Positions 1-64,000 of a DNA stretch of 64,000 nt are shown here, piece by piece. Origin of the DNA: a virus. The notes beneath the pieces are model-generated. The model did no database searches. It saw nothing but the letters and a program-made list of their open reading frames with translations, and had not been told where the DNA came from. The position numbers were made by a program, and so were the translations under genes. The stretch covers positions 27,667-91,666 of the IMG/VR virus record IMGVR_UViG_3300010885_027635. One strand, written 5' to 3'. The first letter of the stretch is position 1. Each line of letters begins with the position of its first letter.

Positions 1-12
1 CACTAGGTAATT

Positions 13-657
13 TCATTGATTAGATATCCATACTTTATTACTTTCAGCAAACCAACGTTGCCACACTTGCTCAACATAATCCATGTTGAGTTCTAGCTCA
101 AGTTGTTGATTAATTTGTTCTATATTATCCAAGAATTCTTGTTTTTTAAAAAAATCAGAAAATGGAATGGTTATCCATGGAATATCTACGTGGGTCTCAC
201 GAATACATTCTAGCTCTTGCTGATCTTTGTCCCAATCTATTGTGTATTTTTTAGATTGTTGATTATCTAATAGAAATTTTTTATGTTCGTCGACAACTTG
301 TATATTAATTATTGATTCAAAAAAGTTTTCTCCAAATAGCCCTTGTTCCTTAACATTTCTGTACTCAAATGGGTGCCATTTTTCAATAAACCATAATGGG
401 CTAGTTTCATAGTTAACCCAATCAGTTATACCTAGTACATATCCGTACCGAGTCAGACGTTCATTGTCTTTCCATTTGGATCCATAGCCGCCCCATTGTA
501 AATTCATAGACAATCTATCACTGGCAGAAAATTTGGTTTGATATTCTGTGGCGTCATTACCGCCGGTTCCTGCAATGGTCTTTTCGCTAAGAGTGAGTAC
601 TCGTTGCAAGAAAGAGCCCCCGGTTCCTGGCAAATACAATATTAATGTTTTTAACAT
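13..657 (-). CDS. P-loop, sulfotransferase-like protein
   Basis: A 214-residue protein and the last visible gene of the minus-strand operon that starts at 7365. Its N-terminus is a beta strand followed by a glycine-rich loop (LPGTGGSF, residues 9-16), the place where sulfotransferases hold the 5'-phosphosulfate of PAPS. The rest is rich in Trp, Gln and acidic residues, and I recognise no other family motif. It overlaps the upstream radical SAM gene by 7 nt, so translation is probably coupled. A second, clearer sulfotransferase-type gene lies in the same operon at 3221-3832, which supports but does not prove a sulfotransferase fold. It could instead be another kind of P-loop nucleotide binder. 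Confidence 0.5.
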   Translation of the reverse strand: MLKTLILYLPGTGGSFLQRVLTLSEKTIAGTGGNDATEYQTKFSASDRLSMNLQWGGYGSKWKDNERLTRYGYVLGITDWVNYETSPLWFIEKWHPFEYRNVKEQGLFGENFFESIINIQVVDEHKKFLLDNQQSKKYTIDWDKDQQELECIRETHVDIPWITIPFSDFFKKQEFLDNIEQINQQLELELNMDYVEQVWQRWFAESNKVWISNQ

Positions 658-1907
658 AGGGCCTCTAGTTCTGGAATTATATCTAATATATTTTCATTGC
701 GTATAGAATCTAGTTCATTGGTCTTGCTCCAAAACTTAGGAACAAGTGCAGAATTGTCTGTGGCCATTAAGAAGTTAACAGCACTTTCAAAACCCACAGT
801 GGCACGATTAAGCGGATCCAACGGGCGTAACCATTCCAGGTGTTCCTCGTAGGCCAAGCGAATACGTTGTTTGTACTTTATAGGTGCAATATCAATGCGG
901 AAGTGTGCAGGGTCTTGCAAGATGTTTACGTTTAGGTCTTGTGGTTGAATCAACCCTTTGTCTACCCAGGTTCTATGGAATTGAGGCAGGTGTAGTGCGT
1001 TCATAATACTTAATGTAGGACTAATATAAAAGTCTACCTTAGGACATATAGTCATCATTTGTTCACGGTTTCGTTCTACTGTGTCCCAATCTGTACCTCG
1101 ACGTATATACTCCGCACGTGGGCCCATGGCATCTAAACTGGCTCCTACGGCTACACTATCAAACTTACGCCAATAATCAAAAACCACACGGTCTTTAAGT
1201 TTGGTATGTGTAAAGTTAGTATTGTAAATTAAACGCACATCAAAACGCCCGCGACGTTCTAGTTCATCTAGGATGTTGTAGTGTTCGGCCATCATTAGCG
1301 GCTCGCCACCAGCAAAGTATATTTGCTCCACATAGTCTAGGTGTGGAATCAGTTGTTCCCACATGTCTGTTTCGGTACGCCCAGCATAATTTAGGGCCAC
1401 ATTCTGTTCCTTCCATGTACCGCCGGCCAATTTAGCCTGATCTTGATACCAGCTTGAGCTAAAGATATGCCCACAACTTCGACAACTTAAATTACACAGG
1501 TTACTGAAGCGAATATCCCAATAGCTCATTTGAAATTTATCATCGTCGATACGTTTGATATGATGCCCGTGATGTTTGTTGGCACTGCGACGGCCTGAAA
1601 AGAAACCCGACTCTTCTTGCTCGTAACAACGACCACAGGCAGGATTAGGACGTTCGTTCAACATGTCCTCTCTTAGCCCACGCATGGGTGCATCACGATA
1701 AATTGCTTCTAGTGTTTTATGTCTAGTGTTACCCACAGGGTAAGCCATTTCAGCATGACAGCAAGGATATGCTTCCCCGGTTGGGTATGCGTGTAGGTGT
1801 ATCCAAGGGTAGATGCAGAATGTTTTAGAATCTCGTAACAAAAATTTTTCACGCTCTGTTAACTCTACCGGCCTGACTAAATCTGCTGAGTTATACTTGT
1901 ATGTCAT
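651..1907 (-). CDS. Twitch-domain radical SAM protein
   Basis: A 418-residue radical SAM enzyme. The cluster motif CNLSCRSC has Cys138, Cys142 and Cys145, the three ligands of the 4Fe-4S cluster that cleaves S-adenosylmethionine. The SAM-binding GGEPL motif is at 200-204. The N-terminus carries extra cysteines (Cys31 in FCIYPW, Cys49-Cys50, Cys91 and Cys94 in CGRC) typical of an N-terminal twitch (half-SPASM) domain that binds an auxiliary cluster. Such proteins often modify peptides or small molecules; the substrate here is unknown. It overlaps both neighbours (7 and 17 nt) in a seven-gene operon and is more distant from the two other twitch proteins in that operon than they are from each other. 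Confidence 0.85.
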   Translation of the reverse strand: MTYKYNSADLVRPVELTEREKFLLRDSKTFCIYPWIHLHAYPTGEAYPCCHAEMAYPVGNTRHKTLEAIYRDAPMRGLREDMLNERPNPACGRCYEQEESGFFSGRRSANKHHGHHIKRIDDDKFQMSYWDIRFSNLCNLSCRSCGHIFSSSWYQDQAKLAGGTWKEQNVALNYAGRTETDMWEQLIPHLDYVEQIYFAGGEPLMMAEHYNILDELERRGRFDVRLIYNTNFTHTKLKDRVVFDYWRKFDSVAVGASLDAMGPRAEYIRRGTDWDTVERNREQMMTICPKVDFYISPTLSIMNALHLPQFHRTWVDKGLIQPQDLNVNILQDPAHFRIDIAPIKYKQRIRLAYEEHLEWLRPLDPLNRATVGFESAVNFLMATDNSALVPKFWSKTNELDSIRNENILDIIPELEALC

Positions 1908-3228
1908 TGTACCAATCTTTTAATGCAGGAAATGTTTGAGCAAAATCTTTTCCACGACGCTGGTCATACTGTGTAAAAAACTGTTTAAAATCATTGTGCA
2001 ACTTTGGCATGTCAAACGCATCTGAGTGCGGTGTTTTAACTATATCTAAGTAATCAATTAATCTTTGCATGTGGTTAACTTCGTGCTCGTGCAACAATGG
2101 GTTATCGGCATTGGTAGTCAGCCACTGCTCTAACTTTTCCTTGTGACGAGCTCTAATATCATTGGGCAACACCAGCGGACTTTGAAAGCTAGGAAATCTA
2201 AGTATGTTTAAAGTAAAACTAACCTTTTCTCGTCCATGTATCATTTTAAACCATAATATCATGTCAAGGAATTCGGTCAGACTTTCCAAGCACAATGCAT
2301 TAATAGTATTCATTATGTGTACCCCGCGAACACGGTCACTGGTTGCAATACGTTGTACATTGTTGACCCATTGACGATAGTTTAGCCCATCACGGATGTA
2401 TTCTGCTTGTGCCCCTATACTTTCGTTGCTGGTATAGATGTCTACTTCTAATCCTTCTATACTAGACAACAAGCGATCGATATCTACTTCTGCACCTAGG
2501 TTACTGTTGATGGCCAGTCTGGTTTTGCTTTTACCTTGATTGTTTTTAAACCAATCTAACAGCTTCCAGGTCTCACCCGACATCAGCGGCTCACCGCCGG
2601 TGATTCTTAACTCTTGAAGAGTTTTATGTAGATCTGTTTCCCACCATTTAAAGAACGCTTCAACATAGGGATTAGTTTCACCAAACCGGTATAGTTGAGC
2701 CGTATCGTGAGCATGAGTAAAGTGGCCACGCCCATCAGACACCAAGGACTCATAGGCTCCGTTGCGTTGTATGTCGCGAACCCATGTGCTACTGAAAGCA
2801 GGGTTACAATAGCTACAAGCAAATTGGCAAGTGCGGTCAAATGCAATTTCAAGTGTGCGAAGATTGACGTCTTCTTGATGTGGTTGTGTGTATGCTTCAT
2901 TTAGGGCCTCTATAGGGTAAATTCGACTTTTGTATACACGGTCTGAGATAGCATCTCGACCCATGTCTTCGATCTTCCAGCAGTATTCGCAACCCTTGGG
3001 ACGGTTACCCATCTGCATGTTAAGTCGATCTATTTTCTTTTCTACTGTGTTGTGTATGGCACTGGGGCGGGTTCGAATTTCTTCCAGATCAATGGCATGT
3101 GCAGGTGGGTGATGGCAACTGGTTGTTTGTCCTGAGCCCAACCAGATGGTAGCATTATACCATTTGGCCGCACAAAAGCTAGAGCTCAGATTGTCTAAAA
3201 TATTTTGTTTAAAATCTAAATCATTCAT
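1891..3228 (-). CDS. Twitch-domain radical SAM protein
   Basis: A 445-residue radical SAM enzyme with core motif CQFACSYC (Cys134, Cys138, Cys141), followed by NPAFSSTW, and a GGEPL motif at 211-215. The N-terminal twitch region has Cys19 (CAAKW), Cys38 (CHHPP) and Cys80/Cys83 (CEYCW), with the same spacing and neighbouring residues as in the gene at 4967-6382, so the two are paralogues. The auxiliary cysteines point to a second Fe-S cluster or metal site. It overlaps the upstream sulfotransferase-like gene by 8 nt and the downstream radical SAM gene by 17 nt. The substrate cannot be told from the sequence. Confidence 0.85.
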   Translation of the reverse strand: MNDLDFKQNILDNLSSSFCAAKWYNATIWLGSGQTTSCHHPPAHAIDLEEIRTRPSAIHNTVEKKIDRLNMQMGNRPKGCEYCWKIEDMGRDAISDRVYKSRIYPIEALNEAYTQPHQEDVNLRTLEIAFDRTCQFACSYCNPAFSSTWVRDIQRNGAYESLVSDGRGHFTHAHDTAQLYRFGETNPYVEAFFKWWETDLHKTLQELRITGGEPLMSGETWKLLDWFKNNQGKSKTRLAINSNLGAEVDIDRLLSSIEGLEVDIYTSNESIGAQAEYIRDGLNYRQWVNNVQRIATSDRVRGVHIMNTINALCLESLTEFLDMILWFKMIHGREKVSFTLNILRFPSFQSPLVLPNDIRARHKEKLEQWLTTNADNPLLHEHEVNHMQRLIDYLDIVKTPHSDAFDMPKLHNDFKQFFTQYDQRRGKDFAQTFPALKDWYNDIQV

Positions 3229-3832
3229 GTTGCCATCTTTCCACGTGTGTTCTTAGCTGTTCTAGTTTTTGATTATAAGAATCTAATTTAGGCATAGCGT
3301 CGTAACGAGACTTGGCCAAGTCTGGCAGGAGTTGTTCATAGCACAACTCAATGTCAAAAAAGCTCTGACAGTCTTTCCAATGTTGTTGATTACGCCAAAG
3401 AGCTTCGGCTGGGCCTATAATGTGCCTGAGTGGTATGTCTATGCTTGGGTTTTTGATAACTGCGTCGGTGTTTTTTTCTTGGTGCCAAACATGGAGATAT
3501 CTAGAAATACCAAAACTCAATGCTTGTGCTGTAAAATCTTCTCGATACAATCCAATGATAAAAGAATCATTGAACAACTGATCCCAGTGCTCTTCTGGTG
3601 GTAAATGGTCCGGCATAATTTTTACTATGGATTGTTTTTTGGATTCAAATTCACCTGTTCTAGCTGATGGGCAATAATGAAAGGCTTCATCTATAGATGG
3701 TAATCCAGTGAGCCGACTCAAAAGATCGCCCAGGGCTGTACTGCCAGTACGATAGTTAGCAATTATCACTATGTTCCACTCTGCTGGAACTTCAAAGCTA
3801 TAGTTAGTAAGTGATATTTTAAAATCATTCAT
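3221..3832 (-). CDS. Sulfotransferase-like protein
   Basis: A 203-residue protein with a sulfotransferase-type start: hydrophobic strand IVIIANY, then the phosphosulfate-binding loop RTGST (residues 28-32), then a helix (ALGDLLSRL). Further on, DSFIIGLYREDFTAQALSFG resembles the helix that holds the 3'-phosphate of PAPS in the family (R and S residues). It is shorter than typical carbohydrate sulfotransferases (about 250-350 residues) but the core motifs are present. The expected reaction is transfer of sulfate from PAPS to a sugar or other acceptor. It overlaps the upstream glycosyltransferase-like gene by 4 nt (ATGA), which fits a joint role in modifying a glycan. Confidence 0.7.
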   Translation of the reverse strand: MNDFKISLTNYSFEVPAEWNIVIIANYRTGSTALGDLLSRLTGLPSIDEAFHYCPSARTGEFESKKQSIVKIMPDHLPPEEHWDQLFNDSFIIGLYREDFTAQALSFGISRYLHVWHQEKNTDAVIKNPSIDIPLRHIIGPAEALWRNQQHWKDCQSFFDIELCYEQLLPDLAKSRYDAMPKLDSYNQKLEQLRTHVERWQHE

Positions 3833-4983
3833 TGATATTTTTTGATAAATTGGCTAAAGCGTTCTGGAAATTCTTTGCGTAATTTGACACTGATTTCCGC
3901 GAGATGTTGCTGATTGTATTTACATATAGTATAACACTCTTTGAGAAAACTTGCAAGGTCTTGTTGGCATAAGTCGTCAACTACTGTTATAATTCTGTTC
4001 ATTCGATCTTGATCATTATCGATCTGATCAAAACTTTCATCAATGATGCCATCAAATGTACGGAAACCCAAATTTCGTATGTCTTGATACCAGCCGCGAC
4101 TAGCGGCACATATCCACGGATGACCCATTGCCAGTGGTTTGGCTATTTTTTCTGTTCTAAAGCTATAAGGGTAATCGTACACAGTTTCGGTTACTACGCT
4201 AAAGTAGGTATCAATATAAGTATCAGCATTGAGGTATATTTCACCCCATTGATTATCAAATAGGTCATTTTTTATAAAGGTACGGTTAGGCGGACCTGCC
4301 CAGGACCACTCCTTGGGATCTCGTTGATCGTTGCAATACCTGTTGACTTCATATCGAGTTGGCAAACTTTGTAAAGGCGTGTTTGTGGCCATGACATTGA
4401 CCTCGCCTTCATAAAAATTAAAATTTCTAACCACAGTAGGTCTACTGTCTAACATGGTCCATAATGATTCTTCAAGCAGGCCGCGACGTTTAAAATGTTC
4501 CCATAGATATTTTCTGTGCGGTCTAGCACGGCCATTTAAAAATAAAAACTTATAGGGCTTGTCAGTTTTACTAAAAATCTCCTCTGTGCGTTTCATTTCG
4601 TCAATGTTTTCATCGTAGTCTAAGATTCTAATTAAAAAATGTTCATGCAACATATACGGATACGGAGCTTCTATGTCGCCTCCACTGATCAATAAAATTT
4701 TATTGTTTAACACTAGCTCTTCAAGTCCTAGCACACGTAGTTGGGCAATTAATGTGCTACTGCCCTCGGCACTGTTGCCAAACACCATAGTGTAATCGGG
4801 GTCTTCTGCCATGCGTTTAAACTTGTCTACATTTTCAACTACCTGTTGCCGGCCCAGCACATACACGCTATCAGGAACGGGTTCATGATCTCCGTAATGA
4901 ACAAATGTTGCTGTAGCGTATGGCAATAATTCTTCATACACTTCACTCATTGTGTCAACAACTAGGTTACGATTGCCGAGCAT
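3829..4983 (-). CDS. Glycosyltransferase-like protein
   Basis: About 384 residues. I recognise it from its C-terminal block (about 277-335: TEKIAKP, GHPWI, LGFRTFD, DESFD), a layout seen in phage and bacterial proteins related to GT10-type glycosyltransferases, where the E-K pair contacts the sugar nucleotide. The gene at 6379-7365 shares the same block. I chose the ATG at 4983 (17-nt overlap with the preceding gene, like other overlaps in this operon). A GTG at 5010 and an ATG at 4950 are alternatives, and none has a clear Shine-Dalgarno. The middle is rich in aromatic residues with no further motif I can name. The donor and acceptor are unknown. Confidence 0.6.
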   Translation of the reverse strand: MLGNRNLVVDTMSEVYEELLPYATATFVHYGDHEPVPDSVYVLGRQQVVENVDKFKRMAEDPDYTMVFGNSAEGSSTLIAQLRVLGLEELVLNNKILLISGGDIEAPYPYMLHEHFLIRILDYDENIDEMKRTEEIFSKTDKPYKFLFLNGRARPHRKYLWEHFKRRGLLEESLWTMLDSRPTVVRNFNFYEGEVNVMATNTPLQSLPTRYEVNRYCNDQRDPKEWSWAGPPNRTFIKNDLFDNQWGEIYLNADTYIDTYFSVVTETVYDYPYSFRTEKIAKPLAMGHPWICAASRGWYQDIRNLGFRTFDGIIDESFDQIDNDQDRMNRIITVVDDLCQQDLASFLKECYTICKYNQQHLAEISVKLRKEFPERFSQFIKKYQ

Positions 4984-6382
4984 GGTATTCACATTCTGCC
5001 CACCAGGCACTCATTTCAGGAAATGTCTTTAAAAATTCTGTGCCATGTCTACGATCTGCTTCGCTGAAGAAACGGAAGAAATCAGCTTTGTTACAATTAA
5101 GATATTCTGCATCTAACTTTTGGCCGTCACGCATCCAAGCAATGTCGCGATCCAGTCTGGCTATTTCGTAATCTTTGAATCCTTGGAAGCGTGTGTCTTC
5201 TGTTTCAATTTGACGTAACATCCAGGCCCACAGGTATTCTAGTTGTTCTGCATAGCTTTCCGGTAACAATTGCAGGCTTTGCCAAGTAGGAGTCCTGAGT
5301 ACAGGAGTATCAAACCACACACGTTGATATGTTGTACTGTAGATTTTTCTAAGACCCAGTATGCCTGCAAACAGAGCAGGCAAGCCCGTAACACTGAGAT
5401 TGTTCATGGTCACAATAAAAGTAATACTATTACGTCCGGGTATTTCTGTTAGGAATTGATTGACTCTATCCCACAGCAAGTCCATATCAAGCCCGTGTCT
5501 GATGTATTCAGCCTGCTCGTCCCACGAATCCAAACTAACATACTGCATGAAGTGTTCAATTTTTTCACCTGCACACAGCTCTTTAACATAGACCAAATAT
5601 TTTTGCCATGACTTTTCATCTACACTGAAGTTACTTGTTACATTAAGATGTAAATTGGGTTTGGGATTGGCCAGCACATAGTCAAACACACGATAGGTAT
5701 TTTTGTCCAACAAGGGCTCACCCCCAGTCATGCGGAAGTGTTCTAGTTCTGGATATAGTTGAGGCCACCAAGACCAGAACGCATCTACATAAGGATTGTC
5801 TTCTCTTACAGGAATTGGCCTGCGATTACCAGTGAAGTAACCAGGATCGTTGTGTTGAGTGCTAGTAGGGTAAGCGCCAAACTGATCCACTTCTTGTTGC
5901 CAGCTTGAACTAAATTGAGGACTACAGTAACTACATTTAAGATTGCAAGCATGATTAAAATTAACTTCCACATAACTAGGTACAACATCTTCATCTCCTG
6001 TTGAATTTACTACAACATCAAAGTCTTTGGCGGCCCAGGACTCACCTGACCGATAGTGTCTATCACTTAACTTGCCGTTATCTTCCATGGCCCAACAATA
6101 ACTGCATTCGCCAGGGCGTTCCTGTTTAAGCATAATCTTACGTTGTTCTTTCTTGTACGGAGTATTATGCAGGGCACCGGGGTTATCTTTCAATAAGTCT
6201 GCAGGAATAGCATGTAGTGGCGGATGATAGCAACTGTTGTTAAGCCCTGTAGGCAAGTGTAGACTTACTTGCTTCCATTTGGCCAAGCAGAGTGCCGGAC
6301 CTAGTTTGTCTTTCATTTGTTCTGCATTACTAAGAAATACAGATTTAAAATCGTTGTTGACTTCGTCGCCTTTATTGTTCAC
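4967..6382 (-). CDS. Twitch-domain radical SAM protein
   Basis: A 471-residue radical SAM enzyme. The core motif CNLKCSYC has Cys146, Cys150 and Cys153, followed by SPQFSSSW; a GGEPL motif follows further on. N-terminal auxiliary cysteines Cys32 (CLAKW), Cys51 (CYHPP), Cys93 and Cys96 (CSYCW) match those of the paralogue at 1891-3228, as does the repeated reading of 'GALHNTPYKK'-like sequence after them. It begins in an ATGA overlap with the glycosyltransferase-like gene upstream, so translation is probably coupled. The reaction is unknown; twitch/SPASM proteins commonly act on ribosomal peptides but also on other substrates. Confidence 0.85.
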   Translation of the reverse strand: MNNKGDEVNNDFKSVFLSNAEQMKDKLGPALCLAKWKQVSLHLPTGLNNSCYHPPLHAIPADLLKDNPGALHNTPYKKEQRKIMLKQERPGECSYCWAMEDNGKLSDRHYRSGESWAAKDFDVVVNSTGDEDVVPSYVEVNFNHACNLKCSYCSPQFSSSWQQEVDQFGAYPTSTQHNDPGYFTGNRRPIPVREDNPYVDAFWSWWPQLYPELEHFRMTGGEPLLDKNTYRVFDYVLANPKPNLHLNVTSNFSVDEKSWQKYLVYVKELCAGEKIEHFMQYVSLDSWDEQAEYIRHGLDMDLLWDRVNQFLTEIPGRNSITFIVTMNNLSVTGLPALFAGILGLRKIYSTTYQRVWFDTPVLRTPTWQSLQLLPESYAEQLEYLWAWMLRQIETEDTRFQGFKDYEIARLDRDIAWMRDGQKLDAEYLNCNKADFFRFFSEADRRHGTEFLKTFPEMSAWWAECEYHARQS

Positions 6383-7365
6383 GTCTGAAATATCCGGTTG
6401 AAGTCATTGGCCTTTAAGCCTTTAAGTAAATTACGATTATGCTCTAGTTTGGGTAGCATGTTGGTGTACATATCTTCTAGCTCTTTATTTGTGCGTTGGG
6501 CCAGTGTTTGTACTATTGCTATTATAGCACGAACTTGACAATCTGGAGGATCTTCTGAGTAACCTTCGTCCCAGAATTCATCAAATGTTTCAAATCCCAA
6601 ACGTCGTAAATTGCGTATTAGATTCTGCGGGCCTTGTACAATAAACGGTGTACGCATCAGCATGGGTCTCCAGATCTTTTCGTCTACATAAAAAGTTTGT
6701 CCAGAATAAAAACTAAGATTAACCAGTTCTACAAAGAATTGAGGATAGTAGTCTATTATACCCAAATTGGCCGGAACACTGATGGTGTCTTGACAGGCCG
6801 CTAAATCCAATGTCAACGGTCCTGCTGACAAAAGATTGTAGGCTCGATCAATTTCTACTGCCGTAGCACCATTGGCCATAAAAGTTTCAAGTCCTATATG
6901 CTCTTGATGGTATGGCTCAGTCACACAACAATGATAGCTTTGTAATGTTTGATGAACGTGTTCTGCATACAAGTAACTGGCCAGGTGTAATCTATGCTGA
7001 TTGCTGTGTCCTATAAAGTGCCCAAAATGACAAATGTTATCGAACTGTTTAGCTGTGGACAAATCTGTTTTAAAAAGATCTTGTGTGGCTTGTAATTCAT
7101 ACGCTTGGTGCACATGCCGAATTTGATATTCTGCGTGTTGTTCCAAGAAGTTTGCTGTTTCTATTTCAATTGCTTGGCGGGGCCACGACTGTGCCGAGCA
7201 TATACGGTCTAGTAAATCATACAAACCCACGTGTTCAGCACAAGGACCTTCTCCATTTAGGCTAATCCTGACAGGTTGCTCGCATCGAAGCATAGCGGAT
7301 ATAATGTCTATGGCCGCCTGATCTTTGTTCCAAATTTTACCATCTATAGTGATTATTTTTATCAT
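6379..7365 (-). CDS. Glycosyltransferase-like protein
   Basis: First gene of the minus-strand operon, 328 residues from the ATG at 7365. The open frame runs back to 7458, but that start would overlap the divergent gene and lies upstream of the late promoter box at 7389-7382, so 7365 is preferred. The C-terminal block (about 228-287: DEKIWRP, TPFIVQG, LRRLGFETFD, WDEGY) matches that of the protein at 3829-4983 and resembles GT10-like glycosyltransferases. The N-terminal half (MIKIITIDGKIW) looks like a small alpha/beta domain with no motif I can name. There is no Shine-Dalgarno in the short leader. Confidence 0.6.
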   Translation of the reverse strand: MIKIITIDGKIWNKDQAAIDIISAMLRCEQPVRISLNGEGPCAEHVGLYDLLDRICSAQSWPRQAIEIETANFLEQHAEYQIRHVHQAYELQATQDLFKTDLSTAKQFDNICHFGHFIGHSNQHRLHLASYLYAEHVHQTLQSYHCCVTEPYHQEHIGLETFMANGATAVEIDRAYNLLSAGPLTLDLAACQDTISVPANLGIIDYYPQFFVELVNLSFYSGQTFYVDEKIWRPMLMRTPFIVQGPQNLIRNLRRLGFETFDEFWDEGYSEDPPDCQVRAIIAIVQTLAQRTNKELEDMYTNMLPKLEHNRNLLKGLKANDFNRIFQT

Positions 7366-7381
7366 GAAATGTGCAAGTAAA

Positions 7382-7389
7382 TATTTATA
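7382..7389 (-). promoter_or_regulatory. T4-type late promoter box
   Basis: TATAAATA on the minus strand, a perfect match to the T4 late consensus read by gp55-RNA polymerase. It lies 16 nt before the ATG at 7365 and would drive the seven-gene radical SAM operon. It sits back to back with the box at 7392-7399. Confidence 0.75.
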
Positions 7390-7391
7390 AC

Positions 7392-7399
7392 TGTAAATA
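7392..7399 (+). promoter_or_regulatory. Late promoter-like box abutting a start codon
   Basis: TGTAAATA followed by CTAC and then the ATG at 7404. In T4 the start site lies about 6 nt after the box, so the mRNA would begin at or beside the ATG. No Shine-Dalgarno precedes this gene. Confidence 0.5.
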
Positions 7400-7403
7400 C
7401 TAC

Positions 7404-7997
7404 ATGTTTGAAATAGTTCAAGATTTTGAAAAAGCCATTGCTGAGTTTTATGGAGCACCTTACGCGGTAGCTACAGACTGCTGTACCCATGCCATTGAGC
7501 TGAGTTTACGATATCAAAACATAAAATCTGCTACATGCCCTAGCCAAACATATCTATCAATTCCATTTACCCTAATGAAATTGAATTTAGAATGGAGTTT
7601 TGTTGATCAGCCCTGGCAAGATTATTATTATTTGGGTGGTACCAACATTGTTGATGCAGCAGTATACTGGAAAAAAGACGGCTATATTCCGAGAAGCTAT
7701 ATGTGTTTAAGTTTTCAATTTCGCAAACATTTAAATTTAATCAGAGGTGGTGCAATACTGTTAGATGATCCTGTAGCCGCTGCTCAATTGCGTCGAATGA
7801 CCACCGATGGTAGGGACGTCAGCCGACTGTGGAAAGAGCAAGATATTGACACTGTTGGTTATCATTACTACATGCCTATTGAAACTGCAAAATTAGGATT
7901 GGCAAAGTTGCCAGGTGCTATTGCTCAACCAGCCAGACAGTGGACCAGTGACGAGTATCCCAGATTACCCACATTAACGGTGTTTAAGAATGTCTAA
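7404..7997 (+). CDS. DegT/DnrJ-type aminotransferase, short form
   Basis: 197 residues from the ATG at 7404 (a GTG at 7371 is also in frame but lies before the late box). It matches the N-terminal and active-site part of the DegT/DnrJ/EryC1 sugar aminotransferases: FEKAIAEFYGAPYAVATDCC, then the PLP-binding region LSFQFRKHLNLIRGGAILLD with Lys108 as the probable Schiff-base lysine. Family members usually have about 370 residues; this one lacks the C-terminal small domain. Similar short forms are known from phages, so it may be a working minimal enzyme rather than a broken gene. It overlaps the next gene by 8 nt. Confidence 0.75.
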   Translation: MFEIVQDFEKAIAEFYGAPYAVATDCCTHAIELSLRYQNIKSATCPSQTYLSIPFTLMKLNLEWSFVDQPWQDYYYLGGTNIVDAAVYWKKDGYIPRSYMCLSFQFRKHLNLIRGGAILLDDPVAAAQLRRMTTDGRDVSRLWKEQDIDTVGYHYYMPIETAKLGLAKLPGAIAQPARQWTSDEYPRLPTLTVFKNV

Positions 7998-8916
7998 AAT
8001 ATTTAATTCAAAATATCCCATACTTGAAGCTTGTATGAACAAAGGTTCCAGTTTAGAGTTGGCTGTTGCTGTGCACCAAGCTGGTGGATATCCTAGTTTT
8101 TGTAGCTGGACTTATAATCGTCGCTTTGATCTTATGCAAAAAGAAATAGATCAATTTGTTGCTACAACAGGATCAAACTGCGTACATCTTAGCTTTGAGC
8201 TGGACGAATTACCAAATTTTGATATTTGCCATCGCATAGTAAAATCACATGACATTCCCACCATTGAAATTATTTACGGTGCCAGCGATTCTTATCGTGG
8301 GATCAAAAGTCGTTATACTGATATTGATCAAGCTGTACAAGACTGGGTAGGCCCTTTACACGAACACGGTACTCGAGTATTTAAAAGATTATACGAGCCC
8401 ATCGATGCTGATACCATGAAGAAAAATTTTATTGACGGCTTCTGTATCAAAGGCTTAGAATCTGCAGGGTTTGGTGGATATACTCCGGTCCGAGATTTAT
8501 TTTTAAAACAAAAAGAACTCACTCCAACTGCTATGCTGATTCCGTATGGTGGAGTCAGTACCAGTGCCCAAGTTAAAGATTATATAGACCTAGGTGCAGA
8601 AATAATAGCAGTTGGTACGGTACTAGCGTTGAGTGCAGAAAGTACAATTAAATTAGAAACCAAGCTGGCAGCAATCAAAGCCACTAGTAAAGACCTGGTT
8701 GAGTTTAAACACAACACCAGAAAACAAACTGCCTTGGAGTTCGAGCCATACACTGGACACGACGACTATAATCGTACCAAAGGATTGGTCAACGGTATGT
8801 GGAAAAAGAACAGCAACCAAGGGCATGTGTATTTTGGACACGGAATTGACCATGTCACTGAACTACTCACTTGTCAACAGATTATTCAAAATCTAACTGC
8901 GGATCTGTCGAGCTAA
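7990..8916 (+). CDS. Nitronate monooxygenase-like FMN protein
   Basis: A 308-residue TIM-barrel protein resembling nitronate monooxygenases (2-nitropropane dioxygenase family). The N-terminus (YPILEACMNKG, LAVAVHQAGGYPS) matches the family's opening strand and FMN-side loop. FCIKGLESAGFGG corresponds to the VKG-x-EAGGH region, and IPYGGVS with LGAEIIAVGTVLA to the two phosphate-binding loops for FMN. The His usually present after EAGG is replaced here by Phe-Gly-Gly, so the chemistry may differ. It is cotranscribed with the aminotransferase upstream (8-nt overlap) and its 3' end overlaps the convergent SGNH gene by 24 nt. The substrate is unknown. Confidence 0.7.
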   Translation: MSKIFNSKYPILEACMNKGSSLELAVAVHQAGGYPSFCSWTYNRRFDLMQKEIDQFVATTGSNCVHLSFELDELPNFDICHRIVKSHDIPTIEIIYGASDSYRGIKSRYTDIDQAVQDWVGPLHEHGTRVFKRLYEPIDADTMKKNFIDGFCIKGLESAGFGGYTPVRDLFLKQKELTPTAMLIPYGGVSTSAQVKDYIDLGAEIIAVGTVLALSAESTIKLETKLAAIKATSKDLVEFKHNTRKQTALEFEPYTGHDDYNRTKGLVNGMWKKNSNQGHVYFGHGIDHVTELLTCQQIIQNLTADLSS

Positions 8917-9594
8917 CAATTCTGCATAAGCCTGATGCCCTTGGGCAGTTGGGTACTTGTTATCATCCCCCATTAACTCGTTGTTGTTTCTACTGGCAAT
9001 TTGCATCAAGGTATCCTCTTGATAAAACTGAGACCAATCTATTAACTTATACAAATGTTCAAATCGTTTAAACTTGGTATAAGGCCTGCCATATAAAAAC
9101 AAATAAGGTTGATTGGTTGATTTAAAAAACCCTTGTAGGCCAATCATTTTAAGAATGTCAGATTCAAGCGTTTGCTCGTAAGTCACTGCTTGGTGATACT
9201 GTTTAAAAAACTTAGCTACACTGTCTTGTTTATTAGATCTGTAACCTGAATTCATAATCCAGTTTTTAGGAACATAGTCTTGATCGTTAACTGGGTAAAC
9301 AATTTTTTCAGGCCAATCGTTTACGCCGCTTTGATACAAGGAAGTATTTTCAGAATCAGCAAACATGCTGATATCAGTGACTGGCAAACCAGTATGTGTT
9401 GATTCGCACCACATAATTAATACTAAATCATATGATCTTTTGGCCAATTCTGAAATTGTGGCTTCGTATATGTAGGCATTGCCAGATCCGGCTAGGCTTA
9501 AATTAACTAATTCACAATCAAGAATATCTTTAAGATAATAAGGCCAACTTCCGGGGCCTCTTGAGTTGCAGTTGCCGGTTAATAAAATATTCAT
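8893..9594 (-). CDS. SGNH hydrolase-like protein
   Basis: A 233-residue protein with features of SGNH/GDSL esterases and acetyltransferases. The N-terminal strand ends in GNCNSRG (residues 7-13), where the nucleophile serine would be Ser11. LSLAGSGNAYIYE supplies the block II/III Gly and Asn, and near the C-terminus YPTAQGHQAY provides the catalytic His220 with the usual following helix. No signal peptide is seen, so it probably acts in the cytoplasm, for example removing or moving an acyl group on a sugar. It starts in an ATGA overlap with the adenylating enzyme upstream, suggesting they act on the same intermediate. Confidence 0.65.
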   Translation of the reverse strand: MNILLTGNCNSRGPGSWPYYLKDILDCELVNLSLAGSGNAYIYEATISELAKRSYDLVLIMWCESTHTGLPVTDISMFADSENTSLYQSGVNDWPEKIVYPVNDQDYVPKNWIMNSGYRSNKQDSVAKFFKQYHQAVTYEQTLESDILKMIGLQGFFKSTNQPYLFLYGRPYTKFKRFEHLYKLIDWSQFYQEDTLMQIASRNNNELMGDDNKYPTAQGHQAYAELLARQIRS

Positions 9595-10673
9595 TGATAG
9601 TTTTCATCCATCCAGGTCCTCGACACTTTACCTGGATATTTCAATGGCAATGTATCTACTTGTTTAAGCAAACGTGGTCGGCAATGTTGATTGATGCTGA
9701 CTAGAAAGTTCTGTACTTCTTGTGGATTGCACTCGCCAACGTACAAACATTTAACATAGCTTTTTCCAAATATTGCACATTCTTGCATGTTGGGAAAATG
9801 TTCTGCTAATTGTCGTTCTATGCTGATGGGATTTATTTTGTAACCGTTTACATTGATTTGATCTACATGACGTCCTAGTATACGATAATATCCTGCTGAA
9901 TCTTGTTCAGCTAAATCTCCGGTATCAAACCAGTCGTTTACACATACAGTAGGACCTTTTATCAATAAATGATTGTTATCAATTTTGGCTTCAATGCCAT
10001 CTGGCAATCCCACTGTGCCCATGCGTTGTTCTCCGTGCAAAGGGTTGGTAAAGCAATGACTTATAGCTTCGGTCATGCCAAACGCTTCAATTACTGGCAC
10101 TTCAAACTTGGATCGAAGATGTTGATACAATGCATCTGGCAGTGCGGCGCTGGCAGCACGTATAAATCTCAAACTATCAAGTTCCATTTGCCCAACAACT
10201 TTTAAAATGGCAGGAACTGCTGTGATTAATGTTGGACTAAATTTAGGTAATTGTCTAAGTTCTGGAACTGATAAAAAATTCATTTCGCACCCGGCTCTAA
10301 GTGCAGCCCAATAAAATGCTTGACCGTGTGCATGAGCCAAACTCATTACACTGACATATCGATCGTTGGCTGTCAACTCGTAACTATCGCACATGGTCTT
10401 AGTCAACATGTTCAACTGATCTTGCGAATATCCATAAAACTTACTATCGCCTGTGGTGCCAGACGTGTACATGAATATGCGTTCGTTTTTATAGTTGCCG
10501 CCATCTCTATAATGCTCGCCGTCTGCGGTAATTAATAAACTGTAGTCGGATTTTTCTAATAGATATTGTTTTCGTGCATCAGTGACTGCGGGCTCCACAA
10601 TCATAATACTGTACTCATCAAGATTCTTTATGTAATCTTGCGGATTAGAAACACAAAGTACTGCTCGCTTCAT
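9591..10673 (-). CDS. ANL-family acyl-adenylating enzyme, short form
   Basis: A 360-residue member of the acyl-CoA synthetase/NRPS adenylation/luciferase superfamily. The phosphate-binding motif YTSGTTGDSK is at 69-78, AHAHGQAFYW corresponds to A4, EAFGMTEA to A5, FDTGDLAEQD to A7, and GRHVDQINVNGYKINP to the A8 hinge. It activates a carboxylic acid with ATP. It is far shorter than usual (500-550 residues): the N-terminal subdomain is cut back and the C-terminal lid is reduced, though a KYPGKVSR end resembles the A10 lysine region. The stop of the TctC-like gene upstream overlaps its start (TGATG). The acid and acceptor are unknown. Confidence 0.85.
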   Translation of the reverse strand: MKRAVLCVSNPQDYIKNLDEYSIMIVEPAVTDARKQYLLEKSDYSLLITADGEHYRDGGNYKNERIFMYTSGTTGDSKFYGYSQDQLNMLTKTMCDSYELTANDRYVSVMSLAHAHGQAFYWAALRAGCEMNFLSVPELRQLPKFSPTLITAVPAILKVVGQMELDSLRFIRAASAALPDALYQHLRSKFEVPVIEAFGMTEAISHCFTNPLHGEQRMGTVGLPDGIEAKIDNNHLLIKGPTVCVNDWFDTGDLAEQDSAGYYRILGRHVDQINVNGYKINPISIERQLAEHFPNMQECAIFGKSYVKCLYVGECNPQEVQNFLVSINQHCRPRLLKQVDTLPLKYPGKVSRTWMDENYQ

Positions 10674-11602
10674 CAGTTACTCCGGGATTGATTAATTTCG
10701 TTACGATATTTGTTGCGAAGGTATCGTATGCTTGCAATTCTTTTATTGTAAAAGTCCGTTACTGTGACATTGTCAAATACTGAACTACGCATGTCACTTA
10801 GTTGTTGTATTTCGGCTAGCCCAACACTTTTTGTAGCTTGGTCTAATATTTTTCCAATGCTGACTCTTTTTTCTTCTAACATTGCCTGATTGGACATGAC
10901 AATATTAAACACCGACGGCACATCAATGCCCTGCTCCTTGAGTGTTTTTAACTTTGGGTCCGCTGAATATCTTGTAGGGCAACTCATTGCAATGGCTTTC
11001 ATTTTGGGATTTAATTTTTCAAATTGTTTCACCACAGATATGCGTTCAATTCCAAAATTTATACCATTATTGCCGGCCATATTTACTACTGCATCGTAGT
11101 TTGATTTGAACACAATCAAACGACTAGAAAGTCCATACTTTTCAGCAATGGACATGGCTGTAAGATGTGTCACATTGCCAAACCCGACGGTACCTATTGT
11201 TATTTCTCCTGTGCCTTTCATGCTTGATAGATCGCCTGGGCGTGTGGCTGTTGAAGAAATCACTGCCCAGCATGCATCACCAATACTGTGAACTGGGCGA
11301 TAATCCTCTTCTTTGATTGTACCAGCTTCCAGATTGTCCACAAAAGCTGCATGAATAATTGCTAACCGAGACTGTGGATGCTCATTCATTGTAGTCAATG
11401 CAATTACACCTTGTGCTCCTGGTTTAAGTTCCATTACAAATACGTATTTTTTTTGTTGAACATTGGCACGTTCTAATACCTTTTGAAATGCTACATTGCC
11501 GCCATGTCCAGCACTGTACGGGGAGTATACCGTGATGACTTCTTGTGCCATTGCTGGCAATGCTAAAAATAATAACGCTAAAAATTTAAACACAATTACC
11601 AT
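10673..11602 (-). CDS. TctC/Bug-like periplasmic substrate-binding protein
   Basis: 309 residues with a clean signal peptide: MVIVFKF, a hydrophobic run LALLFLALP, then AMA-Q cleavage after about residue 19. The mature part resembles the TctC/Bug family of tripartite tricarboxylate transporter binding proteins: VYSPYSAGHGGNVAFQ matches the family's 'PFPAGGSTD' ligand loop, followed by PGAQGVIAL and, later, LKEQGIDVP. The length is right for the family (about 320). These proteins bind carboxylates in the periplasm for uptake. A phage copy without transporter membrane subunits is unusual. It overlaps the upstream glycosyltransferase by 7 nt. Confidence 0.75.
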   Translation of the reverse strand: MVIVFKFLALLFLALPAMAQEVITVYSPYSAGHGGNVAFQKVLERANVQQKKYVFVMELKPGAQGVIALTTMNEHPQSRLAIIHAAFVDNLEAGTIKEEDYRPVHSIGDACWAVISSTATRPGDLSSMKGTGEITIGTVGFGNVTHLTAMSIAEKYGLSSRLIVFKSNYDAVVNMAGNNGINFGIERISVVKQFEKLNPKMKAIAMSCPTRYSADPKLKTLKEQGIDVPSVFNIVMSNQAMLEEKRVSIGKILDQATKSVGLAEIQQLSDMRSSVFDNVTVTDFYNKRIASIRYLRNKYRNEINQSRSN

Positions 11603-12510
11603 CCTTCCTGCTGTCTAATTACGTCAATCTCTCGGACCATAACACCCAGGTTGTGCCAGTTACTTCTATAATGATGTTTAAAGAATTTGCTTTCTTGTTC
11701 GTCAAGTCTGTTGATTGGCAAGTCTAACTGTGTAACTAAATCCTCGGCTACTCGTCCGGCTAGCAGTTCTGGATCACCAGACTCAACTGTTTGCCATAGA
11801 TCTTCGAGTGCGGCAAAGTCTTGTACTAATCGATAATCCCAATCAGTCAGCATGGTCATGTAGGTGCCCATACGACTGCCAGCTATAGCCCAAATACCGT
11901 GCTCCACATCTCTGCCCACATTGTGCCAGACAGTTAAATGATCTAGATTGCGTTGATGTACACGGTGTTGAAAGTCAGTTAATGTAGGACGGGCACCTTT
12001 GTTCAGGCACATCTTGACACCTTCACGAAATCCGGCACGCCAGGCCTGGAAGGCGGTGGCATTAGGGTATGTTGTACTATAACAATCGTGCATGGCATAG
12101 TAGTTGGGATAGAAACAAAACTCTACATCGTTTTCTGCTGACCCATCTGTGGCTTCGTGTGTACGCATGGCATAGATAAATTCTTTAGACCATACGCTTA
12201 GGCCACCATTGCCGTACATGAGTCCGTTGACGTGATTTTTGGCACGCCAGCGATAAGCACATACTTCGTCAACTTCCAAGGTCAGATTAAAGAACTTAGG
12301 GTCCGGGATATTATCTCCGTCAATAAGCACAAAGCGATCAGTGCCACTTGCATCTGCGGCTGCTTTGTGTGCGGCATCTGATCCCTTGACTCCGTCAACA
12401 CGTACTGCCCATGGCACCATGTTTTTAATCTTAACCCATGTTTCTTCCTTGTTGGGTTCATCGTAGGTCAGATAAACACAATCTAAGTCTGCTATATCAA
12501 TTTGTTTCAT
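11596..12510 (-). CDS. GT-A glycosyltransferase-like protein
   Basis: A 304-residue protein with a GT-A-type nucleotide-sugar site: hydrophobic strand and metal-binding acidic motif FVLIDGDN (residues 60-67), preceded by an Ala-rich helix. YGNGGLSVWSKEF further on resembles the acceptor-side loop of GT2-type enzymes. The C-terminal third is helical and rich in charged residues. It overlaps the small gene upstream by 14 nt and the TctC-like gene downstream by 7 nt. The donor and acceptor are unknown. It is one of three GT-A-like genes in the operon starting at 14896. Confidence 0.65.
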   Translation of the reverse strand: MKQIDIADLDCVYLTYDEPNKEETWVKIKNMVPWAVRVDGVKGSDAAHKAAADASGTDRFVLIDGDNIPDPKFFNLTLEVDEVCAYRWRAKNHVNGLMYGNGGLSVWSKEFIYAMRTHEATDGSAENDVEFCFYPNYYAMHDCYSTTYPNATAFQAWRAGFREGVKMCLNKGARPTLTDFQHRVHQRNLDHLTVWHNVGRDVEHGIWAIAGSRMGTYMTMLTDWDYRLVQDFAALEDLWQTVESGDPELLAGRVAEDLVTQLDLPINRLDEQESKFFKHHYRSNWHNLGVMVREIDVIRQQEGW

Positions 12511-12850
12511 TGGTCTCTAAATTCCATTTGATGTGCGGTTGATCGTCAGCTACAACAATACAAACATCCTTAGGATTGCAACAAATACCATCAACGGTGC
12601 TGGGCACTAGTTTTGTTACTGTTTGTGGCGGAACAATTTGAATAATTTTACCATCAACAACGCAAATGTTTGTGGCTTGTATTTGAAATGTTACTGGATC
12701 AACTTCGATATATTTACCGGGACGATCCTCGTGACTGTATTCTATTGGTCGTCCTTGGTCATCGTAGTACAAACGAAATAGTACTGTTGGCGGAGTCCAC
12801 GGTTCTAAATTATTAAAAATTTCCAAAAAGTTTTGTGTGGTTTCATTCAT
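12497..12850 (-). CDS. Hypothetical protein
   Basis: A 117-residue acidic, beta-rich protein that I do not recognise. It has no signal peptide or membrane segment. Pro-rich and hydrophobic stretches (WTPPTVLFRLYYDD, ICVVDGKIIQIVPPQT) suggest a compact beta fold. It contains three cysteines in the C-terminal half (two adjacent in ICCNP), which could bind metal, though that is weak. It overlaps its neighbours by 8 and 14 nt in an operon otherwise made of glycosyltransferases, so a role in the same pathway is likely but undefined. Confidence 0.65.
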   Translation of the reverse strand: MNETTQNFLEIFNNLEPWTPPTVLFRLYYDDQGRPIEYSHEDRPGKYIEVDPVTFQIQATNICVVDGKIIQIVPPQTVTKLVPSTVDGICCNPKDVCIVVADDQPHIKWNLETNETN

Positions 12851-13127
12851 CGTTGCTTTTTTGATTGTTACGTTTTTCTTGGATCGTCAGTTTGTCTTCG
12901 CCTTTGCGGGCTCGATTATGTCTGGGATTACCGCAGAGTGTACAATGAGCTTGGCCACAATCCATGGCATGATGTTTGGCCAATCTATGCGGTTGTGCTT
13001 CATCAATACGTTTTGACGCTTCACCAAAGTTCTTGTGAGCTTTAATAATGTTAAGCTGTTTTTTGATTGCCCGCCACGCACGATGCATACGTGTATTGTG
13101 TTTAGTTTTATCTTGATCGTTGCTCAT
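12843..13127 (-). CDS. Small basic Cys-motif protein
   Basis: 94 residues from the ATG at 13127, chosen because GGAGG lies 7 nt upstream; a start at 13139 is possible but lacks this site. The protein is highly basic, and its centre reads HHAMDCGQAHCTLCGNPRHN, a Cys/His group suited to binding one zinc ion. Short proteins with this DCG-x-x-x-C-x-x-C-x-NPR pattern are common in phages and bacteria, without a settled function. The start overlaps the stop of the upstream glycosyltransferase by one base (TAATG). Confidence 0.7.
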   Translation of the reverse strand: MSNDQDKTKHNTRMHRAWRAIKKQLNIIKAHKNFGEASKRIDEAQPHRLAKHHAMDCGQAHCTLCGNPRHNRARKGEDKLTIQEKRNNQKSNDE

Positions 13128-13855
13128 TATATCCTCCAATTTTTAACGTGATAGTGTACAAAGCCTGTCTGTGCTATTGTGTTTATCCTTAATCCAGGAT
13201 TGGTGTTTTCCCAGACTAATTCTTTAGTCCAATCGTTGGTACGAGTGGGCACGATATGTCGTTTCATGTGAACAATCAGAGGTCCAATACCCACAGGCAA
13301 CGTAACTGTTTCTGGACCCATAATCTGTGCGGCCATGGCATACACCACATCAGTTGTTGCCTGTTCGTCTGGAAATTTCAACAAGGTTTTATATTGGTCC
13401 CAATGTTCAAAAATTTGTTTTACCAATTGAAAAAACTCTTGTGCTGTTTTACTCACACGCCAATAGGTTATAGCATTATATACGTCAGGCAAGTTGTTTG
13501 CGTCAAATAATTTACGATAGTATCTTGATTGCCCGGTATTACCATAAAAATCTCTGCAACCTTGGCTTATAACCACGTCACGCTTTTCTAACAGTGTCCA
13601 CCAATGATCAATTGGGCCAGTAGCAATCATGTCTGCTTCCAATTTGATAGTTTGTCTGTAAGGGCTGGTGGCAAAACATTGCCAGTCATTGGCGTAACCT
13701 ACAAGATCACCATGTGGCAACATTTCTCTTGTGAGAATAGTTATGTTGGCTTCTGGATGCCATTGACGTATACTGTCGGCTAGTTGTTCGGCACAAGCCA
13801 CATACACATTGCCAATGGCTGGAATCAAGTAACCACGTTCAGCTGTTATTGGCAA
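13127..13855 (-). CDS. GT-A glycosyltransferase-like protein
   Basis: A 242-residue protein with a GT8/GT-A-like layout: N-terminal ATGN-type strand (YLIPAIGNVYVACAEQL), a second strand (ANITILTREM), then KLEADMI with the metal-binding pair Glu73-Ala-Asp75. Near the C-terminus, FVHYHVKNWRI offers a His that could be the third metal ligand. It resembles the neighbouring gene at 13839-14594 in layout, suggesting an old duplication. It overlaps that gene by 17 nt. The sugar and acceptor are unknown. Confidence 0.65.
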   Translation of the reverse strand: MPITAERGYLIPAIGNVYVACAEQLADSIRQWHPEANITILTREMLPHGDLVGYANDWQCFATSPYRQTIKLEADMIATGPIDHWWTLLEKRDVVISQGCRDFYGNTGQSRYYRKLFDANNLPDVYNAITYWRVSKTAQEFFQLVKQIFEHWDQYKTLLKFPDEQATTDVVYAMAAQIMGPETVTLPVGIGPLIVHMKRHIVPTRTNDWTKELVWENTNPGLRINTIAQTGFVHYHVKNWRI

Positions 13856-14594
13856 CGATGGCTCCTAGTTGTTGTTTGCCCATGGCATGAAAGTCTTGTC
13901 GCAATTCAATCCAACGTGGCTTATTATCTGCGGTTAAAAAGTCCACACGATAACGATCCGAGTCTAACTGTGTTAACCGATGGTCTAGAGTTAAACTGGC
14001 CAACGACCAAGGAATATCTGTAGTTTGTAGCGTGTGACCGTTTTCAATGTTTAGTGCTATACTGAGTGCATGATCGTTACGATATGTTGTTCTTGTATTG
14101 GCGTATAAATTTCTATAGTGTGTCCAGTTGTTGCGGATCATGGCCATTGACTCAAATATGGCCTGTGCTTTTTTGCTTCGACGAAATACCATAACTGTGG
14201 CCCACCACATGGGCATGTGATAGTTTCCAAAATAATTTAAGTCTTCAAATGTTTGTAATCCTGTAACATCATATGCCCAACGATGGCATAAAAAATCTTG
14301 ACGGCTGTCTAATAACACTTGTAACTGATTGCTAGCCACCACATAGTCTGCATCCAATACTAAGGTCTGATCAAATGGTGACGCTTGATACACATCCATG
14401 CGATTTAGATTGTGCCATGTTACTGAACCCACATCTGTAAAATGTCTTGTGTTGGTGCTGGGTGCGGTATCGTCAGTTATTATGTGTGTTGGTATGCCAA
14501 GATGACGCTCAATGTTACGGGCTGACCAGTGAGCCATGGCCTCATAGTCGATCTGTTCATTGTTGCGAGCAAAAATTACAGCACCGGTGGTCAT
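13839..14594 (-). CDS. GT-A glycosyltransferase-like protein
   Basis: A 251-residue protein with a GT-A/GT8-like fold: N-terminal GAVIFARNNEQIDY, a second strand (IPTHIITDD), and the metal-binding DAD motif in LVLDADYV (residues 79-86, Asp81 and Asp83). WWATVMVFRRSKKAQAIFE follows the DXD as in other enzymes of the type. The start overlaps the stop of the small gene upstream (ATGA). With the genes at 13127 and 11596 it forms a set of three GT-A proteins, enough to build a short glycan. The target is not evident. Confidence 0.65.
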   Translation of the reverse strand: MTTGAVIFARNNEQIDYEAMAHWSARNIERHLGIPTHIITDDTAPSTNTRHFTDVGSVTWHNLNRMDVYQASPFDQTLVLDADYVVASNQLQVLLDSRQDFLCHRWAYDVTGLQTFEDLNYFGNYHMPMWWATVMVFRRSKKAQAIFESMAMIRNNWTHYRNLYANTRTTYRNDHALSIALNIENGHTLQTTDIPWSLASLTLDHRLTQLDSDRYRVDFLTADNKPRWIELRQDFHAMGKQQLGAIVANNS

Positions 14595-14896
14595 CTGTTT
14601 TGATTAAGTTCTTCGTATTCTACTAGCCAGGCTGTCATTTGTTCTTGCCAGTGACTGCGTACTTGATCTCGAAACTCGCGAGTTTGTACTCGGATTGGCG
14701 TTTCATACAGGTCAAGTAACACTGAATCAGGGCTGGTACAAGCGGCTAATACAGCCAATAACTCCGGACCTGCTGACCACATTCCACCACTGTGGGCAAA
14801 TGTTAATTTGGCTTGGTATTTTTCTTTAAGCAGGCGTTTGTTTGCGGTATGCTCAAAACGAGCACGACCATGAGAGATTAATTGATCTGGATTCAT
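14591..14896 (-). CDS. Conserved small phage protein
   Basis: A 101-residue protein and first gene of the operon running to 8893. It begins MNPDQLISHGRARFEH, then KLTFAHSGGMWSAGPELLAVL, a pattern I have seen in small proteins of T4-like phages without known function. It is mostly helical, with no membrane segment. Its ATG is close behind a sigma70-like promoter (14931-14903), so the transcript may be nearly leaderless, and no Shine-Dalgarno is seen. Confidence 0.7.
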   Translation of the reverse strand: MNPDQLISHGRARFEHTANKRLLKEKYQAKLTFAHSGGMWSAGPELLAVLAACTSPDSVLLDLYETPIRVQTREFRDQVRSHWQEQMTAWLVEYEELNQNR

Positions 14897-14902
14897 AGAT
14901 TA

Positions 14903-14931
14903 ATTATACTACAAAAAGCGGACAAGGTAAA
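14903..14931 (-). promoter_or_regulatory. Sigma70-like promoter
   Basis: Minus strand: TTTACC (14931-14926), a 17-nt spacer, then a perfect TATAAT (14908-14903). The expected start site falls at about 14896, on the ATG of the next gene. The -35 overlaps the 3' arm of the terminator hairpin at 14929-14949. Confidence 0.45.
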
Positions 14932-14949
14932 GCCCCTTGCGGGGCTTTT
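14929..14949 (-). terminator. Stem-loop, probable terminator
   Basis: A perfect 8-bp stem AAAGCCCC / GGGGCTTT with a 4-nt loop, located 20 nt after the stop of the fibre gene at 14969 on the minus strand. The U-tract is only the three T of the stem end, so efficiency is uncertain. It could also act on the plus strand, where TTTT ends the stem. Confidence 0.5.
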
Positions 14950-14968
14950 GGTAATACTGTTGTTACTG

Positions 14969-15964
14969 TTATGCAAATGCAGCAGTAATGGTTGGAGTAC
15001 CCCAGGTGTTGGTTATATAAGTTGTTTCTGGTGGAATATATGTGACCAAGGTAGTTGGTGCTGTACCAACAATGGTTGTGTTAGGTGATGGAGTATCTGT
15101 ACCACCCGAAATATTATCACTACTACCTGCACCAGAACCACCTGGATCAACCCAGGTTGTACTAAAGGTAATCACTGTAGGTGTAGCACTGTTTACACTG
15201 GCGTTCAGCTGAATGTACTGACCTGTGTATGGTGCGGTGTCAGCAAATTGCTTGTACAATGTCACCGGACTTGTAGTCAATGCAAAAGCACCAGTGGCTG
15301 TGGCCAATGTAGTTGCTCCGCCTGTGCCGCCAATTTTGGTAGTACCAGTGTAAGGCACACTTACAATGTTCTTGCTACCAGCCGATCCAGTCAAGTAAAT
15401 ATCGCCACAAAGAGTAGTAGCCAAGTCGTTCCACTCAGGGTCAGCCAGTGTGCCAGTACTTGACTTGGCCACGTCCCACTTGATTCTACCACCACTGTTG
15501 AAGAAGTTGTTGAATGCAGTATTGTTGGCAAATGTGATAGTGTGTGTGAATGTAATTGTCCAGGCTGTACTGCCACTACCGGTAGCACTAGTTTTTGCTG
15601 TACTTCCTGTCCAGGTACCATATGGTGTGCCGACTGTGAGAGCATTATCACGACTGTTGTAGCAGTTGGTAATGTCTGTGTTAACGTTGGCCAACACTTG
15701 AATAAGGTTGGTAGCAACCGGAGCCGCCCTTGAAGTAATTGAGGTGCCTTGGTGGCTGGCCATGTTGCTGATTTTGTTAACCAGATCTGACCATTTGGTA
15801 GCTGTTACAGTATCACCGGCTGCTACTGTAGTAATGTTACCCTGGCCGTAGCCAGCACCCACTATGGATTGGCCCCAAGTGGCATTGATATTGGCACCTG
15901 ATGTGGTGCTGACAAAACCATTATAGTCTGTGGCTTGTATTAGTCCTGTAGATACGTAAGTCAT
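14969..15964 (-). CDS. Tail fibre-like virion protein
   Basis: A 331-residue protein rich in Thr, Ser, Gly, Ala and Asn with short beta-strand patterns, typical of phage fibre or decoration proteins. It is last in the minus-strand tail gene block and is followed by a stem-loop. The middle (GGRIKWDVAKSSTG, NDLATTLCGDIYLTG, FADTAPYTGQYIQLNA) resembles domains found in tail proteins of marine T4-like phages. AGGA lies 9-12 nt before the ATG. The C-terminus is Pro/Thr-rich (PSPNTTIVGTAPTT). No enzymatic motif is seen. A receptor-binding or distal fibre role is likely from position only. Confidence 0.6.
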   Translation of the reverse strand: MTYVSTGLIQATDYNGFVSTTSGANINATWGQSIVGAGYGQGNITTVAAGDTVTATKWSDLVNKISNMASHQGTSITSRAAPVATNLIQVLANVNTDITNCYNSRDNALTVGTPYGTWTGSTAKTSATGSGSTAWTITFTHTITFANNTAFNNFFNSGGRIKWDVAKSSTGTLADPEWNDLATTLCGDIYLTGSAGSKNIVSVPYTGTTKIGGTGGATTLATATGAFALTTSPVTLYKQFADTAPYTGQYIQLNASVNSATPTVITFSTTWVDPGGSGAGSSDNISGGTDTPSPNTTIVGTAPTTLVTYIPPETTYITNTWGTPTITAAFA

Positions 15965-15976
15965 TGTTGTTTCCTA

Positions 15977-17245
15977 TTATTTAATTGTAACGATGGCTTC
16001 AACGGTGCCTTCGCTGGCGTCTAATTTTGCTGTCAAACTGCGGCCAATAACATTAAACGCAGTGGCTTCTCCTGGCTGTGCTGTACGAGCAAAACCGTTT
16101 CCAGCAGCAACCAATCGGTCACCTTTGGCAATCGATCCAATGACTCTTACAGGAACTCGTCCAGTCATTGCAACTGGGGGATGTGTAGCGTCTGATCCTG
16201 CTTGGCTATTCATTAGATAGGCAGCTCTAGTACTTATTACACCAAACACAGTTTCGCTTAATTCCGTAGTAGAACGGGTAATTTCTGCTGTGCCACCCAG
16301 TTCAACCACGGTACCAGCTTCGTAAATTTCATCAGCAGCAAAGCGTTCTGCCACGTCGGCGTACTGAGCATTAACTTGTGTACCGCTAACAACACCGTTG
16401 GCACCAAAAATAGTCAAACAGGTTGTAGGAACACCACCAATGTTTACACCAAATGTCAAGTTACCACCTGATGTGTTGTTTTTAATTTGTGCTGTTGTGC
16501 CAGAAACGCTGAGTCGCAAATCTTGATCAACCCCAACTGCAAAACCTGTGTCATTTAACACTGCTAGTGTGCCGCTGGTTGTGTCGTTTTCGTCACTGCG
16601 TAGGAACTGTGTGGAGTCTAAACTGTCAAGCAACTGTGAATCTGTTGCTGTGCCTTGGAATAACCAAGTAGCACTGGCTGTAGACATGTTAAGGCCTGGC
16701 TTGACTTGACTGAATCCAGAGATAGCTGGGTTTGGACTCCACGCTGTGGTGTCCTTGCTTAGGATCATTTGAATAACATTATCAATAGTAAATTCAATAA
16801 CGTCGTGTGTAAAGTTTCCAGTGTCTGTTAATGTGGCTGCCTGTACACCAGTACCTGCCACAACTGATGGACCAACGGTTAGCCAAGTGGTGCCGGTCCA
16901 TACTTTCAATAATTGGTTGGTTGTATCATACCACAGGTCGCCAGTTACGTTACCAGTTGGAGCTGTAGAACTTGAAGTGGCAGCACTAATAGTTTTGAAT
17001 GTTGTGCCGTTGTATACTTTTAATAGACTGTTGGTCTGATCCCACCAAAGCTGTCCTTCCAAAGGTGCACCTGGGGGTGTAGTGTTTGACCCGTTTTCTA
17101 ATAGGTGAATAAAGTTTTCATCTAGAAAATCGCCGTAGCCAGCGTAGTTCTTACCGATCAGGGTCATTGAACTGGATGTATTAATTGTACCATCAGGAAT
17201 GGTAGCAAAAATAGTACCGTCAGTTAAGTTAATTGTATATGCCAT
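15977..17245 (-). CDS. Tail fibre protein with C-terminal processing-like domain
   Basis: A 422-residue protein. The N-terminal half has two copies of a short repeat (GQLWWDQTNSLLKVYNGTTF and GDLWYDTTNQLLKVWTGTTW, about residues 64-118), a motif frequent in phage fibres. The C-terminal 130 residues start at YADVAERFAADEIYEAG and resemble the C-terminal domains of phage fibres that act as intramolecular chaperones or self-cleave (peptidase G2-like); self-cleavage is inference. A late box (GATAAATA, 17274-17267) and a GGAG site precede the ATG. It is likely a trimeric fibre. Confidence 0.65.
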   Translation of the reverse strand: MAYTINLTDGTIFATIPDGTINTSSSMTLIGKNYAGYGDFLDENFIHLLENGSNTTPPGAPLEGQLWWDQTNSLLKVYNGTTFKTISAATSSSTAPTGNVTGDLWYDTTNQLLKVWTGTTWLTVGPSVVAGTGVQAATLTDTGNFTHDVIEFTIDNVIQMILSKDTTAWSPNPAISGFSQVKPGLNMSTASATWLFQGTATDSQLLDSLDSTQFLRSDENDTTSGTLAVLNDTGFAVGVDQDLRLSVSGTTAQIKNNTSGGNLTFGVNIGGVPTTCLTIFGANGVVSGTQVNAQYADVAERFAADEIYEAGTVVELGGTAEITRSTTELSETVFGVISTRAAYLMNSQAGSDATHPPVAMTGRVPVRVIGSIAKGDRLVAAGNGFARTAQPGEATAFNVIGRSLTAKLDASEGTVEAIVTIK

Positions 17246-17266
17246 TTATGTTACTCCGTCCTTTTA

Positions 17267-17274
17267 TATTTATC
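17267..17274 (-). promoter_or_regulatory. T4-type late promoter box
   Basis: GATAAATA on the minus strand, 21 nt before the ATG at 17245, with a GGAG ribosome-binding site in the leader. It would drive the two fibre genes at 15977 and 14969. Confidence 0.65.
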
Positions 17275-17294
17275 GCAAGATAATCTATACATAT

Positions 17295-17900
17295 TTATGC
17301 TGCACTTAGATTAGTTAAAGTCTGTATACGCAGTGTATAGTCTATTTGTATCTGGCGATTTAAGCTCTTTTGTACTGGGTGAAAAATTACATGGGTAATC
17401 AAACGCAGGTCTGCGGCACTACCATTCCAGCTTTTTAATCCTAATTCATCAAATACATATTCGCCATTGAAATTAGTACTGTTATCAAAGGCTTGTTGTC
17501 CAGCAGGTTCGCCATAGTCCAACAAACAAGTTACCAAAATATCAGTATAAACTTTACCAGATGTGTGTAGCACTTCCATTTTGTTGTTGGCAGGGTCTGT
17601 ATCTGCTGCCGCATTGTCATCTACCACTTTGGCGTAGGTTTCGTTGTACAGGTCTGCATTTTGCCCAGTGATATTAGGGGGCAAATATGTAATAACACCA
17701 GTAGGGTCTACACTGCTTCCGCCATTACCAAAGGCCATTTCATAGATGTATCCCAAGTTTCTATCACTCAAGGTTTGTGCCATGGCAATACTAATGTTTT
17801 CATAATGAATTGCGTTCTTTTTATCCACTAGAACTTCGCCAGAGTTGGGATCCGTAATTTTAACAAATCCTTCAATTTTAGCTAAACCTGGTTGAATCAT
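17295..17900 (-). CDS. Virion structural protein (fibre-associated)
   Basis: A 201-residue protein. It opens with AKIEGFVKITDPNSGEVLVDKKNAIHYENISIAMAQ, a start I associate with structural proteins of T4-like cyanophages and relatives. The C-terminal half is beta-rich (YVFDELGLKSWNG, RLITHVIFHPVQKSLNRQIQIDYTL). Its start overlaps the stop of the 47-residue gene upstream (ATGA), and that small protein repeats the same motif, so the two are related. A location in the tail or baseplate periphery is inferred from gene order. Confidence 0.65.
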   Translation of the reverse strand: MIQPGLAKIEGFVKITDPNSGEVLVDKKNAIHYENISIAMAQTLSDRNLGYIYEMAFGNGGSSVDPTGVITYLPPNITGQNADLYNETYAKVVDDNAAADTDPANNKMEVLHTSGKVYTDILVTCLLDYGEPAGQQAFDNSTNFNGEYVFDELGLKSWNGSAADLRLITHVIFHPVQKSLNRQIQIDYTLRIQTLTNLSAA

Positions 17901-18040
17901 GCTCTCTTCTCCACAAATTTCTCTTTGGTGTTTGGGTCAAATATCTTTACAAATCCTTCAACACTAATACTTCCAGTTTCATTAGGACGTTTAGCAACAG
18001 GTGTTGTGTTTGGTGCTGATTGTGCGGTATTTTGCGTCAT
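17897..18040 (-). CDS. 47-residue microprotein related to the next gene
   Basis: A small gene not obvious by length alone. From the ATG at 18040 it reads 47 codons and ends in TGA overlapping the ATG of the following gene (ATGA). Its second half, SVEGFVKIFDPNTKEKFVEKRA, matches the N-terminus of that gene (IEGFVKITDPNSGEVLVDKKNA), so it is a truncated or minimal paralogue. A late-type box (GGTAAATA) lies 4 nt before the ATG and there is no well-placed Shine-Dalgarno. The function is unknown; it is probably structural or an assembly helper. Confidence 0.65.
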   Translation of the reverse strand: MTQNTAQSAPNTTPVAKRPNETGSISVEGFVKIFDPNTKEKFVEKRA

Positions 18041-18044
18041 GATG

Positions 18045-18052
18045 TATTTACC
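18045..18052 (-). promoter_or_regulatory. Late promoter-like box abutting a start codon
   Basis: GGTAAATA on the minus strand, followed by CATC and the ATG at 18040. This is one of four boxes in the window placed 4-5 nt before an ATG. Confidence 0.45.
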
Positions 18053-18056
18053 TTGC

Positions 18057-21000
18057 TTATTGGCCCCTCAAAAACTGTGCGCACTGATTAACAGTATCTT
18101 GTAACGGAACTCCGTCGCTGGGCTCGCCAATACCAGGATTATACCAAGTTACTCCACGGCGTACCAAAATAGTCACTTCTGCTCCGTTAACCGGAGCAGT
18201 ATCAAATGTTACAGTGCATGGATTATCCGCAGTAATAGTAAATCCAGCTTGCACTCGAATACCAGCAACGTAAACTTCTACAGATTCGTCTCTAATGGTA
18301 CTATCTTCCAACAGCAAATTAATGTCATCAGCTATAAACGTTACAGTACTTCCGTCAGCTAATGTGCTGTTACTTACAATGTAATTTTGAAATTGTACTG
18401 GCAACAAATTGCCACGTCCTAGATCAGTAACCACTGCACCAGTGCTATGCTCTGCAACAGCAGTACCGGCTGTGCCACGTAACAATCCACTAACAGTATT
18501 GTCCACAGTATTTCTTTCGCGGTACATGATACGCTCGCCGTCGACCATGAGCACTCCCCAAATGTTAAGAGCTAAATCTGGTTGGCCCAATGCTGATGCG
18601 TTGTCAACATGAACAACGTTGCTGTTTATAGTCAACGACTGTGTTAAAGTTGTAGAGCTAGATGGTGTGATACGATATGTAGCTTGTACTCCACGCATGT
18701 CCTGGAATATGCGGAAGGCCATGGCTTCTGGAACCACTGTGTCTGTGATTTCTGTAATCATCAATACATCAGCGGCCTGCATGACTCCAGAAGTTAAAAT
18801 TAACTCTTCGCCAACAATGGTAAAATCATAGTTATCAAACAGTCGACGACCGTTTAATGTTACCCAAAGTCGACTAGGATCAGTAATTACACGGCCTAAT
18901 TGTATGTCATTTACGGTAATTTCAGTTCCGGCACTGTAGTCAAACAATCCTGGAGCAGTTTCAAACGGGTCAAGCACAGCTGGGCTATCAAAGTCAGTGG
19001 AATCATATGGTTGTACCACTGTTGCACCTGTGGTGATTGGGCCAACAATAACTTTGGTCAAAATGTTTTGTTGACGTGTGTCATTCCACGTTGTAACAGA
19101 AATACTGTCGCCATTGTTTGGTACAAGACCACTACCTTCAACAAACAAAAGCTGATCGCCATTAACATAACACTGTGTTCCTGCGTTTACACAAATTAAA
19201 ATTCTAGTTCCTATTGCTGGCTCTTGAGCAAACACCACGCGACGTGGATATCCGTTGTAGGGCTCGACTGCAAAATCAACACCAAGCGTCTGAGGAATGT
19301 CATTAAGATACACGTCAACTTGATTATCGGCAATTAGGCTTTGACTAAATCCTAAACGTTCTGGTAATAGATATTCAGTGGAGCCATCACCGTACCACTC
19401 AATTCCTGCAGAAGTTCTTGCACGAACTCCGTTTACAGTTACAATCAAATTGTCAGGATTGGTGTACTCTAAACTGTTATCTAAATTGTAAGCCAGTACG
19501 CCAGTCACGCCGGCAAAGGTTTGAGTCTGTGGGGTACTCCAACTATAATTTGTTGTTACTCCATTAACGGTGGTGGGTCCAATAGCAAATAAACTTATAA
19601 AGTCGGTGACATTGTATACTGTTCCAAAACGAATACGAGTAGAGTTAAATCCTGCGGTAGCATAGGTATAATCAGTAGTTAATACACCATTGACAAAAAT
19701 AGCAAATTCTTGAATTTGGTTGTAGGCCACGGGCACTGTGATGTACTCACCAACATCAGCACCATTGTAGGTCTGTTGGTAAAGCTGGTTACCACCACCC
19801 AATCCATATACTTCAACTGTAACAATGTTTCCAGCACTAACTGATGATAGAATTGTTACAGTTTGATCGGTCCAATCAACTGTATAGTTGTCATCCAATG
19901 TTAATTGTGTGCCAAGAGTTTGATTATAAACTATAATCTGCACAGGATAATCTAAGAGTCCAGCAAAACTTAACACAGTATCGGCTGGATCAAATACAAA
20001 GTTACTAATTTTTTCCGGGAATCCGTGACCGTTGCCTAGCCAATCTGCACCAGGACGAGTATAAATTCTCATGTCCAAAGTATCAAATTCAGCACCTGGA
20101 ATTAATTCTTCTGGTGCATGACTACTGAATACATCAATATAGGCTCCGCCATCCACAACCACAGCATCAGGTTGATTTGGTGGTGCACCATTGTATGCTG
20201 GTGCAGGGTTTGTTCCTAGATAAGGGTCTAAATAATTGCTTTCATAGATGGCATCAAGTATGCCTGGATCGTAAGTAGGAAGTCCTTCTGGGCCATACGA
20301 AATATTATCAAACGGGCTAATGTCGTAATTGCCAACATCAAAGCCGGTGTTTTGATTGAAGTCTGGTGCATCAACTTGTACTCCAGGATAATCAATACCG
20401 TCAATTAACAATGGCAAACTTAGACCGAGCTCGTTGGCTGTAGGTGTGTAGAATCCCATGGTACGATCTACACCACTAAGTGTGTCAGCTGGTACTAAGG
20501 TCCATTGTGCAGGATCAAATGTAGCACTTTCTACACCAGTACTATCGCCGCTGTCTGCTTCCCAAACTCGATTGGCATATCTAACTTGTGTACCATTATC
20601 GTAGTTAACATTGGGTTGCCATTCGTAAATGGTACTTACATATTGATATCTATCGTACTTGATAGTTGTTTTAATACTGCGGATCAAGTCATTGCCCATA
20701 ACAGCAACAGCTCGCACTCCAACGCCATTACCGCCGGCAAATGATATTAATGCTGTACTAATATAACCAGATCCAGGATTATCAACTGTGATTGATACTA
20801 CTTTGCCAGCACTGTTAATCACCGCTGTCATTGTTGCTTGTTCAACACACTCGCCAGTGACTATTACTTCTGGAGCAACAGTATATCCAGCACCGCCATC
20901 CACAATAGTTACACTTTGAATGCTTAACAAATAATTGTTATACCATTGTTTCCAAGGATCCATAGTCCATATTTCAGCATTAGGACCCGCATCACTGATT

Positions 21001-24000
21001 GTATTTTTAACCACGCTGTCTGACAGGGTATATGGATGTCCAGCAGTATCATCTTGTAGCACTGGACTTATAAACTGTGGCTGTGCCAACGCAGAATTCC
21101 AATATGCTGGAACATCAAAGTCTGTTAGCGATCCAGGATAATCGTCTTGTCCGTTGTAAGCAAGATTAAACTCTCTGATTTGCACATGGTAAGGTTTGAC
21201 TTCTTGGATATAATCCAACACAAATGTTTGATTGTCTTGCAAATAAGTTTGATACGGCAACAGCGAACGAATCTTGTGGAACACATCAATAAAGCTGTTT
21301 TTAACCAACCAACTTGGAGTGGTGAATTCACTGTAGATAAAATTAAACACCAACATCAATGCACGATTACGTTCAATAGCCAGGTCATCAATGAATAATT
21401 CTTCATTGATTGCTTGAATAATTTTTCTAGTCTCAATCACTGGTTCTTGATCAAAGTACTGAGCATCAAATACCTCAACACCAAACCCAAAGTTGCCAGC
21501 TGAATAGTTCCATAATTCTTCTTTAAACTGTATGGTACCATCTTGAAGGCCTGCACGTTCCCAGCCAAGGTCGGTTCTTAGATAAATTTCAAATTTTCCT
21601 TGTGCGTTGGCAGTAACCTTAACGCTACTACCCACTGGAGCCGCTTGTAGAGACAAAGTATCTAGGGCTGAATATACTGGTACTTCTGCTATTGGCTGGA
21701 CAGTACTATTGTATCCAGGCAAGTACCAATCAATATGATCCCAATACAGTCTTGTATCATAATTTTGAACGCGAACTAAATTAACTGTTCTTTCTGTAGA
21801 AACAACATCTGAGATTGCTACTTCGTATATGGTCCACAAACCATTTTGTGTGCTAGTAGATTCTACTAGATATAGATATCCCAATGGGACACTGTTTAAG
21901 TTTTGATAGCTGAGTTCTTCAAGATTGGCCACACGTTTATTCCAAACTACAACACCATCAACAGTTGATGTTGGCTGTGGCTCGGAGCTGTTTAGTAAAC
22001 TTAATTTTCTACTTTCAATAATAGGAAACTGTTTCAATACGTTGTTGGCACGACCTAGATAATTTTCCAAGGCCATGAAGCGATCAATAAACATACTTTG
22101 ACGTGGACGGAATTGTACACCATAGCGTTCAGCTGGGCTCAAGAACGGATCCGGAACTACAGCACCAGCGGTGTCGGCACCGCAGAAACTATCTTGTAAT
22201 TTACGATATAATGTAGCACTCAAGAATGCGTCTGGTTTATTTTGTGCAATAAATTCATACTCTGTGTGAATATTTGCGTCGGTTAATTGTCGATCATAAT
22301 CTATGTGCAGTATTGTGTCTGCCGCTGATATGTATTCGAGTCCGTTATAAATGGCCACTGTGCTGGCATTAAGAGCAGCAATGTAGGGGATACCACTGTT
22401 GCGTGGATTTTCAATATATCGAGAAACACCTACAGCACTAAGAGTTTTTCCAGCACCGGTACTGATGGTTGTGATTCCTCGTACCCAGTAATAGTACGTG
22501 GTGGTAAACACATTTTCTTGATTTAAACTGCTCCTCACAGTGTAACTTGTAGTACTTAATGGAGTACCAACACCGGTGTAGCTAAGAGGTGGAACATCAC
22601 TGGCTACCCATTGATAAATGTCAACTCGACTGCCTGGAAAGGTTTGACTCCAGCGACGGCTTGCGTATACAATGTCGTCTTGATTTGGATCAATAAATCT
22701 TACTGTGTCAGTATCCCACCACATTTGACCTACATGTTCAGATCCCCAACTGTTGCCGTTGTTATGAATTGAACCAGTGTTGTAACTGGCTGGATCTACC
22801 GCACCAATATAATCTAAGTTTCTGCGAGCGGCACCAAGAATTTTTCCTTGCAACGGATCAATAAAATCAAAGTATGTCTGGGTCGACGATGTTAATTTAT
22901 CATACATGTACACGCCATTAAGCAGATCAACATCAACCACTGGTTGTTGTTCGTGTATTACTGTCCAGGCCAATTTGCGATCTGGATTATTAAACACATT
23001 GACACGACCATAATTTGTTGTGCTATCGCCAAGGTCGTTGCCCGGGACACCCACCATGAGTCGACCGCTGGTAAAGTTTACTGCAATACCAAATTGATCA
23101 TTGGGCATTAACTCTTCTGCGTAAATCTGCTGACCAAATACAAATTTGCCAGGATTTGTCACTGATGAGGTTGAGCTTGGTAGATAATCGTAGGTATAAA
23201 CTACGCCACTGTTGTTGATTGGGTGGAAGAATGTGGTGCTACGATCGTCAAAATAAGTTTCACCGCCGTCAAAGATTTCAGGTTGGTAAACATTGCCGTT
23301 GGGTGCTCCAACTACCAGGTTAACATTACTAGAATCAATGCTCAAAGCACTACCAAATTGTGCAAAATCAGATGTGCTTGGGCTGACAATTGTTTGTGCG
23401 TAAACAAAAGTATTCCATCCAAGATCATCAAATGCAGATCCAATTACTCCAGGCAATACTGTAAGTTTATTAAAAGCTGTAGCAGATTCTGTATTTTTTA
23501 CGTTTAATGTCATGCGTCCTGACACTACAGTAACTACTGCTCCGGTAATAGGTGCCAACACAAAGAATATTTGTTGTGTGGTGTTGTTGTAGATGTAATC
23601 AGATCCATAATTTTGCAATGTATTGTTAACATATACCACTGTAGTATAACTATCAGCAGCTGAATAAAGGGTTCCTATATCAAATACTTTAGTTGCACCA
23701 TCACCAACAAATTCTGCATTGGCAGCCATTGTGGCTACTACATTAGGTATTCCTGCGGCATTAATAGCAGATATTAACCCTTCAATGTTATTGTTGGGAA
23801 CAACCGGAACTGTTACTTCATAATTGTTAATTCGTATAGTATCGCCAGCAGTTAAAGAAGGATTGGCTACGGTACTGGTTGTAACACCATATACCCGACT
23901 TTGATTTACATTTCTTTGTACGCTACCAGCTTGTGGAAGAACTGAGCTGTCCAACGGTGCACCAACATAAAGACTACAATTGGTTGGACAAAGGTCAATC

Positions 24001-27000
24001 GCCTGGCCAAATGCTGTTTCGTCCAATGGTGCGTTGGCAGTAATCTTTTGAATTTGACTGAATTGATTAGTTGAAACGCTTAATACATCGCCCACTGTTA
24101 CTGTTAAATTGTCAAGTAATGTAATTTCATTGGTATAGAGATTAACATTTACTTGGCCATTAATGAATTGAATTGTCGTAAGTCCGTTGGTATCTGTAAA
24201 TTCGTAAACGTTTAAAAATTGATTGTTTAATGCAACAGATACTGGGCCAGTTACTGATCCTGGCATACTGTAAGTTACCGTATCAACATTGTCAATCAAG
24301 TAATTTAGTATGCTACGGTCAAACGCATATACAGAGCCAGCATGTGCAATAGTTCTTCCATTGGCATCAATTGCAGAATCTCTGTTGCAACCAACTAGTA
24401 CCTGAGCACCATTGGTTGCGGTAGCTAGGCTAACACCAAATCGTGAATCATTGGCAAGACCAGGAACAGAAATTGTATCGCAATATTGCCAGTAAGTATT
24501 TGAAACCACATAAATGTTGGCTCCGGCTGGCGGATTTGTAAGTAAACGTAAATCTGCTGTGGTTGCTGTACTGTCTTCGTTGAATTCGTAATCAATGTGT
24601 GGGCGTTGTAACACGCCATCTATTGTGACTACAAATGAGTAGATGTCCAAAACTGTGTACAGATACGGACTTAATGAAAATACTGCGGTATTACTAATAC
24701 CAGATCCAGTAAAGGTAAATTCTGTTATGGATCCACCAGTCTGAGCGGTTACTGTAATTACCAAATTATTAGCAGGAGCAACACCACCAATTTGTGTTCC
24801 TAGAATGGTCAACTGGTTGCCCACTACATAATTTAATCCACCATCGGTTATTGTAACAGTGTAAACTCCTCGTGTGACATCAACTGTGAATTTTGCATCA
24901 AGTCCGCTGCCGGTGGTTGAATTTTGTTCAACCTCAAAATAAGTTGCAGAATCCAACTGAACTGCTTGGCGGCGAGTTATAGCCAAGCGTTGCCCAGGTG
25001 GTGGTGGTACTGAAAAAACTATATTGTTTTGATTTACTGCATAATCTGTAAATTCGTAAAGCAATTCATTGTTAAGACTTACTGTTAACTGATCTGGTTG
25101 AGTATAATCAATCACCAAAGAATCAGACCAATTAAATGAAGTTGTGATTCCGTTGGTTTGGTAAGTCACATATTGTTCTTCTACATCAACTCGACCATAG
25201 GCATAAACTCTGCCCCCAGCATCAGCATATGGTGCCGATACATACATCCAACGTTCATCTTGGCTTATTGTTACGGCATAGCCAAATCTTGCTGCACCAA
25301 AATTTTGATCTGGGGCAATTAATAATTGTGTTGTACTGTATCCGCCGGTGACTGGTGCTCGGTATATGGTAGCAGCATAGCCTGTGTTATTTCTACTGGC
25401 ACTGGCCCCAGCCACCGCCCAAGTATTTTGTCCAAATTTAACTGCATTACCGTATCCAGTTACATTGGCGGCAGTTAATTCTAATTGTATATCTTGCAGA
25501 TATAGATTGTTAGTGGTATCTCGGATATAGGAATATACTGCACCGGCATCTGTTCCGGTGCCCGGACTGCCTACCAAAGCAGCAGATAAATTTAATGGTT
25601 GAGTCACACTTACGCCATATTGTGAATTGTATACCAATGGATCTGGAGAGAACTCATCAAACCCAGTGAATGGATTTTGTTTTTCTAATACTTCCCAGTG
25701 TCCTGAGCCGTTGTCATCAACATACGCTTTGGCACCAGAAATTAAAGAATTAGAATATGGCAATGATGCTACGTCACTAGCTTGTGACACACGCATGGTC
25801 TGTAGATAAAATACCAATCCACTACCTATTAAGCTGGTTTGGTTGGAGCTTCCAAAGTTAAAGGCAACTGTTATAGATGAAATGCCCGGTACGGCCAGCA
25901 CACGATACACACCGTTTACATTGGCATTAAAATAACGGAAAACTACAAGATCGCCTATAGATAATCCGTGTGGTTGAGAAAATTGTGCAATGCTGGTGCC
26001 ATTTAAATTATCGGTGACTAGTATTAATTGCCCTGGTACACGACTACATCTATATACGTCCCAATCATAGCTGTTAGATTTGGCGGCCCAAATAGTAGTA
26101 CCAACTCCAATGTCGTTGATGTTTGCGGCAATGCTTGTTGGGTCATCAAGACTAAACACTGTTAGGTCTACATCATTGAGATTTACATATCCAGCACTAG
26201 GCAATGCAGTATCGCGGTTGGTTGTATACGTGGTTGGTAAAATATCAGGGCTGGTTAGTTTATAACTTTCACGCCATACATCATCTAATAAAATAGTTTG
26301 ATTGGCCTGACTGGTTTCGCCAGGATTGATTACCTGCACAGTGCAAGGATCTGATCTTAAGTAGGCTTCATTTAATCTTAGTTCAAAGAAACTGCGGTTA
26401 GCATTGGCTCCGTATGTTCCAACCAATACACCCCAGTTTTCAAAAATTTCATAATCACCAGTTTCTTTGCCCAGGTCTGCACGAGTAAACAATTGTGCAG
26501 ATCGTAGTGTACCTTTGGTAGGCAAGAATTGTTGATAAAGATTTACTTGACTGATATCGTCTAGGTTCAAATCAGTCATATACTGGCGTGGGCGGAAACC
26601 TATAAGTCCAAAACTTAATAAATCGTTGTCGCTTTCAAGATTGGCTTGTTGTGTGTCGTAGCTGTTGGCCAATTGATTGGCTTTGTTGGCCAAGTTGGGC
26701 AACAGACCACCTTGTATTTTAGTGTAGTCACTCTTGACCCAGTCATTGTAATCAAATTCTACTTTGGGTTGTACAATAGTTTGTGCTGACCAATAGTTGT
26801 TTTTATAAATTACAATTTCGCCTTTGGTGTATTTTTTGTTTGGCAACCATTCTTTGACATTACTGTTATTATTAAGTATAAAGCCTTGTGCATCTAACAC
26901 ACCATTCCACTCATTGGACGTAGCTGCAACTATACGGATACGACTTTGTCTTGCTGAGGTAGCAGGATCGTACACAAGATCTTGGAATATGCTGACATTG

Positions 27001-30000
27001 TCCAGGACCATCATAGTTTCATAACTGGTAAATTTCAAATGCAAATATGATATAGATTGATTGCTTGCACTAGTCACACTAAATGCATCACCATCACGTT
27101 GTACAATCAAATCTCTAGTAGGAAGAGTGGTGCGATTTTGATCAAGTAAAAGTTGTTCTGGGCTGGTGCTGATAATAGTATCAACTACTGATCCAGCACG
27201 GAATGCCTTGAGTGTAGTAGCACACGGATTTAAATTGATAATAGTGCCAGGCGTCCATCCTTGTTGACTGTAGTATAAAAACTCTGTGGCCATTTGTGTC
27301 CAGTCAAGTTTGTAACCATTTTCATAATCATTGAAAATTAACCCTTGCTTTTCAAGATAAGCACCGTAGCTTAAAATAAAATCAACTACAACAGTATTAT
27401 TAACAAAAGTATATCCATAAGGTATTTGTACTACTGTATCACTATATTGTGCTGGTACTCGAACTGCGGTACCTCCACCGCTGACTGTTTTTAACAATCC
27501 GTTGCTGGCACTAGCAAAAATATTAAAATATGGCGTGGCATTGTTGTATCCGTATACTGCATAACCGCCTGAGACTATTTCAATGATTAACGCACTATAA
27601 ACAATTTCGTTGAATGGCTGATTTTTATACAACAACAATTGATAGTTGTTGTCCGGCAATGTCAAACTACTGTTGGTACTGTTTGGACTTTGACGTTCTA
27701 ATATCACGTCAAGGTATTGTTTGTCTGTGAAACTGGCCATACGATAGCACAAACGCACATCAAGATTGGCCAAATCGTTAGTCAACGCAGTTGTACTGTT
27801 ACGTCCTAATTGACGATTGTAGTCAACGATCCAGTCAATGTAACTGGCCTTGCTGACGCCGTTGCCATATACTTCTATGCCATTGGCATCTAGCCTATAA
27901 CGCCCATTGTAAAGATATTGTTCCAGTTCAAAATCATAACGATATAAATCTCTATCAGCAAACAGGGCAAAGAATTCTGCTGGCTTGGTCAATATCAACA
28001 AACGCATGACCGCAAATGGATAACTGGAACTCATCCACCAACTTGCTTCTACTGGGCCGCCGTCGCCGGCACTCCAACTCTTTTGGAATGCGTTAGAATT
28101 ATAACTGCCAACTACACTATAAAGTGGTGCCAATAACTCGCCTTCTGTGCCAACAGGAATAAGTTTTGTTAGGCCTGGTCTTACATAGTTGGGTTTAATG
28201 TAAGGTGCAATTGGGTCTGCTACCAAGCCAGCCTCTAAGTCGTCCCACAATACCAAGTTATCACTGGTATATGGGGCAGGACCATAGCGTTCTTCCCACC
28301 AGACTGGTTTTTCAGTCAGGCCCAACATCTCCCAGGGAGTTAAATTGGGAGTTAATGTGTCGTAGAAATAACGATAGATGCCACGCCAGGCACCCAATAA
28401 CGGGTCTTCGTTAATTTTGTTGCCAGCGGTGCTGTAATTGTAAGTGAATGGATTATTGGCAATGTAGTCTTGACGTTTATAATCCAGTTTGTTCCATCCA
28501 ACCCAGGTCAAAAAACTTTCACTCAAGATATTATTGATATTTGTTTGAGTGTAATCAGTCTTGCGGAAGAACCCAGGAATTACTTCTTCCGCAGTTAGCG
28601 GTACTGGGTTGCCGTCGTTTTTTAAATTGTCATAGATACGTTTTTCAAATTCTAATAATATTTGATCACGTATGTCAATGCGGCCATTGTTGTATTGATC
28701 TGTAGTGGTGAAAGCAATAGTGATACTGCCATCATGCCCTTGCACAACCAATGCAGGATTCACATAGTCAATGTCATAGAATATTCTTGGCAAATACTTT
28801 GGATACAGTCCTAGTTTAGTAGGAGTATTAGGCACAAAATTGCCGGCGGTATTGCCATACTCATTGATGGTTACAATATCCCCAACATTCAGAGGAACTG
28901 TTATAGTAAGTCTGGGACTATCTGTGGCCACTACATATTCTACATCACGAGTCAATAAAGTTGTGACTGGCTGATTATTAATAGTCCTTGTCAGATATAC
29001 CAGTAATCCAAGATAGTTAGAACTGGTAAAATCATAGGTCTGTACTGTGTTGAATATTGGAGTGCTAATTGGGGTAATAGTGTTGACTGTTTGTGTGTAC
29101 ACCGACCCTGTAGGCAACATGTCGCTCCAATAAAATGGATTAGTATCTGTACGTCCATTGGTAATAGTGGCTATAGCTGAATCTAATATTTCAGCCACAG
29201 TCATGTCTCCATAATCATTACGTACCACAGTGTCTATCAACAAAGATTTAAACTTGATGTACTCTCGGCTGTTGTATTCTAATGCACCAAAAATATCATA
29301 TTCTTTGCTACGCATGAAATAGCCGGCCAAGGTCAACGGACTACTTTGTTGTAGTATTTGTTGACCAAAAGGAACAATGTTGCCCAAGTCTCTGGTGTTG
29401 TTTGGGCCAATAATTGGACCTACAAGTCCAAGCAAATTTTCGCCAACAGTTTCGTAATGTGTGCGAGCTGTGCCTAAAGTAAAGATACTATTGTTGGTAT
29501 TGAGTGGATTATTTTCTAAATTAACAGGAATTTGATAAAATGCTGTTGCACTGACCTGATCACTTAATACCGCTACTTCAATTACATCACCTGGCAACAC
29601 ATAAGTTTTGCTCATGGTAATAGTTGTAGTATCACTAGTGGTGGTGTAGGTATATCGACCTGGGTCTTGGAACTGGCTGTTTACATATAATTGTACAGCT
29701 GGTATTACGTTGTTGGTATTAACCGCTACATCTAATAGCAAAGGACTACCATCGTAAGTAAATTGAAATTGTTGTCTTTGGATACTGCGTGTAGCAGCCG
29801 GTTGCCAGCCAATTTCACTACGATAATCTAGTCTGTTAGAATACTGTCTTACAAATCCACTGCTGACATCAACAGTCTGACCTGTTGATCCTAACACATA
29901 ACCAAAGGTGTCTGTATAAAGATTATTGTCAAAAACAATATCACCAATGTTATCCAGGCTCAAATATCTTAAAGGAAATCCTAGCACAGCGTCTGGACTG

Positions 30001-32762
30001 AGATTGCTGGTTGCGTAACTAAACAGCTTACAACCGCGGAAGGTAGTACTTGGATATGCCGCACGATCGCCAAAACTAACACCGTTGGTGTTGTAAACAT
30101 CAAACAATGGTGCTTGATTGACTGTGGTTTTTTCTTGAGACTCCAACCATTCAACACCGTCGTACCAAAAAGCCTTGCCTTGCAAGGTAACACCACTTAG
30201 GCACACAGTACTTTGATCGTACAACACAGTAGCATCTGGAGCAGGTACCAAGTTAATAATTGGTTGTGGAATCTCAGGTGGTACTGTATCCGGAGTAATA
30301 AATTCTACTTGATAAATTTTATTTCTTACCTGACTGTCAGTGTCAGCAGCAAATATAACCCGACTACCTTGAAGGAGTGAGTATCCGTCAATTGAATATC
30401 CTGTAGTTCCGTTAATAGTACTCAAGGCGTCAGTGGCGGTGAAATCAATGACATCAATTGGTTGTTTACCTTGTGTGCCATACTCGAATAATCGAGTACC
30501 AGCACGATATTCTAAAATAGGACGTCGTGCTCTATAGTTTTGGTCTACAGTTGGTGTCAAGCCGTTGAGTTCTGCGGCGTAAGTTATAACATCAATATGG
30601 AACCAACGATTGGTTCGTGTCCATGCGTTAAGGTCTGGGCTGGCACGATTTATAACCAGATAATCTGGGACCAGAGGTGCGTTCAGCGAAGCATCGTAGT
30701 TGCCAACATCAAACGGTGTTGAGTCGTATGGTATTGTTTGGCTATTGGTATAGGGTTCAGGAGTGACAAAATTTGTTACAGGCAACAGTTGTATAGCTGT
30801 GCCTACTCCTTCAACATAGTATGAATTATTTTGGTAACTGGCCGGCTCAACCTCACCACGAAACTGCACTTTCAATCCATTGGTAAACACCACACCATTA
30901 GGGCTGGTGTAATTTTTTTGACCAACAATATCTTCAATAAACAGTGTAGCTTGTTTGTCTTGATCAATTAATCTAAGTTGTCCAAAAATTTCTGGATCTG
31001 TTCCGTCCTGGTACCATAACAGATTTTTAATTGCAGTCAGCAAAGGAAATTCTTCAAAATATCCTTCGGCATTTTTATACCACTCAGTGGTGGCATATTG
31101 TGCTCCATAAAGAATTTGAAACTTTTCCAAGTTGGCTACAGACAACACACTGTTTAATTTTATATACTTGGATCCGTCGTTAGCTGTCACATATTGTATC
31201 TGCCAGACACTGTAGCGGGCACTTTGCGTAGTAATGTCTGTGGTTTGGTCAAACGGTATGCTATCATACGTGCCTGCCTGACCGTCTTTGGGATCTGGGC
31301 TTCCGCTTACGATAGCATTACTGAGTGTTTCGTACGGTTGATCGTCGTAGGGTTGACCGTTGACGTCGTAACTTTGTGTCACTGATACTTGATTAGGAAC
31401 TGTTCTTGTGATCGGGTCAAACTGCGTGGTTATTTGCCAGCCGCCTGATTCAGTATCGGGTTCTTGATTTAAAAATACAATGGTCTTTCCATTTAATTCG
31501 GTGATGCCATCGATGCCAGTTGGATTGGCTACAAAAAATGGCCCAGGAACAATATTGCCATTGTCGTTGGTAGTAATGAATTGATTATTGATTTCATTAA
31601 ATTTTAATGTGGTGACTAGATCAACAGTGCCAGCTGGCTTGCCAGCAATGTTGCCAATCTTTGATAGACCATAATAAAAATCTTGGGCGGTACTTAGAGG
31701 CACATTAAATGACACAGTGCCAAGATCTTCGCCGTTGTTGATAACTCCTAGTACGTCTCTACTGCTGATATTGGAAGCATAAGGTAACACTCCATTAACT
31801 CCAGGATCAGTTTGAATCCAGAAGCCTGGGCCGGTGCCTGGTGTAGCATCCTCAATTACAAAAGTTCCACGCATATTAAGCTGTGTGGAATTGGCATAAT
31901 ATAACACATCTGGAGCATCTTGTGGCACGGTAAATGTGACAGTTCCAGTGTACGCACCATTGTTAGTAACAGCAGGACTACCATCTGATAGTACACCTTC
32001 ATATAATTCAGTGTTACCTAGTGTGGCTTCTGTTTTGATGTAAAATGCAAACGGGCCGCTCAATGACAGCGTAAAGGTATAGGTATTACCTCGAACCAAA
32101 GTCAGCGTGGGATTAGTTTCGTAGTCAATTACATAGGCACTGGTACCTGAATTTTGTACGCGAAAGTTTATGTCTTCTGTGGCATTTTGTGCAACTTGGA
32201 ACGTGTAATTGCCCCCACGCACCAGAGTTAGTGTTGGGTTGGTTCCAGGAATTCCGCTGAACGTGTATACTCCGTTGGCACGAGTCACAACAAAGTCATC
32301 AGTTAATGGTACCCCAATGGCTCCTACGTCCACAGCCAATGGGCCAGCAGGTTGCCAATAATATTGGCTGTAGTTTATGAACTTATCAAAATCAACAAAT
32401 GGGTCCCAGGTGTAGTATTCACTGCCGTACATACTATCTGGGTTAGTCACATTAGCACCTTGTAATCTCAATGCATCAATGATGCCTGGATAGGTAATTG
32501 CGTCTAATATGGTACCGTTATCATCAGGTTGTAAACTGATAACACCGGGCTCTAATTGATAATCATTGCGAACTTTAGTTGGTTCGATTACATATTTGTC
32601 GGCTGGGTTAACACCAGGGCCAACCTTGCGTCCAACAAAACCTTGTGTCTTACTAAAGTTTGGTTCTTGTACTAGCTGATCTAAAGTGGCGTTGAGGAAC
32701 TGCCGATTGACCGGCGTTTGAAATATTTCTGGCAGGAATTCAACTGTACGAACTCGTGCCAT
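18057..32762 (-). CDS. Giant tail/baseplate structural protein (4901 residues)
   Basis: A single open frame of 14.7 kb directly after gp6 (one-base overlap), the place of gp7/gp8 in T4. The N-terminus (VEFLPEIFQTP, YTWDPFVDFDKFINYSQYYW) is a start I associate with large structural proteins of T4-like marine phages. At about 174-305 there are two cupredoxin-like beta repeats beginning NPTLTLVRG; the last ends YYANSTQLNMRG, without copper-ligand Cys or His. At about 2420-3270 there are several FG-GAP-like repeats (FGYAVTISQD, FGSALSID, FGQAIDLC, FGIAVNF, each followed by a VGAP- or VSAP-type strand), suggesting a beta-propeller. Many copies of a beta module (V-x-V-N-G, then D-Y-x, then P-x-x-G-x-x-V) occur, dense after about 4050. 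It is probably a fibre or baseplate arm that contacts the host. Confidence 0.75.
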   Translation of the reverse strand: MARVRTVEFLPEIFQTPVNRQFLNATLDQLVQEPNFSKTQGFVGRKVGPGVNPADKYVIEPTKVRNDYQLEPGVISLQPDDNGTILDAITYPGIIDALRLQGANVTNPDSMYGSEYYTWDPFVDFDKFINYSQYYWQPAGPLAVDVGAIGVPLTDDFVVTRANGVYTFSGIPGTNPTLTLVRGGNYTFQVAQNATEDINFRVQNSGTSAYVIDYETNPTLTLVRGNTYTFTLSLSGPFAFYIKTEATLGNTELYEGVLSDGSPAVTNNGAYTGTVTFTVPQDAPDVLYYANSTQLNMRGTFVIEDATPGTGPGFWIQTDPGVNGVLPYASNISSRDVLGVINNGEDLGTVSFNVPLSTAQDFYYGLSKIGNIAGKPAGTVDLVTTLKFNEINNQFITTNDNGNIVPGPFFVANPTGIDGITELNGKTIVFLNQEPDTESGGWQITTQFDPITRTVPNQVSVTQSYDVNGQPYDDQPYETLSNAIVSGSPDPKDGQAGTYDSIPFDQTTDITTQSARYSVWQIQYVTANDGSKYIKLNSVLSVANLEKFQILYGAQYATTEWYKNAEGYFEEFPLLTAIKNLLWYQDGTDPEIFGQLRLIDQDKQATLFIEDIVGQKNYTSPNGVVFTNGLKVQFRGEVEPASYQNNSYYVEGVGTAIQLLPVTNFVTPEPYTNSQTIPYDSTPFDVGNYDASLNAPLVPDYLVINRASPDLNAWTRTNRWFHIDVITYAAELNGLTPTVDQNYRARRPILEYRAGTRLFEYGTQGKQPIDVIDFTATDALSTINGTTGYSIDGYSLLQGSRVIFAADTDSQVRNKIYQVEFITPDTVPPEIPQPIINLVPAPDATVLYDQSTVCLSGVTLQGKAFWYDGVEWLESQEKTTVNQAPLFDVYNTNGVSFGDRAAYPSTTFRGCKLFSYATSNLSPDAVLGFPLRYLSLDNIGDIVFDNNLYTDTFGYVLGSTGQTVDVSSGFVRQYSNRLDYRSEIGWQPAATRSIQRQQFQFTYDGSPLLLDVAVNTNNVIPAVQLYVNSQFQDPGRYTYTTTSDTTTITMSKTYVLPGDVIEVAVLSDQVSATAFYQIPVNLENNPLNTNNSIFTLGTARTHYETVGENLLGLVGPIIGPNNTRDLGNIVPFGQQILQQSSPLTLAGYFMRSKEYDIFGALEYNSREYIKFKSLLIDTVVRNDYGDMTVAEILDSAIATITNGRTDTNPFYWSDMLPTGSVYTQTVNTITPISTPIFNTVQTYDFTSSNYLGLLVYLTRTINNQPVTTLLTRDVEYVVATDSPRLTITVPLNVGDIVTINEYGNTAGNFVPNTPTKLGLYPKYLPRIFYDIDYVNPALVVQGHDGSITIAFTTTDQYNNGRIDIRDQILLEFEKRIYDNLKNDGNPVPLTAEEVIPGFFRKTDYTQTNINNILSESFLTWVGWNKLDYKRQDYIANNPFTYNYSTAGNKINEDPLLGAWRGIYRYFYDTLTPNLTPWEMLGLTEKPVWWEERYGPAPYTSDNLVLWDDLEAGLVADPIAPYIKPNYVRPGLTKLIPVGTEGELLAPLYSVVGSYNSNAFQKSWSAGDGGPVEASWWMSSSYPFAVMRLLILTKPAEFFALFADRDLYRYDFELEQYLYNGRYRLDANGIEVYGNGVSKASYIDWIVDYNRQLGRNSTTALTNDLANLDVRLCYRMASFTDKQYLDVILERQSPNSTNSSLTLPDNNYQLLLYKNQPFNEIVYSALIIEIVSGGYAVYGYNNATPYFNIFASASNGLLKTVSGGGTAVRVPAQYSDTVVQIPYGYTFVNNTVVVDFILSYGAYLEKQGLIFNDYENGYKLDWTQMATEFLYYSQQGWTPGTIINLNPCATTLKAFRAGSVVDTIISTSPEQLLLDQNRTTLPTRDLIVQRDGDAFSVTSASNQSISYLHLKFTSYETMMVLDNVSIFQDLVYDPATSARQSRIRIVAATSNEWNGVLDAQGFILNNNSNVKEWLPNKKYTKGEIVIYKNNYWSAQTIVQPKVEFDYNDWVKSDYTKIQGGLLPNLANKANQLANSYDTQQANLESDNDLLSFGLIGFRPRQYMTDLNLDDISQVNLYQQFLPTKGTLRSAQLFTRADLGKETGDYEIFENWGVLVGTYGANANRSFFELRLNEAYLRSDPCTVQVINPGETSQANQTILLDDVWRESYKLTSPDILPTTYTTNRDTALPSAGYVNLNDVDLTVFSLDDPTSIAANINDIGVGTTIWAAKSNSYDWDVYRCSRVPGQLILVTDNLNGTSIAQFSQPHGLSIGDLVVFRYFNANVNGVYRVLAVPGISSITVAFNFGSSNQTSLIGSGLVFYLQTMRVSQASDVASLPYSNSLISGAKAYVDDNGSGHWEVLEKQNPFTGFDEFSPDPLVYNSQYGVSVTQPLNLSAALVGSPGTGTDAGAVYSYIRDTTNNLYLQDIQLELTAANVTGYGNAVKFGQNTWAVAGASASRNNTGYAATIYRAPVTGGYSTTQLLIAPDQNFGAARFGYAVTISQDERWMYVSAPYADAGGRVYAYGRVDVEEQYVTYQTNGITTSFNWSDSLVIDYTQPDQLTVSLNNELLYEFTDYAVNQNNIVFSVPPPPGQRLAITRRQAVQLDSATYFEVEQNSTTGSGLDAKFTVDVTRGVYTVTITDGGLNYVVGNQLTILGTQIGGVAPANNLVITVTAQTGGSITEFTFTGSGISNTAVFSLSPYLYTVLDIYSFVVTIDGVLQRPHIDYEFNEDSTATTADLRLLTNPPAGANIYVVSNTYWQYCDTISVPGLANDSRFGVSLATATNGAQVLVGCNRDSAIDANGRTIAHAGSVYAFDRSILNYLIDNVDTVTYSMPGSVTGPVSVALNNQFLNVYEFTDTNGLTTIQFINGQVNVNLYTNEITLLDNLTVTVGDVLSVSTNQFSQIQKITANAPLDETAFGQAIDLCPTNCSLYVGAPLDSSVLPQAGSVQRNVNQSRVYGVTTSTVANPSLTAGDTIRINNYEVTVPVVPNNNIEGLISAINAAGIPNVVATMAANAEFVGDGATKVFDIGTLYSAADSYTTVVYVNNTLQNYGSDYIYNNTTQQIFFVLAPITGAVVTVVSGRMTLNVKNTESATAFNKLTVLPGVIGSAFDDLGWNTFVYAQTIVSPSTSDFAQFGSALSIDSSNVNLVVGAPNGNVYQPEIFDGGETYFDDRSTTFFHPINNSGVVYTYDYLPSSTSSVTNPGKFVFGQQIYAEELMPNDQFGIAVNFTSGRLMVGVPGNDLGDSTTNYGRVNVFNNPDRKLAWTVIHEQQPVVDVDLLNGVYMYDKLTSSTQTYFDFIDPLQGKILGAARRNLDYIGAVDPASYNTGSIHNNGNSWGSEHVGQMWWDTDTVRFIDPNQDDIVYASRRWSQTFPGSRVDIYQWVASDVPPLSYTGVGTPLSTTSYTVRSSLNQENVFTTTYYYWVRGITTISTGAGKTLSAVGVSRYIENPRNSGIPYIAALNASTVAIYNGLEYISAADTILHIDYDRQLTDANIHTEYEFIAQNKPDAFLSATLYRKLQDSFCGADTAGAVVPDPFLSPAERYGVQFRPRQSMFIDRFMALENYLGRANNVLKQFPIIESRKLSLLNSSEPQPTSTVDGVVVWNKRVANLEELSYQNLNSVPLGYLYLVESTSTQNGLWTIYEVAISDVVSTERTVNLVRVQNYDTRLYWDHIDWYLPGYNSTVQPIAEVPVYSALDTLSLQAAPVGSSVKVTANAQGKFEIYLRTDLGWERAGLQDGTIQFKEELWNYSAGNFGFGVEVFDAQYFDQEPVIETRKIIQAINEELFIDDLAIERNRALMLVFNFIYSEFTTPSWLVKNSFIDVFHKIRSLLPYQTYLQDNQTFVLDYIQEVKPYHVQIREFNLAYNGQDDYPGSLTDFDVPAYWNSALAQPQFISPVLQDDTAGHPYTLSDSVVKNTISDAGPNAEIWTMDPWKQWYNNYLLSIQSVTIVDGGAGYTVAPEVIVTGECVEQATMTAVINSAGKVVSITVDNPGSGYISTALISFAGGNGVGVRAVAVMGNDLIRSIKTTIKYDRYQYVSTIYEWQPNVNYDNGTQVRYANRVWEADSGDSTGVESATFDPAQWTLVPADTLSGVDRTMGFYTPTANELGLSLPLLIDGIDYPGVQVDAPDFNQNTGFDVGNYDISPFDNISYGPEGLPTYDPGILDAIYESNYLDPYLGTNPAPAYNGAPPNQPDAVVVDGGAYIDVFSSHAPEELIPGAEFDTLDMRIYTRPGADWLGNGHGFPEKISNFVFDPADTVLSFAGLLDYPVQIIVYNQTLGTQLTLDDNYTVDWTDQTVTILSSVSAGNIVTVEVYGLGGGNQLYQQTYNGADVGEYITVPVAYNQIQEFAIFVNGVLTTDYTYATAGFNSTRIRFGTVYNVTDFISLFAIGPTTVNGVTTNYSWSTPQTQTFAGVTGVLAYNLDNSLEYTNPDNLIVTVNGVRARTSAGIEWYGDGSTEYLLPERLGFSQSLIADNQVDVYLNDIPQTLGVDFAVEPYNGYPRRVVFAQEPAIGTRILICVNAGTQCYVNGDQLLFVEGSGLVPNNGDSISVTTWNDTRQQNILTKVIVGPITTGATVVQPYDSTDFDSPAVLDPFETAPGLFDYSAGTEITVNDIQLGRVITDPSRLWVTLNGRRLFDNYDFTIVGEELILTSGVMQAADVLMITEITDTVVPEAMAFRIFQDMRGVQATYRITPSSSTTLTQSLTINSNVVHVDNASALGQPDLALNIWGVLMVDGERIMYRERNTVDNTVSGLLRGTAGTAVAEHSTGAVVTDLGRGNLLPVQFQNYIVSNSTLADGSTVTFIADDINLLLEDSTIRDESVEVYVAGIRVQAGFTITADNPCTVTFDTAPVNGAEVTILVRRGVTWYNPGIGEPSDGVPLQDTVNQCAQFLRGQ

Positions 32763-35700
32763 TAAATTACTCCACTACCTGGAGCAGTTCTAATATTAGT
32801 TGAAGTCAATGCTTGAATTACCTCAATGTTATTAACTGTAGCGGCATTGACAAAAATTTGATTAGGAGCACTGCGTATTTCATACAGGTCGCCAAAATAT
32901 TTTTCTGGATTCAATGGAACTAACACTACACTACTTACCACGTCGCCAATCTGTGCATGTATGTATGCGGCCAGTTCACTGAAATAAAATGTGTCGCCGA
33001 AGTCCCACTTGTCAATACTAAAGTAGGCATCCATGTTGGCCACTACTAAATTTTTAATTTCACTGACACTGGCTGTGCTCTGTGCAGATTTAATAACTTT
33101 AATTGTGGCACGTAATTCTTCCGGGGCCTTAGCACCAAACAGTGGCAAGAACTGTACGCTGTTGACAATCACGTTGTCACTAATCATTTTATAATCTTGT
33201 AGGCCTGCATACTCTGTGGTAAGTTGATCAATGGTTGGTGGTGTTGGTTCTACCACAGTGCCTGTGGAGTCTTTGATCCAGTTTTGATAGGCCGTGTAAT
33301 AGGCCAAGGTTATAACATACAGGTCAATGATATTTGTACTGCCTGGATCAAGACGACTGGTCAATGGACTATTATGACGATATTGTGTGTATAAGTCTTG
33401 GCGGCCAACACGGGCTATGAATTGATTGTTGGGTTCTAATACTTTAACACCTGACGAGTTAAGCACCATGGTATAGAATAATCCAGCACTGTAATCAATA
33501 TTTGTAGTGGCACTGGTAGGATTATAAGCGTAGAACACTTGACCAACCAAGTATTCATCTTTAACCAGTTCGATATCATTCAAGGTAGCATATGAACTAT
33601 TAACCACGCCATTTTCAACCAACAGATATCTTTGAAGATTATCAAAGTCCACAGTTTGTTGTAGAAATACCAACTTTAAATTTGGATTGATTGCTGGAGC
33701 CACAATTGTGTTAAAAAAGTCAGGATCATCAGGAACGCCGTCACTGTCAAAATCTTCAAAGCCAACCAAGACCTGGAAGTCATCAACATAGCCATCACTT
33801 TGCACCGGCTGGCCAATAATTTTTAATCGAGTATCACCTTCAAGTGGTGTATTGTTATCTGGTTTGCTGTTGGTTTTTAATACATTGACAAAATCGCTGA
33901 TCACTGTACCATTGCGGCTGTCGTAGATTTTTTGACTGCCAAAGTAAAAGAATCTGTTTTGTAATACACTACCATAGTAGTAGTCTAAGCTACGAGAAAC
34001 TATAGTGTATTTTTGGCCATCAGTCGTGGCTTGTATAAACCAACTGGCGTCAGCATTTGTTCCTGAGGTACTACCAGCATTGGTGGTGCTCCACTGTGCA
34101 TCAACAGCAAGATTACTAGCAGTAATTACATACCAAGTGTATGGGGTTCCTGTTACAGTGCCTGTGCTGTCATAGCCTAGGCCAAAATTTTGATTTAACA
34201 AAATTTGATCAAGAATACTTTGCCTTAGTGTCGTTGAAAAGTCTGTGACAAACAAGGGAATAACTTGGGCGGCAATAGCACCGGTTGGCACATAGTTATT
34301 AAGTACCACTGGGCCTTGACCGTTGGGCAAATTGCCAAGACCTTGTGCTGTTCCGTCAAGATATACCGCAGTTGGGCTAGCCCAGATAACTGTTTTTTCG
34401 TCGGCACGAGTAGGGGTTCCTGCTTTGAGATTGTTGTTTTCGTCAAAGAAATATCCAGCTGGTGGTATAAATTTGACCAAGGAGCCAACCAAAACATATT
34501 TCATATTGTTACTGGCATAGGTGCCAATGCTGACAGGATTGCCTAGACTGTTTTCAAAATATCCTGTGGTCTCGTTGGCCAGTGTAGTACTTTGATTCCA
34601 AGTGTTGTTAAGTACCAAGAGATTTGGTCGAGTGTAATAATTGTAATAAAATTGTTGAGCACCAGCTTTAACCAACAACGGGGTTAACTGATTAATAATC
34701 ACGTCGGTTACGTCATTGGTGGTCAAGTAGGTAAACTGGAACGCTGGTGTATTCACTGCTTGATACAGTGCACCGTCGCTAAAAAATGAATTGGTACTGG
34801 AATATTTGCCTGTGCCGTCAACCAGATCAAGATAACGACTTGTGCCAATTGACGCACGATTTAGTGCTTTGCTTTTTAATATGGAGTTGTAGGCGGTAAA
34901 GGGAAAGTTATTGTAGTCTTCGCCGTTGACCATACGATTCTGTGTATAGTAGCGAGCCGGAGCACGTTGTTTGATCTCATCAATTGTTTCACGTGCCTGG
35001 GCGTTGCTAACAGGTTCTGTGATACCGCAGGTAAAGGTAATGGTTTCAATCTGTCCGGTACGACTTACATAACTGATAGGAATCTGTACACTTTGCATTT
35101 CTTCTGGATTGATAATGTACTGCAATCCATTTGACGCACGGACATAACAACGGAAAATTCCCACTGGAATGGTTGAAAAAACACCGTCGCCAAAGTTCAG
35201 TGTGATTTGATCATTGACACGACTGGATACAGAAAATATTGTTCTTGTGCCCGGTGCCAGCTGTTCAATGGCAGCACCATAAACGCTTTCAACAAAGGTC
35301 CACTCTTTGGCAATGTTGCCTACGTTGTCTAACTGATAGACCCAACGGTCGGTATTGTTGACACCTTCGATGTTGATGTTAACTGTACGGTTGGCCACAC
35401 GCTCTGGCAAGTTAAAATCTTGATTCTGTAGTACGCCTTGCTTGAACAAGAAGAAATAACCAGTGTTGGCTGATGAAAAGCCCAATTCGTCATTGCGGAA
35501 CAAAACATTAAATTGTCCGTTGGGTCTTGGACTAGGTTCGTAAATAAATTCTTTTCCAGTGGCAGTGGCGTTGACTGCTTCAAACGGCATGTTTACACCA
35601 TCAATGGTTGCGGTGTAAGGTATCACTGGCAGGAATCCAGGAATCAAATTAATAGTGTATTCGTCAGTGCGTACACCTAAAATAGTATTTCTTGCACCAG

Positions 35701-36217
35701 GACGACCCACACGTTGAGTGTCTACTAAGCTGGCATTGACAATGGCTGTAAACTGTTCTTGCCAGTCAAAGTTGCTGGGGTCTGCCCAGTTTACTGTAAC
35801 GTTGGCCAGGTTAATGCCGTTGTAGTCAACTACGTTTTCTGTGGTCACTACAGAAAATACTTTGAGATAACCGTGTGATTCGGTGTTGCGTTTGGGAGTG
35901 TAGCTGACCAAGTTGGCCAAGCGTACAACACTGTCTCTACGTTCAGCTGTGTCTAGGTAGTTTTCACGTGTGTTTAAATCTGTACGGAAGGCCAAGGCTT
36001 GACCCATAAATGCCATAACATCAAGCAAGGCAATAAATTCTGAACTTTCAATATAGTCATTGAATGTTTCTGGATAATACAGGCGTAAGTAGTCTACAAA
36101 ACTTTTGCGTAAGGTTTCAAAATCGTAACTTTGAAAGTCAGCTTCGCGATAGGTTTGATAGATTCGTTTCCAATCTTCAACTCCAAATATCGCAGTTTGT
36201 CTAGTAGTCTTGGCCAT
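32762..36217 (-). CDS. 6: Baseplate wedge protein gp6
   Basis: A 1151-residue homologue of T4 gp6 (660 residues), the protein that forms the inner ring of baseplate wedges. The N-terminus is diagnostic: YDFETLRKSFVDYLR, then PETFNDYIESSEFIALLDVMAFMGQALAFRTDLNTREN, a helical region conserved across gp6/J-type baseplate proteins. The middle has several hundred extra residues of beta-rich sequence. The C-terminus (VVANMDAYFSIDKWDFGDTFYFSELAAYIH) also fits the gp6 family. A late box (CATAAATA) and AGGA precede the ATG at 36217. The next gene, the giant protein, starts at its last base. Confidence 0.85.
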   Translation of the reverse strand: MAKTTRQTAIFGVEDWKRIYQTYREADFQSYDFETLRKSFVDYLRLYYPETFNDYIESSEFIALLDVMAFMGQALAFRTDLNTRENYLDTAERRDSVVRLANLVSYTPKRNTESHGYLKVFSVVTTENVVDYNGINLANVTVNWADPSNFDWQEQFTAIVNASLVDTQRVGRPGARNTILGVRTDEYTINLIPGFLPVIPYTATIDGVNMPFEAVNATATGKEFIYEPSPRPNGQFNVLFRNDELGFSSANTGYFFLFKQGVLQNQDFNLPERVANRTVNINIEGVNNTDRWVYQLDNVGNIAKEWTFVESVYGAAIEQLAPGTRTIFSVSSRVNDQITLNFGDGVFSTIPVGIFRCYVRASNGLQYIINPEEMQSVQIPISYVSRTGQIETITFTCGITEPVSNAQARETIDEIKQRAPARYYTQNRMVNGEDYNNFPFTAYNSILKSKALNRASIGTSRYLDLVDGTGKYSSTNSFFSDGALYQAVNTPAFQFTYLTTNDVTDVIINQLTPLLVKAGAQQFYYNYYTRPNLLVLNNTWNQSTTLANETTGYFENSLGNPVSIGTYASNNMKYVLVGSLVKFIPPAGYFFDENNNLKAGTPTRADEKTVIWASPTAVYLDGTAQGLGNLPNGQGPVVLNNYVPTGAIAAQVIPLFVTDFSTTLRQSILDQILLNQNFGLGYDSTGTVTGTPYTWYVITASNLAVDAQWSTTNAGSTSGTNADASWFIQATTDGQKYTIVSRSLDYYYGSVLQNRFFYFGSQKIYDSRNGTVISDFVNVLKTNSKPDNNTPLEGDTRLKIIGQPVQSDGYVDDFQVLVGFEDFDSDGVPDDPDFFNTIVAPAINPNLKLVFLQQTVDFDNLQRYLLVENGVVNSSYATLNDIELVKDEYLVGQVFYAYNPTSATTNIDYSAGLFYTMVLNSSGVKVLEPNNQFIARVGRQDLYTQYRHNSPLTSRLDPGSTNIIDLYVITLAYYTAYQNWIKDSTGTVVEPTPPTIDQLTTEYAGLQDYKMISDNVIVNSVQFLPLFGAKAPEELRATIKVIKSAQSTASVSEIKNLVVANMDAYFSIDKWDFGDTFYFSELAAYIHAQIGDVVSSVVLVPLNPEKYFGDLYEIRSAPNQIFVNAATVNNIEVIQALTSTNIRTAPGSGVI

Positions 36218-36235
36218 GATAATCCTGTGTTCTTG

Positions 36236-36243
36236 TATTTATG
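36236..36243 (-). promoter_or_regulatory. T4-type late promoter box
   Basis: CATAAATA on the minus strand, 18 nt before the gp6 ATG at 36217, with AGGA in the leader. It lies in the 45-nt gap between gp25 and gp6. Confidence 0.6.
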
Positions 36244-36262
36244 GGATTAATAAACTGGGTAG

Positions 36263-36637
36263 TTAAACATAGCTGGCCTGGCGTTGTTGTTGATCAAAAA
36301 AGATACTCAAACGCTCAGCATCGCTACTAGGAACAGCTTGTATTTCTACTTGAATTAGCATGCCATTTTGTTGTGGGAATATTTCTACTCCGGCAAGATA
36401 TAGTCTGGGATCGCCGCCACATACACGTTGTATTTCTGCGGTAATTTGACGTTCGGTTTCTTGTGTTTGGTTCTCAAACACATAATCCCAGATCACTGTG
36501 CCATAAGCGGGTCTACCTACTAGTTGCCCTTGACGTATGTTGAGAGCATTAAGTAGATCACGTTTAATTAATTCAAAGTCTACAACTGTGAATTTTTTAT
36601 ATTGATTAATTGTATTGAATCCGATAAATGTTGGCAT
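36263..36637 (-). CDS. 25: Baseplate wedge protein gp25
   Basis: A 124-residue protein of the gp25 family (T4 gp25: 132 residues), which joins the wedge to the sheath base. Key parts are VVDFELIKRDLLNALNIRQGQLVGRPAYGT, where the R-G-x-R-x-x-x-P-x-x-G pattern is typical, and IQRVCGGDPRLYLAGVEI. A late-type box (AGTAAATA) ends 5 nt before its ATG and there is no Shine-Dalgarno at normal spacing. It lies between a Gly/Ser-rich tail protein and gp6, in an order common in T4-like phages. Confidence 0.85.
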   Translation of the reverse strand: MPTFIGFNTINQYKKFTVVDFELIKRDLLNALNIRQGQLVGRPAYGTVIWDYVFENQTQETERQITAEIQRVCGGDPRLYLAGVEIFPQQNGMLIQVEIQAVPSSDAERLSIFFDQQQRQASYV

Positions 36638-36642
36638 GACTG

Positions 36643-36650
36643 TATTTACT
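36643..36650 (-). promoter_or_regulatory. Late promoter-like box abutting a start codon
   Basis: AGTAAATA on the minus strand, followed by CAGTC and the gp25 ATG at 36637. It belongs to the same arrangement as the boxes at 7392, 18045 and 61446. Confidence 0.45.
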
Positions 36651-36655
36651 CTTTA

Positions 36656-38425
36656 TTAAACTGCGGTAGAATAGCCACTGTCGTCAGAAGATTGCAGTGC
36701 AGTCTCTGCTTGTTGTATGTCCAATCGTTCGGCTACACTAGGCAAACTGGGATATTCATATACCGGCAACGGAATCTTGGCACTGCCAATAAATCGTTTG
36801 GTTGCGGCATCAACTGTTTTGCGATTTACAGTATTGTTGAATCCAGCAGCCACTTGTGTTCCAGAAACTAAATCGCCGCCTCCTCCGCCAAAGCCGCCAA
36901 AGTCGCCAAAGCCGCCAGCAAGATCTCCAAAACTGTTCAGGTCAAAACTACCTAGGTCAAAATTGCCAAAGTTGTCGGCTAAACTAGCAAAGCTACTGCT
37001 AAGATTGTCTGCTAGTCCACTTAGTTGTCCCTGAATATTTGTAAGTTGACCACTAAGCTGTCCTTGAAGATTGGTAAGTTGGCCACTTAGTTGTCCTTGA
37101 ATGGCACCTATGCTAGGAAGGCTGTTAAGACTAGACAATGGATTATTGAAGTTTGTGGCAAACTGACTGGCTTTACCAAGTATGTCCATTGACCCTGTTA
37201 AGTTTCCTAGCGAGCCAGGAACAAGATTTGTTAGGTTACTAGTGATTCCGTTTAGACTACTGCCAAATCCTCCAGTTAAACTCTGCAAGCTGCCAGTGAC
37301 TCCCCCAGCAAGATTAGTTAAACTTCCGCCAACAATGTTATTCAAGCTACCAGTAAGTGCAGAAACATTGCCAAGTCCACCGGCACCGGCCCATAAGGCA
37401 GTGGCGTCGCTACCAAACTTGCTGGCATTGGCAACCAATGCACCAATTTGACCAGTCACTTGGTTTGTTATACCCGTGACGCTGGTGCCAATGCCAGCAA
37501 CATTCAAGTTGGCTAGGCCGCCTAGGCTACTTAATCCAGAAGTCAAGCTGTTTGTAACACCCGATGCAATTGTACTTAAATTAGGTAACTGAAAGGATCC
37601 TGGTCTTGACAACAAGGAAAGAGCTAGACTTCCACCTAATTGTGCCAGAGATGAAAAAGTTTGTAATCCGTTGTTGGTATATATTGTGCCTTGGCTTGTG
37701 GTTGTTTGAGCAGACGGAACTGTACGAATAACTCCGGCGGCTTGTAAAGATTCAAACCCACTTTTCATAAGATCGGTTTGTATATTGTTTTGTAGGGTTT
37801 CATCACCAAGAATGGTATCTAACGATGTTACGCCGCCAAGCCCGGTCCACACACTAGGAGTATTCATTGTGTCTACAAAACTATTTGGATCATCGCTTAG
37901 ATATTTGGCACTGGTTCCAGGCTTGACATATCCGGCTTGTTCAAGTTGGTAGGCGGTAAGTCCGTATTTGCCAATGCCTTTTTCTAAGGTTATTTCATCG
38001 GCAGCCTGATCTACAATGTTAGTAATTTGTGCCAGTAGTTTTTGTACATCGTCACCACTAAGTGGGCCAATTGGATCAGGTACTAGGTCGCCGCCTTTGG
38101 CCAACACTATGTCAGCTTGGTTGATTGGGTTTGTTAATGGTGTATTAACAAGATCTGGAATGCCAGTGACTGTGGGCAATCCTAACACCACAGCAAGGGC
38201 TGTAGAACTTTCTACACCAGCTGTGCCACGTTCAAGACGACTGAGTTCAAATTTTACAGCTTTACTAGCAGCACTGGTCAGCGTTTGTCCTGATTCGTAG
38301 CCAACTAAACTTCCTGAAGCAACTTGTTCATAGAATATTCTATCAGCCTGAGCCTGTGTGGCACCAGTCGGTCCAACGACTCTAAATTTAGCACCTGACG
38401 GGAGAGTATAGTTAAAAATACTCAT
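36656..38425 (-). CDS. Virion structural protein with Gly/Leu/Ser-rich region
   Basis: 589 residues from the ATG at 38425, which overlaps the stop of the gp5-like gene (ATGA); an ATG six codons earlier is less likely. The N-terminal 250 residues are ordered and include YGLTAYQLEQAGYVKPGT and PSVWTGLGGVTSLD, a region resembling small helical binding domains in tail proteins of T4-like phages. The rest is low complexity: G-S-L-x-N-L repeats, a QGQLSGQLTN repeat in tandem near 37030-37110, and a Gly/Phe run (FGGFGGGGGD). Such sequence suggests an extended or amphipathic structure. It is placed between gp5 and gp25, so a baseplate part. The specific role is unknown. Confidence 0.6.
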   Translation of the reverse strand: MSIFNYTLPSGAKFRVVGPTGATQAQADRIFYEQVASGSLVGYESGQTLTSAASKAVKFELSRLERGTAGVESSTALAVVLGLPTVTGIPDLVNTPLTNPINQADIVLAKGGDLVPDPIGPLSGDDVQKLLAQITNIVDQAADEITLEKGIGKYGLTAYQLEQAGYVKPGTSAKYLSDDPNSFVDTMNTPSVWTGLGGVTSLDTILGDETLQNNIQTDLMKSGFESLQAAGVIRTVPSAQTTTSQGTIYTNNGLQTFSSLAQLGGSLALSLLSRPGSFQLPNLSTIASGVTNSLTSGLSSLGGLANLNVAGIGTSVTGITNQVTGQIGALVANASKFGSDATALWAGAGGLGNVSALTGSLNNIVGGSLTNLAGGVTGSLQSLTGGFGSSLNGITSNLTNLVPGSLGNLTGSMDILGKASQFATNFNNPLSSLNSLPSIGAIQGQLSGQLTNLQGQLSGQLTNIQGQLSGLADNLSSSFASLADNFGNFDLGSFDLNSFGDLAGGFGDFGGFGGGGGDLVSGTQVAAGFNNTVNRKTVDAATKRFIGSAKIPLPVYEYPSLPSVAERLDIQQAETALQSSDDSGYSTAV

Positions 38426-39954
38426 TCTTTGGTTATACTCCAATCATCTGGCACAGTGGGCGAATCAGGGCTGGCTGTAGTTTGACCTTTTTGTAAACTT
38501 ACACTGGCTGCTACACCTTGATTATGGTAAGGATACGGTTCGTGCGTTGGTGCACGAGTTACAATACTTTCTAGGCCAGTGGCACTTACGGTCCATCCGG
38601 TGCTGTTATTAAATGTAGTAGATGGCATTTTGGTTTTGGTAATACCCTTGGGTGTTGTTATGTCCCCAGCAGCACCACCATTGAGATTTAACACACCGCC
38701 TTTGAGACTTAGCGTGCTGCCACCATCAAAGGTTCCTGTTGTGCCTTTTAACGCCAAGGCTCCTTTGCTTTTAATGCCTAGTTTACTGCTGGAAAATAAA
38801 GTTAGCTCTTTTTTGCAGGCCACATCCAGGCCACCGTCACTTTGTATAGATGTGCTGGTCTTGCTTTTAATATTAATTGTTTTACCGGCATACATGTTGA
38901 TATCTTCGTCAGCATGTATGTTTACTGTACCTTGTGTTCTTAAGTTAATTGAGTTGGTACTAAACACATCTAGTGTGCCTTCTTGTCCTAGCTCAACCCA
39001 GGTTTGTCCGTTGGCGTGACAAATGTAAAAACAGTTACCGTCGTCGCTCATGGTTATTTGATGTCCTTTGGCAGTTCTAATACGAATCAAATTGTCGTTG
39101 CCTTCTAAATCACCATCGTCCATGACCAGGGTGTGGCCGCCTCTGCGAGCAACTACTTTAAGGCCGGCCAATGTTTGTTTGTTTAAGTTATCTAGTGCTT
39201 TGTCGTCACCTGTGCCACCAAGTCCGCCTTGATAAACTGCACGGCCCGGAGTGCTGATTCCATAACAGTTACTAGGACTTTCACGTTGGCTAGTGCTGCC
39301 AATACTGCCACGCACTGGATCAGCCAATAAGCCTTGTTGGAACAATGCAGCTGCCACAAATGAATGTACAGGTTTTTTCTCGTCAAAGAATCTGGGACTT
39401 TCGTTGGTCTTGGGATTTTTAACAGAATTGTTGATTTCAGTTACTGGCAGTAGTGGAGCATTTGCAGTATAAGTTCCTTGATTTTTATTTTGTACTTCGG
39501 CACGAGATTTGGGCACAGCACCAATAGCTGGAATCATATGATTGATACCGGGTTCAGGTATACAACCAATATAGTAACCTTGATTGGGATCGCCGTTGAC
39601 AAAAAAGCACAACACTCGTGTACCTATGTCGGGTGGTGTAAACCACATGCCATAACTTTGTTGGTTACCTGATAGGTATGTACCTGTGCCGGCACTGCCA
39701 CCCTTGGGTGTGGCTCCGTAAAATGGCGGACAATAACTCACTGTACGCCATAAGGATTGATCTGTTAGATTTTGAGTGCCATCTTTGTTGGTATCGGAAA
39801 ATTCTGCAACCACCACTTGTAAACGTCCGCCACGTGTCTGATCCACATTGTTGACTACTACGCCAACAAACGGACCCATTTCTGTGGGCATGCCCCCACG
39901 ATCAAGTTTGTATCCCTGGGGGCGTCCTCGACTGCGTTGTGTATTCTCTGCCAT
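38422..39954 (-). CDS. 5: Baseplate spike protein, gp5-like without lysozyme
   Basis: A 510-residue protein resembling the central spike gp5/VgrG. The N-terminal OB-fold region (FVGVVVNNVDQTRGGRLQVVV, then WRTVSYCPPFYG, MWFTPPDIGTRVLCFF) matches the gp5 start. The C-terminal 200 residues form the repeating pattern of a triple-stranded beta-helix (HQITMSDDG, TINIKSKTSTSIQSDGGL, KLGIKSKGALALKG). T4 gp5 carries a lysozyme domain between these parts; I see none here, only a linker of about 150 residues with conserved PGRAVYQGGLG. It shares a 1-base overlap with the gene upstream and ATGA with that downstream. Confidence 0.75.
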   Translation of the reverse strand: MAENTQRSRGRPQGYKLDRGGMPTEMGPFVGVVVNNVDQTRGGRLQVVVAEFSDTNKDGTQNLTDQSLWRTVSYCPPFYGATPKGGSAGTGTYLSGNQQSYGMWFTPPDIGTRVLCFFVNGDPNQGYYIGCIPEPGINHMIPAIGAVPKSRAEVQNKNQGTYTANAPLLPVTEINNSVKNPKTNESPRFFDEKKPVHSFVAAALFQQGLLADPVRGSIGSTSQRESPSNCYGISTPGRAVYQGGLGGTGDDKALDNLNKQTLAGLKVVARRGGHTLVMDDGDLEGNDNLIRIRTAKGHQITMSDDGNCFYICHANGQTWVELGQEGTLDVFSTNSINLRTQGTVNIHADEDINMYAGKTINIKSKTSTSIQSDGGLDVACKKELTLFSSSKLGIKSKGALALKGTTGTFDGGSTLSLKGGVLNLNGGAAGDITTPKGITKTKMPSTTFNNSTGWTVSATGLESIVTRAPTHEPYPYHNQGVAASVSLQKGQTTASPDSPTVPDDWSITKE

Positions 39955-42800
39955 TATGCCTCTCTCGCCATTATTTGTCCATCTTCAATTATACCGCCAT
40001 CTTCTGCATCTCCGCCAGCAGCATCAATTGGCTCAATGTCGCCATCTGATGTAGGGTCTTCGGGTCCTGGATCTATTTCTGGAATATCAAGTTGATTGTT
40101 GGCGTCTTCGGCTAGTGTAAATGTTCCGTCGCCGTTGTCAATCCATTCATCTTCAGTACCGGTTGTTGCTTCATCGATATTGGTCCACTCGCCGGGTGTA
40201 TTTTCAGTAGCAGCCGGGTTAGTAGTATCTCTAGTTCCTGCATTAGATCCAGTGCCAGCAGTGCCCGGTAATGTACCATTGCCAATTCTGCCAGCGGCAT
40301 TATTTACTCCGCCTGTGGCAGTGGGTCTACTTCCCAAGGCCGCATTTTTCTTAGCACCAGTGCCAGGACGACCCGACGCTTGACGATCCTTAAAGGTTTG
40401 ATCTGGCAAGTAAGTTAACAAGACTCCTTTGAGTGTTTGGGTAAACTTACCTCGAGAAAACTCACTCAGGCATTCGGTGGCTTGATACACATAACTTTGT
40501 CTGGTGGCTCCAGGTTTGTTATTACTTTGAAACACGGTATTTCGCACATTTGGATCAATAATACCTGTGGCAAGATTGTAGTCACTGGGAGTATTAATTA
40601 AAATTTCAAACAAAATTTGTTGACTGTCAAAGTTAATGGTGCCGTCGGCCATAAACGGATTAGGATTAAACGTTTTGGCAAATACCGGATTTACATCTCC
40701 TTGCTGAAGCCAGGCTGGATCGCCTATAATCTGCAATGTAGCACTGGCTAAATCACCTGGATTAAACAACGCATCTGTAAAGTTGGCACCAATTTCGTTG
40801 ACATTATTTTTGGCACCTTGATTGCTTTCGTTACTGTTGGGTTGGAAATTGGTTTTAATAGCATCTTGAATTATTGTTCCGCCCAGTTGTCCAGGATTGC
40901 CAGACATCACTGCATGATACAAAGCATTGTAACTTTGTTCATAGCTAAGAACCTGTGTGTTTTCTCCGGTGAACCAATAGTTGTATTCTTTGTGTACTCC
41001 ATTGAATTTGGGTATTTGATAATAGTTGGAGATCAAGTTACTGAGCTTGTAAGGGCTGACCACATACTTGATATCGTAGGCATAGTCATTGCGTTTAGGA
41101 TCATATTTCTTGGGCGTGGCCACCATGTTGATTTTGAAACTGGCCACATTGTTGCCAGGTTTGCCATTGGATTCCAATTTGCCGCTGGGTTGTTCACTGG
41201 CTTTGACAATGGCCTGATCAGTAACATAACTGCTGTTTTGTAGAATCTTGGTTATGAACTGTACAATTTGTGTTCCGGCTACTACACTGAGATTTCTAGT
41301 TTTGTTATCTACACGATTCTTGGCTGGGTCTTTTGCGTCGGCCGCTGTGGCAGGCTTGGACGACCCAGTTTGATTCTTTTCTGGATTCTTGACTTGTATT
41401 GTTGCTTGTTCTAGACTAGGGTTGGCAAATTCTACGCTATAGGTGTCTGCGTAGGTATAAATTCCCTTTTTAACCAACTCTTGTTGAAATTGATTGAGTG
41501 CCGAAAACAATCCTTGACGTATTGTAGGTTTTGGTGAGGGAGCTGAACTGGCCTTGGGTGGTGCAGACGGTGCATTGGCTTCGGCACTGCCTTCGGCTCC
41601 AGGTGCCTCAGATGTTGTGGTGCTTTCTCGTTCATTAGTGGTAGGCACAGCGGTTGCACCAGCAACTGTACGCGACCCTGTGACTTGATCTGCGGCATTG
41701 GTGTCGTTGACTGGTTTTCCAGTTTTTCCATCTACTATTTGTGCCGGGCCGTTGAGGGCTTCTTTTACTGTCATTCCGCCTAGCTCAACATTGTATGGAA
41801 TACTACCACGTACTGCACCAGCTGCAACTTGTGTGCTGACGGCAGTGCCGGTTACTTCATATTCTACAACTTTGTTGGCCACTTTGAATTTAATATCACT
41901 TATGGTAATGGGATAAAATTTTTCAACAAATGCACTGCCAGCACCGGTGCCGTTGAATACTCCAGGCACGCCGCCTTGAACTAATTTTCCAGTATCGTCA
42001 TAGCCATAGAATCTCATGACCAAAAGATAAACAGCTGACGCATAGTTTTTCTTTTTTTCACCGGCACCGCCCAGATACGATTGCACAGCTTTATCAAGAT
42101 TTGGTATTAAGGATATGCCATTGGGTTCTGTAATGGTAAATTTTACATCGTTAACATTGTGTGCGGCATTGGTTCCTTTGCCTGTGATTACGCTTTTAAG
42201 AACAATTTTGTCAATATAATAATCATTGGAAAAATAAGGATTGCGTCCGCCCACTGGGGCACCACCACTTTGAATCAATAACTGACTGCCGGCTATGGTT
42301 TTTTTTGATGACTTCATCAACTGTGTGTAAGCTTCGGGCTTCATCAAGTATAAACTGGCTGCATAGGTATAACTACCGTACTGATCTAATATGTTGGCCT
42401 GTGGTATAATTTTGCCAGTGTTGAACACTCCATCGATTGCAGTTCTGGTGGTGTTTTTAGTTACAGCCCCAGAGTCGTCTCCGGGTGCTCCTACTCCGCC
42501 TTGTGTGGTTGCTCGGCCTGGGGAAAAATTGCCACGGGCATTGGGATTAGAAGGTGGCGTGGCCTGTGTGTCGTTTAATGTTCTAATTGGATCGTTGGTG
42601 CCAACTTCAACATCTTCAGCGGTTATTCTGCCTTCAACATCAATGGGTTCCGGTGCTGGATCATCGGGTGGGTTGCCAGCATAAGCGTCATCACTGCGAG
42701 CCTGTGCTTCTTCAGTAACAACATCTCCAGCACTGTCAACAGGTGCTAGGTCTGGATCGGTTCCGGCTAGGCCAGCAGCATAATCGTAGTCTTCGGCCAT
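39954..42800 (-). CDS. Large baseplate protein, possibly hub (gp27-like position)
   Basis: A 948-residue protein between gp53 and the gp5-like gene. The first 120 and last 130 residues are Pro/Ala/Asp/Glu-rich and probably disordered. Two ordered parts are seen: about 130-350 (YGSYTYAASLYLMKPEAY, DIKFKVANKVVEYEVTGTAV) and about 420-800 (SALNQFQQELVKKG, ATLQIIGDPAWLQQGDV, FDSQQILFEILINTPSDY, SRGKFTQTLKGVLLTY). The second resembles the beta-barrel logic of hub proteins that feed into the gp5 spike. I name it hub-like from gene order and these patterns only. Confidence 0.55.
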   Translation of the reverse strand: MAEDYDYAAGLAGTDPDLAPVDSAGDVVTEEAQARSDDAYAGNPPDDPAPEPIDVEGRITAEDVEVGTNDPIRTLNDTQATPPSNPNARGNFSPGRATTQGGVGAPGDDSGAVTKNTTRTAIDGVFNTGKIIPQANILDQYGSYTYAASLYLMKPEAYTQLMKSSKKTIAGSQLLIQSGGAPVGGRNPYFSNDYYIDKIVLKSVITGKGTNAAHNVNDVKFTITEPNGISLIPNLDKAVQSYLGGAGEKKKNYASAVYLLVMRFYGYDDTGKLVQGGVPGVFNGTGAGSAFVEKFYPITISDIKFKVANKVVEYEVTGTAVSTQVAAGAVRGSIPYNVELGGMTVKEALNGPAQIVDGKTGKPVNDTNAADQVTGSRTVAGATAVPTTNERESTTTSEAPGAEGSAEANAPSAPPKASSAPSPKPTIRQGLFSALNQFQQELVKKGIYTYADTYSVEFANPSLEQATIQVKNPEKNQTGSSKPATAADAKDPAKNRVDNKTRNLSVVAGTQIVQFITKILQNSSYVTDQAIVKASEQPSGKLESNGKPGNNVASFKINMVATPKKYDPKRNDYAYDIKYVVSPYKLSNLISNYYQIPKFNGVHKEYNYWFTGENTQVLSYEQSYNALYHAVMSGNPGQLGGTIIQDAIKTNFQPNSNESNQGAKNNVNEIGANFTDALFNPGDLASATLQIIGDPAWLQQGDVNPVFAKTFNPNPFMADGTINFDSQQILFEILINTPSDYNLATGIIDPNVRNTVFQSNNKPGATRQSYVYQATECLSEFSRGKFTQTLKGVLLTYLPDQTFKDRQASGRPGTGAKKNAALGSRPTATGGVNNAAGRIGNGTLPGTAGTGSNAGTRDTTNPAATENTPGEWTNIDEATTGTEDEWIDNGDGTFTLAEDANNQLDIPEIDPGPEDPTSDGDIEPIDAAGGDAEDGGIIEDGQIMAREA

Positions 42801-42801
42801 G

Positions 42802-43104
42802 TTAGAATCCTAGTACTGATCGTAAGGTAGTAATTTTGGGTAGATAAATTGTGGTACCGGCTTTGAAATCCAAAGGTGGTGCTGTTAAGGTGTTGGGATT
42901 GCGTTGATAAAATACCCACCAAAGATTTGGCGTATCATACAAGTCATATGCCAACATATCAGGTCGGTATTGATAAGTCACATTGATTTTAAACAAGCGA
43001 TCGTCGTTTTCTTTGGGTATAGGACGATTGGTCATTACATCCAAGAAAAATTGACTGTATCCTGTAGTAAAGTACGGACTGGTTGAATCGTAAGTGGTGG
43101 CCAT
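42802..43104 (-). CDS. 53: Baseplate wedge protein gp53
   Basis: A 100-residue protein with the gp53 pattern: YQYRPDMLAYDLYDTPNLWWVFYQRNP, then FKAGTTIYLPKI, a LysM-like fold that clamps wedges together. T4 gp53 has 196 residues; this shorter form is usual in cyanophage relatives. It overlaps the 785-residue gene upstream by one base and is separated from the hub-like gene by one base. Confidence 0.75.
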   Translation of the reverse strand: MATTYDSTSPYFTTGYSQFFLDVMTNRPIPKENDDRLFKINVTYQYRPDMLAYDLYDTPNLWWVFYQRNPNTLTAPPLDFKAGTTIYLPKITTLRSVLGF

Positions 43105-45461
43105 TACCAGAATCCTCCTTTAATTAAATTGCCATTGGCAAATTCTTTGACGCTAAACTGTTTGCTGACCTGTTGACGGCTTTGTATTGGTAACAATGTG
43201 ATTGAAATTTCCATCTTGGTAGGTACATAGGTTGGACTATTTAATCCCAGTGTAGGTGGTGCTGGAGGATTGTCTATAGCACCTTTGCTGATACCTTGTG
43301 CCAGCAATTGTGCCCATCTGCCCAGGTTGCCGCCACCAGGAATTGATACATCTTGACGGGCTCGCTGATTGGTTAGATTTATTCCTACATTGTTGGGACT
43401 GCCAGCACGTATGTAGTCTACGTCTGTGGGCAAGTTAAGATTGAACTGGCTGACCACGCAAGGATGCTCATTGAATTGATATTGACCAAGTCCAGACAAA
43501 AATACCAGCGGTGGAGGAGCTCCACGCTGTGCATCTTGTCCGTAGAACATTTTGGTCACAGATTTGAAGAAAGTAATCACAGCCAACAAGTAATTGGCTT
43601 CGCCACTGCTTTGTGCTGTAAACGGACACCTAAGGTTAACAGCATCAACATAACTGCCTTTGTAAAAATAACCTTTGTAGTTTGAATGTGTTAGAGTATA
43701 AGGATCATAGTCGGCTTTGTAAGCAGTATCAATTGTGGGCAGGTAAGGAAATAATACACCGTCGGTAATTGACAGTGGTTGCATAATTCCAGGACTAGGT
43801 GATTTGTAAAGATAATTGGCACTGGGTGCTAGTCTTAATCTCACACGCCAGTCGCCGTTATTGACCTGGCGACGTTGGTTTGCTATGGTTTGCTGTTGAC
43901 GTGCTTGGTCTATCAATCCTTGTGTAATTGATGCAGCACCAGCAGCGGCTTCTTGATCAAACAATGATTGAACATTGATTCCACCATCGCCAGCATCAAC
44001 TCCGTTGGCAGCAGCAATAGCATTTAACTGTTCTGGAGTATACTGATTTGGACTACGAGCCACATCTGATGCCGAAACATCAGGGTCAGGAATTGGCACC
44101 AACTCTTGTTCTTCGGCCTGGCTTTCTGGAATGTCTTCAGCAACAGTATATACACCGGGCTCTGTTTCTACAAAATTCCCGCCGGCAGTGGGATCTTGTT
44201 CTGGGTCAACTGGAGGCGGTATTTCTACTAGATCAGTATTGGCTTCAGCGGCGTCAGCAAGGTCTTGATTTAATTGTGCGTTGGCCGCTTCACTGTCATC
44301 GTAAGGTGCTACCGGAACTTGATCTAATTCGCTTAGTGGCACTGGATCTTCAACTGGTGCTTGTGCTTCTGCATCAACAGCAGGATCTACATTATTGGCA
44401 TCAAACTGTACTGAAGTCTCGGGCACTGGATCGGTAACTGGTGCATCTACTACCACAGGAGTGTTGTCATAAAATCCACTGCTTACTTCACTAGGTAATT
44501 CTGGTACTTCAGGATTAATATTAGGATTTACATCTGTTGGGAAAGTATCTACCTCACTAACAGAAACCAACGGTGTTTCATCTAGTGCGGCTGTGGGTGC
44601 AAAGGCAGGACCAGTTTGTACGTCTGCTTCGCTAAAAGATTGTACAAATTGTTCGTAGTAGGCATCACTTAATGGATCAGTTGGTGTAGTCTGTACCGAA
44701 CTAACAGGTACCGGATCAATGGGAGTATAAAAATCTCCGTACTCATTTTGCAACTGAGGAGAGGTGGCAACGGTTTGTACTGAACTGGCAGGTACCGGAT
44801 CAATGGGAGTATAAAAATCTCCGTACTCATTTTGAAATTGTGGGCCTGTTGGTGTTGTTTTTACTGAGCTGGCCGACACAGTAGATGAGGCAGGAGTAAA
44901 AAAATCAGCAATGCTGGCAAATGTATTTCCAATGCTGGTTTGAATACTGCTAAGGCTAGGAAAACTAATATTGCTGACAGCATCAACCAAGGTTGGCTGA
45001 CTCACGCCAATAGCTGGTAATCCCAACCTGGCACGAATAAACGGATCAGTAGGATCTGCTCCACCCAGGGCACTTAACTGTGCTGGCGTTAATCCCGATG
45101 TAGCCGAATTGGTGTTAATTTCAGAAGTTGGAACAGTTCCGCCAAATTTGAGAATCTGCTGTGCTTGCTCCTCTGTGATTGCCCCAGCTTGAAGCTGAGC
45201 AATTACATTTTGTGTAGGTAACGGTGTGTACACATCGCCATATTCATTTAGTTCTTGCCCGACGGAAACTGTGCTGTCTGTTTGAACCGCAGTAGCTGCT
45301 GGGGGCACCGCTGGTGGCGGCACTTCTTGAAGTTGAACAGCTTGTGTTTCAGGAATTGCGTTATTTCCTGACACTACATTGTTAACCCAGATTTTATACT
45401 CAGCATCGGTTATTTCGATAAAAGGGCCAGTGGGGTTATTAGGGTCTGGTATAAATGGCAT
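43104..45461 (-). CDS. Tail tube cap/initiator-like protein (gp48/gp54-like)
   Basis: 785 residues. The C-terminal 250 residues form the ordered part: DWRVRLRLAPSANYLY, then PLSITDGVLFPYLP, FTAQSSGEANYLLAVITFFKS, MFYGQDAQRGAPPPLVFLSG and HPCVVSQFNLNLPTDVDYI. This pattern resembles the gp48/gp54 proteins that start the tail tube on the baseplate. The N-terminal 500 residues are Pro/Val/Asp/Glu-rich and probably disordered, with three copies of a NEYGD-[FV]-YTP motif and an exact 46-nt repeat. It is first in the minus-strand baseplate operon, with a late box and AGGA upstream. Confidence 0.6.
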   Translation of the reverse strand: MPFIPDPNNPTGPFIEITDAEYKIWVNNVVSGNNAIPETQAVQLQEVPPPAVPPAATAVQTDSTVSVGQELNEYGDVYTPLPTQNVIAQLQAGAITEEQAQQILKFGGTVPTSEINTNSATSGLTPAQLSALGGADPTDPFIRARLGLPAIGVSQPTLVDAVSNISFPSLSSIQTSIGNTFASIADFFTPASSTVSASSVKTTPTGPQFQNEYGDFYTPIDPVPASSVQTVATSPQLQNEYGDFYTPIDPVPVSSVQTTPTDPLSDAYYEQFVQSFSEADVQTGPAFAPTAALDETPLVSVSEVDTFPTDVNPNINPEVPELPSEVSSGFYDNTPVVVDAPVTDPVPETSVQFDANNVDPAVDAEAQAPVEDPVPLSELDQVPVAPYDDSEAANAQLNQDLADAAEANTDLVEIPPPVDPEQDPTAGGNFVETEPGVYTVAEDIPESQAEEQELVPIPDPDVSASDVARSPNQYTPEQLNAIAAANGVDAGDGGINVQSLFDQEAAAGAASITQGLIDQARQQQTIANQRRQVNNGDWRVRLRLAPSANYLYKSPSPGIMQPLSITDGVLFPYLPTIDTAYKADYDPYTLTHSNYKGYFYKGSYVDAVNLRCPFTAQSSGEANYLLAVITFFKSVTKMFYGQDAQRGAPPPLVFLSGLGQYQFNEHPCVVSQFNLNLPTDVDYIRAGSPNNVGINLTNQRARQDVSIPGGGNLGRWAQLLAQGISKGAIDNPPAPPTLGLNSPTYVPTKMEISITLLPIQSRQQVSKQFSVKEFANGNLIKGGFW
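44705..44834 (-). repeat. Tandem 84-bp repeat inside the 785-residue gene
   Basis: An identical 46-nt segment occurs at 44705-44750 and 44789-44834, spaced 84 nt (28 codons). The unit encodes QNEYGDFYTPIDPVP followed by SSVQT. A more diverged copy of NEYGDVYTP lies near 45230. The third-base identity suggests a recent duplication. Confidence 0.85.
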
Positions 45462-45479
45462 GGTATTTTTCCTATCATA

Positions 45480-45487
45480 TATTTACC
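45480..45487 (-). promoter_or_regulatory. Late promoter-like box
   Basis: GGTAAATA on the minus strand, 18 nt before the ATG at 45461, with AGGA in between. It would drive the baseplate operon, divergently from gp55. Confidence 0.55.
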
Positions 45488-45520
45488 GGTAAAATAAACC
45501 ACCCAGATTATGATTTCCGG

Positions 45521-45548
45521 TTGACAACTGTGGTTTTTGTGCTACAAT
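45521..45548 (+). promoter_or_regulatory. Sigma70-like promoter for gp55
   Basis: TTGACA (45521-45526), a 16-nt spacer, TACAAT (45543-45548). The -35 is perfect and the -10 is 5 of 6. It faces the late sigma gene, as expected for a gene that must be made by host RNA polymerase before late transcription. Confidence 0.7.
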
Positions 45549-45573
45549 AAATATATTATTAGGAGATTCGTTA

Positions 45574-46485
45574 GTGTCAACTACATCCACAAGAACACCA
45601 GCAAAAACCAATTATCTCAACAACAGAGATATCTTAAAACAAATACACCTTAGCAAAAACACCTACTGTGCATACCTAGATCCTGTAACGGATCACCAGT
45701 ACGACATCATTCTACCCACTGTAGAAAAAATTAATCAGCGTACTATTGCCGAAGCTCGTCGCAACAAAGCAGATCGTTTAAAGCGTGAAGGTGTCATAGT
45801 AGACCCTAAAAAAATTGCCAATACCGACTTGGTATTCCGCATTACCTGTTGGGAACACATACCCATGGCACCCAAAAAAGTGCCCAAAACTGCGGCTAAA
45901 AAGAAAAAAATAGAAGATATTTTTGAACTAGACCTGGCAGAAGAAGATCCCTTGGCTGACCTGTTGGACATTCCTGTGCTGGACGAAAAGCATGTACGCT
46001 TGAACTTTCCGCCGTTTTATCATTATCGATTGGATGAGAACAAACAGCCATTCCAAGTAGGTAAAAGTCACTGGGTTGGCGATTTTGAACATGGAGAATT
46101 CAGCAAGGATCACGGACAAACTACACGCACACTTGCTACCATGTACATGAAGCTGTGCGAACGTTATGCTACTCGTAGCAACTGGAGAGGATACACTTAC
46201 AATGAAGAAATGCGTGGACAAGCCTTGTTGCAGTTAAGTCAAATTGGCTTACAGTTCGATGAGTCAAAAAGTCAAAACCCATTTGCCTATTATACTGCTG
46301 CCATTACCAACAGCTTTACTCGCATTCTCAATTTAGAAAAGAAAAATCAAAACATACGTGACGATGTATTAGAGATGAACGGACTTAATCCTTCATGGAC
46401 TCGACAAAACTCTGGCAAGAAAAATCCCAACTTTGGATCTGTTGTTACAAATATTGACATTGCCGAATATAACGACGAAACTTAA
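45574..46485 (+). CDS. 55: Late transcription sigma factor gp55
   Basis: A 303-residue homologue of T4 gp55 (185 residues), the sigma-like factor that directs RNA polymerase to late promoters. The diagnostic part is the C-terminal half: NWRGYTYNEEMRGQALL, then NPFAYYTAAITNSFTRILNLEKKNQNIRDDVLE, which corresponds to sigma region 2. The N-terminal 130 residues are an extension with a basic run (KKVPKTAAKKKK) and an acidic run (LDLAEEDPLADLLD). The start is GTG, with AGGAG 8 nt upstream; the promoter at 45521-45548 is of host type. A terminator follows the stop. Confidence 0.85.
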   Translation: MSTTSTRTPAKTNYLNNRDILKQIHLSKNTYCAYLDPVTDHQYDIILPTVEKINQRTIAEARRNKADRLKREGVIVDPKKIANTDLVFRITCWEHIPMAPKKVPKTAAKKKKIEDIFELDLAEEDPLADLLDIPVLDEKHVRLNFPPFYHYRLDENKQPFQVGKSHWVGDFEHGEFSKDHGQTTRTLATMYMKLCERYATRSNWRGYTYNEEMRGQALLQLSQIGLQFDESKSQNPFAYYTAAITNSFTRILNLEKKNQNIRDDVLEMNGLNPSWTRQNSGKKNPNFGSVVTNIDIAEYNDET

Positions 46486-46489
46486 CCAG

Positions 46490-46512
46490 ATGGGTTGCGA
46501 AACCCATTTTTA
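46490..46512 (+). terminator. Rho-independent terminator after gp55
   Basis: A 7-bp stem ATGGGTT / AACCCAT with a GCGA loop, followed by TTTTTA, just after the gp55 stop codon. Confidence 0.75.
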
Positions 46513-46523
46513 TAGTGTATACT
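46495..46523 (+). promoter_or_regulatory. Sigma70-like promoter for gp47-gp46
   Basis: TTGCGA (46495-46500), a 17-nt spacer, TATACT (46518-46523), upstream of the gp47 ATG at 46531. The -35 lies within the terminator hairpin of gp55, so the two signals share DNA. Confidence 0.4.
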
Positions 46524-46530
46524 CTAGGAT

Positions 46531-47544
46531 ATGAGTCTATTTAAAAAAGTAGCAGTATGTACCGATATCCACTTTGGCCTAAAATCAAATAGCCTACAAC
46601 ACAATCAAGATTGTAGTGATTTTATTGATTGGTTTATTGAAACGGCCCGAGCTAATGGATGCGAAACTGGCATGTTCCTTGGCGATTGGAGCCACCAACG
46701 TGCGGCTATAAACATGCAGACCTTGCAGTACAGTCTGCGTAGTTTAGAAAAGCTGTCAGCGGCATTTGATCGTTTTTATTTTATTCCAGGCAACCACGAT
46801 TTGTATTACCGTGACAAACGAGATATCTACAGTACTGAATGGGCTAAACATATCCCCAACATACAGATTGTCAATGATTGGTTCCAAGACGGCGATGTCA
46901 TAATCGCACCCTGGCTGGTGGGTGATGATCATAAACGTATTCCAAAAATGTCAGCCAAGTACATGTTTGGGCATTTTGAATTGCCACACTTTAAAATGAA
47001 TGCCATGGTAGAAATGCCAGACCACGGCGAAGTCAAGGTAGAAAGTTTTGGCGGTTTTGACAAGGTGTTTAGTGGGCACTTCCATTTACGACAACAGAAA
47101 AAGAATATCAACTACATTGGCAACTGCTTTCCACATAACTATGCCGACGCCGGCGATGCTGATCGTGGCATGATGATACTCGAGTGGGGAAGTGAGCCAG
47201 TGTATCATGCGTGGCCAAGACAACCCATGTATCGTGTGCTTAAATTAAGTCAGGTCATTGATTCGGCACCCAAAATACTTGTACCTAACATGCATGTTCG
47301 TGTAGAATTAGATATTGACATCAGCTACGAAGAAGCTAATTTTATCAAGGACACATTTGTTCGAGATTATAACTTAAAAGAAATGGCCTTGATCCCTGTT
47401 AAAAGTTCAGCTGTAGATTTAGACATGGCACCTGGTGAAGTCAAGTTTGAAAGTGTAGATCAGATTGTAACTGATCAACTAACCAATATTGAAAGTGAAT
47501 TTTACGATCCAAAACTATTGTTAAAGATCTATCAGAACCTATGA
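46531..47544 (+). CDS. 47: Recombination nuclease subunit gp47 (SbcD/Mre11-like)
   Basis: A 337-residue metallophosphoesterase and partner of gp46 in the Mre11/Rad50-like complex that resects DNA ends for recombination-dependent replication. The metal-binding motifs are in order: TDIHFG (residues 11-16), FLGDWSH, IPGNHDLYY and GHFHLR (two-metal site of Asp, His and Asn). T4 gp47 has 339 residues, so the length is right. An AGGA site lies 5 nt before the ATG. The stop overlaps the gp46 start (ATGA), coupling the subunits. Confidence 0.9.
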   Translation: MSLFKKVAVCTDIHFGLKSNSLQHNQDCSDFIDWFIETARANGCETGMFLGDWSHQRAAINMQTLQYSLRSLEKLSAAFDRFYFIPGNHDLYYRDKRDIYSTEWAKHIPNIQIVNDWFQDGDVIIAPWLVGDDHKRIPKMSAKYMFGHFELPHFKMNAMVEMPDHGEVKVESFGGFDKVFSGHFHLRQQKKNINYIGNCFPHNYADAGDADRGMMILEWGSEPVYHAWPRQPMYRVLKLSQVIDSAPKILVPNMHVRVELDIDISYEEANFIKDTFVRDYNLKEMALIPVKSSAVDLDMAPGEVKFESVDQIVTDQLTNIESEFYDPKLLLKIYQNL

Positions 47545-49304
47545 TCCATATAAAAAACTTAACCGTAAAGAATTTTATGAGTGTGGGCAATAGCACACAA
47601 GCTATTGACTTTGATCGCAAGGACTTGACATTAGTGTTAGGTGAGAACTTGGATCTAGGCGGTGATGGCAGTCGTAACGGCACAGGTAAAACCACAATTA
47701 TCAATGCTCTCAGCTACAGCCTATACGGACAAGCACTCAGCAATATCCGCAAGGATAACCTTGTAAACAAAACCAACAATAAAAACATGTTGGTCAGTTT
47801 GGATTTCAGTGTGGGTGGCAAAGATTATCGGATTGAACGTGGACGTAAACCCAACGTGCTAAGATTCTTTGTAAACAATCAAGAACAAGTGGTCACAGAT
47901 GAAGCACAAGGTGATTCAAGAGAAACGCAAGATGCTATTGAGCAGACACTAGGCCTAAGTCATGACATGTTCAAACATATCCTGGCACTTAACACCTACA
48001 CAGAACCTTTCCTAAGTCTCAAAGCAAATGATCAACGCACTATCATTGAGCAGTTGTTAGGCATTACCATGTTGAGTGAACGTGCTGACAAGATCAAAGA
48101 ACACAATAGATCCACCAAAGAAGGCATTACACAAGAAGAATTTAGAATTCGGGCTGTTCAAGAAGCCAACAAGCGTATCGAAGAACAGATTGAATCATTG
48201 AAGCGTAGACAAACATTATGGGTCACCAAACATGGCGAAGATATCGCGGAACTTGAGAAAGCCCTCAAGGCGTTACAAAATATACAGATTGAAACAGAGA
48301 TCCAAGCTCACACGGATCACAAGGCATGGGATCAAAAGCGGAAGGATATCAATGAACTATCTGGTCAGATCTCGCGGATCAAATTGGATATTGGTCGGGA
48401 AGAAAAGTTGGCGGCCAAACTATCAAAAGAAATTGAAACGCTTGAAAATCATGAATGTCATACGTGCGGACAGGCCTTCCACGACAGTAAGCACGAACAA
48501 GTTTTGGAAAGCAAGCAGACGGAGTTGGCTACAGCTCGACAGAGTAGCTCGGAATACAGCACCCTGTTATCAGAGTTGGAGACTGCCCACACAGCCTTGG
48601 GCGTGTTAGGTAAACCACCTGTAATGTTTTATGACAAGGAATCAGATGCTATCCAGCATCAAGCTACTTTGAGTAATTTAGAACAACAGATCGCCACCAA
48701 ACACGCAGAAACAGATCCGTATGCAGAACAAATTACGGAAATGCAACAACAGGCCCTTCAGGAGATAACATATGACGCACTTAATGAACTTACTCGCTTA
48801 CAAGAGCATCAAGACTTCTTGCTCAAACTACTCACCAGCAAAGACAGCTTTATCCGTAAAAAGATTATTGAACAAAATCTTAGCTATCTAAATGCTCGAC
48901 TAACGCACTACCTAGATCGTGTAGGCTTGCCACACACAGTAGTGTTCCAAAATGACTTAACTGTCAGCATCGAAGAGCTAGGCCGTGAGCTGGACTTTGA
49001 TAACTTGAGTCGTGGTGAACGTAATAGACTAATCTTAAGTATGAGCTGGGCATTCAGAGATGTGTTTGAAAGCCTATACCAACCTATCAATCTGTTGTTT
49101 ATAGACGAAATGATCGACAACGGGTTGGATACGCAAGGTGTTGAAAATGCTCTAGCCTTGTTAAAACACATGAGCCGCGAACGACACAAATCAATTTGGC
49201 TAGTAAGCCACAGAGACGAGCTGGCTGGACGAGTTGAGAACATTCTTAAAGTAGTCAAAGAAGGTGGATTCACAAGTTACAACACGGATGTAGAAATTGC
49301 GTAG
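47541..49304 (+). CDS. 46: Recombination nuclease subunit gp46 (SbcC/Rad50-like)
   Basis: A 587-residue SMC-type ATPase (T4 gp46: 560). Walker A GSRNGTGKTT is at 43-52, a central coiled coil carries the zinc hook CHTCGQ at about 306-311, followed by the ABC signature region (LSRGERNRL) and Walker B LLFIDEMIDNGLD at about 517-529. With gp47 it forms the end-processing complex for recombination. Its last 8 nt overlap the radical SAM gene that follows. Confidence 0.9.
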   Translation: MIHIKNLTVKNFMSVGNSTQAIDFDRKDLTLVLGENLDLGGDGSRNGTGKTTIINALSYSLYGQALSNIRKDNLVNKTNNKNMLVSLDFSVGGKDYRIERGRKPNVLRFFVNNQEQVVTDEAQGDSRETQDAIEQTLGLSHDMFKHILALNTYTEPFLSLKANDQRTIIEQLLGITMLSERADKIKEHNRSTKEGITQEEFRIRAVQEANKRIEEQIESLKRRQTLWVTKHGEDIAELEKALKALQNIQIETEIQAHTDHKAWDQKRKDINELSGQISRIKLDIGREEKLAAKLSKEIETLENHECHTCGQAFHDSKHEQVLESKQTELATARQSSSEYSTLLSELETAHTALGVLGKPPVMFYDKESDAIQHQATLSNLEQQIATKHAETDPYAEQITEMQQQALQEITYDALNELTRLQEHQDFLLKLLTSKDSFIRKKIIEQNLSYLNARLTHYLDRVGLPHTVVFQNDLTVSIEELGRELDFDNLSRGERNRLILSMSWAFRDVFESLYQPINLLFIDEMIDNGLDTQGVENALALLKHMSRERHKSIWLVSHRDELAGRVENILKVVKEGGFTSYNTDVEIA

Positions 49305-50166
49305 GGTTCGAGTTCTCCATGTTGAGCCTACTGACGTTTGTCAGGCAGCATGTCCCATGTGTGCTAGAGAGACCGATCCGAACTTTAATAAAAGTTCAAA
49401 GCATCATCTACGTGTGGAACATATTCAACAACATTTTACCGATCGAGCAATAGCACGATTAGACAAAATGTTTATGTGTGGCAACTATGGCGATCCTGCT
49501 GCAGGCTACTATACCATGGACATCTACAACTACTTTAGAAAAATCAATCCCAACATTGTGTTAGGCATGAATACCAATGGTGCTGTTCAAAGTACATTTT
49601 TTTGGCATGCCTTGGGCAAGTTATTCAATCAGCCAGAAGATTATTGTGTGTTTAGTATTGACGGTTTAGAGGATACCAATCAGATATATCGTAAAAATGT
49701 AAACTGGGCCAAGCTAATGAGCAACGCTCAAGCATACATTGCCGCTGGCGGAAATGCTCAATGGGACATGCTGGTGTACAAACACAACCAACATCAAGTA
49801 GATGAGTGCGAGCAGTTGGCCCGTGACATGGGATTCAAGTGGTTCCGTGCTAAAGTTAGCAAACGTGGGTTTACTGATCGATTGGAATTTCCTATAGGAT
49901 GGCAACAACCAGCAATCAAACAAGGGCCTATTAAATGTCATGCACTTGATGAAAAAAGTATGTACATTGATGCTCAAGGTCGATTAAGTCCGTGTTGCTG
50001 GATTGGAGCTACTCAACGAGACTTTGTTAAAGATGATTTAAAAACTGTAAAATTGACTTGGAAAACAGATACACCCAATTTGGTGTGCGCAAGTACTTGT
50101 TCTACAAACAAAAATAAAACGGTGTTCCAGGATCAATGGCAACGAGAGGTTGAGTTGAATGTTTAA
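49297..50166 (+). CDS. Radical SAM/SPASM-like protein
   Basis: A 289-residue radical SAM enzyme with core motif CQAACPMC (Cys15, Cys19, Cys22) and, in place of GGEPL, the motif CGNYGDP. The C-terminal region has several cysteines (CHALDE, CCWIG, CASTC) fitting a SPASM-type auxiliary cluster. The only possible start is TTG at 49297, two codons after a stop, inside the last codons of gp46; there is no Shine-Dalgarno, so translation must be coupled to gp46. It is a paralogue of the next gene's first domain (shared SIDGLE, YRKNV and AGG-x-AQW motifs). The substrate is unknown. Confidence 0.8.
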   Translation: MRRVRVLHVEPTDVCQAACPMCARETDPNFNKSSKHHLRVEHIQQHFTDRAIARLDKMFMCGNYGDPAAGYYTMDIYNYFRKINPNIVLGMNTNGAVQSTFFWHALGKLFNQPEDYCVFSIDGLEDTNQIYRKNVNWAKLMSNAQAYIAAGGNAQWDMLVYKHNQHQVDECEQLARDMGFKWFRAKVSKRGFTDRLEFPIGWQQPAIKQGPIKCHALDEKSMYIDAQGRLSPCCWIGATQRDFVKDDLKTVKLTWKTDTPNLVCASTCSTNKNKTVFQDQWQREVELNV

Positions 50167-51853
50167 TTATACAGTGATTGACGAGTATCAATTAGAAATT
50201 ACTAGTTATTGCAATGCTGCTTGCCCGCAGTGCCCTCGTAACGATCACGGTATTGGTATCAATAAAAGAATGCCGTTGTGTCATCTCGATCGTCATGTTA
50301 TAGATCAAACCTTTACACCAGAACTATGTAATAGATTACGACAAGTATTTTTCTGTGGTAGCTATGGTGATCCAATTATGCATCCAGACTTCCTGGACAT
50401 ACTTCGAGACTTTAGATTAAAAAATCCAAAGCTATGGTTATACTTTCATACCAACGGCGGAGTGCATGATCCAGAGTATTGGGCAGAGATTGCACATATA
50501 ATGGCAGGCTATGGACAAATTGATTTTGGCATCGATGGGCTTGAAAACACTTTGCATTTGTATCGAAAAAATGTAAAATACAGCAAGGTTATTGAAAATG
50601 CCAAAGCGTTTATTAACGCAGGTGGACGAGCACAGTGGAATTTTATAGTGTTTGGTCATAACGAAGCCGAAGTTGAAAAAGTAAAACAATTGGGCAATGA
50701 GCTAGGGTTTTTTAATGTATTAATTAGAAAAACTGGAAGATTTTTAAATCATAGGACGTTAGAAGAAATACCGCTGTGGCCGGTTAACAACGGATTTGCA
50801 ATTGAGCCCCCAACAAATCCAGAATATCGCAATCAAAGTATTATGTTTTTGCCCGACTTAAAAAAACAGTATGGCAATATTAAAGAATACTTTAATACTA
50901 CAAAGATCAACTGTGATGCACTGTTAGGAAAAAAGGTAGTTGTTACAGCCGAAGGATTGGTGTTGCCTTGTAATTTTTTTACACATAATTTGTACGATCG
51001 AAGATTCTATGAAGAAGGTGTATTACCAGAATCCAACGAGCTTAGTAAAGTTGACGGAAAAAATCAAGTCAGAACATTTTTAGAATCGTATAATTTAGAT
51101 AGTTTTAATATTAACCTACACAGTCTTGAAGAAATATTTAACAACCCTATGTGGGGAGATTTAGTTGAAAGTTGGAATAAAACATTGGATAACGGACGCT
51201 TGTTTGAGTGTTCGATGACTTGTGGATCAAAATTCACCAAGGTCTGGGATCAAGGAGGAAATAAAAAAATTATGAAATATATGATTACTGGCGGCAACCG
51301 CGGGCTAGGTGCAAAATTTGTTGATCACTTTAACGGAGATAGTTATAGTCGTAGCAATGGTTACGACATTACTAAAGATATAGATAAACTTGCTATAAAA
51401 AGTTTAGACTATGATGTGTTTATAAACAATGCTTTTGATGGGCCATTTCAAGAAGAGTGGGCCAATTTTGGACAGGTTAAGTTGTTATTTGCTGTGGCCG
51501 AACTGTGGTCCAAAGAAAACAAAACAGGATATATTATTAATATTGGCAGTTCAGGAAGTGAAAATACAGTTGCTCCTATTCCTAGCTTTGAAACTTATCG
51601 CGTTAGTAAAACAGCATTAAAAGAACATAGTCGTCAATGGACTCGAGCATTCAAAGAAAATCGAGTGCTATTTAAAACCAGTTTGTTAACTCTGGATCGT
51701 ATAGATACAGAATTGTCTCGTAGTCGTGCAAGCTGGACTGGTAATGGACTTAATACAACAGATATCTGTTCTTACATTGAGCTAATTACTAACACTCAAT
51801 CAAATACATGCATTGAAGAAATTGTATCGTGGGTGAATTTTGAACATAACTAA
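50159..51853 (+). CDS. Radical SAM - short-chain dehydrogenase fusion protein
   Basis: A 564-residue protein made of two enzymes. Residues 1 to about 370 are a radical SAM domain (CNAACPQC; CGSYGDP; GIDGLENT; later C-terminal cysteines CDALLG, CNFF, CSMTCG), paralogous to the gene upstream. Residues 372-564 are a classical short-chain dehydrogenase: MITGGNRGLGAKF binds the nicotinamide cofactor, INNAFDG matches the NNAG motif, INIGSSGS holds the catalytic Ser and YRVSK the Tyr and Lys. An in-frame ATG at 51272, 13 nt after AGGAGG, may also give the dehydrogenase alone. It overlaps the upstream gene by 8 nt. Confidence 0.85.
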   Translation: MFNYTVIDEYQLEITSYCNAACPQCPRNDHGIGINKRMPLCHLDRHVIDQTFTPELCNRLRQVFFCGSYGDPIMHPDFLDILRDFRLKNPKLWLYFHTNGGVHDPEYWAEIAHIMAGYGQIDFGIDGLENTLHLYRKNVKYSKVIENAKAFINAGGRAQWNFIVFGHNEAEVEKVKQLGNELGFFNVLIRKTGRFLNHRTLEEIPLWPVNNGFAIEPPTNPEYRNQSIMFLPDLKKQYGNIKEYFNTTKINCDALLGKKVVVTAEGLVLPCNFFTHNLYDRRFYEEGVLPESNELSKVDGKNQVRTFLESYNLDSFNINLHSLEEIFNNPMWGDLVESWNKTLDNGRLFECSMTCGSKFTKVWDQGGNKKIMKYMITGGNRGLGAKFVDHFNGDSYSRSNGYDITKDIDKLAIKSLDYDVFINNAFDGPFQEEWANFGQVKLLFAVAELWSKENKTGYIINIGSSGSENTVAPIPSFETYRVSKTALKEHSRQWTRAFKENRVLFKTSLLTLDRIDTELSRSRASWTGNGLNTTDICSYIELITNTQSNTCIEEIVSWVNFEHN

Positions 51854-51859
51854 TAGTCC

Positions 51860-52288
51860 ATGGTATGGTTGTACGAAAACACTCAAATTCAAGAACTACC
51901 CGAAGATTGTGTCGGATTTGTTTATTTGATCACAAATAACATTTCTGGCAGAAAGTATATTGGAAAAAAATTAGCAAAATTTAGTAAAACCTCATACAAA
52001 GTAGTAAAATTAAAGAACGGCAACAAAAAACGCAAGAAAATTAAGAGCAAAATAGATTCAGACTGGCAGCTATACTATGGAAGCAACGATCAACTCAATA
52101 AAGACATTGCAGAGCTAGGCTCAGACAACTTCACAAGAGAAATATTATTTTATTGCAACTCAAAGGCCGCGTGTAGTTACGTAGAAGCTAGAGAACAATT
52201 TAATCATAGAGTATTGGAATCAGACGACTACTATAACGGACAAATAGTGTGCCGTATACACGGTAGTCACATAAAAAACAAAATTTAG
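51860..52288 (+). CDS. GIY-YIG-like endonuclease-type protein
   Basis: A 142-residue basic protein with a GIY-YIG-type start: GFVYLITNNISGRKYIGKK (residues 19-37) supplies the two short motifs. SDWQLYYGSN, EILFYCNSK and EAREQF follow, the last with a possible catalytic Glu. Many T4-like phages carry similar small proteins. It may cut DNA or RNA, or be a non-homing relative used in repair. It starts 7 nt after the radical SAM-dehydrogenase gene and ends just before the structured region at 52289-52707. Confidence 0.65.
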   Translation: MVWLYENTQIQELPEDCVGFVYLITNNISGRKYIGKKLAKFSKTSYKVVKLKNGNKKRKKIKSKIDSDWQLYYGSNDQLNKDIAELGSDNFTREILFYCNSKAACSYVEAREQFNHRVLESDDYYNGQIVCRIHGSHIKNKI

Positions 52289-52707
52289 ATAGGCAGCTTT
52301 ACTGACTCTGCGATAGATGTTTGATCTATCCCCATCGAGGAACGGTGCAATACCCGGTCTAGAACTTTGGGCGTCAAAGGCAATTGCTAACTTAAGGCAA
52401 CAAATGGTTTGGGCAACGTTGAAAAAGATACGACCCATGCTCGTAGGACTTGGATTTATTATCGGGTCACTAGGGTTCCGTTGATATGTGAAGCTTGAGT
52501 AGGGGGTACCGGTCAACCGCCTCCGTGTATGGTGTACATACAATCTCATTATAATAAATGACAGCTACAACTCGGATAATGTAGAAGTCAGTTCACCGTG
52601 CATACGGTGAATTGTGACCGCATAATCTGGATAATGCTAAAGAAAAACAATCATGTGTGAGCTTTAGCGAAACACATAGATTAGCGTAGCTAATCTTTTA
52701 ACATCAA
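52289..52707 (+). ncRNA. Candidate structured non-coding RNA
   Basis: The only gap over 300 nt in the window, with no convincing gene on either strand. It has a row of strong helices: 52312-52330 (7 bp), 52365-52379 (5 bp), 52429-52445 (5 bp), 52502-52524 (5+3 bp), 52526-52542 (6 bp), 52592-52611 (8 bp, 4-nt loop), then two helices that interlock, 52636-52642/52662-52668 (7 bp) and 52653-52658/52672-52677 (6 bp), a possible H-type pseudoknot. A terminator hairpin with T-run on the plus strand ends it. I do not recognise a tRNA, tmRNA or known riboswitch. It could be an independent RNA or the 3' end of the gp47-gp46 operon transcript. Confidence 0.4.
52678..52700 (+). terminator. Rho-independent terminator
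   Basis: An 8-bp perfect stem AGATTAGC / GCTAATCT with a 3-nt loop (GTA), followed by TTT and A. The U-run is on the plus strand only, giving the direction of the RNA upstream. Confidence 0.7.
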
Positions 52708-53040
52708 TCAGAATGTATCAGGCCAATCTCGAAACAAGGCATGTTGAATGTCTCCTGCAACAAACTGATTGAAGCTTTTGTGTTTTGTCTCAAGCTCACC
52801 TTCAAGTGGAGCAACACGTTTAAAAGCCGAGTCCATTTGACCCATATCTTTGAACTCCATCAGTATCATCCATTCAGGCATGTCAGCAATACTACGGAAG
52901 CCCATTTTACATCTAGTAATTCTGTATGATTCCATTTTGCCTTCTGTGATCAAATGCTCAAAGAAACTTTTCATTCCATTGACCCAATCAATGTCCGTGA
53001 TGTCGCCTTCTTTGTTTGCCCAAATTGTATACAGGTCCAT
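52708..53040 (-). CDS. Small conserved protein, ferredoxin-like fold likely
   Basis: A 110-residue protein. Its pattern (MDLYTIWANKEG, an N-terminal strand; FFEHLITEGKMESYRITRCKMGFR; WMILMEFKDMGQMDSAFKRV; FVAGDIQHALFRDWPD) resembles the small dimeric alpha/beta-barrel proteins grouped as DUF6614-like, whose function is not known. It has no catalytic motif I can name. It is on the minus strand opposite the structured RNA, whose terminator lies just beyond its stop. An AAGGAT site precedes the ATG. Confidence 0.6.
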   Translation of the reverse strand: MDLYTIWANKEGDITDIDWVNGMKSFFEHLITEGKMESYRITRCKMGFRSIADMPEWMILMEFKDMGQMDSAFKRVAPLEGELETKHKSFNQFVAGDIQHALFRDWPDTF

Positions 53041-53047
53041 GTTTATC

Positions 53048-53075
53048 CTTAAATAGTTATATGGGTATATTTAAA
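53048..53075. promoter_or_regulatory. Divergent TAAATA boxes
   Basis: The 34-nt gap between divergent genes holds CTTAAATA on the plus strand (53048-53055, 19 nt before the ATG at 53075) and TTTAAATA on the minus strand (53075-53068, 27 nt before the ATG at 53040). Both differ from the strict late consensus, so they are weak candidates. Confidence 0.3.
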
Positions 53076-53755
53076 TGAAAATACAGTTCAATCATAATTT
53101 TGGTCACCAGGAGCAGGGCGAGTGCTTTCACTTTGGATGTGAGTTAGTTGATGTAGCTGACACCGAGTTTGATGCTGCGTTGGATTTTGGGTTTTTGCTT
53201 ACTATTGATCGCGGGCAAATGCGATGGTATCAGAGTCGTAGCACCAGAGTACGCACAACGGATACTGACTACGAGTTGTTGAACAACGCAAAGTTAATTG
53301 CAGATCCAACACCAAGTCAGTTAGTAGAAATGGATCATATCTATACTGCATATTGTTATTATAAAAAATTTAAAAAATATTTTGAAGTTGGTTTTCGACT
53401 TACACAAGATCGAATCATGGCCTATTATCAAAACGATGCCTGGGTAGCATGGGCCAAACTCAGACACTACACACCTAAAGCCATTGAAACTTGTTTGTTT
53501 GTTTGGGATTACAGTCGACCAGCTACCAAGTTGGGCAACACTAGTCTACAGCACGAGATTGCGTGGGCCAAACAATCAGGCTATGAGTTTGTGTATCTTG
53601 GCCCAGGATATGAACGTAGCAGTGTATACAAATCAAACGTACAGGGATTTGAGTGGTGGGATGGAGCAGAGTGGACTGCTGATACAGATCGATACCGTTG
53701 GTTATGCCAACGAGACAGCAAACTTAAATCTGTCTCGGATCTTTACGATGTGTAA
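53075..53755 (+). CDS. GNAT/arginyltransferase-like protein
   Basis: A 226-residue protein. The C-terminal half (AWVAWAKLRHY, IETCLFVWDYSRP, LGNTSLQHEIAWAKQSGYEFVYLGPGYE, YKSNVQGFEWWDG) resembles the C-terminal GNAT fold of arginyl- or leucyl-tRNA-protein transferases (ATE/Bpt), in which LGxxSLxxEIxxAxxxG and YLGxxY are shared. The N-terminal cysteine motif of those enzymes is absent; only Cys17 and Cys22 are near the start. Function as an aminoacyl or acyl transferase is a reasonable guess. Its 3' end overlaps the convergent gene at 53724 by 32 nt. Confidence 0.5.
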   Translation: MKIQFNHNFGHQEQGECFHFGCELVDVADTEFDAALDFGFLLTIDRGQMRWYQSRSTRVRTTDTDYELLNNAKLIADPTPSQLVEMDHIYTAYCYYKKFKKYFEVGFRLTQDRIMAYYQNDAWVAWAKLRHYTPKAIETCLFVWDYSRPATKLGNTSLQHEIAWAKQSGYEFVYLGPGYERSSVYKSNVQGFEWWDGAEWTADTDRYRWLCQRDSKLKSVSDLYDV

Positions 53756-54230
53756 ACAAAGCTGTTAGATATTCTTCAGGCCAGGTATCATAAAAGCCCT
53801 TCTTGGCAACAAGTTGGGCTTTTTCATTTAGGTCACTCAGACTTTGCACCAGAGCCAAGGCATAGGTACCTTGATTCATACTAACACCATTGACAATTTC
53901 AGGATCGCCTGGATGATCCTCTAAAGCCAACAAGTTGTTATCCAATAGGTGCACAATGTTTGCAGCCCGTAGACTTTCGCTAAAATGCCGGTATTCCCAA
54001 TATGCAGGATCGTAAGCAAAGATAATAACACTCTTGTTTAATCCACTTTTGGAAATCTCCAGCAAGTCTACATAAGGATCTGTGCCTAACCTGACTTCAA
54101 AGTCTTTATCTAGTCTAGCTTTTCTAGCATACGGGCACGGAGCCCAGTTGCCCAGTGCAGGATGAGGAACTTCTACAAAGTCTACTATCCACTGCTCTAT
54201 TGCTTGTTTTACAGTTGTTAAGTCTAGCAT
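53724..54230 (-). CDS. Conserved hypothetical protein
   Basis: A 168-residue protein I cannot assign. The N-terminus IEQWIVDFVEVPHPALGNWAPCPYARKARL has a Pro/Trp/Cys pattern (W-x-P-C-P-[FY]-A) I recognise from conserved hypothetical proteins. The middle (VIIFAYDPAYWEYRHFSESL) is alpha/beta. There is no signal peptide or membrane segment. It follows the 62-codon tail ORF with a TGATG overlap, so it is transcribed and probably translated with the gp26 unit. Confidence 0.6.
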   Translation of the reverse strand: MLDLTTVKQAIEQWIVDFVEVPHPALGNWAPCPYARKARLDKDFEVRLGTDPYVDLLEISKSGLNKSVIIFAYDPAYWEYRHFSESLRAANIVHLLDNNLLALEDHPGDPEIVNGVSMNQGTYALALVQSLSDLNEKAQLVAKKGFYDTWPEEYLTALFTHRKDPRQI

Positions 54231-54418
54231 CAGAAGAAAGGCAATCCAGATTTTTTAGTAGTCTCAAGATTTTCTTTTACGATGTCATCGATAATGCCGC
54301 GTTCGGATCGACTCATCTGCATGGCTTCATCGTATGTTACCCCGCCTCGCATGTACCAACACAATTTTAAAACATCAAGCCGAATGTTGCGTGTTTCTTT
54401 CTCCATGGCTTCGACCAT
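54230..54418 (-). CDS. Small tail-assembly ORF, probably read by -1 frameshift from gp26
   Basis: 62 residues from the ATG at 54418 (KETRNIRLDVLKLCWYMRGG, ENLETTKKSGLPFF). Its reading frame is open upstream, through the end of gp26, to the poly-T slip site at 54469-54460. A -1 shift there would join residues 1-276 of gp26 to 14 extra residues and then this ORF, a product of about 352 residues. This is the layout of the G and GT tail assembly chaperones of other phages. No Shine-Dalgarno is seen before the ATG, which favours frameshifting over separate initiation. Similar short sequences follow gp26 in related phages as I recall them. Confidence 0.65.
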   Translation of the reverse strand: MVEAMEKETRNIRLDVLKLCWYMRGGVTYDEAMQMSRSERGIIDDIVKENLETTKKSGLPFF

Positions 54419-54444
54419 AAGGCCGATGCCTTCGGAGTCTAGGA

Positions 54445-55287
54445 CTAGGAGGCGGTTTCGAAAAAATTTGACATGTCAAGAGTAAACTCTTGTTTATACT
54501 CATGCGAGCATTCAGGACAAGTAAGTTGTAGTGGGGGAATATCTGTTTGTGATCTCAGTTCAATTACTTTGTCACGTACTGTTTCAAACACGTTCTTTGG
54601 TGCATTGACCAAAAACTCTTCAATTTGCTTGCCGTCGGTTACCATAGCATCTGAAGTTTTAACTGCGGCAACCGAAGCACTGATACTGCGAATAGTCAAG
54701 TTGGTAATGCGTCTAAATGCATCACCTAGCTGTTTCATTTTTTCTTCTTCGCCGGTGTCGCTGTTGTTGACAATTTGTATAATTTTTGAATCTTCGTACT
54801 GTACACGGCTGATATCGTTGATTTGACGATAGGTTAGTGGCGTAAAGAACATGGTTAAATCACCAATTGACAACGGTTTATCGTAGTCGGGCATTTTTAT
54901 GTTGTCTAACACTGTACGCAGATCAACTGTGACCTGATGAGTGTGGCCACAACTAGGACAAGTAGACGAAATTTCCATTTCGTGTCCGTAACTGGCTAGT
55001 CGAATAGCACACAACAATGCACTAAGATCCACGGCTGTTACTGCCCACGGATCTGCAATAGCTGGCACACAACTGCCAATAACTCCAGCGGTACTTGCAC
55101 CGTTAAACAAGGCGTCTGGCGTTCGATTGGTAATTTCGTCCACAGCAGTCATAGGAAATATTGGAATTTCACCATTGGGCGGCAGTGCTACTGTGCCTGC
55201 AGGATAAAATTTCCCGCCACTGGGCAACCGCAAATGAATTGCTGGTTGTCTAAAGTATTTGCTCAAAGGATTGGTAGTTTGGGTCAT
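54445..55287 (-). CDS. 26: Baseplate hub/assembly protein gp26
   Basis: A 280-residue protein of the T4 gp26 (T4_baseplate) type; T4 gp26 has 208 residues. The N-terminus LSKYFRQPAIHLRLPSGGKFYPAG and MTAVDEITNRTPDALFNG are typical. Two zinc-binding pairs are visible: CPSCGHTHQ in the middle and CPECSHEYKQ near the end. It acts in hub and tail assembly, probably as the chaperone on the tape measure. Near the 3' end the sequence A-AAT-TTT-TTC offers two overlapping -1 slip heptamers before the stop. Confidence 0.8.
   Translation of the reverse strand: MTQTTNPLSKYFRQPAIHLRLPSGGKFYPAGTVALPPNGEIPIFPMTAVDEITNRTPDALFNGASTAGVIGSCVPAIADPWAVTAVDLSALLCAIRLASYGHEMEISSTCPSCGHTHQVTVDLRTVLDNIKMPDYDKPLSIGDLTMFFTPLTYRQINDISRVQYEDSKIIQIVNNSDTGEEEKMKQLGDAFRRITNLTIRSISASVAAVKTSDAMVTDGKQIEEFLVNAPKNVFETVRDKVIELRSQTDIPPLQLTCPECSHEYKQEFTLDMSNFFETAS
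54460..54469 (-). promoter_or_regulatory. Predicted -1 frameshift site
   Basis: On the minus strand the sequence AAATTTTTTC contains A-AAT-TTT (54469-54463) and T-TTT-TTC (54466-54460), both of the X-XXY-YYZ type in the gp26 frame. A 5-bp hairpin (AAGGC-ATCG-GCCTT) follows about 25 nt downstream, a modest possible stimulator. Confidence 0.6.
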
Positions 55288-55304
55288 TTTTTCACCATAA
55301 GTAT

Positions 55305-55314
55305 TAGTATACTA
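55305..55314. promoter_or_regulatory. Palindromic -10-like element between divergent genes
   Basis: TAGTATACTA reads TATACT on both strands, in the 46-nt gap between gp26 (minus) and the first tape-measure gene (plus). No good -35 is seen on either side, so it is a weak candidate for a shared promoter element. Confidence 0.25.
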
Positions 55315-55333
55315 CTTAGCGAGCTAAAAACCC

Positions 55334-57523
55334 ATGGCCAATGAAAATGATGAAATAATTGACGGAATGAGCAAATTGCGAGATTCCTTTCAAGGTATTT
55401 CTCGCCAAGCCAAAGATGACGCACAAGGCTTAGATGCTTTTTTAAAAGCCACTGGGCAAGGTGCCGCTGCAGTTACCAAAAGTCTAGGAAGCTGGGCCGC
55501 TGGTGCCAGCAACGGAAAAACCAGTTTTCAAAGTTTGGAAAATGTAGTTGACATAGCCAGCGGTGCGTTGCAAGCTATGGCCAAGACTGTTCCCTACGCA
55601 GGACAAGCTGCAGCTGCGGCTATCGAAGCCACAGGCGAAGCTACCAAATTCTTACTTAAACAAATGGATCAATCCATCAAGGCCTATAATGATGTGGCCA
55701 AAGTTGGTGCCGCCACTGCTGATGGCATCAAAGGAATGCAACGACAATTTATTGCGTCGGGCATGCCGTTGACCAGTTTTACCAAAATAGTAGGCCAAAA
55801 CTCTGTGGCTTTAGCACGTTGGCGTGGCGTCACTGGCGAAGGTGCCGAAGACTTTAGTGACATAGTAGGAAAGTTTACCAAACAAGGTGATGACAGCTTG
55901 CGTATGTTGGGTATGAATGCAGAGCAAATAGGTGAAACCACTGCAGCCTATTTGTCACAGCAAACACGTCTTGGAGAAGCCCAAGGCAAATCCAATCAGC
56001 AACTAGCTGATGGTACCAGAAAGTATGCCATAGAACTAGATCAACTGCAAAAAGTCACAGGCCTGAATCGCAGTGAAATACAAAAGCAACAAGACAAGGC
56101 ATTAAGTGAAAGTCGTTTCAGAGCCAACATACAAGACATGACCGACAAAGGTCAAGGCGAAACTGCACAGAAATTTTTAAGATTATCAACAGCCATGGGC
56201 GATGGTGAACTAGGAAAAGGCATCAGAGATATATTAGGGGGTGCCAATACCAAGGCCGCCAAGGCCCTGATAGCATCCAGTGGTGGTGCTGTTAATGACA
56301 TTATTGATCGAATGAAAAGCGGTCAAATTGATGAAAAGCAAGCACAGGTTGAATTGCAAGCAGCCACTAGAAAAAACATGGACAGCCAACGACAGTACGC
56401 TAAAACAGCAGACAAAAATACTAGTCCGTTTGTTGATCAAGCCGAACTGTCTGATTTTAATAATCGAGATCTTAATAAGGCCTGGGACAAGGCCAAAACA
56501 GCTACAGCAGCTCAAATAGACGGCCAAGACCAATTGACCAAAGACACGGTCAAAGCACAAAAAAATATTGAACGTATGAATATAGAAATCCAAGAGCTGG
56601 GATTTACGTTCATGGACAAAGCAGCACCGGTTGTGAAAAATGTAGCCAAATCCATGGCCGACATGTTCAAATGGGTCAATAAACAGCTAGGTAAAAAAGA
56701 CGACGAGCGGGTTGATCGTGCATTGGTAGCATCTGGGTCAACTGGTACCGGCATGGACATGGGTGGCGGCGAAATCATGGCCGCTCAAGCCGGTGGTAGT
56801 GATGATCAGAAAAAAACACTGGCAGAAAAAATTATACAAGCTGAGTCAGGCGGAAAAAACATAGCCAATCAAAGTGGTGAAGGCGGCAAAGCTACAAGTT
56901 CGGCATTTGGTCTGGCACAGTTTACCAAAGGTACGTTTGAAGGGCTGGCCGGCAAAGCTGGCAAAGAAAATCCTCTGTACGGCAAAACCTGGGATGATTA
57001 TAAATCAGATACTGGTGTACAAAAAGAAGCATTAAATCAGCTAATGGATACTAATCGTCAGTATCTGGAAAAACAAAAGGTAAGCACCTCTGATGCAGCC
57101 ATTTATCTGGCACACTTCTTGGGCCCCAATGGTGCTGTAAAAGTTCTAAGCCAACCAGACTCGGCACCACTAGCTAGCGTAATAAGCCCATCGCAAATGG
57201 AAGCAAACCCTATGCTTCAAAAAATGTCTACAGTAGCAGACATTAAAGAATGGGCAGACAAAAAAATGGGCGGAGGCGGATATGCCAGTGCAGCCGCTGG
57301 TGCTATCCTAAGTGGCCCTATGAGTGGCTATCAACCCAACTCATCCATGGAAGGTATTGATGTCAAACCGTTGACACCAGAAAATTTAAGCAATGCAATG
57401 TCTGGTCAAGCTGGCAACGACAATGAGCTGTACGGGCTACAATTAACACAGCTTGACGCAATGATATCTACTGCTCGTGAGCAGTTATCCTACAAAGAAA
57501 AATTATTAAACTATCGGACTTGA
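55334..57523 (+). CDS. Tape-measure protein with transglycosylase-like domain
   Basis: A 729-residue protein. The first 480 residues are Ala/Gln/Lys-rich helices with a hydrophobic stretch (IEATGEATKFLL) and resemble tape-measure proteins, which set tail length inside the tube. Residues about 495-620 form a lysozyme-like transglycosylase module: EKIIQAESGGK with the catalytic Glu504, then SSAFGLAQFT and LAHFLGPNGA. It is paralogous to the next gene over the helical part (RMLGMNAEQIGET, KYAIELDQLQKVTG, ALSESRFRAN) but not over the hydrolase. The C-terminus ends in a coiled segment. No Shine-Dalgarno is seen. Confidence 0.75.
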   Translation: MANENDEIIDGMSKLRDSFQGISRQAKDDAQGLDAFLKATGQGAAAVTKSLGSWAAGASNGKTSFQSLENVVDIASGALQAMAKTVPYAGQAAAAAIEATGEATKFLLKQMDQSIKAYNDVAKVGAATADGIKGMQRQFIASGMPLTSFTKIVGQNSVALARWRGVTGEGAEDFSDIVGKFTKQGDDSLRMLGMNAEQIGETTAAYLSQQTRLGEAQGKSNQQLADGTRKYAIELDQLQKVTGLNRSEIQKQQDKALSESRFRANIQDMTDKGQGETAQKFLRLSTAMGDGELGKGIRDILGGANTKAAKALIASSGGAVNDIIDRMKSGQIDEKQAQVELQAATRKNMDSQRQYAKTADKNTSPFVDQAELSDFNNRDLNKAWDKAKTATAAQIDGQDQLTKDTVKAQKNIERMNIEIQELGFTFMDKAAPVVKNVAKSMADMFKWVNKQLGKKDDERVDRALVASGSTGTGMDMGGGEIMAAQAGGSDDQKKTLAEKIIQAESGGKNIANQSGEGGKATSSAFGLAQFTKGTFEGLAGKAGKENPLYGKTWDDYKSDTGVQKEALNQLMDTNRQYLEKQKVSTSDAAIYLAHFLGPNGAVKVLSQPDSAPLASVISPSQMEANPMLQKMSTVADIKEWADKKMGGGGYASAAAGAILSGPMSGYQPNSSMEGIDVKPLTPENLSNAMSGQAGNDNELYGLQLTQLDAMISTAREQLSYKEKLLNYRT

Positions 57524-57526
57524 TAA

Positions 57527-59572
57527 ATGGCAACTGATAACGAACTACAACAACAAATGGACGAATTGCGTCAAGCTGTACAAGGGCTTGCCTCAGCCAG
57601 CCAAGACGCTGAAAAAGGCCTAGAGGCCTTTGGCAAAGCCACATGGAAAGGCGTCAAGAGTATTGGCCCAGGTCTTGGCAGTCTGGCCAAAACTGTTGGC
57701 GAAGGTGATACCAGCTTCAAGTCCATGAACAAGGTAGTAGACATTGCAGCCAATGCACTAGGTGGCATGGCCAAAGCCATACCGTTTGCTGGTGATGCAC
57801 TGTCGGCTACACTCAAAGCAACTGCCGAAGCAGCCAAGTTCTTGCTGGATCAAATGGATCAAGCAACCAAGTCGTTCAACAGCATGGCGGAAGTGGGTGC
57901 ATTGGGTGCCGATGGCATGCAAGGTGTGTTGGATCAGTCCAACGCAACAGGATTAGCATTAACATCGTGGACCAAGCTGGTACAAACCAATTCAGTAGCC
58001 CTGGCCAGAATGTCGGGCATTGCCGGCGATGGTGCCAAGGTATTTTCTGAAGCAGTTGGCAAATTAACACAAGGTAACGATGACAGTTTGCGTATGTTGG
58101 GTATGAATGCTGACCAGATTGGTGAAACAGTTGGAGCCTTTGCAAGCCAGCAAACCAGACTGGGTCGTAGTCAAAGCATGACAGCAGATCAATTGGCACT
58201 GGGTGCCAAAGAATATGCCATGGAGCTGGACCAATTGCAAAAAGTCACAGGCATGAGCCGAGACGCCATACAAAAACAACAAGATTCTGCCCTAAGCGAA
58301 AGCCGTTTCCGAGCCAACTACGAAGACTTGCTGTCACAAGGCAAAGAAAAAGAAGCCAAAGCATTAATGGCCCTGCAGACCAGCATGAGCAGTTACAGCA
58401 AAGAGCTAGGACAAGGCACAAGGGATTTAGTGTCAGGAGCAGCCAACACCGAAGCAGCCAAGCAGTTGATGAATCAAACCAATGGTGCCGCACAAGACAT
58501 TATTGCTCGTGTCAAATCTGGAGAGATTGATCAAGATCAGGCCGAGCGAGAATTGCAAGCGGCCATGAAGAACAATAAAGAAACCATGCTTCAACATGCC
58601 AAGGTAGTTGACGGCAATAGCGAAGCATATGGCAACGTTGCTGGCTCTATGGATTTTATCAATAGAGATCTAGAAAAAAGTGCAGATAAAGCTAAAACCA
58701 CTAGAGAAGCACAACTGTCTGCACAAGATAAACTGACCAAAGACACCATTGAAGCACAAAAACAAATTGAACGCATGGGCATGGAAGTTCAAAAAATGAC
58801 CATCAAAGCATTGCCATACGCAGCTGCAGCAGTAGAAAAAGTAAGTGGTGCGTTAGCAGGTCTCACAAAATTTATTAACGCAATGATTGGCGGAGAAGAT
58901 ACAGGTGCTGCCGCGGTTGAGCCGGGTTCAACTGGTACTGGTATGGACATGGGTGGTTCAGAAATTATGGCCGCAGCAGGAACCACAGCCAGCCAAAAAG
59001 ATCTAGCCAAAATGGGTCTCAAGATCAAAGAAGGCGACGTGCAAGCATCAGGTGCACAAATCAGCACACAACTGATAGAAATGGCCAAAAAAGTACAGGC
59101 CACAGTTCCAGGTTTTGCCTACTTTAGTGGCTTCAACGACAAGTTCCATCAAGAAAAATCGCCCAGTAGCAGTCACACAACTGGCCGTGCCATGGACTTT
59201 GCCTTAGCGTCACCACCTAGTCCAGAAGAAGGTGAAAAAATTGTGGGCATGCTTAAAAACATGGGTGCAAGTCTGGCCATTGATGAATATAACAATCCCA
59301 GTAGCAAAGCCACAGCTGGACACATACATGCTCAAGTTTCTGCCGCTTCCGGTGCAGTGTTAAGCGGTCCTAGTGGTGGATACTCACCGGGCCTTACCAT
59401 GCACGGTACAGAAGCTATTGTGCCACTTGACACACCCGAAAGTTCTGCTATGAATTTGGGCGGCGGCAATACCGAAATGATGACCATGCAGTTGGCCAAA
59501 CTAGAAGAGCTGGCATCAATTTTCAAAAGTCAGCTGTCGGTAGATCAAAAATTATTACAGTACTCTAGCTAG
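57527..59572 (+). CDS. Tape-measure paralogue with M15 peptidase-like domain
   Basis: 681 residues, three bases after the previous gene. The helical N-terminal 450 residues match that gene closely, so it arose by duplication. The C-terminal part differs: residues about 500-610 carry an M15-type D-Ala-D-Ala peptidase signature, SSSHTTGRAMDF with His550 and Asp557, and GHIHAQV with His599 and His601, the usual zinc ligands. It would cut peptide cross-links, complementing the glycan cutter upstream. The end (TMHGTEAIVPLD) is a motif common at the ends of tape-measure proteins. Confidence 0.75.
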   Translation: MATDNELQQQMDELRQAVQGLASASQDAEKGLEAFGKATWKGVKSIGPGLGSLAKTVGEGDTSFKSMNKVVDIAANALGGMAKAIPFAGDALSATLKATAEAAKFLLDQMDQATKSFNSMAEVGALGADGMQGVLDQSNATGLALTSWTKLVQTNSVALARMSGIAGDGAKVFSEAVGKLTQGNDDSLRMLGMNADQIGETVGAFASQQTRLGRSQSMTADQLALGAKEYAMELDQLQKVTGMSRDAIQKQQDSALSESRFRANYEDLLSQGKEKEAKALMALQTSMSSYSKELGQGTRDLVSGAANTEAAKQLMNQTNGAAQDIIARVKSGEIDQDQAERELQAAMKNNKETMLQHAKVVDGNSEAYGNVAGSMDFINRDLEKSADKAKTTREAQLSAQDKLTKDTIEAQKQIERMGMEVQKMTIKALPYAAAAVEKVSGALAGLTKFINAMIGGEDTGAAAVEPGSTGTGMDMGGSEIMAAAGTTASQKDLAKMGLKIKEGDVQASGAQISTQLIEMAKKVQATVPGFAYFSGFNDKFHQEKSPSSSHTTGRAMDFALASPPSPEEGEKIVGMLKNMGASLAIDEYNNPSSKATAGHIHAQVSAASGAVLSGPSGGYSPGLTMHGTEAIVPLDTPESSAMNLGGGNTEMMTMQLAKLEELASIFKSQLSVDQKLLQYSS

Positions 59573-59577
59573 ACTGC

Positions 59578-59585
59578 GGTAAATA
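59578..59585 (+). promoter_or_regulatory. Late promoter-like box
   Basis: GGTAAATA, 23 nt before the portal ATG at 59609, with AAGGA in the leader. The box begins a few bases after the stop of the tape-measure paralogue. Confidence 0.55.
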
Positions 59586-59608
59586 TAGCACTACTAAGGA
59601 ATTAGATA

Positions 59609-61450
59609 ATGGCTATAGACAGCGGCCGCAACGGGCGTAATGGGGGTTGGAGAAAGTACTTTAAGGTTGCCAACACCGGCGGACAACTGAGTCCTATTTC
59701 AGGACAAAACCAGTTTGGACTACCTAACTACCCACGCCAAACTGGTGCAGGGTTTGAAAACGGTGGCACAGGCAATGACTTTGCCTTCCGCAACTATGCC
59801 AGCAGACTACCAGAGGTATATTCTGGGCATCCTAATCGTATTGAACGTTATAATCAGTACGAAAACATGGACTGCGATAGTGAAGTAAATGCCTGTTTAG
59901 ACATCATAGCTGAGTTTAGTACTCAGATGAATAACGAAAACGAAACACCGTTTGAAATTAATTTTACAGACAAGCCCACGGACCACGAAGTAGAAATTAT
60001 TAAAAAGCAACTACAGCAGTGGACCAAAATGAACAAGTTGGATCAGCGTATATTCAAACTGTTTCGCAACACCATCAAGTACGGCGACCAAGTATTTGTG
60101 CGTGACCCAGAAACATTTGAAATGATGTGGGTAGACATGGTCAAAGTTGCCCGTGTTATTGTAAACGAAAGCGAAGGCAAGCGTCCTGAGCAGTATATCA
60201 TTCGCGATATTAACCCTAACTTCCAAAACATGAGTGTGGCACAAAAGACTACAAGTGATTACTATGTGAGTCGTGCCACAGGATCTGCAGGACAAAACAA
60301 CTATTCTGCACCCAATGGCGGTGGTGGCGGTGGAGCAGGTGGTGGCGGTGGACAGAGCCGTTTCACACAGGCCATGAACGAAACTTGCATTGATAGTCGT
60401 CACGTGGTACACATTAGCCTAAACGAAGGCTTGGACTTTTTCTGGCCATTTGGACAAAGTATCCTAGAAAACATTTTCAAAGTTTACAAACAAAAAGAAC
60501 TGCTGGAAGATTCAGTATTGATTTATCGTGTACAACGTGCTCCAGAGCGTCGTGTGTTTAAAATTGACGTGGGCGACATGCCAAGCCACATGGCCATGCA
60601 GTTTGTTGAGCGTGTCAAAAACGAAATGCATCAGCGTCGTATTCCTACCACCACAGGTGGTGGTGCCAACATGATGGATGCCAGCTATAATCCACTCAGT
60701 ATCAACGAAGACTTCTTCTTTCCGTTCAACGGTGCCAGTGGCCGCGGCAGTAGTGTAGACACCTTGCAAGGCGGACAAAATCTAGGCGAAATTGACGATT
60801 TAAAATACTTTAACAACAAAATGGCACGTGGTTTGCGTGTGCCAAGTAGCTATTTGCCCACCGGTCCAGACGACTCAAATCTGGCCATGAATGACGGTCG
60901 TGTGGGCACAGCACTCATACAAGAATACCGTTTTAACCAGTACTGCATGCGTTTACAACGCTTGGTCATGCAGAAATTAGATGACGAATTTAAAATGTTC
61001 TTGCGTTGGAGAGGATTTAACATTGACTCTGGCCTGTTTAATGTTACGTTATGTGAGCCACAAAACTTTGCCAGTTACCGTCAAAGTGAGTTGGATACCA
61101 CACGTATCAGTGCATTTACACAGCTAGAACCCTTGCCTTACATGAGTAAACGCTTTATGATGAAGCGTTATTTAGGCCTTAGCGAAGAAGAAATTGTTGA
61201 AAACGAAGCCATGTGGATGGAAGAACGTGATGAACCAGACCTTGAAACTACACAAGGTCAAGATCTACGCTCAATTGGTATTACACCCGCAGGCATGGAA
61301 CAAGACATTGCCACTGGTGAAGAGCTAGCCGGTGCTGAAGGTGGTGCTGAAGCAGGTGCTCCACAAGCTGGCGGAACACCTCCGGCTGCTGGTCAAAGCC
61401 CTGGTGCAGGTGCCGCAGGTGGCGGTGCTCCTCCGATACCTACAATATAA
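59609..61450 (+). CDS. 20: Portal protein gp20
   Basis: A 613-residue portal (T4 gp20: 524), the dodecameric ring at the head vertex. Recognised from RYNQYENMDCDSEVNACLDI, KLDQRIFKLFRNTIKYGDQVFV, SRHVVHISLNEGLDFFWPFGQSILENIFKVYKQKELLEDS and the later DDLKYFNNKMARGLRVPSSYL. An insertion of about 40 residues near 215-250 holds a run of 11 glycines broken by one Ala (237-248). The C-terminal 50 residues are Ala/Gly/Pro-rich. Its stop codon TAA lies inside the late box at 61446-61453. Confidence 0.9.
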   Translation: MAIDSGRNGRNGGWRKYFKVANTGGQLSPISGQNQFGLPNYPRQTGAGFENGGTGNDFAFRNYASRLPEVYSGHPNRIERYNQYENMDCDSEVNACLDIIAEFSTQMNNENETPFEINFTDKPTDHEVEIIKKQLQQWTKMNKLDQRIFKLFRNTIKYGDQVFVRDPETFEMMWVDMVKVARVIVNESEGKRPEQYIIRDINPNFQNMSVAQKTTSDYYVSRATGSAGQNNYSAPNGGGGGGAGGGGGQSRFTQAMNETCIDSRHVVHISLNEGLDFFWPFGQSILENIFKVYKQKELLEDSVLIYRVQRAPERRVFKIDVGDMPSHMAMQFVERVKNEMHQRRIPTTTGGGANMMDASYNPLSINEDFFFPFNGASGRGSSVDTLQGGQNLGEIDDLKYFNNKMARGLRVPSSYLPTGPDDSNLAMNDGRVGTALIQEYRFNQYCMRLQRLVMQKLDDEFKMFLRWRGFNIDSGLFNVTLCEPQNFASYRQSELDTTRISAFTQLEPLPYMSKRFMMKRYLGLSEEEIVENEAMWMEERDEPDLETTQGQDLRSIGITPAGMEQDIATGEELAGAEGGAEAGAPQAGGTPPAAGQSPGAGAAGGGAPPIPTI

Positions 61451-61453
61451 ATA
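61446..61453 (+). promoter_or_regulatory. T4-type late promoter box abutting a start codon
   Basis: TATAAATA, perfect consensus, containing the portal stop codon and followed by CAGC and the ATG at 61458. It would yield a nearly leaderless transcript for the small head gene and could also feed the genes beyond it. Confidence 0.6.
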
Positions 61454-61457
61454 CAGC

Positions 61458-61679
61458 ATGATCCTTAACGAACTATACAACCGTAGCCCTGAAGCGTATC
61501 AGGATGTGAGTCAAGACAACAGTCAACCGCAATTGGGCGACCTGCGTAAGACTCGTCTCACTCTACAGCAACTTAGTAAATTACGTCAAATGAATGATGT
61601 GCGTAATTTTGAATACAAAGAAAAACTCAAAAAGGTGCGTCAACAATATGCACCTCCTCCTGCCGCTCCGGCAATGTAG
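61458..61679 (+). CDS. Small head-region protein after the portal
   Basis: A 73-residue protein from the ATG at 61458. It is basic and helical (MILNELYNRSPEAYQD, RKTRLTLQQLSKLRQMNDVRNFEYKEKLKKVRQQY), with a Pro/Ala tail. Proteins of this size and type commonly follow gp20 in T4-like marine phages; the function is unsettled, perhaps a prohead core part. It has no Shine-Dalgarno and sits right behind a perfect late box. Confidence 0.65.
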   Translation: MILNELYNRSPEAYQDVSQDNSQPQLGDLRKTRLTLQQLSKLRQMNDVRNFEYKEKLKKVRQQYAPPPAAPAM

Positions 61680-61683
61680 TAAA

Positions 61684-61730
61684 ACTGTAATAAAAACAGT
61701 CAAAAACTAACACTTTTAAACCTTAAAAGT
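61684..61730 (+). terminator. AT-rich hairpins, weak terminator candidates
   Basis: Two hairpins lie between genes: ACTGT/ACAGT (61684-61700) and an 8-bp stem ACTTTTAA/TTAAAAGT (61712-61730) with a 3-nt loop. No clean U-run follows, so they may be processing or attenuation structures ahead of the promoter at 61750. Confidence 0.3.
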
Positions 61731-61749
61731 ACCTATATTTTGTAATATA

Positions 61750-61757
61750 TGTAAATA
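61750..61757 (+). promoter_or_regulatory. Late promoter-like box
   Basis: TGTAAATA, 30 nt before the ATG at 61788, followed by a strong AAGGAG ribosome-binding site. It would drive prohead core, protease and scaffold genes. Confidence 0.55.
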
Positions 61758-61787
61758 TATCTACGAGCCATTCTTTAAGGAGAAAAT

Positions 61788-62657
61788 ATGACATCGAAAT
61801 TTGAACAATTGATCGAATACGTGATCAATGATGAAGAGGCAAAAGCCAAAGAACTTTTCCACGATATCGTGGTAGAAAAGTCCCGTGAAATCTACGAAAA
61901 CCTCATGAATGAGGAAGACGAAGAATTAGACGAAGCTGAAGAATTGGACGAAGAGTCTGATGCAGAACGCGACGACCATGCCGAAAAAGCAGGCAAAAAA
62001 GTTGCCAAAGACATCGAGTACGATGAAATGCACGAAGACTTTGGTGGCGATGCTAGCGACGAGTTAATTGACAACGTTGAAGCTGAAGAACAAGGCATGC
62101 AAGAAGAAGAAGAGTCAGATGTTGAATTTGACGATGCAGCCGAAGAAGACGGCGAAGATCTCACACACGACATGGAAAAAGACCATGACGAAGGTGACAT
62201 TGAAGACCGTGTGGTTGACTTAGAAGACAAGTTAGACGAACTCATGGCTGAATTTGAGTCATTGATGGGTGGTGATGAAGGTGGTGATAGTGTATCTGAT
62301 ATCGACGGCGGCGACGCTTTAGAAATGGACGACACAGACACAGCTGAATTTACTGACGAAGAAATGGGCATGATGGAAGCTGTTAGTTTGTCCAAAGTAA
62401 CACCTGCAAAAATGGGTGATGACGGTGCCAATACAAAAAGTGTAGTGCCACAGAATTCTGGTGCAAAAGGCATGGCAGCTAGTCCAGTTAAAATGACTGG
62501 TGACACAGCTCAAGGCCGTCCTGCTCCAAAAACAGGCGAGTTGATTGGTAAAGTACAAAACAGTGTGGGCGGCAACAAAACAATGTCACCAGCTACCAAG
62601 CCAGTAACAGCTCAAGCAAGTGGTGTAAACACAAAAACTCCATTTCCTAAGGCGTAA
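61788..62657 (+). CDS. Prohead core protein, gp67/gp68-like
   Basis: A 289-residue, strongly acidic protein. The N-terminal 45 residues (FEQLIEYVINDEEAKAKELFHDIVVEKSREIYENLM) match the helical start of T4 gp67 in layout, followed by long Asp/Glu runs to about residue 200. The last 90 residues are different: basic and Lys/Thr/Pro/Ala-rich (PVKMTGDTAQGRPAPKTG). Core proteins are removed by the prohead protease encoded next. T4 gp67 has only 80 residues, so this may combine two core roles. A strong AAGGAG precedes the ATG. Confidence 0.75.
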   Translation: MTSKFEQLIEYVINDEEAKAKELFHDIVVEKSREIYENLMNEEDEELDEAEELDEESDAERDDHAEKAGKKVAKDIEYDEMHEDFGGDASDELIDNVEAEEQGMQEEEESDVEFDDAAEEDGEDLTHDMEKDHDEGDIEDRVVDLEDKLDELMAEFESLMGGDEGGDSVSDIDGGDALEMDDTDTAEFTDEEMGMMEAVSLSKVTPAKMGDDGANTKSVVPQNSGAKGMAASPVKMTGDTAQGRPAPKTGELIGKVQNSVGGNKTMSPATKPVTAQASGVNTKTPFPKA

Positions 62658-62666
62658 TACAGAGAT

Positions 62667-63308
62667 ATGGCTCGATATCTACAAGAACATCTAAGCTTCA
62701 CTCAAGCAAGAGCACAAGTCCTGCTTGAGGAAGCCGCGGATGGCTCTGGTCAGAAAACCATGAAGTTAAAAGGTATCTGCATCGAGGGTGGCGTTCGTAA
62801 CGCCAATGAGCGAGTATATCCTGTTAGTGAAATTGCCAATGCAGTAGACACCATTAACGAACAAATTAAAACTGGTCATTCAGTACTGGGCGAAGTTGAT
62901 CACCCAGATGACTTGAAAATTAATTTGGATCGTGTCAGTCACATGATTGAAAACATGTGGATGGATGGCCCTGCTGGAATGGGCACATTAAAGATACTAC
63001 CTACACCGATGGGCGAACTGGTCAAAACCATGTTGCAATCTGGTGTTAAATTAGGTGTTAGCAGTCGTGGATCAGGTAATGTAAACGACGCTAATGGACA
63101 TGTCAGTGACTTTGAAATAGTCACTGTAGATGTGGTCGCTCAACCGAGTGCTCCAAATGCATACCCAACAGCAATTTACGAAGGCTTGTTAAATCATGCC
63201 GGCGGACAACGCTTGTTGGAAATGTTCAAGGACCCGGCCAAGAGTGGCAAAGCACAGAGCTATGTAAAGAGTGAACTTGTTCGCTTTATACGTGGGCTCA
63301 AAATCTAG
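62667..63308 (+). CDS. 21: Prohead protease gp21
   Basis: A 213-residue homologue of T4 gp21 (212 residues), the serine protease that clears the prohead core and trims head proteins. The catalytic regions are visible: GEVDHPDD with His79, and VKLGVSSRGSG with the nucleophile Ser at 132-133; DFEIVTVDVVAQPSAP is also typical. It starts 9 nt after the core gene. The C-terminal segment may serve as a self-cleaved tail, as in T4. Confidence 0.9.
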   Translation: MARYLQEHLSFTQARAQVLLEEAADGSGQKTMKLKGICIEGGVRNANERVYPVSEIANAVDTINEQIKTGHSVLGEVDHPDDLKINLDRVSHMIENMWMDGPAGMGTLKILPTPMGELVKTMLQSGVKLGVSSRGSGNVNDANGHVSDFEIVTVDVVAQPSAPNAYPTAIYEGLLNHAGGQRLLEMFKDPAKSGKAQSYVKSELVRFIRGLKI

Positions 63309-63319
63309 GAGAAATCAGC

Positions 63320-64000
63320 ATGCAGAATGCTATTAAACCGTTACTAGATAGCGAATTGTTAAGTGAAGAAGCTCAGCAAGAAATTACTGAGGCTTGGGAA
63401 TCCAAGTTAAACGAAGCCAAAGAACAAGCTCGTGCAGAACTCCGCGAAGAGTTTGCACAACGCTATGAGCATGATAAGACAGTGATGGTGGAAGCCCTGG
63501 ATCGTATGGTAACAGAAGGTCTACAAGCAGAACTACAACAAGTAGCAGCCGAAAAGCAAGCACTTGCTGAAGATCGCGTTAAGTTTCAAGGCAAGATGAA
63601 AGAGTCAGCTACAAAGTTCAACAACTTTATGGTTACTAAACTTGCTGAAGAAATTGGCGAACTGCGTAAAGACCGCAAGATGCATACAGAAGGTGTTCAG
63701 AAATTAGAATCCTTTGTAGTACATGCACTTGCACGTGAGATTCAAGAATTTGCACAAGACAAACAGGACGTTGTTGAAACTAAAGTTCGTTTGGTGCGTG
63801 AAGCTCGCAAACAGTTAGAAACATTGAAAGGCAAATTTGTTGCTGAATCTGCCAAGAAAATGTCTAACGCTGTTAGCACACACCTCAAGGCTGAACTCAG
63901 TCAGTTACAAGAAGACATCAAAGTTGCTCGTGAGAACAATTTTGGACGTCGTATTTTTGAAGCGTATGCAAGTGAATTTGGTGCAACTCATTTAAATGAG
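63320..64000 (+). CDS. 22: Prohead scaffold protein gp22 (partial)
   Basis: A gene that runs off the window end; 227 codons are visible from the ATG at 63320, preceded by AGGAG overlapping the gp21 stop. The translation is a long coiled coil rich in Glu, Lys, Ala and Gln (LLSEEAQQEITEAWESKL, ESATKFNNFMVTKLAEEI, FGRRIFEAYASEFG), matching T4 gp22, the main core scaffold (269 residues). The major capsid gene gp23 would be expected next. Confidence 0.85.
   Translation, partial: MQNAIKPLLDSELLSEEAQQEITEAWESKLNEAKEQARAELREEFAQRYEHDKTVMVEALDRMVTEGLQAELQQVAAEKQALAEDRVKFQGKMKESATKFNNFMVTKLAEEIGELRKDRKMHTEGVQKLESFVVHALAREIQEFAQDKQDVVETKVRLVREARKQLETLKGKFVAESAKKMSNAVSTHLKAELSQLQEDIKVARENNFGRRIFEAYASEFGATHLNE

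Follow-up and report, generated by a model that had tools for sequence, protein, structure and literature searches.

The lambda tail assembly chaperones G and GT are reportedly produced by a programmed -1 frameshift (Xu, Hendrix and Duda 2004). In T4, genes 26 and 51 are divergent. A study by Vladimirov, Gautam and Davidson (Virology 2022), as described in passages of PMC10885494 and PMC12846349 that cite it, determined which proteins are the chaperones of T4-like phages. It is quoted as reporting that some of these phages have a short gene together with a long gene that is a fusion (PMC10885494), and it is cited for slip signals of the poly-T type in their chaperone genes (PMC12846349). From what these passages report, the kind of system described here is already known. 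In the jumbo-phage records we examined, the parts of the gene are annotated separately and the frameshift is unannotated.

We analyzed 64,000 nucleotides of the genome of a T4-related phage (IMG/VR record IMGVR_UViG_3300010885_027635, positions 27,667 to 91,666), referred to here as the window. The features of the locus, in coordinates of the window, are as follows.

54445..55287, minus strand: gp26 homologue in the zero frame, putative short form of the tail assembly chaperone (280 aa, 30.9 kDa)
54460..54466, minus strand: slip site T_TTT_TTC, an X_XXY_YYZ heptamer in the gp26 frame
54463..54469, minus strand: second X_XXY_YYZ heptamer, A_AAT_TTT, in the gp26 frame, probably incidental
54445..54447, minus strand: zero-frame stop TAG, 4 codons past the slip site
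54230..54460, minus strand: -1 frame extension, the gp51 C-terminal-like domain of the predicted long form (76 codons after the slip, then TGA)
54416..54433, minus strand: GAAGG (54433-54429) with ATG 54418, not conserved; no other internal start is plausible for a 62-codon ORF
54401..54437, minus strand: predicted stem-loop, starting 22 nt downstream of the slip site
53724..54230, minus strand: 168-aa ORF (phrog_28122); its ATG shares bases with the stop of the -1 frame (TGATG)
55334..59572, plus strand: two paralogous virion structural proteins of 729 and 681 aa (phrog_14121), divergent from gp26; tape-measure candidates

A first-pass annotation made from the letters alone had proposed a programmed -1 frameshift in a gp26 tail chaperone at this place. 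The identity of the gene was borne out by its match to PF12322 (T4_baseplate) at 2.6e-14, with 53.9 bits against a curated cut-off of 24.5 bits, and by a match to phrog_150 (baseplate hub) at 4.5e-15. The protein of the window carries two CxxC pairs, and a search of BFVD showed that its model is structurally similar to viral gp26 proteins. Among its other BFVD matches are larger proteins (450-690 aa) from phages that include phiEaH2 and Ralstonia RP12 and RSF1, and further jumbo phages may therefore share the chaperone fold.

The zero-frame 3' end of the gene reads TCA AAT TTT TTC GAA ACC GCC TCC TAG, with CAAATTTTTTC at 54470-54460 on the minus strand. On that strand no stop interrupts the -1 frame between 54475 and a TGA at 54232-54230, and the 62-codon ORF lies within it, as had been claimed. 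The fusion, previously put at about 352 residues, was computed at exactly 352 residues and 39.3 kDa; its predicted junction peptide in the window is QEFTLDMSNFFR and the zero-frame end is QEFTLDMSNFFETAS. With 30 copies of TTTTTTC in the window and 19 expected, the heptamer alone is not significant. Its conservation exceeds chance.

This conservation was assessed in 36 distinct loci, comprising the window, 21 IMG/VR relatives and 14 named phages (Atu_ph07, GAP32, 121Q, Vibrio 2.275.O, Phosso, BF, CBB, LG08, P-SSM2, S-PM2, phiM12, HTVC008M, Aeh1 and KVP40). The slip site and the open -1 frame were kept throughout the alignment. An in-frame xxT TTT TTY, which conforms to the canonical X_XXY_YYZ pattern for -1 frameshifting, was present in 36/36 loci; phiM12 and HTVC008M have T_TTT_TTT instead of T_TTT_TTC. 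The codon before TTT TTY always ends in T, and across the 36 loci it encodes seven amino acids (N, D, S, H, T, R and Y). Based on each gene's own codon use, the naive probability of such a conserved slip site is approximately 1e-37, a value that is an indication only because the calculation assumes an independence that related sequences do not have. In none of the 36 loci is the -1 frame interrupted before the end of the conserved domain, as a -1 frameshift calls for, and no homologue examined has a -1 frame stop between the slip site and the small ORF. The zero-frame stop lies 0-11 codons past the slip site in every one of the 36 loci. In Serratia phage BF (L044 3786-4043) it comes 11 codons past, the latest position among the loci. 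Scanning viral contigs yielded 37 relatives, and an in-frame T_TTT_TTC is present in all 36 that reach the end of the gene. The first-pass annotation had named two overlapping heptamers. Both are in the gp26 frame of the window, but only T_TTT_TTC is conserved; most loci have ACT, AGT, GAT, CAT or CGT before TTT TTC, and A_AAT_TTT was rejected as a working slip site.

A short hairpin had also been noted after the slip site, and one is present at 54437-54401, where the stem folds better than shuffled sequences (z -2.5). Among six close relatives, 4 of its 12 pairs have changes on both sides, which is modest covariation. When the 60 nt that follow the slip site are folded in all 36 loci, the mean z is -1.17, somewhat better than the -0.27 of control segments taken from those genes. 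The structure in this region varies, and a search of the wider group gave no stem that its members have in common. We took 5-9 nt downstream of the slip site as the position of a stimulatory structure. Because the hairpin is 22 nt from the heptamer, which is too far downstream, it is doubtful as a typical stimulator. With this spacing, and no common fold in the wider group, the hairpin was not established as a classical stimulator.

The -1 extension is under coding selection. Its pN/pS is 0.27; in five close relatives the ratio is 0.35 from the slip site to ATG 54418 and 0.25 beyond, and the value of 0.35 has two sources because part of that stretch is also read in the zero frame. The -1 domain has a conserved FFRxRLL..WYMRGG.. 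motif, and its FFRxRLL part, which is encoded past the slip site but ahead of any start codon, is kept in 22 aligned sequences. The domain is predicted to be helical (pLDDT 84). Fold and sequence searches of the PDB for a solved relative gave nothing convincing, and no solved chaperone structure was matched.

Several comparisons connect this domain to T4 gp51. The S-PM2 record already labels its small ORF gp51, and phrog_634 (baseplate hub assembly catalyst) is matched both by the -1 ORFs of S-PM2, P-SSM2 and phiM12 and by T4 gp51. With hhalign, the frameshift products of seven phages aligned end to end with T4-type gp51 (E 1.4e-20), and the products of the window clade aligned with those of the same seven phages through the C-terminal domain (E 1.1e-21). 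The direct alignment of the window clade with gp51 was weak (probability 65%), so the link runs through the other phages. Comparison of the window clade with the single T4 gp51 was uninformative, giving a spurious N-terminal alignment, and worked only via intermediate phages. These data show that the -1 domain is homologous to the C-terminal part of T4 gp51, via the cyanophage and KVP40-type products. The findings at this locus support the view that T4 gp26 and gp51 are short and long tail assembly chaperones. As a separate observation, the large gene after gp51 in S-PM2 (L069 1857-4001) has an ADP-ribosyltransferase-like N-terminal region (PF01129, 4e-06).

The -1 domain could instead be encoded by an independent conventional gene. 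Translation would then begin at ATG 54418, driven either by a ribosome-binding site of that gene or by ribosomes that reinitiate once gp26 has ended. The small CDS is annotated on its own in the GenBank records of 121Q, GAP32 and others. The small ORF had been described as lacking a ribosome-binding site, which is true of the family but not clear-cut in the window, where GAAGG lies 10 nt upstream of ATG 54418 and its weak anti-SD duplex (-3.3 kcal/mol) is no worse than that at the gp26 start (-2.8). However, the start or the SD differs in three relatives (L003, L004 and L006), the starts in the -1 frame vary, and 5 of the 36 loci have no ATG, GTG or TTG in the first 30 codons; in several relatives a start is either missing or weakly preceded. 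The homologues share no start codon for the small ORF that has a ribosome-binding site. RxRLL is conserved nonetheless upstream of the start, and the invariant xxT TTT TTY would be left unexplained by a separate gene. With starts and ribosome-binding sites varying in this way among relatives, internal initiation was rejected as the main route, and we regard a separate gene as improbable.

Slightly less probable again is that transcriptional slippage on the T6 run, and not ribosomal slippage, gives the fusion. U runs can make polymerase slip, and most loci have T6 before C, with a longer run in two. Polymerase slipping would not, however, need the codon phase of the heptamer, which is conserved in all loci, and a T6 run is short for efficient transcriptional slippage. 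Homopolymer runs are prone to indel errors, and a mistake in sequencing or assembly could have split a single in-frame gene. This reading is refuted, and its likelihood negligible, because the same frame relation and a zero-frame stop recur across 36 distinct loci, which derive from many different assemblies and from independent isolates.

We consider it very likely that a -1 ribosomal frameshift on T_TTT_TTC yields a tail chaperone pair, consisting of the short gp26 and a minor long gp26-51. The conserved slip site, the open -1 frame and the homology to gp51 support this main reading of the first-pass annotation. By analogy with lambda G/GT, on which the occurrence of slippage, its efficiency and ratio, and the chaperone role are modeled, most ribosomes on gp26 would terminate at TAG 54447 to give the 280-residue short form. 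A minority would move back one base on T_TTT_TTC (54466-54460), with tRNA-Phe re-pairing from TTT/TTC onto TTT/TTT by tandem slippage. The slipped ribosomes would then read the -1 frame to 54230 and make the 352-residue fusion, in which gp26 would carry at its C terminus a helical domain, the counterpart of the one in T4 gp51. By the same analogy with lambda gpG and gpGT, the two forms, the short one abundant and the long one scarce, may recruit the tape measure protein and coat it while the tail is assembled. A frameshift product would be the correct one for the pair labeled 'baseplate hub' and 'hypothetical protein' in 121Q, GAP32, CBB, BF, Atu_ph07 and Phosso.

The genes on either side were also considered. 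The TGATG overlap indicates that the 168-aa ORF is probably translationally coupled to the -1 frame. The stop/start overlap recurs as TAATG in L003, L006 and L007, which, judged from the sequences, suggests that translation of this ORF is coupled to frameshifted ribosomes. On the other side, the 729- and 681-aa paralogues are homologous to GAP32_244 and 121Q_597; the GAP32 and 121Q homologues are 'virion structural protein' genes located between portal and gp26. The paralogues may be tape measure proteins. The claim that tape-measure genes lie next door is plausible as to identity, but none of the tape-measure models matched these two neighbors and they are on the opposite strand. The tandem copies (55334-57523 and 57527-59572, plus strand) differ in their C-terminal parts. 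The first has a weak, sub-threshold match to SLT transglycosylase/phage lysozyme, and part of the second looks, on visual inspection, like an M15-type peptidase, which Pfam did not confirm. Other nearby genes on the plus strand have features of their own. The gene at 53075-53755 has a marginal match to PF04377, an arginine-tRNA-protein transferase C-terminal domain that is unusual in a phage. At 49297-51853 there are two adjoining ORFs with CxxxCxxC-type motifs that look radical SAM-like by eye, the second seemingly fused to a short-chain dehydrogenase-like part.

We compared the number of PF12322 genes in 18 phages. Each of the 14 frameshift phages has one such gene. By contrast, T4 and three T4-type phages (Acinetobacter, Morganella and Aeromonas GomatiRiver_11) have two, 26 and 51, and an in-frame heptamer at the end of gp26 is absent in these four. 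The one-gene frameshift and the two-gene arrangement are thus mutually exclusive in this sample of 18 phages. The window's own record, which is incomplete at 91.7 kb, has a single PF12322 gene, and the T4-style two-gene arrangement was found neither there nor in the 14 frameshift phages. It seems fairly likely that the ancestor of the T4 supergroup made both tail chaperones from one gene by frameshifting on T_TTT_TTC, and that the T4-type Straboviridae (Tevenvirinae and the Acinetobacter and Morganella relatives) swapped this for the divergent pair 26 and 51. Such a swap would mean that recoding was exchanged for gene duplication within a family that still holds frameshifters (KVP40 and Aeh1). 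The split between one-gene frameshift and two-gene phages makes this evolutionary exchange testable.

As a comparison with the systems already described, the locus resembles lambda G/GT in having a short form and a -1 frameshifted long form in the tail region, with the heptamer just before the stop of the short form. It differs in the slip site, which is G_GGA_AAG in lambda versus T_TTT_TTC here, and in that the protein is a PF12322 gp26-type protein with CxxC pairs in a contractile-tail phage. The first-pass annotation had assigned the G/GT chaperone layout to the locus. The pairing of a short form with a -1 long form fits this, but the lambda-type position on the same strand directly upstream of the tape measure gene does not, the candidates here being divergent and upstream. 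The chaperone of Vandenendeviridae and Andersonviridae (phage Adele; PMC12846349) is similar in its conserved -1 frameshift, poly-T motif (GTTTTT) and open -1 frame, and it was found by the same comparative argument; it belongs to other phage families and uses another slip motif. Relative to T4, gp26 corresponds to the short form and the C-terminal part of gp51 to the -1 domain. T4 has two separate divergent genes without a slip site, whereas here there is one gene and a predicted frameshift.
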